From IMG/VR virus record IMGVR_UViG_3300033551_000047, positions 1-22,491 of that record: a DNA stretch of 22,491 nucleotides; one strand, written 5' to 3'. Numbering within the stretch: position 1 is the stretch's first letter; each line of letters begins with the position of its first letter. The notes below the pieces were generated by a model, which searched no databases, was not told where the DNA came from, and worked only from the letters and a program-made list of their open reading frames with translations. A program made the translations under genes and the position numbers. Positions 1 through 22,491 of this stretch are shown here, one piece after another. The stretch comes from a virus.

Positions 1-1
1 G

Positions 2-229
2 GCAACGTTCCAGCTGTGTCCGCCGCATACGTGGGTGACCGCGCTGGACGAGATGGGGCAGCCCGCGCGGGACGCGGCCGGGAACACGTGGCAGCTCTGC
101 GGGGTGTGCGGGTTGAAGCAGCCGCCCCGCCCCTGCTGCTACCCGACCACGTGCGCAACGTGCCGCAGCGGCAGTCCGATCGGGGACTGCTGCCGGCCGC
201 TCGGGGATGTCTGCTCACTGCACCACTGA
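2..229 (+). CDS. 3' end of a Cys-rich protein, 5' end outside the window
   Basis: The frame is open from the window edge to a TGA at 227-229 and gives about 75 residues of C-terminal sequence. An internal ATG at 35 exists, but the frame continues upstream of it, so this is probably the tail of a longer gene. The visible part has about ten cysteines, including CGVC, a CC pair, CATC and a second CC pair, and ends in LHH. This resembles a small metal-binding domain, probably for zinc. I do not recognise a family. A hairpin/promoter cassette follows directly, so the gene ends a transcription unit. The cysteine pattern supports real coding, but the function is unknown and the start is not visible. 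Confidence 0.55.
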   Translation, partial: ATFQLCPPHTWVTALDEMGQPARDAAGNTWQLCGVCGLKQPPRPCCYPTTCATCRSGSPIGDCCRPLGDVCSLHH

Positions 230-242
230 TTCCAGTTCATTT

Positions 243-277
243 CAGGGGCAGGGTTGCTACTAGCAGCCCTGCCCCTG
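243..277 (+). terminator. Terminator hairpin with promoter -35 in its loop (cassette 1)
   Basis: An 11-bp perfect stem (CAGGGGCAGGG at 243-253 with its complement at 267-277) encloses a 13-base loop. There is no clear T-run after it, as is common for high-GC actinobacterial terminators. The loop starts with TTGCTA, which acts as the -35 of the next promoter. Confidence 0.6.
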
Positions 278-300
278 TAGTCTGTCTTCTGCAACCGCGA
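254..300 (+). promoter_or_regulatory. Promoter for the helicase gene, with GCAACCGCGA leader
   Basis: A TTGCTA -35 (254-259), an 18-base spacer and a TAGTCT -10 (278-283) are followed by the leader element GCAACCGCGA at 291-300. The same arrangement recurs at about ten other sites in the window, which is the main support. Confidence 0.6.
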
Positions 301-324
301 GACAACTACCGACAGGAAGTCGTG

Positions 325-2163
325 ATGACCTTCAACCTTCGTCCGTACCAGTCCGAGGCACTGGCCGCCGTTGAAGCGCAGTGGGCCGAGGGGATCAACC
401 GCCCCGTGATCGTCCTTCCCACCGGGGCCGGCAAGACGGTCTGTTTCAGCGGTCTGATCGCGGGCCACATCGAGCGGCTGCGGAAGCAGGGTCAGCGGGT
501 CCTGGTCCTCGCCCACCGCGAAGAGCTTCTGGAACAGGCCGAAGCGAAGATCAAGGCCATGGTTCCCGGCATCTGGACCGCGATTGTGAAGGGCAACCGG
601 GGTGCTCGCAAGCACCAGTTCGCGGACGTCGTGGTGGCCTCGGTGCAGACGCTCGCGCGCCCGAAGCGTCGCGCGGACGTGGACCGCATCGGTCTCGTCA
701 TCGTGGACGAGTGCCACCGCTACGCGTCCCGCACGTACCGGGAAGTGCTGGACCACTACGGGTGCATGGACGAGCGGGCCACCCCCACGGTCGGATTCAC
801 CGCGACGTTGACCCGCATGGACGGCGGACTGCCTGATGTCTGGCAGTCGGTGGCGTACTCGAAGAAGATTCATTGGATGATCAAGGAAGGCTTCCTGGTG
901 GCGCCGGTGGCCCGGTCCATCGACGTGCCGGGGCTGAACCTGGCGTCTACCCGAGTGACGGGCGGGGACCTGAACACCGGGGACCTGGCGGCAGCGCTGG
1001 ACGACAGCCACGCGTTCACCGCCATCGCCGAGACATGGTGCGCCGAGGCGAGCGAGCGGCAGACGATCGTGTTCATGCCGGACGTTGCCACGGCCGAGAA
1101 AATGGCCGAAGCCTTCAAAGCCGTGTGTGGCGCCACGGCCGAAGTCATCACGGGCGCAACCCCGAGCACCGAGCGGAAGGCCGCCTACGCCCGCTTCAAC
1201 AACTTCGAGACCCGCATTCTTGTCAGCTGCATGGTCCTGACGGAAGGCTTCGACGCGCCGGACACCAGCTGTGTCATCATCGGCCGCCCGACGCTGAACC
1301 CGGGCCTTTACATTCAGATGGTCGGGCGCGGGCTGCGGCTGGCCAGCGGTAAGACGGACTGTCTCGTCCTGGACATCGCGGGCGCCTCGCTGAAACACAA
1401 CTTGGCCGGCGTCAACGACTTGGAATCGGACTGCTCGGGCCGGTGTGACTGCAACTGCCTGTCATGTGGCTGCTCGGACCGGTGCAAGTGCGGCATCCGT
1501 CAGTGCGGGTGCAGGTGCGTCGAGCAGCACGAAGCACCGGGGAAGGCGTGCAACTGCGCCGGATCCGATCAGTGCGGGTGCGGCTGCCCCGGTGACCTGG
1601 ACGGTACCGGGCTGGACGCGTGCGCTTGCGGTATCAACCCTGACTGCGCCTGCCGTGGGGAAGGCCCGGTCCAGGCGGACAAGGAAGTGGCCGTTGAAGT
1701 CCTGAAAACCTTGGTCGATGTGGACATTCTCGGCACCGAGCTGGCCGCCTCGTCTCTCACGTGGCTGACCACGAAAGCAGGCATTCGCTTCCTGCCGGTG
1801 GGCCAGGACGTCAACCTGTTCTTGCTGCCGGACCCGAACGCGCCCGGCCAGTTCTTCCAGGGGAAGGTCAGCGGGTCCACGTCCAAGGCCCTGGTGTCCC
1901 GGCTGGACGAGGGGTCCACGGATCCTTCAGCGGCCCGTCAGGCGATGGAAGACTACGCCAGGTCCACCGGTTACACCTTCAACAACCGGAAGGCGTCCTG
2001 GCGCCGGACACCGGCGTCCGAGGCGCAGATCAGCCTGTTGAAGCGGATGTCCGAGCCGATCCCGGAAGGGCTGCGCAAGGGCGACGCCTCGGACATGCTG
2101 GCCGTGGCGAAGGTGTCGCGGATCCTGGACGGGCGCTTCGGGAAGTACGTGTCCGCCGCGTGA
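325..2163 (+). CDS. SF2 DEAD/DEAH-type helicase with a Cys-rich insert
   Basis: A 612-residue superfamily 2 helicase, probably acting in phage DNA replication, recombination or repair. Visible motifs are the Q-like LRPYQ near residue 6, motif I TGAGKT (33-38), the DECH box (128-131), motif III TAT within GFTATLTR, and motif VI QMVGRGLR. Immediately after the helicase core, residues 370-443 hold 20 cysteines in mostly CxC and CxxC spacing, with very little hydrophobic sequence. A separate C-terminal domain of about 165 residues follows. ATG 325 is chosen because AGGAAG sits just upstream and the promoter cassette ends there; the open frame extends back to 16 but would overlap the previous gene and the terminator. 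The helicase call is firm. The role of the Cys-rich part is unknown; metal or Fe-S binding is a guess from composition. Confidence 0.92.
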   Translation: MTFNLRPYQSEALAAVEAQWAEGINRPVIVLPTGAGKTVCFSGLIAGHIERLRKQGQRVLVLAHREELLEQAEAKIKAMVPGIWTAIVKGNRGARKHQFADVVVASVQTLARPKRRADVDRIGLVIVDECHRYASRTYREVLDHYGCMDERATPTVGFTATLTRMDGGLPDVWQSVAYSKKIHWMIKEGFLVAPVARSIDVPGLNLASTRVTGGDLNTGDLAAALDDSHAFTAIAETWCAEASERQTIVFMPDVATAEKMAEAFKAVCGATAEVITGATPSTERKAAYARFNNFETRILVSCMVLTEGFDAPDTSCVIIGRPTLNPGLYIQMVGRGLRLASGKTDCLVLDIAGASLKHNLAGVNDLESDCSGRCDCNCLSCGCSDRCKCGIRQCGCRCVEQHEAPGKACNCAGSDQCGCGCPGDLDGTGLDACACGINPDCACRGEGPVQADKEVAVEVLKTLVDVDILGTELAASSLTWLTTKAGIRFLPVGQDVNLFLLPDPNAPGQFFQGKVSGSTSKALVSRLDEGSTDPSAARQAMEDYARSTGYTFNNRKASWRRTPASEAQISLLKRMSEPIPEGLRKGDASDMLAVAKVSRILDGRFGKYVSAA

Positions 2164-2180
2164 GCCACCCCGCTACAGAG

Positions 2181-2211
2181 ACAGCCCCGTGTCAGGTAGA
2201 CACGGGGCTGT
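2181..2211 (+). terminator. Terminator hairpin after the helicase (cassette 2)
   Basis: A perfect 13-bp stem, ACAGCCCCGTGTC with its complement, and the 5-base loop AGGTA. It lies 17 bases after the helicase stop codon. Confidence 0.7.
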
Positions 2212-2250
2212 TGCGTGTGCCATCCTGGTGTTGCAACCAACCGCGAGAGA
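2197..2250 (+). promoter_or_regulatory. Putative promoter for the Cys/His mini-protein gene
   Basis: TAGACA (2197-2202), 18 bases, then CATCCT (2221-2226). The -35 starts in the hairpin loop and runs into the right arm. A GCAACC/ACCGCGAGAG leader follows. The -10 is weaker than in other cassettes, but the spacing fits. Confidence 0.45.
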
Positions 2251-2260
2251 GGACCACGTC

Positions 2261-2407
2261 ATGGCTGGTAAGAAGACGTACGAACAGGAACGCAAGGAAC
2301 TTCACAAGAAACGTCTCGAACGCCAGGGGTGCGTTCGGTGCGGCCAGGAAGACGGCCACAAGCCGGGGTGCCTGCCGAAGGGGTACACCTACCCGCCTGG
2401 TTGGTGA
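2261..2407 (+). CDS. 48-residue basic Cys/His mini-protein (putative zinc knuckle)
   Basis: The N-terminal half is a charged helix rich in Lys, Arg and Glu (about residues 3-22). It is followed by C24-x2-C27-x5-H33-x3-C37, a plausible zinc knuckle, and an aromatic/proline-rich tail ending in PPGW. The basic helix plus knuckle suggests nucleic-acid binding, but I recognise no family. ATG 2261 is chosen because GAGAGAGGA lies 7 bases upstream and the promoter cassette ends there; a longer reading from 2189 would run through the hairpin. The gene is bracketed by two nearly identical 84-bp cassettes and so forms its own transcription unit. Confidence 0.75.
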   Translation: MAGKKTYEQERKELHKKRLERQGCVRCGQEDGHKPGCLPKGYTYPPGW

Positions 2408-2424
2408 GCAGCACCGCTACAGAG

Positions 2425-2455
2425 ACAGCCCCGTGTCAGGTAGACACGGGGCTGT
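2425..2455 (+). terminator. Terminator hairpin (cassette 3)
   Basis: Same 13-bp perfect stem and AGGTA loop as at 2181-2211, placed 17 bases after the stop codon of the mini-protein gene. Confidence 0.7.
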
Positions 2456-2494
2456 TGCGTGTGCCATTCTGGTGTTGCAACCAACCGCGAGAGA
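2441..2494 (+). promoter_or_regulatory. Putative promoter for the RapZ-like operon
   Basis: TAGACA (2441-2446), 18 bases, CATTCT (2465-2470), then the GCAACC/ACCGCGAGAG leader. The single change from cassette 2 lies in the -10 and makes it slightly more T-rich. Confidence 0.45.
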
Positions 2495-2503
2495 GGAACC
2501 ACT

Positions 2504-2890
2504 ATGAACGTCAACGTCATTAGCTTCGGGTACCTGCACGGGGCCCCGCCGGCCGCGCATATCGTGCTGGACCTGCGGCACCACTTCCGTGACCCGCACG
2601 TCAGCCCCGAGCTGCGGCACATGAACGCGCACGACCGGCCGGTTCTCGTGGCCGTTCTTCAGACCCCGGGTATCAAGCAGCTGATGATGGCTGTACAGGC
2701 TTCCGTGGGTGCCTTCCTGCTCGGGCCCACGAACGGCACGGTCACAGTGGCCGTGGGCTGCACCGGTGGCCGCCACCGCGCGGCGGTTTTCGCGGAAGTA
2801 CTGGCGGCGGAACTCGGGGGCGTTCCGGTGACGCACCGGGACCTGTCGAAGCCGGTCGTCAACCGCGACAAGAACGGGGCCCGGTCGTGA
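2504..2890 (+). CDS. RapZ C-terminal-domain protein
   Basis: The 128 residues match the C-terminal domain of the RNase adaptor RapZ/YvcJ family from end to end. ISFGYLHG is at the start, LDLRHHFRDPH and PELR follow, the hallmark GCTGGRHR is at 85-92, and HRDL is at 111-114. In Escherichia coli, RapZ binds small RNAs and presents them to RNase E, and its C-terminal domain carries RNA and glucosamine-6-phosphate binding. The N-terminal P-loop domain of the full protein (about 284 residues) is absent, so this is a stand-alone C-domain. The start has GAGAGAGGAA just upstream. The stop overlaps the start of the next gene (GTGA), so the two are probably translationally coupled. The family call is strong; the role in a phage, perhaps binding or redirecting host RNA decay, is inference. 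Confidence 0.9.
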   Translation: MNVNVISFGYLHGAPPAAHIVLDLRHHFRDPHVSPELRHMNAHDRPVLVAVLQTPGIKQLMMAVQASVGAFLLGPTNGTVTVAVGCTGGRHRAAVFAEVLAAELGGVPVTHRDLSKPVVNRDKNGARS

Positions 2891-3309
2891 GCACCGCAGG
2901 GAACGCAGCCGCTGCCTACGCCGCGCTGCGCACCGCCGCACACGTCGCAGATCACTGGTTCCAGACCAGCCACCAGGCCGCGCACAAGGCGGACGAGGGT
3001 GCGGCCGGGCACCGGGTCATGGCGGGCCACATCGCCTCGTACGCGGGCGCTCAGGCGGTCGCACTGGTGGTGGCCAACGGCCTGCTGGGCATGAAGCTGA
3101 AGCCGGGGCGGATCGCGGCGGCCGTGGCCGTCAGCGCCGCAACGCACTGGTTCATCGACCGCCGGTGGCCAGTGCGGAAGCTGGCCGAGGCGATGGGACA
3201 CCAAGGGTTTCACGGCCTCGGCGGTCCGCTCGGCGGTGCGTACATCCTGGACCAGTCCGCGCATCACCTGATGGAAGCCGTGGCCGCAGTAGTGGCCGCG
3301 CGCCGCTGA
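2887..3309 (+). CDS. DUF3307-like His-rich membrane-associated protein
   Basis: A 140-residue protein with a His/Asp-rich N-terminus (AHVADHWFQTSHQAAHKAD, 18-36), then AGHIASY, a hydrophobic stretch around residues 52-66, another at 75-88 leading into THWFIDRRW, and a C-terminal LDQSAHHL. The order of conserved His and Asp residues among hydrophobic segments resembles DUF3307 proteins, whose function is not established. The GTG start at 2887 overlaps the upstream stop codon, which indicates co-expression with the RapZ-like gene. Metal binding at the membrane is plausible from the His/Asp pattern but is only inferred. Confidence 0.75.
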   Translation: MSTAGNAAAAYAALRTAAHVADHWFQTSHQAAHKADEGAAGHRVMAGHIASYAGAQAVALVVANGLLGMKLKPGRIAAAVAVSAATHWFIDRRWPVRKLAEAMGHQGFHGLGGPLGGAYILDQSAHHLMEAVAAVVAARR

Positions 3310-3327
3310 CCGAGAGAGGATCGGATC

Positions 3328-3582
3328 ATGGCGATCAACGGGCTGGACGGGCTGGACGGACTGGACTGCTTCGGTGAACCTGAGCAGCCGGCACAGCTGC
3401 CGGCGTTCTACCCCGAGGTGGGCTGCAACGGTATCTGTCTCACCCCTGCGGACATCGGTTTGCCCGAGTATGGCGGCATCGCCTACGCGCACCCCGACTG
3501 CCCCGAGCACGGGGACCCGCTGGGCAACGAGGCGGACCCGACGTACGCGGACGCGCCCTTCGATGATCCGTTGGACACCTGA
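3328..3582 (+). CDS. Highly acidic small protein without Lys or Arg
   Basis: The 84 residues contain 11 Asp and 6 Glu but no Lys or Arg. The N-terminus repeats GLD three times. Cysteines and histidines are spaced as C33-x3-C37 and later H-x2-C-x2-H, which could bind a metal. GAGAGGA lies 9 bases before ATG 3328 and the gene follows the DUF3307-like gene by 18 bases, so it probably ends the same operon. The extreme negative charge recalls phage DNA-mimic and host-takeover proteins, but I see no motif of a named family. Function unknown. Confidence 0.75.
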   Translation: MAINGLDGLDGLDCFGEPEQPAQLPAFYPEVGCNGICLTPADIGLPEYGGIAYAHPDCPEHGDPLGNEADPTYADAPFDDPLDT

Positions 3583-3600
3583 CCAGCCACGACGACACAC

Positions 3601-3633
3601 GGACCCCGGATGCGTAAGTTGCATCCGGGGTCC
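3601..3633 (+). terminator. Terminator hairpin with embedded -35 (cassette 4)
   Basis: A perfect 13-bp stem, GGACCCCGGATGC with its complement, and a 7-base loop. The TTGCAT -35 of the next promoter spans the loop/right-arm junction. Confidence 0.7.
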
Positions 3634-3665
3634 AGCTGTGCTTAAATGGCAACACTTACCAACAA
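3619..3665 (+). promoter_or_regulatory. Promoter for the twin-HTH gene
   Basis: TTGCAT (3619-3624), 18-base spacer, TAAATG -10 (3643-3648), followed by GGCAACA and an ACAACGAGAGA leader. Confidence 0.6.
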
Positions 3666-3686
3666 CGAGAGACAGGGACAGGGATC

Positions 3687-4229
3687 ATGAATGCCACAAC
3701 CGCATCTGACCTGCGGGACAGGACCACGGCCGCCGCCGCGCTGCTGCGTGTCCGCAACGACCTGAACAGCGCCGTGGACAACCTCTGCAACCGCACGGAC
3801 GGTCTGCGGGACCAGGTGGTCAACATCCGCCCGAAGGGCCTGCTGACCGTGGACGAGATGGCCGCCGCGATCGGCCGGGACCGGAACTACGTGGACAGCA
3901 TCTGGTCCGCGCACGGTGAGACCACCAAGGGCAAGCAGACGCGCGTGCCGGTGGCCGAGAACACGGACGCCAAGGCGGCCCGTACCGCGTACGAACTGCT
4001 GGCCGGCTCGGCGAACGACCTGAAGCGCGCGGCGGCTGCCGTCACCAAGGCTCGTTCCGAGCGTGACCGCGTGGTGGCCGAGGTCTATCGGTCCAAGCTG
4101 ATCGGTCCTTCGGACATCGCTAAGGCGGTGGAAGTGGACCGCAACCACGTACTGCGGATCGCGCGGAAGGCCGGCGTCAAGCCGGTTCACAGGACCAGCA
4201 GCAAGAACCAGTACACCAGCGGCAACTGA
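3687..4229 (+). CDS. Twin helix-turn-helix DNA-binding protein
   Basis: The 180-residue protein has two similar HTH segments. The first (about 52-73) reads LLTVDEMAAAIGRDRNYVDSI. The second (about 138-159) reads LIGPSDIAKAVEVDRNHVLRI. Both share the pattern L-x3-D-x2-A-x-A-x4-DRN-x-V-x2-I, so they look like an internal duplication. A long charged helical region with SERDR and NDLKRAA lies between them. No catalytic domain is visible. A phage regulator with two DNA-reading heads is the best reading; its sites are not shown by the sequence. The start follows a GACAGGGA ribosome binding site. The gene begins a small operon with the next two genes. Confidence 0.8.
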   Translation: MNATTASDLRDRTTAAAALLRVRNDLNSAVDNLCNRTDGLRDQVVNIRPKGLLTVDEMAAAIGRDRNYVDSIWSAHGETTKGKQTRVPVAENTDAKAARTAYELLAGSANDLKRAAAAVTKARSERDRVVAEVYRSKLIGPSDIAKAVEVDRNHVLRIARKAGVKPVHRTSSKNQYTSGN

Positions 4230-4254
4230 GACCATCAGGGGACGGGAAGCAGTG

Positions 4255-4698
4255 ATGATGGACAGCATCGGGCCCGTGGACGACACGGCACACTGGGCAA
4301 ACATCGCGGCCGAGGAACTGGCCCGCGCGCTGGACCTGACGGGCATCGGCTTCATGGGGACCGCAGGGGATGAGGACGGTGACGTGTCCGTGGCCTTCAA
4401 CAGCCTGGCGGACGCCGAAGCGCTGATGACCCTTGCGGTTCCGCAGTCGGCTGCCATCGGCGGTCTGTACGACCGGGCCACGTCGTCGTGCCTTACCATG
4501 GCGTCCTTTGCCGAGGCAGTCGAACCACCTTCGGACGAGCAGATCGAACACGCGATCGTCACCGGCTGGACGTGGACGATCCACCCGAACATGCGCGGGC
4601 GCCGCATGGGCTGGCACGTGAGCGTAGACATTCCGGCTGCGGACGCGAACCAGGTGACGGCCAACCTGAACGCGCTGCGGCTCGGGGGTGCGGTATGA
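4255..4698 (+). CDS. Hypothetical protein
   Basis: About 147 residues, mildly acidic, with a GDEDGDVSV strand, a helix SLADAEALMTLAV and a C-terminal strand/helix WHVSVDIPAADANQVTANLNAL. I recognise no family. Three in-frame starts are adjacent (GTG 4252, ATG 4255, ATG 4258); GGGAAG ending near 4249 fits 4255 or 4258. The stop overlaps the ATG of the resolvase gene (ATGA), suggesting translational coupling with a DNA-processing gene. Confidence 0.7.
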   Translation: MMDSIGPVDDTAHWANIAAEELARALDLTGIGFMGTAGDEDGDVSVAFNSLADAEALMTLAVPQSAAIGGLYDRATSSCLTMASFAEAVEPPSDEQIEHAIVTGWTWTIHPNMRGRRMGWHVSVDIPAADANQVTANLNALRLGGAV

Positions 4699-5294
4699 GG
4701 ACGTACCGTGTCGTTGGCCTGGACCTGTCCTTGACGTCCTCGGGCATGTCTGACGGCCGCCAGCACCTGGTCACGCAGACGCCCCCGGACAACCGTTTGG
4801 AAGCACGTCTGGACCGCATCGTTGGCCGGACCCGGCTGTTCGTCGGCGGCACGGCCGAGTGGCCGCAGGAAGCTGACCTGGCTGTGATCGAAGCGGGCGC
4901 GTTCTCGCGCGGGGCGCAGTCCGCCGCTGCCGAGCACCTGGCCGGGCTGCGCCTGATGGTCCGGCACCTCATGTATCAGCTCGGTATCCCCTTCGCCATG
5001 GTCACCCCCACGTCGCTGAAGCTGTACACGGCCGGCCACGGGAAGGCGTCGAAGGCGCAGATGGTCCGTGCGGTGGCCGCGCGCCACCAGGTGGACCTGT
5101 CCCACGTCCTGGTGAAGGACGGCCGCTACGACATGGCGGACGCGTTCGCGCTGGCCGCCATGGGCTACGCGTGGGCGAACCGGCCGCTGGTCACTGTGGG
5201 TCCGCCACCGCCTCGTCAGTCGATTCTGGCGGTGCCGTGGCCGGCCGCGCATCACCCGGATGTGGCGGCCGTTCCCGCACAGACCACCGTCTGA
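4695..5294 (+). CDS. RuvC-like Holliday junction resolvase
   Basis: The 199-residue protein has the RNase H-like fold signature of RuvC: GLDLSLTSSGM at 8-18 with D10, the second acidic residue E66 in LAVIEAG, a KAS-K-x-QM segment near 118-123, and the paired C-terminal acids D146 and D149 in YDMADAFALA. These match the four catalytic acids of RuvC in order and spacing. Such enzymes cut branched DNA and resolve phage replication or recombination intermediates before packaging. The C-terminus is a proline-rich extension of about 35 residues. The start overlaps the upstream stop codon. Confidence in the family is high; exact substrate preference cannot be read. Confidence 0.88.
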   Translation: MRTYRVVGLDLSLTSSGMSDGRQHLVTQTPPDNRLEARLDRIVGRTRLFVGGTAEWPQEADLAVIEAGAFSRGAQSAAAEHLAGLRLMVRHLMYQLGIPFAMVTPTSLKLYTAGHGKASKAQMVRAVAARHQVDLSHVLVKDGRYDMADAFALAAMGYAWANRPLVTVGPPPPRQSILAVPWPAAHHPDVAAVPAQTTV

Positions 5295-5300
5295 GACACA

Positions 5301-5340
5301 TACCCGCTTCGGGGTTGCATCACTGACCCCGAAGCGGGTA
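5301..5340 (+). terminator. Terminator hairpin with embedded -35 (cassette 5)
   Basis: A perfect 15-bp stem, TACCCGCTTCGGGGT with its complement, and the 10-base loop TGCATCACTG. Confidence 0.75.
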
Positions 5341-5362
5341 TCGTCATGTTCAGCAACCGACC
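5315..5362 (+). promoter_or_regulatory. Promoter for the Nudix gene
   Basis: TTGCAT (5315-5320) at the top of the stem and loop, 18-base spacer made of the right arm, TATCGT -10 (5339-5344), then GCAACCGACC leader at 5353-5362. Confidence 0.65.
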
Positions 5363-5376
5363 GAAAGGAATGAACG

Positions 5377-5820
5377 ATGGACGACAAGACCGAAAACGTA
5401 CAGCTCACCGCTGACGTGGTGGTCACTTCGCTGTCCGGCTTTGTCGCGCTGGTGAAGCGCGGGTGGCCGCCCTTCGAGGGCATGTGGGCGCTGCCCGGTG
5501 GCTACGTTGACCCCGGTGAGCGGATCCGCGACGCTGCCGCGCGTGAGCTGGCCGAAGAGGCGGGCATCACCGTCCGGCCGGACCAGCTGGCCCGCGTGGA
5601 CATCTTCGACGCGCCGGACCGTGACCCGCGCGGCAGGTTCGTGACCGTGGCGTATCACTTGGAAGTTGTGTCCGGAACGGGCATCGAAGCCGGTGACGAC
5701 GCGGTGGACGTGGCGTGGTGGCCGCTGAACGCACTGCCCCCGCTCGCTTTCGACCACGCTGAGATCATCGAGACCGTGAAGGCCAGCTACCCGGCGGCAC
5801 CGGCGCAGGAAGAGGTCTGA
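5377..5820 (+). CDS. Nudix hydrolase
   Basis: The 147-residue protein contains a perfect Nudix box from G42 to I64 (G-x5-E-x7-REL-x-EE-x-GI), which binds the metal and hydrolyses nucleoside diphosphates linked to another group. Downstream, [10 protein letters not shown] with VTVAYH resembles the ADP-ribose pyrophosphatase/NrtR-type branch. That suggests ADP-ribose or a related NAD-derived compound as substrate, but this is not proven by the sequence. In a phage this could clean nucleotide pools or alter NAD metabolism. ATG 5377 has GAAAGGA 8 bases upstream; another ATG at 5370 is out of frame. It shares a promoter with the next gene, 2 bases downstream. Confidence 0.9.
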
Positions 5821-5822
5821 CC

Positions 5823-6086
5823 GTGATGTTCCGTGAGACTCACCGTACGACCTGGTTCGTGACGTACATCCTGGTGTGGCTGTTGACCATGGCTGCGCTC
5901 ATCCTGGACGCACCCTACTGGGTGTCAGCACTGCTGGGCGCCGCACTGCTGGCCGGCTCGCTCACCACGACACCCGCACCGCGCAACACTGCAACGAAGG
6001 TGTCGAGCGCCTGCGGCTGCGACCGTTGCGACCGGATGCGGGCCCGCCACACGAGGCGTCGCACCGACGCAACGGACGCGGGCTGA
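5823..6086 (+). CDS. Small membrane protein with C-terminal CxCxxC motif
   Basis: The 87 residues start with a short charged segment, followed by two hydrophobic helices (about 12-28 and 31-47). A soluble, strongly basic tail carries C64-x-C66-x2-C69 and a later His, which could bind a metal. I know no family. GGAAGAGG at the end of the Nudix gene serves as ribosome binding site. GTG 5823 and ATG 5826 are both possible starts. It forms an operon with the Nudix gene. Confidence 0.7.
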   Translation: MMFRETHRTTWFVTYILVWLLTMAALILDAPYWVSALLGAALLAGSLTTTPAPRNTATKVSSACGCDRCDRMRARHTRRRTDATDAG

Positions 6087-6107
6087 CCTGCCGTTTCACG
6101 TGTTGCG

Positions 6108-6139
6108 CACCCCCGAAGCAATTCGTTGCTTCGGGGGTG
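6108..6139 (+). terminator. Terminator hairpin with TTCG loop (cassette 6)
   Basis: A perfect 14-bp stem, CACCCCCGAAGCAA with its complement, closed by a TTCG tetraloop. Here the promoter starts just after the stem, not in the loop. Confidence 0.75.
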
Positions 6140-6190
6140 TTGCATGTGAGGGGCAAGCCGTGTATCGTCTTCCTTGTAAGCAACCGCGAC
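6140..6190 (+). promoter_or_regulatory. Promoter for the 322-residue hypothetical gene
   Basis: TTGCAT (6140-6145), 17-base spacer, TATCGT (6163-6168), then TTGTAAGCAACCGC leader. The segment from the -10 to this leader is almost identical to that at 8039-8063. Confidence 0.65.
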
Positions 6191-6207
6191 GAAGAAAGCA
6201 GGACATC

Positions 6208-7176
6208 ATGCCGAAGACTCTGGCCCCCGCGAAAACCCCCGGTGTTGCCATCGCCCGAGTCCTGCGCGGCCTCGGCCTGAAGCAGGGACTGGACTTCCGC
6301 GTACGGGGTGGCTACAAGAACGGTGAACGGTTCGGCACAATCGTGTCGGTCATGGGTAGCAGCGCCAATCAGACGGTGGCCGACAACGCGGACCAGATTG
6401 AGCAGATGGCCGCTGATGCCGGATTCCACTTCAACGTCTCAATCCACTTCACCCCGTCCGGCATGGTGTGGGTGTGGGTCGCAAACCACGGTCAGCGGAC
6501 GCGGGAAACGCACTTCCTGTCCCCGAGCGGCCGGACCGAGAACACTGCCACCGAGGCGCCGCAGCCCGAGCCGAAGCCGGTCATCCGTGCCACGCTCGGT
6601 GAGCCGCGTTCGGCGTTTGGTACCCCGGCGAGCACCACGGACCAGCACCTGTCCGAGCGCCGCAGCGGGAAGGCTGCGCCGTTCAACCCGTACACGGGTT
6701 TCGTCATGCAGGGTTGGGGCCCCCGGGTATGGGGTCGCACCGAAGCCGGTAACCACTGGTTCCACCAGACCAGCGAGCACGGCGCCCGCTTCAACTTGCG
6801 GCACCGCGTGGACGGACCGCAGGGGTCCGGCTGGTACATGGCCGGTCCGGGCATCGCCTCGTCCCTGTTCATGGCGGCCACGCTGAACGAGGCGGTGCCG
6901 GCCGCCGGTGAGACGCTGGACGGCCTTCAGTGGCTGACGCTGCGGATGGACAGCGCGCCGTTCTACTTCCCGAAGGGCCAGCGGGTCCAGGGCGTGGACA
7001 GCCACGGGGTCACGTGCATGGGCACCGTGAACGGGGTGGCGTGGGGTGCGGTGACCGACCCGAGCCACCAGAACTTCGGCCGCACGTGGGTGGACGTTGA
7101 CTGGGACGAGATGCCGCACAACCGTGGCACCGGCCGCAGGTCCCGCCCGTTCACCTCGGACCTGATCAAGCACTAG
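6208..7176 (+). CDS. Hypothetical protein, 322 residues
   Basis: No known family was recognised. The N-terminal part (about 1-100) is a compact alpha/beta region with a predicted helix SANQTVADNADQIEQMAADAGFHF and a strand SGMVWVWVANHG. A Pro/Glu-rich linker follows (about 112-150). The C-terminal part is rich in Trp, Gly and His (WGPRVWGRTEAGNHWFHQ) and ends in a beta-rich segment GVTCMGTVNGVAWGAV-x9-FGRTWVDVDW that could be SH3-like. ATG 6208 is preferred because AAGCAGGA and the leader lie just before it; the frame opens earlier but would run through the terminator. It stands alone between two cassettes. Confidence 0.75.
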   Translation: MPKTLAPAKTPGVAIARVLRGLGLKQGLDFRVRGGYKNGERFGTIVSVMGSSANQTVADNADQIEQMAADAGFHFNVSIHFTPSGMVWVWVANHGQRTRETHFLSPSGRTENTATEAPQPEPKPVIRATLGEPRSAFGTPASTTDQHLSERRSGKAAPFNPYTGFVMQGWGPRVWGRTEAGNHWFHQTSEHGARFNLRHRVDGPQGSGWYMAGPGIASSLFMAATLNEAVPAAGETLDGLQWLTLRMDSAPFYFPKGQRVQGVDSHGVTCMGTVNGVAWGAVTDPSHQNFGRTWVDVDWDEMPHNRGTGRRSRPFTSDLIKH

Positions 7177-7182
7177 TCACAT

Positions 7183-7212
7183 GGGCCGGGGTTGCAACAG
7201 CGACCCCGGTCC
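7183..7212 (+). terminator. Terminator hairpin with embedded -35 (cassette 7)
   Basis: A 10-bp stem with one G-T pair (GGGCCGGGGT and ACCCCGGTCC) and a 10-base loop TGCAACAGCG. Confidence 0.6.
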
Positions 7213-7240
7213 GGTATCGTCGTCTCTGACAACCGCGAGA
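7192..7240 (+). promoter_or_regulatory. Promoter for the 52-residue zinc-finger-like gene
   Basis: TTGCAA (7192-7197), 17-base spacer, TATCGT (7215-7220), then an ACAACCGCGAGAG leader. Confidence 0.6.
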
Positions 7241-7254
7241 GAAAGAGGCATCCC

Positions 7255-7413
7255 ATGCGCGCCTACCGCCGTATGTCCATCGGCCTGAACTTCCTTTTCG
7301 GCACGAACCAGCCGATCCGTAGCTGTGTGTACCTGGTGAACGGTGTCCGGTGCGGTCGCCCGCTGTACAAGCACGACCCGCGCTACTGTGCCCGCCACGC
7401 GGCCACCAACTGA
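7255..7413 (+). CDS. 52-residue zinc-finger-like mini-protein
   Basis: A basic N-terminus is followed by C-x9-C with GVRCGRPL, then H-x5-C-x2-H in KHDPRYCARHA. This arrangement resembles the short CGRP/CxxH metal-binding proteins common in actinobacteria and their phages. No enzymatic function is implied. AAAGAGG lies 6 bases before ATG 7255. The protein shares its CGRP...C-x2-H core with the gene at 7800-7997 in the same operon. Confidence 0.7.
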   Translation: MRAYRRMSIGLNFLFGTNQPIRSCVYLVNGVRCGRPLYKHDPRYCARHAATN

Positions 7414-7440
7414 CCAGCACCGGAAGAAAGAGACAGCAAC

Positions 7441-7800
7441 GTGATCGACGTCAAGAGCGCGAGCAGCCGTACCACAAGCAGCGTGACCCTGACCCTGACG
7501 GGCGCGCCGCCCCTGAAGGTTCTCTACACGAACCGGCAGATCGACCCTGGCCAGGTGTTCTTCAAGTACGAGTACGTGCCGACCACCACGGAAGACGGCT
7601 GGACCGAGCACACGTGGAAACTGGTCTCGGTCCGCGCCACGGGGGCACGGATCCTGAAGCCGGCCGCTGACGGGTCCCAGCGGCTCGGGGTGGAAATGCC
7701 GGCCTACGAACCGGTGCGCCTGAAGGACGTGCCTGAGTGGCTTCTGTCCTTGGCCCGCGAGGTCCGTCCGTCCGGCAGCGTGGACGAGGTGAACGTCTGA
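7441..7800 (+). CDS. Hypothetical protein, 119 residues
   Basis: The N-terminus is Ser/Thr-rich with beta-strand character (SSVTLTLTGAPPLKVLYT), followed by a mixed region with EDGWTEHTWKLVSVRATGARIL. The C-terminus is helical (VPEWLLSLAREVRP). I recognise no family; the strand-rich middle could be a small OB- or SH3-like fold. The GTG start at 7441 follows GAAAGAGA. Its stop overlaps the ATG of the next gene (TGATG), so the two are probably coupled. Confidence 0.7.
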   Translation: MIDVKSASSRTTSSVTLTLTGAPPLKVLYTNRQIDPGQVFFKYEYVPTTTEDGWTEHTWKLVSVRATGARILKPAADGSQRLGVEMPAYEPVRLKDVPEWLLSLAREVRPSGSVDEVNV

Positions 7801-7997
7801 TGGCCCGGTGTCCGGGCGCGGGGATGCGCTGCCAGCACGAGACCAGCAGGGGCTATGGCTGCCTGAATGTCGCCACCAACGGGCCATTCTGTTCGGGGCA
7901 TGACCCACGCAACCAGTGCGGTCGCCCGACACTGGCCGGCACCCCGTGCAAGAGGCGCGCGGGCTGGAACGGCGGGCCCTGCACGAAGCACGCGTAA
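7800..7997 (+). CDS. 65-residue protein with two zinc-finger-like units
   Basis: Eight cysteines and three histidines fall into two similar blocks: an N-terminal block ending in GPFCSGH and a C-terminal block CGRPTLAGTPCKRR ending in GPCTKH. The pattern C-x4-7-C...C-x2-H is repeated, suggesting two metal sites and an internal duplication. Start ATG 7800 overlaps the preceding stop codon. Nucleic-acid or protein binding is likely but not shown. It ends the three-gene operon starting at 7255. Confidence 0.72.
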   Translation: MARCPGAGMRCQHETSRGYGCLNVATNGPFCSGHDPRNQCGRPTLAGTPCKRRAGWNGGPCTKHA

Positions 7998-8003
7998 GAC
8001 GTT

Positions 8004-8034
8004 TCCGCCCCGGTGTTGCACACACCGGGGCGGA
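8004..8034 (+). terminator. Terminator hairpin with embedded -35 (cassette 8)
   Basis: A perfect 13-bp stem, TCCGCCCCGGTGT with its complement, and the 5-base loop TGCAC. Confidence 0.75.
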
Positions 8035-8063
8035 CCTGTATCGTCTTCCTTGTAAGCAACCGC
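8016..8063 (+). promoter_or_regulatory. Promoter for the 115-residue hypothetical gene
   Basis: TTGCAC (8016-8021), 17-base spacer, TATCGT (8039-8044), then TTGTAAGCAACCGC leader. Confidence 0.65.
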
Positions 8064-8083
8064 ACCGCAGAAAGTAGGACACC

Positions 8084-8431
8084 GTGGCGAATCCCGAAAG
8101 CTACACCATCGAGACCCCCGGCACCGTCAGCCGCGTGCCGCACTGGAACGTGATGCTGCCGCTCACCCTGGACGAATTCCACGTGCTCGGTGGCCGGCGA
8201 CAGGTGACGCGGCTCTCGTTCGACAGCGAGCTGTTGGGTGACCGCATGACGTACCGGATCGGGTACGCGTCCCACTTCGGGTGGTCCGTCCTTCGGGACT
8301 GGCCGGGCTGGTACGCGGCGGTGCTGACCAGCCCCCGCGACTACGACGAGTGCGCGAAGTACCTGACCGAGTGCGTGGCCCCGAACCGCTGGTGGGGTGG
8401 CCCCAACCTGCTGATCGAAGAGTGGCGCTAA
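8084..8431 (+). CDS. Hypothetical protein, 115 residues
   Basis: The protein starts with GTG after an AGTAGGA ribosome binding site. It has a strand-rich N-terminus (TPGTVSRVPHWNVMLPLTLDEFHVLGG), a middle LSFDSELLGDRMTYRIGYASHFGWSV and a Trp-rich C-terminus (DWPGWYAAV, NRWWGG). No family is recognised. It is a single-gene transcription unit between two cassettes. The alternating charged and aromatic segments look like a folded soluble protein. Confidence 0.7.
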   Translation: MANPESYTIETPGTVSRVPHWNVMLPLTLDEFHVLGGRRQVTRLSFDSELLGDRMTYRIGYASHFGWSVLRDWPGWYAAVLTSPRDYDECAKYLTECVAPNRWWGGPNLLIEEWR

Positions 8432-8438
8432 GAACTTT

Positions 8439-8472
8439 CAGGGACGGGGTTGCATCCGCAGCCCCGTCCCTG
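8439..8472 (+). terminator. Terminator hairpin with embedded -35 (cassette 9)
   Basis: A perfect 11-bp stem, CAGGGACGGGG with its complement, and a 12-base loop that starts with TTGCAT. Confidence 0.7.
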
Positions 8473-8497
8473 TACAGTCGTACTCACAAGCAACCGC
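8450..8497 (+). promoter_or_regulatory. Promoter for the 228-residue hypothetical gene
   Basis: TTGCAT (8450-8455), 17-base spacer, TACAGT (8473-8478), then AAGCAACCGC leader at 8488-8497. Confidence 0.65.
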
Positions 8498-8519
8498 ACC
8501 GCAGAAAGTAGGGAACATC

Positions 8520-9206
8520 ATGAGCGAGTTCAAGAACGACAGTGACGTCTTCGCCCCGAGCAACACCGGCACCCAGGCACACGCGTTCCTCGGGTCCCGA
8601 GGCGCGAAGCCGGGCAACCTGCGGGCCGCCTGCCGCGTGACGATTCAGCGCAGCGTGTCCGCCACCTTCACCAGCCTGGCCAGCGCCCGGAAGTTCTACA
8701 GCGTCTGCGAGAGCTGCGTGAAGCTGTACCTGGCGGCCGAGGCCCGTGCCGAGGCTTCCATGCAGCCGGCCACCGAGGCGGACGACCTGGGCTACGTGGC
8801 GCCGGTGGACGAGCGCACCAAGTCCGCCCCGAAGGTGACCACCGTTGACGGCCGTACGGTCAGCTTCGAGCCGAAGCCGGCCGAGGCCACCCCGCAGCAC
8901 GAGCAGATGGCGCACCCGGACCTGTCCACCGAGGACGGCACCGTGACGCTCGGGCGGGACACGCTGACCCGGCGCGGTCCCTGGGCTGACGTCACGCTGG
9001 CCACCGGCCGGAAGTACGTCGTCAGCATGAAGGTGGGCCGGAAGGCCGACCACGGTACGTGGCGCGTGCTGTTCGACAACGTCACGTACTGGGCTGAGCG
9101 TGACGGCCGCAGCTTCGGGCCGACCCGTTCGGCGGGCGAGAACGACAAGCCGGGCAGCGTCGGGGGCCGCATCTGGGCACTTCTGATCGCCGCGAACATC
9201 GCCTAG
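8520..9206 (+). CDS. Hypothetical protein, 228 residues
   Basis: The N-terminal third contains RKFYSVCESCVKLYL, a CxxC motif inside a helix. A Glu/Pro/Thr-rich linker follows. The C-terminal part is strand-rich (GPWADVTLATGRKYVVSMKVGRKADHGTWRVLFDNVTYWAERDG) and looks like a separate small beta domain. I recognise no named family. ATG 8520 follows AGTAGGGAA. It stands alone between cassettes 9 and 10. Confidence 0.72.
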   Translation: MSEFKNDSDVFAPSNTGTQAHAFLGSRGAKPGNLRAACRVTIQRSVSATFTSLASARKFYSVCESCVKLYLAAEARAEASMQPATEADDLGYVAPVDERTKSAPKVTTVDGRTVSFEPKPAEATPQHEQMAHPDLSTEDGTVTLGRDTLTRRGPWADVTLATGRKYVVSMKVGRKADHGTWRVLFDNVTYWAERDGRSFGPTRSAGENDKPGSVGGRIWALLIAANIA

Positions 9207-9212
9207 AAACTT

Positions 9213-9248
9213 CCCGGCAGGGGGTTGCTTCGGTGGCCCCCTGCCGGG
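9213..9248 (+). terminator. Terminator hairpin with embedded -35 (cassette 10)
   Basis: A perfect 12-bp stem, CCCGGCAGGGGG with its complement, and a 12-base loop starting with TTGCTT. Confidence 0.72.
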
Positions 9249-9273
9249 TACAGTCGTACTCGTAAGCAACCGA
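9225..9273 (+). promoter_or_regulatory. Promoter for the small membrane protein/HicA-like pair
   Basis: TTGCTT (9225-9230), 18-base spacer, TACAGT (9249-9254), then TAAGCAACCGA leader. Confidence 0.65.
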
Positions 9274-9297
9274 AACACAGAAGCAGGGGGAACCACC

Positions 9298-9456
9298 ATG
9301 ATTCAGCTCATCTTCGGCACCATCTTCGTCATCACCGTGCTGGACCTGTTCCGCGTCATCGACACGCCGGCCGGACTGGACCTGGTCCTGTTCCTCGTCC
9401 TCGTCGGCACGTTCGCGTTCCTCTTCGTGTCGCGGCGCATGAAGGACGAGAGCTGA
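9298..9456 (+). CDS. 52-residue two-helix membrane protein
   Basis: Two hydrophobic segments (about 2-19 and 27-44) are separated by a short polar turn RVIDTPAG, and the C-terminus SRRMKDES is charged and probably cytoplasmic. Small phage membrane proteins of this shape can be holin-like or exclusion proteins, but no lysin gene is visible nearby. The start has CAGGGGG upstream. Its stop overlaps the ATG of the next gene (TGATG). Function is not assigned. Confidence 0.7.
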   Translation: MIQLIFGTIFVITVLDLFRVIDTPAGLDLVLFLVLVGTFAFLFVSRRMKDES

Positions 9457-9665
9457 TGGCCGGCCTGAAGCGCGACGTTGACCGGATCATCCGGCAACTG
9501 CAACGGCCGGACTCGGGCTGCGACGTCGGTAAGACGAACCGGGGCCACTGGAAGGTGTCGAAGCCGGGGCGGCAGAACGTCATCATCTCGCCGCAGCCGT
9601 CCGACCCCCGGTCAATCCGCAACGCTCGGGCGGACCTGAGACGGTACCTGTCCGTGGACGTGTAA
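9456..9665 (+). CDS. HicA-like small protein
   Basis: The 69-residue protein has an N-terminal helix RDVDRIIRQLQ, a short strand with GHWKVSKPGRQNVIIS, and PSDPRSIRNARADLRR near the end. This order matches the small double-stranded-RNA-binding-like fold of HicA mRNA interferases, including the His in the central strand (RGHWKV) and the closing PSDPRS helix. No HicB antitoxin-like gene is next to it; the neighbour is a small membrane protein. Similar orphan HicA-like proteins occur in actinomycetes and their phages. It may be a toxin, an RNA-binding regulator or a degenerate relative. Confidence 0.65.
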   Translation: MAGLKRDVDRIIRQLQRPDSGCDVGKTNRGHWKVSKPGRQNVIISPQPSDPRSIRNARADLRRYLSVDV

Positions 9666-9680
9666 CGCGCAACGCACCAT

Positions 9681-9714
9681 CGAAACCCCGTCGCAACGCT
9701 GCGACGGGGTTTCG
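9681..9714 (+). terminator. Terminator hairpin after the HicA-like gene (cassette 11)
   Basis: A perfect 15-bp stem, CGAAACCCCGTCGCA with its complement, and the 4-base loop ACGC. The right arm contains a T-rich GGGGTTTCG. Confidence 0.8.
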
Positions 9715-9779
9715 TCGCGTGTGGCTGCAACGCGCGCGGCACTGCGACAGAAACTTGTGCAACGGCATCGCGCTACGGG

Positions 9780-9898
9780 TTGCACCGTTGCATCAGACCT
9801 GCCATACTCAAAGGGCAGCACCGGGGGACCGGTACCGGTGGCACAGTTCCTGGGCCGGTCCCCATCCAAGACGCAACAACCGCGAAGGGGCCAACGAC
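9780..9898 (+). promoter_or_regulatory. Promoter and long structured leader before the membrane gene
   Basis: TTGCAC (9780-9785), 17 bases, CATACT -10 (9803-9808), then a leader of about 85 bases, much longer than in other cassettes. It contains the 12-bp palindrome ACCGGTACCGGT (9828-9839). GGGGACCGG (9824-9832) can pair with CCGGTCCCC (9855-9863), and CACCGG (9819-9824) can pair with CCGGTG (9835-9840). These pairings exclude one another. An ACAACCGCGAAGGGG segment provides the ribosome binding site. Confidence 0.5.
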
Positions 9899-10234
9899 AT
9901 GGCGCAGCACCGAACCACCAAGCTGGCGCACCAGGGCGTTGCAGTCGTCGCAGTGGCCGTAGCCGGCATTGTGGCCGCCGCTCAGAACGGCTACCCGGTG
10001 CACGCCGGCCTGGCGGCCTACGCCGTCTACCTGCTGACCAGCGGCCACGGCCGCCGTGTCGCATCCATCGTTCCGACCGCCCGTCAGGCGCTGCGGGCGC
10101 TCTGCTGGGTTGTCGTGGCGCTCGCCGTCCTCGCCGCCGCTCAGGGGACCACCGGTCCCGGCGGGGCGCAGCTTGGCTTCTGCCTGGCCGCCGCGCTCGC
10201 GACGACGTTGCGACTGACCCGCAACACCCGCTGA
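9899..10234 (+). CDS. Small multi-helix membrane protein
   Basis: The 111-residue protein has up to four hydrophobic segments (about 13-29, 33-46, 66-82, 88-101) separated by short basic loops such as GHGRRVAS and a basic C-terminus RLTRNTR. No conserved catalytic motif is seen. ATG 9899 has AAGGGG about 8 bases upstream. It is the first gene of a group with the membrane/HTH protein and the FtsK-like translocase. In Streptomyces conjugative plasmids, small membrane proteins (Spd type) accompany the TraB translocase, so a similar accessory role is possible but not proven. Confidence 0.7.
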   Translation: MAQHRTTKLAHQGVAVVAVAVAGIVAAAQNGYPVHAGLAAYAVYLLTSGHGRRVASIVPTARQALRALCWVVVALAVLAAAQGTTGPGGAQLGFCLAAALATTLRLTRNTR

Positions 10235-10288
10235 AACGCTGCAACACCCACCCGACAACCGCGTACCACCACTGGAAGGAACAGCCCG

Positions 10289-11326
10289 ATGATCTGGAAC
10301 AGGAAGCAGAAGCAGGACCCGCAGCAGGCGGGCGGCATGGGCGGGGGACAGATTCTCGTCCTCGTCCTGGCGTGCGTCCCGATGGCGGCCGTGGGCATCG
10401 CCGGGGCGGTCGCCACCTTCGTGAACATGGACCGGATCCTGAAGTCAGGCGCTTCCGCGCTCGGCATGGTCGCGGCCGGCGAGGGCGCAACGCTCATCTG
10501 CGCACTCGTCGCACTGGCCGTCACGCTGATGGGCCAGCACACGCCGACCGTGGTTCGTCTCGGCATGTGGCTGCTGCCCCTCGTTGCAGCCGTTGCAGGC
10601 GTTGCGATGGCGTCCGGCACCAACGAGCGCATCATGATGGCAGTCACCCCCATGGCGATGACTGCCGCCGGGGAAGGCGTCGCGTTCGTTGCACGCCGCG
10701 TCGTGGCCCACCGCACCGGCGTGGACATCGAGCAGCAGCGCCGCTCGGGCCTGCTGTTGTGGCACGCGAACCGTGCGAAGAACGGCGGGTGGCTCGGCCA
10801 GCGCATCTCTCAGGCGGCCGTGTGGCGGCTGACCAAGGCGTTCGCCGAGACGGACAACCAGCTGTCCGTTCAGCTCGGTGAGATCCAGCGGTACCGCATC
10901 TCGGACGGCGCTGACGCGAACCTGGCCTACGTCCTGGCCGGCCCCGTGAACAAGGGCCACAAGGCGCCGCAGCGGCCCGCTGTCGCCCCCGCAGCGCCTG
11001 TCCCGGCCCTTCCTGCCCCGAGCCCGTCCGAGCCCCGTACGCGGCCGTCTGCGGACGCCGAGGACGACGACCGTCACGCGGTTGCCGAGCCGAGCGAGCG
11101 TGACGCCGAGAACTTCGAGTGGATCCAGGGGGTCCTGAACGAGGCTCAGGCCACGGTCAAGGCGGACCCGTTGGTCAAGCTGCTGACGGTCGCCGAGGTG
11201 GCCAAGCTGAAGAACTGCGCGGAAGGCACGGTCCGCAGCTGGAAGCACCGGGGGAAGCTGCGGGTGCATGACACCGTGGACGGTTCCCCGATGTTCCACC
11301 CGGACGACGTGGCGAAGCTGGACTGA
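10289..11326 (+). CDS. Four-helix membrane protein with C-terminal MerR/excisionase-type HTH
   Basis: The 345-residue protein has a short basic N-terminus, four membrane-spanning segments (about 21-48, 59-83, 88-109, 114-139), a soluble part with RAKNGGWLGQRISQAAVWRLTKAF, a Pro/Ala/acidic linker (about 225-275) and a C-terminal HTH of about 50 residues: LLTVAEVAKLKNCAEGTVRSW followed by a wing-like KHRGKLRVHDTVDGSPMFHPDDVAKL. That end matches the MerR/excisionase (helix-turn-helix 17) type. A DNA-binding domain tied to the membrane is unusual. It could anchor phage or plasmid DNA near the membrane or act as a membrane-bound regulator. The start follows GGAAGGA. No promoter is seen before it, only a GACAACCGCG leader-like segment, so it may be read from 9780. 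Confidence 0.78.
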   Translation: MIWNRKQKQDPQQAGGMGGGQILVLVLACVPMAAVGIAGAVATFVNMDRILKSGASALGMVAAGEGATLICALVALAVTLMGQHTPTVVRLGMWLLPLVAAVAGVAMASGTNERIMMAVTPMAMTAAGEGVAFVARRVVAHRTGVDIEQQRRSGLLLWHANRAKNGGWLGQRISQAAVWRLTKAFAETDNQLSVQLGEIQRYRISDGADANLAYVLAGPVNKGHKAPQRPAVAPAAPVPALPAPSPSEPRTRPSADAEDDDRHAVAEPSERDAENFEWIQGVLNEAQATVKADPLVKLLTVAEVAKLKNCAEGTVRSWKHRGKLRVHDTVDGSPMFHPDDVAKLD

Positions 11327-11348
11327 CCAGCCGTTTCACCCGCGTTGC

Positions 11349-11379
11349 ACGCCCCGGCAGAAACTTTCTGCGGGGGCGT
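11349..11379 (+). terminator. Terminator hairpin (cassette 12)
   Basis: A 14-bp stem with one G-G mismatch (ACGCCCCGGCAGAA and its near-complement) and the 3-base loop ACT. Confidence 0.7.
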
Positions 11380-11426
11380 TGCGCTGCCTGGCCGCAGCCT
11401 GTAGTGTCTTCCTTGTAAGCAACCGC
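11379..11426 (+). promoter_or_regulatory. Promoter for the 70-residue acidic gene
   Basis: TTGCGC (11379-11384), 17-base spacer, TAGTGT (11402-11407), then TTGTAAGCAACCGC leader. Confidence 0.6.
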
Positions 11427-11447
11427 AGCGAAGGAAGCAGGGACATC

Positions 11448-11660
11448 ATGAACGTATGGGTGGTTCTTAAGGGCGAGTACGCCGATTCTCAGGTGGTCGG
11501 GGTGCTGACGGACCAAACGAAGGCGGAAGACCTCGCCCGACAGACCCGTGACCTCGTATTTGACGACGCGGTCACGGTGCTCGGGCCCTTCCAGCCCGCC
11601 GGCTCGATCGCGGCATGGCTGCCCCGGGAACCGGACGAGTACCCCGAGTACGATGACTGA
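11448..11660 (+). CDS. 70-residue acidic protein
   Basis: The protein begins with a strand MNVWVVLKGEYADSQVVGVLTD, continues with a helix QTKAEDLARQTRDL, and ends in an acidic tail PDEYPEYDD. The opening resembles short phage and bacterial proteins that start with a strand, a YSD/YAD turn and a GVxTD segment (the DUF7336 type), but this is from memory and not certain. The start follows AAGCAGGGA. The bases after its stop (CTGACCAGCCACGATGAC) nearly repeat those after the acidic gene at 3328-3582. Confidence 0.7.
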   Translation: MNVWVVLKGEYADSQVVGVLTDQTKAEDLARQTRDLVFDDAVTVLGPFQPAGSIAAWLPREPDEYPEYDD

Positions 11661-11719
11661 CCAGCCACGATGACGCCCTGGGGCCCGTGCTCGCACCGGA
11701 ACTAAGCGGAATCTGTACC

Positions 11720-11751
11720 GGACCCCCTGGCCTGCTGGCCAGGGGGTCCGT
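11720..11751 (+). terminator. Rho-independent terminator
   Basis: A perfect 14-bp stem, CGGACCCCCTGGCC with its complement, loop TGCT, followed by TTTGTT. Confidence 0.85.
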
Positions 11752-11805
11752 TTGTTCGGAAGTTGCAGTACCCGGAAGGCGTACGGGTGCGCGCGGGTAC
11801 GACGG

Positions 11806-11962
11806 TTGGAACGGCTGGAACGCCCGACCCCCTATCCACCCCCGGCAAATGATCACAAATCGGCCGTTCTCGCACGTGAGAACGGCCGGGAACATGATCG
11901 AGAACGGGCGTTGGAACGGCCCCGGGAACGGCCCCTCACCTGCTGCTCTGTGCGAACGGGGC
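11806..11962 (+). repeat. Cluster of GAACGG-type repeats upstream of the translocase gene
   Basis: Elements with the core GAACGG or one change start near 11806, 11816, 11878, 11888, 11900, 11911, 11924 and 11952, plus an inverted copy at 11861-11871. TTGGAACGGC occurs twice exactly. The spacing varies from 10 to 28 bases. Confidence 0.7.
11861..11888 (+). promoter_or_regulatory. 11-bp inverted repeat, likely operator or cruciform
   Basis: CGGCCGTTCTC and its exact complement flank the 6-base GCACGT, itself nearly symmetric. There is no T-run, and the preceding terminator is 110 bases upstream, so a protein binding site is more likely than a second terminator. Confidence 0.5.
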
Positions 11963-11972
11963 AACATCGTGG

Positions 11973-11992
11973 TACAGTCACCTGGCAACCCC
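11973..11992 (+). promoter_or_regulatory. Putative -10 and leader for the FtsK-like gene
   Basis: TACAGT (11973-11978) matches the -10 used by other cassettes and is followed by GGCAACC. The -35 (TGTGCG region near 11949) is weak, which suggests that an activator or the GAACGG repeats are involved. Confidence 0.4.
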
Positions 11993-12021
11993 TAACCGGA
12001 ACCACCAGGAAGGACAGGACC

Positions 12022-14094
12022 GTGGACGCATTCGACACACCGGCGCTTATCCCCGAGCTGAAACAGAAGCCGCCCGGACCCGGCTTGACGGACCGTCTGG
12101 CGGACCGTCTGGCACTGGCCGGCGAGACGCTGTCACACGGGCTGGACGCGGCCGGCAAGCCGCTCACCGTGCCCGCGCAGCGCTGGTTCAAGGAAGCCGC
12201 CGAGCGGGACGAGAAGCGGACGGACGAGGCGCGGAAGGCGCTACTGGAAGCCAACCGCAACCGCCGGGACGCCATGCGCGATCTTCGCCGGGACCGGAAG
12301 GCGTTCGAGAACGCGCGCGGCGAAGTCGCGTGGTGGAACGTCTTCAACGGTGAGCGCAGCGCCGCTCGCGCCGTGGTCCGTGATACCCGTCAGCTGGCGG
12401 CCGAGGCCCGCTCGGTACGCCGCGAAGCACGTCGCGCGTTCCCGATGACGCTGCCGCAGCTCGCGGTGCGCTGCCACGCCGCGCACCTTGGCGCAACGGG
12501 CCTGTGGTCCCTCGTCTCGGACAGCGTTGCGTCCGGCGTCGCAGTCGGAACGAGCGTTGCAGCGATCGCCTTCAACGTCGCCACGGTGTGGCTCGGTGGC
12601 CGCCACGTGTCGCGCGACACGGTGGGCGAGGCGTTGGAAGCGTTGCAGCCGTCACAGGACGAGCGGCGTCTACTGCAACGCCTGGAACCGAAGGAATGGG
12701 CCCGCGTCGCAGAGCCGCGCGGCCTGTCCGACGTCGTTGCAGGGGCCGCGACGCTGACCAACTCGGGGATCCAGGTGAAGCTGACCCTGAACGGCACCAT
12801 GGACCTGGCCACGTTGCAGAAGAAAGATGCTCAGCTGCGGGCCGCGTTGCGGCTGCGTGAGGATACGCGGATGGAACTGCGCGAGGGGAAGACGGGCGGC
12901 CACGTCCGGATGACCCTGCGTACCCGCAGCACGGCGGACGGGCTGGACATGACGGGCTGGAAGCCGGGTGACGCGTGGGCTGTCAACACGATCACCGGCG
13001 AGACAGTTCCGGTCCCGCTCGGGAAGCGGATCCTGTTCGCGGGGACGACCGGTGCGGGCAAGTCCTGGTCCGCCCGTCCGCTGATGGCCGAGGCGTCCGA
13101 GCACGATGACCACCGGCTGGTCATCTTCGACCGGAAGTACATCGAGGCGCGCAACTGGGAACACCGGGCACGGACGGCCACCGAGCTGGACGAGATGCGG
13201 GCCCTGTGCGAAGAGCTGATCGCCGAGGGCGAGTCGCGGTTGCAGCTCATTCCGCGCGGTGAAGACGTGGTTTCGATCAGCCCGAGCCGGCCGCGCATCA
13301 CCGTCTTCGTGGACGAGGGGGGCGAGCTGATCAGCGACAGCAAGGCGAAGCACCCGAAGGACGAAGAGGGCCGCTCGGACTACCAGGACATCATGACGTC
13401 CATGCGGACCATCGCCAGGAAGTACCGGGCCGCTGAGATCATCCTGGTGTGGTGCACGCAGAAGCCTGCCCTGTCCGGCGAGGGTCACGGCCTGGACTCA
13501 CAGATTGCGGGCCAGCTCGTTCACCGGCTGTCGCTTGCGCTGGCCACCACAACGGACGCTCAGGTGGTTTTCGGCAACGACGCGATCGAGAAGGGGTGGA
13601 AGGCCAACGAGCTGCCCATGCCCGGGTTCGCGCTGTTCCGGAATCAGGAACTCGGCACGAAGTCGGTCCCGCAAATGATGAAGATGCGGGCCATGTCCCC
13701 GGCGAACGTGATCGCGCTGCCGCCCCGTCCCATCTGGCGCCGCGAAACCGGCCGCGCGTCCGCTGCGGACGTCACCGCGCGGAAGGCGATCGAAGCGGAC
13801 GCACAGGCGCTCGCGGCCACCACGCTCGCGGACCCGTGGGCCGGCAAGGACGTGGACACGGACGGCGACACGGTGACGCTGCCTGTCCTCGCGGCCCCGA
13901 AAGAGCGGGTGTCGTCCGAGGACCGGGACGACCAGATCATCCGCATCCTGGAAGATGACCCGTGCCAGACCATGTCCGAGCTGGCCCGGCTGACCGGCGC
14001 GAGCAAGTCCGTGGTGAAGCGGCGGCTGGACCAGATGGAAGTGGACGGCCTGGTCATACGTGACGAGGACGGGTGCTGGCACCCGGTAAGGTAG
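12022..14094 (+). CDS. FtsK/TraB-like DNA translocase
   Basis: The 690-residue protein has a long charged coiled-coil-like N-terminus (about 56-140), one hydrophobic segment (about 157-192), and a FtsK/SpoIIIE-type motor. Walker A is GTTGAGKS at 341-348, Walker B is ITVFVDE with D431-E432, and WCTQKP follows as sensor-like sequence. The C-terminus (about 633-690) is a winged helix, DDQIIRILEDDPCQTMSELARLTGAS and beyond, like the DNA-reading gamma domain of FtsK or TraB. Such motors pump double-stranded DNA in chromosome segregation or in Streptomyces conjugation. GTG 12022 follows AGGAAGGACAGGA. The gene follows membrane proteins and a repeat cluster. A motor role is firm; which DNA it moves is open. 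Confidence 0.88.
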   Translation: MDAFDTPALIPELKQKPPGPGLTDRLADRLALAGETLSHGLDAAGKPLTVPAQRWFKEAAERDEKRTDEARKALLEANRNRRDAMRDLRRDRKAFENARGEVAWWNVFNGERSAARAVVRDTRQLAAEARSVRREARRAFPMTLPQLAVRCHAAHLGATGLWSLVSDSVASGVAVGTSVAAIAFNVATVWLGGRHVSRDTVGEALEALQPSQDERRLLQRLEPKEWARVAEPRGLSDVVAGAATLTNSGIQVKLTLNGTMDLATLQKKDAQLRAALRLREDTRMELREGKTGGHVRMTLRTRSTADGLDMTGWKPGDAWAVNTITGETVPVPLGKRILFAGTTGAGKSWSARPLMAEASEHDDHRLVIFDRKYIEARNWEHRARTATELDEMRALCEELIAEGESRLQLIPRGEDVVSISPSRPRITVFVDEGGELISDSKAKHPKDEEGRSDYQDIMTSMRTIARKYRAAEIILVWCTQKPALSGEGHGLDSQIAGQLVHRLSLALATTTDAQVVFGNDAIEKGWKANELPMPGFALFRNQELGTKSVPQMMKMRAMSPANVIALPPRPIWRRETGRASAADVTARKAIEADAQALAATTLADPWAGKDVDTDGDTVTLPVLAAPKERVSSEDRDDQIIRILEDDPCQTMSELARLTGASKSVVKRRLDQMEVDGLVIRDEDGCWHPVR

Positions 14095-14112
14095 CCGCCA
14101 GTCCGCTCACCG

Positions 14113-14149
14113 CGAAGCCCACCAGGACCCGTCCCCCTGGTGGGCTTCG
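14113..14149 (+). terminator. Terminator hairpin after the translocase gene
   Basis: A perfect 14-bp stem, CGAAGCCCACCAGG with its complement, and a 9-base loop. Confidence 0.8.
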
Positions 14150-14160
14150 TCACGCTCGGG

Positions 14161-14172
14161 TACAGTTGCAAC
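14161..14172 (+). promoter_or_regulatory. -10 element placing transcription start at the ATG
   Basis: TACAGT at 14161-14166 lies 6 bases before ATG 14173, so the mRNA would begin at or next to the start codon. No Shine-Dalgarno sequence is present in the intervening TTGCAAC. The -35 region is weak. Confidence 0.5.
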
Positions 14173-14706
14173 ATGACAACTGCGACGCACACCGAGACCG
14201 TGGCCGCCATCGCTGCCGCCCCACGCCCCGACACCTTCCAGTCCCTGCCGCCTATCAGCTTCGAAATGCGGCTAGAGCTGTCGCACGCGGCCATGGCCGT
14301 CCTGCTCGACATCCCCGAGGACACGCAGACGGCGCTGTCCGCCGCGCTGAAGGAAGCGGACGGGCTGGCGGTCGCGGGCGTGCTGGCAGAGCAGCAGCGG
14401 GCAGCACAGCAGCGGCCCGAGCTGTTCCAGTCGCAGCCCATCCTGAAGGCTGCCGGTGACCTGATCCGGGCACGTGGCTGGACCACTGGCGCGTTCGACA
14501 ACGGCACCGCGATGTGCGCCATGGGCGCTATCCGCACCGCGACGCGCGGTGACAACTGGTGGTATCAGCCCGTGCCTGCCGGTGAACAGGAAGCCGTTCT
14601 GGTCCTGCTGGACCGCATCGCTGATGAGTTCGGCCCCGGTCTCTCGGTGCCCGGCTGGAACGACCGGCAGGACAACGTAAACGACGTCCTACGGCTGCTG
14701 TACTGA
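14173..14706 (+). CDS. DUF6197-like protein
   Basis: The 177-residue protein has a variable N-terminal half and a C-terminal half with ILKAAGDLIRARGWTTGAF (90-108), DNGTAMCAMGAIRTA (109-123) and VPGWND followed by VNDVLRLL. These features match the DUF6197 type seen in actinobacteria and their phages, whose function is unknown. ATG 14173 is chosen because a -10 lies immediately upstream; an earlier in-frame start would put it inside the terminator hairpin. Translation is probably from a leaderless mRNA. It lies between the translocase and the packaging genes as its own unit. Confidence 0.72.
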   Translation: MTTATHTETVAAIAAAPRPDTFQSLPPISFEMRLELSHAAMAVLLDIPEDTQTALSAALKEADGLAVAGVLAEQQRAAQQRPELFQSQPILKAAGDLIRARGWTTGAFDNGTAMCAMGAIRTATRGDNWWYQPVPAGEQEAVLVLLDRIADEFGPGLSVPGWNDRQDNVNDVLRLLY

Positions 14707-14711
14707 GCGGG

Positions 14712-14717
14712 TACCCT
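14712..14717 (+). promoter_or_regulatory. Late-type -10 motif upstream of a hairpin
   Basis: TACCCT in the context GGTACCCTGGAC. The same GGTAnnCTG core precedes the terminase, chaperone and DUF1360 genes. A transcript from here would meet the hairpin at 14774-14817. Confidence 0.35.
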
Positions 14718-14773
14718 GGACACGTCCCGTCCTTCCCTGCGGTTCCGGTGGTCCCTGCGGTAGGTGGGTTGCG

Positions 14774-14817
14774 CAGAACGGCCCCTGCTGGCGTCTCGTC
14801 CAGCGGGGGCCGTTCTG
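14774..14817 (+). terminator. Long terminator hairpin before the terminase genes
   Basis: An 18-bp stem with one G-T pair (left arm CAGAACGGCCCCTGCTGG) and an 8-base loop CGTCTCGT. It separates the DUF6197-like gene from the packaging operon. Confidence 0.8.
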
Positions 14818-14831
14818 TGTCCGGGCCTCGG

Positions 14832-14837
14832 TACGCT
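14832..14837 (+). promoter_or_regulatory. Late-type promoter for the terminase operon
   Basis: TACGCT within GGTACGCTGGAC, 29 bases before the small terminase start. There is no TTG-type -35 at the usual distance, which sets it apart from the left-region promoters. Confidence 0.4.
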
Positions 14838-14866
14838 GGACCCGCCACCGATGAAGGGACGGACCC

Positions 14867-15328
14867 ATGACGGGCATCGCTCAGGAAGTGCTGGACCAGC
14901 AGAACCTGGACCGGGCCATCAGGCTGCGGGTGCGCGGCGCGCACTGGAACGAAATCGCGGACGCCTGCAACTTCTCGTCCCCTGCTGCCGCGTTGCGCGC
15001 CGTGGGTACGGCAATGGCCGACGCCACGCGCCGCACCGAAGAGACGGCTGACCAGATGCGCGACACGGCGAACCTGCGGCTGGAACACCTGCTGAAGTCC
15101 ACGCTGGACATGCTGGACGCGGACGCGCCCACGGCCTATGACCCTGACGGGAACGAGCTGACGCCAGATGACCGGGCCGTCAAGCTGCGTGCCGTGGACG
15201 AGGCGCGGCGCCTGATTCTTGACCAGGCGCGTCTGAACGGCGTGGACAAGCCGGTAAAGGACCCGAACGGCGGGGACGACGTCCCGACCATCCGCATCAT
15301 CGGCATGTCCCCGGATGAGCTGCTGTGA
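14867..15328 (+). CDS. Probable terminase small subunit
   Basis: The 153-residue protein begins with an HTH-like segment (NLDRAIRLRVRGAHWNEIADACNFSSPAAALRAV) that would recognise the packaging site. It continues with a long helical region (TADQMRDTANLRLEHLLKSTLDML) of the type that forms the oligomer and ends in a flexible tail. Small terminases vary greatly in sequence, so the call rests mainly on this layout and on its direct overlap (GTGA) with the large terminase gene. GAAGGGACGGA is the ribosome binding site. Confidence 0.78.
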   Translation: MTGIAQEVLDQQNLDRAIRLRVRGAHWNEIADACNFSSPAAALRAVGTAMADATRRTEETADQMRDTANLRLEHLLKSTLDMLDADAPTAYDPDGNELTPDDRAVKLRAVDEARRLILDQARLNGVDKPVKDPNGGDDVPTIRIIGMSPDELL

Positions 15329-16698
15329 CCACGTACGAGCCGCGCGGTGGCGCGCTGGAACTGCTGAAGGCCCGGGACGAAACGGTCCTTGTCTCGGGCC
15401 CGGCCGGCACGGGCAAGTCAGTAGCCGCGCTGATGAAGATTCACACCACCAGCCTGTTGGTGCCGGGTCTGGTCACCCTGCTGTTGCGGCAGACAGCCGC
15501 GTCACTGGGCCCGTCCACGCTGCGTACCTACGAACAGTTCGTGGCCGCTCAGGAACTGGCCTCGGGCCACGTGGCATGGTTCGGCGGCAGCGGCTCGAAG
15601 CCTGCCGCGTACCGGTACACCAACGGGTCTCTGATCATCCCCGGCGGCATGGACCGTCCGGGCAAGTTCCTGTCCATGGACGTAGACCGGGTTTTGATCG
15701 ACGAGAGTAACCAGGTGTCCGTGACCGGGGTGGAAGTCGTGGCCACGCGTCTTCGCGGAAAGTCAGCGACGTACAAGCAGATGGTGCTACTGACCAACCC
15801 GGATCACCCGGATCACCACCTGCTGAAGATGGCGAAGGACGGCCGGGCCCGGCACATCCACTCGCTGCACGAAGACAATCCGTACCTGTTCGAGCGGGAC
15901 GGCACGCCGACGAAAGCAGGCGCGGACTACCTGGCACGCCTCGGGGCGCTGACAGGCGTGCGGAAGCTGCGGTACCTGAAGGGCATCTGGGCCGCCGCTG
16001 AAGGCATGGTCTACGAGGACTGGCGCGAGGACGTCAACGTCATCGACTGGTTCCCCGTGCCGAAGGACTGGCCGCTGTTCCTCACCGTGGACTTCGGTTA
16101 CAACGACGCGTTCGTGTGCCAGTGGTGGCGCACCGACCCGGACGGCCGCATGTACCTGACGCGTGAGATCCACCGTTCGCAGGTACTGGTGGAAGACCAC
16201 GCCGCGCACATCCGCAGCATCATGGAAGAGAACGAGGACACCGAGCCCGCCCCGTACGCCGTGGTCTGTGACCATCAGCTGGAAGACCGGAAGACGCTGG
16301 AACGCCACCTGCGTATGCCGACCGTGCCGGCCAAAAAGGGAATCAGCCGGGGGATCCAGCTCACACAGGCGAGGATGCGCCCGCAGGGTGACGGCAGGCC
16401 GCGCATGTACGCCTTCCGTGACGCGGTACTGGGACGGGACGACGCGGCCAAGGCACGGGACATCCCGCGCGGCTGGTGCGCCGAACTGCCCGGCTACGTC
16501 TGGCAGACGGTCCGGGGCACGGACGGGATCCCGAAGGAAGTGCCCGTGGACCGGAACAATCACAGCCTGGACGCGGGGCGTTACGCGGTCGCTCACCTGG
16601 ACTGGAACGAGGCGGCCAGGCTCGGTAACCCCGCCGCACAGCCGCAGTCCGTACCGGCCGCCAGCGGCTCGCCCTGGTCCGCCCCGGTGGGGCGGTAG
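15325..16698 (+). CDS. Terminase large subunit
   Basis: The 457-residue packaging motor has an N-terminal ATPase with Walker A GPAGTGKS (25-32) and Walker B VLIDE with D126-E127. The C-terminal RNase H-like nuclease has acidic residues D256 (LTVDFGYND), D316 (VVCDHQ) and D416 (NHSLDAGRYAV). It cuts the DNA concatemer and drives it into the head. The GTG start overlaps the small terminase stop. The length and motifs are complete. Unusually, the next gene is a tail assembly chaperone, not a portal. Confidence 0.93.
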   Translation: MTTYEPRGGALELLKARDETVLVSGPAGTGKSVAALMKIHTTSLLVPGLVTLLLRQTAASLGPSTLRTYEQFVAAQELASGHVAWFGGSGSKPAAYRYTNGSLIIPGGMDRPGKFLSMDVDRVLIDESNQVSVTGVEVVATRLRGKSATYKQMVLLTNPDHPDHHLLKMAKDGRARHIHSLHEDNPYLFERDGTPTKAGADYLARLGALTGVRKLRYLKGIWAAAEGMVYEDWREDVNVIDWFPVPKDWPLFLTVDFGYNDAFVCQWWRTDPDGRMYLTREIHRSQVLVEDHAAHIRSIMEENEDTEPAPYAVVCDHQLEDRKTLERHLRMPTVPAKKGISRGIQLTQARMRPQGDGRPRMYAFRDAVLGRDDAAKARDIPRGWCAELPGYVWQTVRGTDGIPKEVPVDRNNHSLDAGRYAVAHLDWNEAARLGNPAAQPQSVPAASGSPWSAPVGR

Positions 16699-16701
16699 TC
16701 T
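16696..16701 (+). promoter_or_regulatory. Late-type -10 before the tail assembly chaperone
   Basis: TAGTCT within GCGGTAGTCTGTAC, overlapping the terminase stop codon (TAG at 16696-16698). It shares the GGTAnnCTG core with other late sites; no good -35 is seen. Confidence 0.35.
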
Positions 16702-16743
16702 GTACACGAGTCACAACCACCGGAACGACGAGAGGGGCCCACC

Positions 16744-17145
16744 GTGGCCGGAACGTCCCGCACGTTCGAGATCAGGACCGACCCGCACGAAGCGGTGATT
16801 GGTCCGCACACCCTGCTGCTGGAACCTGAAGTAGTCGGCGCCGAGTTCGCTCAGGCGTACGCCGCGCTGCGGGAAGTCCAGCGGAAGGTCAAGGCGGCCG
16901 AGCCGGCGAAGGGGTCCAGCACCAAGCACGCGAAGGGTGACGGCCTGAACGCCGAAGTCCTGATCGAGCTGTCCGAGGCAATGCGCGTCTTCGTCCGGAA
17001 GTTCATGCTGCCGGACTCACAGGCCGTCTTCGACGGCATGAAGGTCCCTGACCGGGTTCTGGTCAAGCTGATGGAATACGTGGCCGAACTGTACGGCGGT
17101 GGTTCGGGAAACCAGGACGCCGATGGTGGCACGTCTTCCGGCTGA
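16744..17145 (+). CDS. Tail assembly chaperone, short form
   Basis: The 133-residue protein has the usual layout of siphophage tail assembly chaperones (gpG type): an N-terminal strand region with RTDPHEAVIGPHTLLLEPEVVGAEFAQAYAAL, a Lys-rich linker, a helical core IELSEAMRVFVRKFMLPDSQAVFDGMKVPDRVLVKLMEYVAELY, and a Gly-rich end that holds the frameshift site. Such proteins bind the tape measure while the tail tube assembles. GTG 16744 follows GAGAGGGG. It is 45 bases after the large terminase stop. Confidence 0.82.
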   Translation: MAGTSRTFEIRTDPHEAVIGPHTLLLEPEVVGAEFAQAYAALREVQRKVKAAEPAKGSSTKHAKGDGLNAEVLIELSEAMRVFVRKFMLPDSQAVFDGMKVPDRVLVKLMEYVAELYGGGSGNQDADGGTSSG

Positions 17146-17468
17146 CAGCCACTCTGGCGGACACATGGGACGACTGGTTCGGCCAGCTCACCGTGACGGG
17201 TGTGGATCCTCGCCGCTGGGACCTCGGTCAGCTGCTTGCCGCGTTCGAGTCGACGTTGCGGCAGCACTCGAAGGACGAAGCCGCGTGGAACCGCACCCTG
17301 GCGTCACTGACGGCGGAACCGAAGGAAGTGCGCGAAGAGCGGCTGGCCGCGACTCGCGCAGCGGTGGCGGCCGGTGCGCCACCGCCTGAAGCACCGAACC
17401 GTATGACCGTGGACGACGCGGAAGCCATGCTGGCCCGTTTCGCGGCCTCGGACGCACAGTACGGGTGA
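16744..17468 (+). CDS. Tail assembly chaperone, -1 frameshift long form (GT-type fusion)
   Basis: Translation can shift -1 at GGGAAAC (17106-17112), giving join(16744..17112,17112..17468), about 241 residues. The extension begins PGRRWW and continues with LADTWDDWFGQL, DPRRWDLGQLLAAFESTL and a helical charged end. It lacks its own ribosome binding site and is open from the slip site onward. This G/GT arrangement is conserved in lambda and many siphophages. The frames and heptamer are seen directly; frameshifting efficiency is unknown. Confidence 0.85.
17106..17112 (+). other. Programmed -1 ribosomal frameshift site
   Basis: The heptamer GGGAAAC reads as G GGA AAC in the upstream frame, which is the X XXY YYZ pattern. 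After the slip both codons re-pair as GGG AAA. A clear downstream pseudoknot was not identified by eye. Confidence 0.88.
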
Positions 17469-17476
17469 AGACACAG

Positions 17477-17507
17477 CAGGGCCCCTGCCATCGCGGCAGG
17501 GGCCCTG
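17477..17507. terminator. Bidirectional terminator between convergent operons
   Basis: A perfect 13-bp stem, CAGGGCCCCTGCC with its complement, and the loop ATCGC. It lies 8 bases after the chaperone stop and 12 bases after the last minus-strand gene, so it can serve both directions. Confidence 0.82.
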
Positions 17508-17519
17508 TTCTGTGCTGTC

Positions 17520-17873
17520 TCAGCTGCAATCCGGGATGACCAGCCACCCCGGTTCGGCGAGGCCACTGTATCCGGCCGCTTCAGCGAGCGCCTTCAGCGC
17601 TTCCGTCCGGCCTTCCGTGTTCACCTCAGACAGGACCCGGAAGGACCCCAGCTTGGCTTCCACCGTCTCGCCCGGTTCACGCGCGGTCAGGAACAGCTGG
17701 TCCCGGTCGTAATCACCTGCGGACAGGTATCCCAGCAGCCGGCTGTCCAGGCCTTCCGTGTGACTGATCACCGCGTCCAGCCACACACACTCGGACTGGA
17801 TATGCCCGGTCTGGTACTGGTCCGCAGGGACGTGAACGCCGTAGGCGTGGTAGGTGCTGTGGCTCATGCCCAT
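17520..17873 (-). CDS. Hypothetical protein, last gene of the minus-strand operon
   Basis: The 117-residue protein starts MGMSHSTYHAYGVHVP at 17873, with GAAGGGG 8 bases upstream on the minus strand; a second Met two codons later is also possible. It has an N-terminal region with GHIQSECVWLDAVISHTEGLDSRLLGYL, a middle strand region and a C-terminal helix RTEALKALAEAAGYSGL. I recognise no family. The frame is open upstream to 18038, but this would overlap the preceding gene and lacks a ribosome binding site. Confidence 0.7.
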   Translation of the reverse strand: MGMSHSTYHAYGVHVPADQYQTGHIQSECVWLDAVISHTEGLDSRLLGYLSAGDYDRDQLFLTAREPGETVEAKLGSFRVLSEVNTEGRTEALKALAEAAGYSGLAEPGWLVIPDCS

Positions 17874-17886
17874 GGTGTGGGCCCCT

Positions 17887-18045
17887 TCACTCGGTGTCGT
17901 CGCACTCATGGATAACGGGCCGGTCGTCCCCGTCCACGATGACCAGACCGTCTTCCTCGTTCCACCAGCCGTCACCGGACGCCCCGCAGCCGCCGCATTC
18001 CCAGCGGCCTGCAAGGCTGATACCGGCGTGTCCGCCACCCGTCAC
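17887..18045 (-). CDS. 52-residue zinc-ribbon-like protein
   Basis: The protein reads from GTG 18045 and contains WECGGCGASGDGWWNEEDG, followed by VIHECDDTE at the end. C17-x2-C20 with H48-x-C50 forms a plausible zinc ribbon. It is strongly acidic toward the C-terminus. The start lies 5 bases after the stop of the lipoprotein gene, with GGCGG upstream, so translation is probably coupled. Minus-strand operon structure supports it more than any family match. Confidence 0.65.
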   Translation of the reverse strand: MTGGGHAGISLAGRWECGGCGASGDGWWNEEDGLVIVDGDDRPVIHECDDTE

Positions 18046-18050
18046 AGCGG

Positions 18051-18392
18051 TTACCGCCGTCCAGCCGGACGCGGCGCGGGTGCGGCCGGCTTGTTGACGC
18101 CGCCACCGCTGGTACCCGGCTTCCGCAGGTCCACCTTCGGGGGCGGTGCGATCTTCGTGGACGGCGCCTTGTACCCGTTGGCCGAACGCGCCGACTTCGG
18201 CACCTGCGACGCAGGAACGATCTTCCCCTTCGGGCTGCCGTAGTGGTAGTGGTGGTCCGCGCCCATGAACATGACAACCGGCGCCGCATTGCGGCAGTCG
18301 TCACGGTCCTCGGTGCCGCAGCCGGTCAGCAGCACCACCCCGAGCGCCGCAGCGCTCACCGTGGCGAATGCGGCCGTATGCCTCTTCTGCAT
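18051..18392 (-). CDS. Phage-encoded lipoprotein
   Basis: The 113-residue protein starts at ATG 18392, preceded by GACGGGGA. It has a basic N-terminus (MQKRH), a hydrophobic segment and the lipobox LTGC with C25 as the lipid-attachment cysteine, so it should be exported and anchored on the outer face of the membrane. After the signal it has DDCRNAAPVV, a His-rich patch HHYHYGSPKG, KIVPASQVPKSARS, and a Pro/Lys-rich disordered tail. Phage lipoproteins expressed by lysogens often block superinfection, which is a reasonable guess here. A longer start at 18431 lacks a good site and spoils the signal peptide. Confidence 0.82.
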   Translation of the reverse strand: MQKRHTAAFATVSAAALGVVLLTGCGTEDRDDCRNAAPVVMFMGADHHYHYGSPKGKIVPASQVPKSARSANGYKAPSTKIAPPPKVDLRKPGTSGGGVNKPAAPAPRPAGRR

Positions 18393-18429
18393 GGTCCCCG
18401 TCCCTTGTTCGTGTGGTTGCGTTGCCACC

Positions 18430-18459
18430 ATGATGCACCAACAGACGGGGCCGTGTCAA
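18430..18459 (-). promoter_or_regulatory. Minus-strand promoter for the lipoprotein operon
   Basis: On the minus strand, TTGACA (18459-18454), an 18-base spacer and CATCAT (18435-18430), followed by GGCAACGCAACC. It is the only exact TTGACA -35 noted among the promoters here. Confidence 0.6.
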
Positions 18460-18468
18460 CGGCCCCGT
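18445..18468. terminator. Hairpin with the minus-strand -35 in its loop
   Basis: A perfect 10-bp stem, ACGGGGCCGT with its complement, and the 4-base loop GTCA. It has the same hairpin-plus-promoter arrangement as the left-region cassettes, but on the minus strand. Confidence 0.6.
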
Positions 18469-18473
18469 AGACT
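18468..18473 (+). promoter_or_regulatory. Possible late -10 for the tape-measure gene
   Basis: TAGACT within CCGTAGACTGACC, 61 bases before the tape-measure start. It partly matches the late core GTAnnCTG. No good -35 is seen, so this is tentative. Confidence 0.3.
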
Positions 18474-18534
18474 GACCGGGACTGCTGCGCGCTAGGCCGG
18501 GTCCGCCCCATACCACCGGAAGGGACGGGACCCC

Positions 18535-21500
18535 GTGGCGGACGAGGAACTTGGTACCGGCAGCGTCACCATCACCCTGGACGACTCGGCAGCCGATGCC
18601 GGGCTGAACCGGCTGGCCGACCGGATCGAACGCGCGCTGGACACGGCCGCGCGTGACGGCGCCCGCCGGATGGAACGTCAGCTCAACAACGCCATCCGGC
18701 GCATTACCCCGCTCAGCACGTACGTTGATCTGGACGTGTCCGAGGCACGGGCTGAGCTGGACGCGCTCGCCGGTTACGCCACCACGGTCAACGTGACACC
18801 CGAGGTGGACCGGGACCAGTTCATTAACGCGATCCAGGCCGCGCTGGTCGGTGCCACGGTTCAGGTCAACACCATCCCGAATCTGGACGGGTTCGACGCG
18901 GCGATCCGCGCGCACAACACGCCGACCATCACCGTGGACGTCAACGCCGACACGGACCGCGCTGAAAGGGCCATCAGCGGGCTCGGGCGCGCACTCGGGG
19001 GACTGTCATCACTGGCCGGCGCGGCAGGCAGCTTCGCCGCGCTCGGAACAGCAGCAGCGGGCGCCGTGTCCGGGGTTGTCGCGCTCGGTGCCGCCCTTGC
19101 CCCGGCAGCCGGACTGATCGCGGCCGGACCCGCCGTGGTGCTCGGGTACCAGACCGCGCTGGCCGGGCTGAAGCTGGCGGTCCTCGGCGTCGGTGAGGCG
19201 TTCGGCGCGGCGCTCACCGGGGACGCTGAAGAGTTCGGCGACGCTATCGAAGACCTGTCCCCGAAGGCACAGGCCGCTGCGAAGGAAGTCCGCGCGCTGA
19301 AGCCCGCGTTCGAGGAACTGCGCGCCACGGTGCAGGACAGCTTCTTCGAGAAGATCGAAGGGGACATTACCCGCACGGCCGAGGCGCTGGAAGGCCCGTT
19401 GACCAAGGGCCTGTCCGGCATCGCAGAAGGGTGGGGAAAGGCCGCTCAGAACGCTCTGGGCTACGTTCAGGGGGCCGCTGGCGTCAGCAACGTGACCAGC
19501 ATCCTCGGGGCCTCGGAATCCGCCGTGGACGGGCTGGCAGCCACCACCAACCGGCTGACGTCCGGCTTCCTTCAGGTGGCCGCGTCGGTGTCCGATGCGT
19601 TCGGCGAGCGCTTCGGCTCGGCACTCGCGGGTGCAGGCCAGTCGCTCGGGGCGTTCCTTCAGAACGCGGCGAGCAGCGGGCAGGCCGTGGCGTGGGTGGA
19701 AGGCGCCCTGGCCGTCTTCCAGCAACTGGGCGGCATCATCCAGAACGTGGGTTCGATCCTGTCCAGCGTCTTCGGCCAGGCGGCTGCCGCCGGTGGGGGA
19801 CTGCTGGCCAACTTCGAGCGACTGACAGGCCAGTTGGCCGACTTCCTGAAGTCGGCGGAAGGCACGCAGATCCTGGAATCGATCTTCAGTCTTCTGGCCG
19901 GTGTGTCTCAGGTGCTGAGTGCTGCGCTCGGTGCGGTGCTCACCGTGGTCAAGGCAGTCGCCCCTGCCTTCACACAGATCGTCAACGCCATTACCCCGAT
20001 CCTGCCCGTGGTGGCCGACTTGATCAGTCAGCTCGCGTCCGGGCTGGCCCCCGTGATCGCCGAACTGGCCGGCGTGGTGGCTGACGTCCTGACGGCTGCT
20101 CTGGACGCGATCCTGCCGATCCTGCCGCCCATTATCGACGCCTTCCTGACGCTTGTAACCGCCGTGTCCCCTTTGATCCCGATTTTGGGTGACGTCCTGT
20201 CCAGCGTGATCACGGCGCTCGCGCCGCTGCTGCTCACGCTGGCCGAGACGGTAGGCATGATCGCAACCGCGCTGGCGCCGCTGATCGCTCAGCTGATCGA
20301 GGGCTTCGCCCCGATCCTGGAAGCGATCGCCCCGATCATCGGCCGTCTGGTCGAAGCGCTGGCGCCACTCATCAGTCAACTGGTCGCGGCCCTGCTGCCG
20401 ATCCTGCCGCCGCTGGTTGACGCCTTCCTGGCCGTCCTGGAAGCGGTGCTGCCGCTGCTGGACCCGATCATTGCGCTGGTCGAAGCGCTGGCGCCGCTGG
20501 TGGCCTTGATCATCGAAGCCTTGGCCCCGGTCGTCGAATTCGCGGCAGAGATCATCAAGTGGCTGGCGCTGAACGCCGTGGTGCCGGTGATCGAGGGGAT
20601 CGTGAAAGTCCTTACGAAGATCATCGAAAAGGCGACGGAAGTCATCACATCCATCGTTGATTTCGTCACCGAGTTCAAAGAGAACTTCAGTGACATGCGC
20701 GATGACACGGTACAGACCGTGCTGGACCTCGTCGATCAGGTGACAGGATTCTTCGAGCAGCTGTGGACCGACGTGACCGGATGGGTGTCCCAACTGTGGG
20801 AAGACGTCAGCGGGTTCTTCACGGACGGGTACGACGACGCGGTGTCCACCGTGTCCAACCTGCTGTCCGACACGGTCCAGTACTTCCGGGACCTGAAGGA
20901 CGGGGTGATCTACCAGCTGGCCCTGTGGGTCGTCGCGGCCAAGCAGAAGTTCGACGACGCGAAAGCGCGGATCACCGGCGTGGTGTCCACCACGGCGAGT
21001 GACGTGGTGCGGTACTTCCGCGAGCTGCCCGGCCGGATCCGGACCGGGCTAGGGGACCTCGGGTCCACGCTGTACAACGCGGGCAGGGACCTGCTTAACG
21101 GGCTGAAGAACGGTGTCATCTCGGTGGCACAGAACCTGATCAACGCGGTACGCAACACCGTGTCCGACGCGGTTGAGTCGGCCAAGAACTTCCTTGGTAT
21201 CGCCTCGCCGTCGAAGCTGTTCTACGAAATCGGACAGAACACCGGGCAGGGCCTTGTCAACGGCATCGACGCCATGGGCGCGGCCGTCTCGTCCGCGTCG
21301 CGGCAGATGGCCGGCAAGGTGGCCGAAGGGTTCAGCAGTCCGATCGGCGCGGCCATGTCCACGGCTGCCGGTCCTACCATGGGCTGGAAGCCGGGGGACC
21401 CGCTGGACCGGCCCCGCTCGGAAGAGTCGATGCGCCGCGCGATCGAAAACGGCCGTAGGCAGCGCGTGAAGGAAGCGCAAGGGCTGGTTGCCAACTTCAC

Positions 21501-21588
21501 CATCAACGAGGTGGGGGACGGCGAGGCAACGGCGCACCGGGTTCTGTCCCGGCTGGCCAACGCCTCGGGGCTGGCCCTGGTGGGCTGA
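18535..21588 (+). CDS. Tape-measure protein
   Basis: The 1017-residue protein sets tail length and is threaded through the tail tube. The N-terminal 170 residues are charged and contain repeats of the form VNVTPEVDRDQFINAIQAAL and VDVNADTDRAERAISGL. A Gly/Ala-rich hydrophobic region follows. Residues about 455-675 are an almost continuous run of roughly 11-residue LAPLI-x2-L-x-EA repeats with a 20-bp DNA repeat inside. The C-terminus has FLGIASPSKLFYEIG-x6-GLVNGI (about 886-911), typical of tape measures. At about 1.5 angstrom per residue the tail would be near 150 nm. GTG 18535 follows GGAAGGGACGGGA. It is separated from its usual chaperone neighbours by a minus-strand operon. Confidence 0.93.
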   Translation: MADEELGTGSVTITLDDSAADAGLNRLADRIERALDTAARDGARRMERQLNNAIRRITPLSTYVDLDVSEARAELDALAGYATTVNVTPEVDRDQFINAIQAALVGATVQVNTIPNLDGFDAAIRAHNTPTITVDVNADTDRAERAISGLGRALGGLSSLAGAAGSFAALGTAAAGAVSGVVALGAALAPAAGLIAAGPAVVLGYQTALAGLKLAVLGVGEAFGAALTGDAEEFGDAIEDLSPKAQAAAKEVRALKPAFEELRATVQDSFFEKIEGDITRTAEALEGPLTKGLSGIAEGWGKAAQNALGYVQGAAGVSNVTSILGASESAVDGLAATTNRLTSGFLQVAASVSDAFGERFGSALAGAGQSLGAFLQNAASSGQAVAWVEGALAVFQQLGGIIQNVGSILSSVFGQAAAAGGGLLANFERLTGQLADFLKSAEGTQILESIFSLLAGVSQVLSAALGAVLTVVKAVAPAFTQIVNAITPILPVVADLISQLASGLAPVIAELAGVVADVLTAALDAILPILPPIIDAFLTLVTAVSPLIPILGDVLSSVITALAPLLLTLAETVGMIATALAPLIAQLIEGFAPILEAIAPIIGRLVEALAPLISQLVAALLPILPPLVDAFLAVLEAVLPLLDPIIALVEALAPLVALIIEALAPVVEFAAEIIKWLALNAVVPVIEGIVKVLTKIIEKATEVITSIVDFVTEFKENFSDMRDDTVQTVLDLVDQVTGFFEQLWTDVTGWVSQLWEDVSGFFTDGYDDAVSTVSNLLSDTVQYFRDLKDGVIYQLALWVVAAKQKFDDAKARITGVVSTTASDVVRYFRELPGRIRTGLGDLGSTLYNAGRDLLNGLKNGVISVAQNLINAVRNTVSDAVESAKNFLGIASPSKLFYEIGQNTGQGLVNGIDAMGAAVSSASRQMAGKVAEGFSSPIGAAMSTAAGPTMGWKPGDPLDRPRSEESMRRAIENGRRQRVKEAQGLVANFTINEVGDGEATAHRVLSRLANASGLALVG
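20347..20495 (+). repeat. Internal direct repeats in the tape-measure gene
   Basis: A 20-bp sequence (CTGGTCGAAGCGCTGGCGCC) occurs at 20347-20366 and 20476-20495. A 17-bp CTGCCGATCCTGCCGCC occurs at 20113-20129 and 20395-20411. Both encode the LAPL/LPILPP repeats. Confidence 0.8.
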
Positions 21589-21648
21589 CGCAACGTCATG
21601 GGGCCCCGGCCACCGGACCCGGGGTGCCGAGGCCCCATGACGTTGCGT
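21588..21648 (+). terminator. Strong terminator after the tape-measure gene
   Basis: A perfect 18-bp stem, ACGCAACGTCATGGGGCC with its complement, encloses a 25-base GC-rich loop. It begins at the last base of the tape-measure stop codon. Confidence 0.8.
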
Positions 21649-21987
21649 GTGCGGCAGAAGTGGGCAGAAACGGCCAGCGCTCTGACCTGCGGTTTGGCAG
21701 AACTGGCAGCCAAAACCAACCTTCCCTATGTGATGTATTTTTACGTCAGGTACCTACGGCATCACCCCACGCGCCCACCCGCGCGCAATGTGTAACTGCC
21801 GCCCGTACCCCACCACATACGCGTTCATATGAAAGGGTTGGTATTCGCTGCCATAACGGACTGACCTGCGGTTTCTCTCGGCTCGTTTCTGCCACACCCG
21901 CAACCTTGTGGGGTCCCCGCCAGTATCTGGGGCCGTCCAGCAACCCCGGTAAGCTGGCACCACACCGGAACGGACGAGGGGAACGAC
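21589..21987 (+). other. 399-base non-coding region
   Basis: After the terminator no convincing gene is seen. It contains several GGCAGAA elements (near 21653-21710), two copies of CTGACCTGCGGTTT (21682-21695 and 21861-21874), an unusually AT-rich stretch (about 21712-21756) including TGTATTTTTACGTC, the palindrome TTCATATGAA (21824-21833) and a late-type promoter at its end. Confidence 0.6.
21950..21955 (+). promoter_or_regulatory. Late-type promoter for the DUF1360-like gene
   Basis: TAAGCT within CCGGTAAGCTGGCAC, 33 bases before the ATG, matching the GGTAnnCTGG core of the terminase promoter. Confidence 0.4.
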
Positions 21988-22362
21988 ATGCAGAACCTGG
22001 CGGTGCTGGCGGCACTCGGTTTCGCGGCCTACCGCGCGACCCAGCTGGTTGTCTGGGACAGCATCGGGGACAAGCTGCGGGGAACACCTGACAGTTGGCT
22101 GGAACGCTGGTACATGGACGGCATCCGCCCCGGCAGGTCCAACCGGTTCCGCACCTTCGTGCGTCAGCTGATCGGCTGCCCGTACTGCACCGGTTGGTGG
22201 CTGTCGATGATCACCACCCTGGTCTATCTCACCGCAGCCGGCCAGTGGGGACAGGCGTCGCTGATAGTCCACGCCGTCGAATGCTGGGCGGTCGCGGGAA
22301 TCCAGGCACTGTTGAACCGCTGGGACGACTCGCGCCCCGGCCACCAGCCGAAGGGGGAATGA
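21988..22362 (+). CDS. DUF1360-like membrane protein
   Basis: The 124-residue protein has an N-terminal hydrophobic helix followed by AAYRATQLVVWDSI, a charged loop RTPDSWLERWYMDG-like region, the core LIGCPYCTGWWLSMITTLVYL (about 62-82) and a C-terminal helix AVAGIQALLNRW. The GCPYC-x-G-WW core is the mark of DUF1360 proteins, which occur in Bacillus spore-coat contexts and in many actinophages near structural genes; their role is not known. The ATG follows GACGAGGGGAACG. It shares a likely operon with the next gene. Confidence 0.85.
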   Translation: MQNLAVLAALGFAAYRATQLVVWDSIGDKLRGTPDSWLERWYMDGIRPGRSNRFRTFVRQLIGCPYCTGWWLSMITTLVYLTAAGQWGQASLIVHAVECWAVAGIQALLNRWDDSRPGHQPKGE

Positions 22363-22369
22363 CTCGCCC

Positions 22370-22491
22370 ATGGGCGCAATCCAGAGCATCACGGCCGCAG
22401 CTACGCGGATCCTGACGAAGAGCAAGAGCAGCGGCGGGGGCAAGAACAACGGGCAGTCTGCTCTGGCGTGGGACTTCTTCGAGACTGTTCC
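22370..22491 (+). CDS. 5' end of a structural gene, possibly the portal protein
   Basis: Forty complete codons are visible before the window ends. The start is ATG 22370, 7 bases after the DUF1360-like stop, with AAGGGGG upstream at a long spacing. The N-terminus is Ser/Lys/Gly-rich (RILTKSKSSGGGKNNG) and then reads SALAWDFFETVP. Actinophage portals often have an early AW-x-(F/Y)-(F/Y)-(D/E)-T-(V/I) segment before the first conserved helix, so a portal is my best guess. The evidence is short and the call is tentative. Confidence 0.45.
   Translation, partial: MGAIQSITAAATRILTKSKSSGGGKNNGQSALAWDFFETV

Follow-up and report, generated by a model that had tools for sequence, protein, structure and literature searches.

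A RadD-like helicase encoded by a Streptomyces phage was found to carry 20 invariant cysteines in the linker between its motor and its C-terminal domain, and our favored reading, to which we give a probability of about 0.55, is that this block is a polynuclear metal-thiolate domain that would have replaced a RadD-type zinc finger and would position or grip DNA. The gene lies close to the start of the window, i.e., the whole stretch of DNA that was analyzed, 22,491 nucleotides in length. A RadD-like motor was already known, and it is the greatly expanded metal region that is new: most records annotate the protein simply as DNA helicase, and no description of a metallothionein-like phage helicase was found among the open papers searched. 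The parts of the gene are as follows:

325 to 2163, + strand: RadD-like SF2 helicase gene, 612 aa (sequence and homologue matches)
331 to 816, + strand: RecA-like domain 1, residues 3-164 (Pfam ResIII/DEAD; AF2 model)
892 to 1389, + strand: RecA-like domain 2, residues 190-355 (Pfam Helicase_C; RadD alignment)
1432 to 1653, + strand: 20-Cys block, residues 370-443 (translation; invariant Cys in homologues)
1432 to 1518, + strand: A half of the block, 11 Cys in 29 residues, 370-398 (Cys positions and conservation)
1519 to 1548, + strand: spacer VEQHEAPGKA between the halves, with H, E and P conserved
1549 to 1653, + strand: B half of the block, 9 Cys (5+4) in 35 residues, 409-443 (Cys positions and conservation)
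1714 to 2160, + strand: C-terminal domain, residues 464-612, beta sheet and helices (predicted structure, fold searches)

The ATG at 325 is the same start as that of the annotated YDN12 gp54 and TP1604 gp54, and translation from it placed the 20 cysteines exactly where a sequence-only reading of the window had put them. The protein matched the Pfam families ResIII and Helicase_C, and its motor motifs are all intact, with motif I (TGAGKT, residues 33-38) and motif II (DECH, 128-131) in the first RecA-like domain and motif VI (QMVGRGLR, 331-338) in the second. Homologues of the 20-Cys helicase are about 610-630 aa long, and the block is internal in all of them. The nearest solved protein was E. 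coli RadD, also named YejH (phmmer, 3e-41), which was also the best PDB match by structure (Z 33.8, rmsd 3.7 over 342 residues), and in a profile comparison using hhalign, the family aligned over its residues 1-356 to residues 1-361 of RadD (probability 100, 338 columns, 36% identity). The motor is RadD/YejH-like, with a two-domain RecA core of the RadD type, and the helicase scored 184.5 bits against the NCBIfam RadD equivalog NF053632, below its curated cut-off of 720. The structural alignment reached residue 374 or 375, against RadD 391, and the match to RadD stopped at the start of the block, where the zinc fingers begin in RadD; the zinc-finger sequence and C-terminal domain of RadD gave no alignment with this helicase in the profile comparison. 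The linker is the zinc-finger site of the helicase family, a point absent from the sequence-only reading, as is the frequent turnover of Cys modules there that is described below.

To our knowledge, RadD is a DNA repair ATPase without demonstrated helicase activity. Its architecture is the same as that found here, namely two RecA domains, a Cys-rich metal region and a C-terminal domain, but where RadD has a pair of 4-Cys zinc fingers, the phage protein has, over a similar length, 20 cysteines in CxC spacing. In RadD, the first finger is formed by C384, C387, C411 and C425, the second by C434, C437, C448 and C451, and a C437A mutant gave no functional rescue in vivo (PMC9049331). Branched-DNA binding by RadD depends in a key way on R428, a residue of the same zinc-finger domain (PMC9821108). 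The two 4-Cys fingers of RadD were sought in the block, which offered a single CxxC only.

The cysteines of the block are at residues 370, 374, 376, 378, 381, 383, 387, 389, 394, 396, 398, 409, 411, 417, 419, 421, 433, 435, 441 and 443. They make up 27% of its residues (20/74), none of which is phenylalanine, tryptophan or tyrosine (0/74), and only 8 cysteines occur in the 538 residues of the helicase outside the block. At that outside rate, the probability of 20 or more cysteines in 74 residues is about 8e-20, so a chance origin of this density can be ruled out. The earlier description of a mixed CxC/CxxC spacing was right as to CxC (11 occurrences) and needs correction as to CxxC, of which there is one; CC does not occur. 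Its placement of the block after motif VI and before a distinct C-terminal domain was borne out, with a DCLVLD strand also preceding the block and the C-terminal domain predicted to fold separately. The A half is basic (5 K/R, 2 D/E), and the B half is acidic and holds two CxC-x5-CxC units. A recent DNA duplication was considered as the origin of the block and rejected, tandem repeats being absent.

All 20 cysteines were kept in each of the 15 phage records of at least 60% identity, which represent 12 distinct phages, and likewise in ten contigs of IMG/VR, including seven that do not duplicate a named phage. The insert was thus found intact in every homologue of Woodruffvirus type, i.e., in 12 named phages and 7 further contigs. 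Selection was analyzed on 14 sequences with the block taken as residues 373-448, a span that includes 19 of the 20 cysteines, C370 being likewise invariant. Mean pS was about 0.45 across the whole helicase gene, and pN/pS was lowest in the block (0.28), somewhat higher in the two RecA domains (0.33 and 0.35) and highest in the C-terminal domain (0.60); the block is under purifying selection. A hidden overlapping gene was considered and rejected, the pS of the block (0.449) being the same as that of the rest (0.42-0.45). The non-Cys residues of the A half had a mean pairwise identity of 0.85, versus 0.79 for the motor, and the B half was less conserved (0.71) and the C-terminal domain was drifting (0.64). 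Since its conservation equals that of the motor even outside the cysteines, the A half would seem to be more than a loose chelator; such conservation would be needed by a folded surface and not by a passive metal sponge, an argument rather than a proof.

The wider family was represented by 229 distinct homologues from viral and genome collections, in which the linker was compared between residues 350 and 470. Outside the Woodruffvirus lineage most relatives had no linker cysteines at all, and the others had either a finger of 4 Cys or a module of 8 or 9; the phage RadD-like helicases among these belong to the same gene family and have their cysteines at the same linker position, but in smaller number and with other spacing. 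The finger, CPxC...CxxC, was found in alphaproteobacterial and some phage members, including those of the mycobacteriophages KayaCho and West99. Five IMG/VR sequences (L035, L195, L196, L198 and L206) had one common 8-Cys arrangement, PCxxC-x4-PCxCxCxxC...C, after motif VI, and the linker of L197 was without cysteines despite 62% identity to L035. L033, distantly related and encoded on a viral contig from a metagenome, had nine cysteines in CxC style after motif VI; homology of this linker to the 20-Cys block was not supported, 344 of 1000 Cys-fixed shuffles scoring equally high. The 20-Cys group formed a single clade in a motor-core tree (SH-aLRT 100), on which the linker states needed at least 12 changes, both values coming from a quick unrooted tree with modest inner support. 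Since so many changes of state are needed, Cys modules have been gained and lost several times at the linker, which is a hot spot for such events, with the 20-Cys block as the extreme case. Homologues lacking the segment had been named as evidence against a role for it, and the outcome was divided: most relatives elsewhere are without the block, which is therefore dispensable for the motor, yet within the genus Woodruffvirus no member has lost it.

The proposal that the block could bind several metals is strongly suggested by its 20 invariant cysteines, its lack of aromatics and its location at the RadD zinc-finger site, and the metal would most likely be several Zn(II) ions. In the absence of a hydrophobic core, these ions would hold the stretch together as a compact domain, which would substitute, between motor and C-terminal domain, for the zinc-finger region of RadD/RecQ-type SF2 proteins. 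By analogy with RadD, the block may contact DNA: its basic and tightly conserved A half probably touches branched or single-stranded DNA, or else orients the C-terminal domain, and ATP-driven movement of the motor would be passed to the substrate via the block during phage replication and recombination. If so, the block would show how extensively the zinc finger of a helicase may be remodelled, to metallothionein density and with strong selection kept. The natural series of 0, 4, 8, 9 and 20 cysteines at one linker offers a probe of the role of the metal region in the motor. In the AF2 model, pLDDT in the block was mostly 28-50, a level that might be expected for a metal-folded stretch and that is uninformative as to its fold. 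The C-terminal domain modelled alone reached a mean pLDDT of 86.9, and a fold search with it against the PDB gave no clear match, the best being only E 0.15 or Z 6.6; the RadD C-terminal domain was not among the matches, which excludes nothing.

Metallothionein is a small independent protein (about 60 aa), and in its mammalian form, a 9-Cys part is followed by an 11-Cys part and CC pairs are present. The block shares with it the number of cysteines, the richness in CxC, a divisibility into 11 and 9 and a composition of about a quarter to a third cysteine with no aromatic residues; it differs in the reverse order of the parts, the lack of CC pairs, the other spacing and its location inside a helicase, and there was no sequence match between them. 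The two clusters of mammalian metallothionein II are M4Cys11 and M3Cys9 (PMC3447885). The 11+9 count is best treated as a testable count and not as kinship, and a metallothionein-type two-cluster domain of about seven metals (M4Cys11 + M3Cys9) at the zinc-finger position of a DNA translocase, whose metal or redox state would set its grip on DNA, is a tentative idea that we rate as rather unlikely. If true, it would make the protein a metal- or redox-gated helicase, and a labile cluster would tie metal or redox state directly to a DNA motor. The Cys-rich CXC/pre-SET Zn3Cys9 domains (MSL2, LIN54, SUV39) were also compared, those of MSL2 and LIN54 being DNA-binding, with nine ligands arranged 5+4 as in the B half. 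None of 14 homologues matched the consensus CX[C/H]X2-13CX4-7CXCX5-60CX2-4CX1-2CX2-15CXN (PMC3447885), even without its signature Asn. Searches with the block alone gave no significant match in PDB, Pfam, PHROG or NCBIfam, a search for stand-alone relatives in ten Streptomyces/Kitasatospora genomes gave only hits with E of 0.26 or worse, and scanned genome contigs gave no match.

Zn-thiolate clusters are redox-active, which lends some plausibility to a redox or nitrosative switch, in which oxidation would release metal and change helicase activity, or to a block that is sacrificed to protect the replication proteins. The same phages that have the 20-Cys helicase also encode a WhiB-like protein, but WhiB genes are widespread among actinophages, and this context is weak and circumstantial. 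The comparative analysis offers no support for such a switch, and a scavenger would not need the strongly conserved non-Cys residues of the A half; we consider it unlikely. More doubtful still is protein docking, by which the metal-folded block would bind, in place of DNA, a partner protein of phage or host origin (SSB, polymerase or RecA): the lineage-restricted conservation would fit a lineage-specific partner, but the genes immediately upstream and downstream of the helicase vary among the Woodruffviruses. A metal buffer or sink, i.e., a metallothionein-like domain on a helicase that stores or detoxifies Zn, Cu or Cd during infection, has the metallothionein-like composition and the 11+9 count in its favor, but the block is fused to a motor at a zinc-finger site, metallothionein family models of Pfam and NCBIfam gave no match to a 91-aa block query at E 1, and the A half is constrained beyond its cysteines, making this very unlikely. 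Lastly, an iron-sulfur cluster domain of the XPD/DinG type, suggested by the presence of a Cys-rich domain inside an SF2 helicase, is hardly credible, since known helicase Fe-S domains have 4 Cys within RecA domain 1, and the Fe-S-type spacings tested were absent; with 20 cysteines after motif VI, the early remark that their number goes far beyond the need of a zinc finger or an Fe-S cluster helicase holds.

The DNA-level matches of the whole window were, without exception, Streptomyces phages of the Woodruffvirus group, and the window is a Streptomyces phage close to Woodruffvirus. Relative to TP1604 and Asis, genome end and start are joined in the window near 14,139/14,140, a junction to be expected if the assembly was circularised or permuted. 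The helicase gene is part of a replication/recombination module: in YDN12 and Geonosis, it has genes for DNA Pol I and a D5-type primase on its upstream side and one for a RuvC-like resolvase downstream. A D5-type primase usually carries its own helicase domain, so for the 20-Cys protein a role as accessory or recombination motor is more likely than that of replicative helicase.

Positions 2-229 of the window hold the 3' part of a Cys-rich upstream gene (RPCCY..C..CRSG..G.CC.PL..VC..HH) that is common to YDN12 gp53 and L005 and for which no Pfam match was found; it was ruled out as a conserved partner of the helicase, other genes being there in other Woodruffviruses. The gene that follows the helicase (2504-2890) matched PF22740, the C-terminal domain of RapZ (1.1e-24); this domain, an RNase adapter, is here phage-encoded. 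Between the two genes, a pair of 94-nt intergenic copies (2160-2253 and 2404-2497), 96% identical and each with a terminator-like hairpin, bracket a 48-aa Cys-containing ORF (about 2262-2405) and resemble a duplicated cassette boundary. The helicase gene is itself preceded by a repeated element:

254 to 297, + strand: repeated intergenic element TTGC...GCAACCG, preceding the helicase gene
254-297, 5315-5359, 6140-6186, 8016-8062, 8450-8496, 9225-9272 and 11379-11425: copies of TTGC-N(20-45)-GCAACCG

These seven intergenic copies compare with 0.58 expected in the window, and a start codon mostly follows 20-35 nt further on. Each has the look of a -35 TTGC and an extended -10 TGTA overlapped by a GC-rich hairpin, and the element is likely a promoter overlapping a hairpin, whose GTTGC...GCAAC arms could also pair. 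Eight similar elements are present in YDN12.

Follow-up and report, generated by a model that had tools for sequence, protein, structure and literature searches.

Results

The locus encodes a motor, two membrane proteins and a repeat cluster

The stretch of DNA analysed here (the window, 22.5 kb) is part of the genome of a Streptomyces phage that resembles Woodruffvirus (cluster BG). Two membrane protein genes, spd1 and spd2, are followed by a small unrelated gene (11448-11660), a cluster of short repeats and the gene of a DNA translocase, called the motor below (Table 1). The motor gene directly precedes the terminase genes, and the window has a separate TerL gene at 15325-16698 (Terminase_3). 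The original prediction had read this region as a small membrane protein, a four-helix membrane protein with a MerR/excisionase-type HTH and a TraB/FtsK-like motor with a DNA-reading winged helix, lying beside repeat clusters; these components were all recovered.

Table 1. Positions of the genes and features in the window
Feature	Position	Strand	Description	Basis
spd1	9899..10234	+	Small membrane protein with two hydrophobic segments, 111 aa	phrog_20083, TM prediction
spd2	10289..11326	+	Four-TM protein with C-terminal BldC/MerR-like HTH, 345 aa	Homology, structure model
spd2 C-terminal HTH	11180..11323	+	Residues 298-345, recognition segment GTVRSWKHRGK	HTH_17/MerR match, sequence comparison
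Terminator-like hairpin	11719..11750	+	14-bp perfect stem, 4-nt loop, T-rich tail	Sequence scan
Putative clt/TRS-like locus	11790..11981	+	Typical unit TTGGAACGG	GAACGG count; positional homology, class switch in relatives
Inverted repeat	11861..11888	.	11 bp, perfect, from two repeats (CGGCCGTTCTC/GAGAACGGCCG)	Sequence scan
Motor	12022..14094	+	TraB/Tra-type DNA translocase, 690 aa, pIJ101-type Tra lineage	Homology, trees, fold
Motor hydrophobic helices	12451..12600	+	Residues 144-193, candidate membrane segment	Hydrophobicity, model
Motor Walker A region	13036..13071	+	AGTTGAGKSWSA	Alignment
Motor C-terminal winged helix	13915..14091	+	Residues 632-690	HTH_24 E 2.9e-8; pLDDT 81-89
Motor recognition-helix segment	13996..14037	+	GASKSVVKRRLDQM, co-varies with repeat class	Alignment of relatives

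The spd1 gene keeps its position immediately 5' of the four-TM gene in the BG phages and in L137; no plasmid homologue of spd1 was found. In the AlphaFold model of spd2, the four helices span residues 19-51, 54-80, 87-107 and 111-143. The match of its HTH to HTH_17/MerR is weak (E 0.001, short of the Pfam cut-off), and the fold resembles BldC, RacA and phage Xis. The N-terminal ~200 residues of spd2 have homologues, at 38-45% identity, in the 'conjugal transfer proteins' of Streptomyces plasmids. Two of these proteins (NZ_CP058978, NZ_CP109111) have ~40-45% identity to spd2 over the 4-TM domain and the following helices, and their genes adjoin a small TM gene and, in NZ_CP058978, also a Tra/FtsK gene; spd2 differs from them by having the BldC/MerR-like HTH in place of their C-terminal region. 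Among 80 Streptomyces genome (chromosomal) loci with an spd2 homologue, 50 have a long Tra/FtsK ORF on the same strand, located downstream in 49 of the 50 with a median gap of 0.8 kb. L078 has an spd2-like gene, a small TM gene and a pIJ101-type Tra all together. The four-TM protein combines homology to plasmid transfer membrane proteins with linkage to Tra. Membership in SpdB/DUF2637 was considered and rejected: the hhalign probability was 1.4%, which is not significant, and Pfam matches to DUF2637 were weak (best E 0.013, in three of 32 members).

The motor belongs with plasmid Tra proteins

The start of the motor was placed at GTG 12022 in preference to a longer mechanical ORF. The motor has an FtsK-type P-loop in which Walker A (GTTGAGKS) and Walker B (ITVFVDEG) are both conserved in the alignment. 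The candidate membrane segment forms two helices in the model and matches pIJ101 Tra in location; residues 169-187 have a KD value of 1.71, compared with 1.95 in pIJ101, and fall under the threshold in some members. Confidence in the full-length AlphaFold model of the motor is low (mean pLDDT 62), so our use of it is confined to the winged helix and the overall fold similarity. The fold search returned TcpA of Clostridium perfringens pCW3, an FtsK-like conjugation coupling ATPase, as the best match at ~20% identity, and FtsK as the second. TcpA is part of a multi-protein transfer system. The motor is under purifying selection, with a dN/dS of 0.20 overall and 0.11 in the winged helix.

In tblastn searches, pIJ101 Tra aligned with the motor at 40% identity over 94% and a Tra of an S. 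longwoodensis plasmid at 51% over 78%; other phages matched at ~30% only. A phylogeny against TraB and FtsK had been suggested as a check on the original prediction, which would fall if the motor grouped with packaging or unrelated ATPases. In a first tree, the BG phage motors branch within the plasmid Tra proteins (SH-aLRT 99-100), apart from host FtsK; in a second, they form a 96/100 clade within a 100/100 pIJ101-type group. As judged from homology and tree placement, membership of the motor in the plasmid Tra family is well supported, and the original prediction withstands this check. A chromosomal FtsK origin was rejected on the basis of these trees and of an FtsK_SpoIIIE score of 15.8 bits against a Pfam cut-off of 24. 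A packaging ATPase was rejected as well, since TerL is a separate gene and the motor matches a TerL family at only E 8e-5.

The family phrog_17958 matches the motor with 1343 bits and is the same family. The existing annotation in Streptomyces phages, 'FtsK-like DNA translocase' (phrog_17958, phrog_1358), captures neither the origin from plasmid Tra nor the membrane partner or the repeat locus. In the phage Mischief19, a different Tra lineage adjoins spd2, and a common origin of this Tra and the BG motors was rejected (p 1.5e-6). Quantum, JustBecause and Mischief19 carry Tra acquired separately.

The repeats change together with the motor recognition helix

Seven copies of GAACGG lie in the 315 bp upstream of the motor, at 11809(+), 11864(-), 11880(+), 11902(+), 11914(+), 11926(+) and 11954(+), where 0.46 are expected and the maximum in 300 shuffles was three. 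This is the densest GAACGG cluster of the whole window, and an extra GGAACG lies at 11817(+). Elsewhere in the TP1604 genome, GAACGG occurs 62 times, about as expected, with a strand distribution of 38/24; a dispersed polar motif like the KOPS of FtsK/SpoIIIE was rejected on these counts. Clusters like GGTTG(C/A) or TTGCGG are visible by eye upstream of tra in pSlong, pScalif2, L078 and L138. An automatic 7-mer scan of the plasmid upstream regions did not rank them, and we therefore left them out of the evidence.

Sister phages have the same layout with GTGACG or TGGACG in place of GAACGG. The three classes occupy homologous positions, and their upstream counts are nearly mutually exclusive. 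Class A pairs GAACGG with the helix GASKSVVKRRLDQM, class B pairs GTGACG with GI/VHKQTxKRSLDRL, and class C pairs TGGACG with GTGKSTISNALSRL; the L015-type repeat is TTGTGACGG. This co-variation is based on three repeat classes, equivalent to two switches along the tree, in which L137 has a long branch. The Xkcd426 motor (64%) is more diverged than the L015 motor (71%), yet it has kept both helix and repeat. The HTHs of spd2 and of the phage DNA-binding gene at 3687 stay unchanged as the repeats switch. Because the motor recognition helix changes with the repeats and the neighbouring HTHs do not, the assignment of the repeats as a clt/TRS locus recognised by the motor winged helix is well supported by sequence comparison.

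The small gene and the strong terminator-like hairpin lie between spd2 and the repeats, and the motor therefore probably has a transcript of its own; a single operon of membrane genes and motor was rejected on the same grounds. A scan for the sigma-70 consensus found no promoter. The last GAACGG, at 11954, is located roughly at the distance of a -35 box from TACAGT at 11976.

The module is accessory and the phages are described as virulent

In the phage phiSAJS1, a natural deletion takes out the motor and the repeats, and the phage still forms plaques; its four-TM gene appears to be split. The module is therefore accessory, and any benefit it brings is conditional. Relatives are described as virulent. 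Pfam profiles for Phage_integrase, Resolvase and AAA_31 had no match in TP1604, the L017 contig and others, and no integrase, resolvase or ParA was found in the complete TP1604 genome or in a 60-kb relative. The suggestion that the module segregates a plasmid-like prophage along hyphae is thus unsupported.

Discussion

The placement of the motor among Tra proteins, the homology of spd2 and the repeat/helix co-variation agree with the proposal that this is a module of the Streptomyces plasmid type, made up of a TraB, a membrane protein and repeats. The prevailing view is that phages spread as virions only. The hyphae of Streptomyces are connected and divided by septa, which its plasmids cross by means of TraB and Spd proteins. 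The literature describes TraB and Spd assembling in septa for intramycelial spread (PMC5133688), and TraB helix alpha-3 recognising repeated 8-bp motifs, with clt loci that can adjoin tra (PMC3583192). We propose that the phage took a TraB/Tra-type module for dsDNA transfer from a plasmid or an integrative element of Streptomyces. The winged helix would bind the short repeats 5' of the motor's own gene, and the motor would form a hexamer at the hyphal membrane, assisted by the four-TM and two-TM proteins as Spd proteins assist plasmid TraB. It could then drive phage dsDNA across septa, or into hyphae in contact, and so seed adjacent compartments during lytic infection. We put the chances of this reading, in which the captured module carries phage dsDNA over hyphal membranes or septa, at about even; physical binding, formation of a hexamer, assembly at the membrane and, above all, DNA movement between compartments are steps we infer. 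More tentatively, a captured motor of the TraB type, with its membrane partners and self-specific repeats, may allow a virulent phage to send naked genomes from one compartment or hypha to another alongside lysis; Streptomyces phages would have acquired such a module at least twice, independently.

The motor could instead act inside the infected cell, as an FtsK-like translocase located at the membrane of septa or hyphae that clears, segregates or positions replicating phage DNA (or host DNA) against septal trapping, or feeds concatemers to packaging. Its location immediately before the terminase genes and the presence of FtsK among the fold matches are in line with such a role. However, its ancestry is plasmid Tra rather than FtsK, GAACGG forms a local cluster and not a dispersed polar set, phiSAJS1 replicates and plaques without it, and the role does not require a co-inherited plasmid transfer membrane protein; we regard it as unlikely, though a realistic alternative. 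The repeats may also be an operator through which the motor winged helix or another phage regulator controls motor transcription. Located in the motor's promoter region, between terminator and motor start and with one copy near a -35 position, they could serve autoregulation, which would account for the co-variation, and the tra promoter is regulated in plasmids too. At least seven copies over ~150 bp in both orientations exceed what an operator needs and resemble described clt loci (PMC3583192), and no GntR-type regulator was found among the window genes scanned, making this reading rather improbable. Operator and transfer-start roles of the repeats are not mutually exclusive.

Short-repeat iterons are known in Streptomyces plasmids (pWTY27, PMC3583192), and the repeats might be iterons to which an initiator binds at an origin of phage replication, with the Tra-like neighbour incidental. 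The viability of phiSAJS1, which lost the repeats along with the motor, and a repeat class that follows the motor helix and not the other HTH proteins examined make this very unlikely. It seems just as far-fetched that the module antagonises resident conjugative plasmids as a decoy Tra or turns Tra toxicity on the host. Phage genes that interfere with plasmids do exist, which lends this idea some plausibility, but a decoy needs no co-evolving repeat locus or membrane partners of its own, and the motor is under purifying selection over its full length. As to toxicity, pIJ101 traB is kilA (PMC4170104).

Among the nearest known systems is pIJ101 Tra (KilA/TraB, Streptomyces lividans) with its close plasmid relatives. 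What they have in common with the phage protein is homology over the full length (40% over 657 aa), the FtsK-type motor, a hydrophobic segment at residues ~155-190, a C-terminal winged helix and short repeats in cis. In contrast to pIJ101 Tra, the phage motor is on a virulent phage without an adjacent GntR regulator or SpdB, and its clade has its own long branch. The phage repeats lie directly 5' of the motor gene, whereas the pIJ101 clt is near korB (PMC3583192). pSVH1 TraB, set beside the motor by description only, is likewise a winged-helix motor with clustered short repeats and specificity in helix alpha-3; its repeat, GACCCGGA, differs from those of the phages (PMC5133688).

A lytic phage that keeps a plasmid motor, a membrane partner and co-evolving repeats makes virion-free genome spread in a multicellular bacterium directly testable. 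If true, such spread would parallel, in bacteria, the movement of plant viruses. In addition, the three repeat/helix pairs found in nature offer a ready-made code for how TraB-type motors recognise their TRS.

Phage identity and module organisation

Over the part searched, the window (22,491 bases of an IMG/VR virus record) matches the DNA of Woodruffvirus (cluster BG) Streptomyces phages, including TP1604, YDN12, Maih, BabyGotBac, Geonosis, Xkcd426 and others, at 70-81% identity. A RadD-like helicase gene is followed by many small genes, the module, and then the terminase, the tape measure and the start of the portal gene. The window crosses the conventional genome end of TP1604, with the motor gene just before that end and the window's next gene at the beginning of the TP1604 record, as expected because these genomes are described as circularly permuted (PMC5511901). 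The three genes of the predicted plasmid-transfer-like module, encoding a small membrane protein, a four-helix membrane (4-TM) protein with an HTH, and a motor, are all present. By fold, the C-terminal HTH of the 4-TM protein comes closest to BldC, RacA and phage Xis. In the motor, the N-terminus is helical and coiled-coil-like, residues 144-193 form a hydrophobic stretch, the ATPase is of the FtsK type, and residues 632-690 form a winged helix.

Module genes and associated elements in the window
Feature	Position	Description
Small membrane protein, 111 aa	9899-10234	two hydrophobic segments
4-TM protein (spd2), 345 aa	10289-11326	predicted: four membrane helices, cytoplasmic helical part, disordered linker, C-terminal HTH
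Small gene	11448-11660	between 4-TM gene and motor gene
Strong terminator-like hairpin	11719-11750	between 4-TM gene and motor gene
Motor, 690 aa	12022-14094	
CAACCG-associated starts	325, 2261, 2504, 5377, 6208, 7255, 8084, 8520, 9298, 9899, 10289, 11448	

Ancestry of the motor

The motor gene itself is not a new find, being already annotated in these phages as an FtsK-like translocase (phrog_17958). Beyond its own phage group, the motor is closest to the Tra proteins encoded on small Streptomyces plasmids, with 51% identity over 78% to one from S. longwoodensis and 40% over 94% to pIJ101 Tra, versus about 30% at most to other phages. A tree of 54 proteins places the BG motors within the plasmid Tra proteins (SH-aLRT 99-100), at a great distance from host FtsK-like proteins. 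In a second tree of 28 proteins, the BG motors join that of L137, a more distant phage, in a single clade (96/100) within a pIJ101-type group (100/100). By profile and fold alike, TcpA (which serves pCW3 as conjugation coupling protein) and FtsK are the best solved relatives. The motor thus groups with plasmid Tra; a grouping with packaging or unrelated ATPases, named in the original prediction as its refutation, was not seen, and the motor is almost certainly of the plasmid Tra type.

Other Streptomyces phages (Mischief19, JustBecause and Quantum), among them ~185-kb ones, carry a Tra-type motor of a different plasmid lineage, grouping with pSGL1 and an S. californicus plasmid; in Mischief19 it lies near spd2, but in opposite orientation. 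One shared origin for all the phage motors was rejected (AU p 0.00026), as was a common origin of the BG and Mischief19 motors (p 1.5e-6), both with the caution of long branches.

Linkage of the membrane proteins to Tra

Residues ~16-220 of the 4-TM protein are 38-45% identical to Streptomyces plasmid proteins, several of which are annotated 'conjugal transfer protein'; SpdB/DUF2637 membership was not shown in the comparisons made. A genome scan yielded 80 Streptomyces loci with a relative of this protein. A long Tra/FtsK-like ORF accompanies it at 50 of them, on the same strand in every case and downstream in 49, with a median gap of 0.8 kb. G001, one of the scanned genomes, has 14 FtsK_SpoIIIE matches in 10.2 Mb, so a random 14-kb stretch would contain one by chance in about 2% of cases. 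A plasmid match for the small membrane protein was sought and none was found; its equivalent in L137 directly precedes the 4-TM gene. The 17-kb plasmid L006 has a small TM protein, a 4-TM protein and an FtsK-type motor in the same order as the phage. In S. adustus (L078), an spd2-like gene, a small TM gene and a GntR-type gene lie together with a Tra that shares 70% identity with pIJ101 Tra; GGDEF-like and PAPS-reductase-like ORFs, seen from sequence only, occupy L078:8089-9533 between the spd2-like gene and tra.

Co-variation of repeats and recognition helix

Seven copies of GAACGG, in both orientations, lie between the hairpin and the motor start codon, against 0.46 expected and no more than 3 in any of 300 shuffles; this is the densest cluster of the motif in the window and in TP1604. 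Sister phages L015, L017, L128 and L130 keep the layout and flanks with GTGACG replacing GGAACG, TTGGAACGG of the window becoming TTGTGACGG at homologous positions. The L137 repeat core is TGGACG. Counts of these three repeat classes (A, B and C, respectively) are almost mutually exclusive across eleven loci. The motor recognition helix shifts with the class, from GASKSVVKRRLDQM to GI/VHKQTxKRSLDRL to GTGKSTISNALSRL. Two other HTHs do not track repeat class: the one in the 4-TM protein (GTVRSW..RGK in BG phages) and the one encoded at 3687-4229 by the phage DNA-binding gene (DRNHVxRI). Overall divergence was rejected as the cause: the Xkcd426 motor is 64% identical to that of the window and the L015 motor 71%, yet Xkcd426 keeps the window's helix and repeat. 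The motor probably reads the upstream repeats; the co-variation is as expected if it does, within the limit of only two switches on the tree. This pairing agrees with plasmid TraB, whose helix alpha-3 recognises repeated 8-bp motifs, and with clt loci, which may adjoin tra with 7-bp repeats (PMC3583192; PMC4170104). By eye, short GGTTG(C/A)- or TTGCGG-like repeats lie directly upstream of tra in several plasmids or elements (L005, L027, L078 and L138), possibly those elements' own clt loci.

Possible function of the module

The motor family, its membrane-gene linkage and the repeat-helix co-variation are established here. In the mechanism that we propose, the motor would load at the repeats, join the 4-TM and small membrane proteins at the membrane as a hexamer, and pump phage dsDNA into the next compartment, similar to plasmid TraB and Spd proteins, which act in septa (PMC5133688). 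The chance that the module moves phage DNA across compartments is about even. In the open-licence papers searched, we found no report of an origin of the motor from plasmid Tra by two or more captures, of the transfer-type membrane partner or of the co-evolving clt-like locus.

Chief among the rival readings are a role of the motor in segregation inside the cell and pure autoregulation through the repeats and motor. The last repeat lies roughly at the -35 position before TACAGT at 11976, and a regulatory side role of the repeats is therefore plausible. Segregation of a plasmid-like prophage, also proposed originally, is not supported, since no tyrosine or serine recombinase or ParA-type ATPase was found in TP1604, the 60-kb contig L017 or other records, and Geonosis is described as virulent (PMC11536984). 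A replication role has been suggested for the FtsK-like gene of Geonosis (PMC11536984). A natural deletion bears on such roles. In phiSAJS1 of the same genus (NC_029005), the repeats and nearly the whole motor are lost; gp76 (~71 residues, 56051-56266) is a fusion of the start of an upstream gene with the final ~30 residues of a winged helix of class B (HKQTVKRSLER). The 4-TM gene is split into two ORFs, gp74/gp75 (55031-55983), which may reflect a real frameshift or a sequencing error. phiSAJS1 forms plaques (PMC4762764), so lytic growth on plates does not require the module, and this speaks against its being essential for replication or packaging or as the origin. That the motor, the repeats and the membrane gene have decayed together is consistent with a single functional unit.

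Other features

CAACCG lies 22-33 nt before most early-region genes and is absent before most structural genes (26 copies on the + strand versus 8.5 expected from base composition). It often comes after a TATCGT/TACAGT-like -10 and a TTGCA-containing GC hairpin, and resembles a promoter/leader shared by these phage genes. An ARAGORN tRNA-Glu call at 6717-6812 (- strand), antisense within a coding gene, is probably spurious. Within the RadD-like helicase, a stretch at 1441-1670 is very rich in cysteine (CDCNCLSCGCSDRCKCGIRQCGCRC...), which looks unusual for the family. The protein encoded at 2504-2890 is a RapZ C-terminal domain standing alone (PF22740, E 1.1e-24); the Streptomyces plasmid L008 also has a gene with the annotation RNase adapter RapZ, two genes ahead of its spd2-like gene. 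A small Cys/His-rich protein at 7800-7997, possibly a zinc finger, has recognisable counterparts near the module in L015 and Mischief19.
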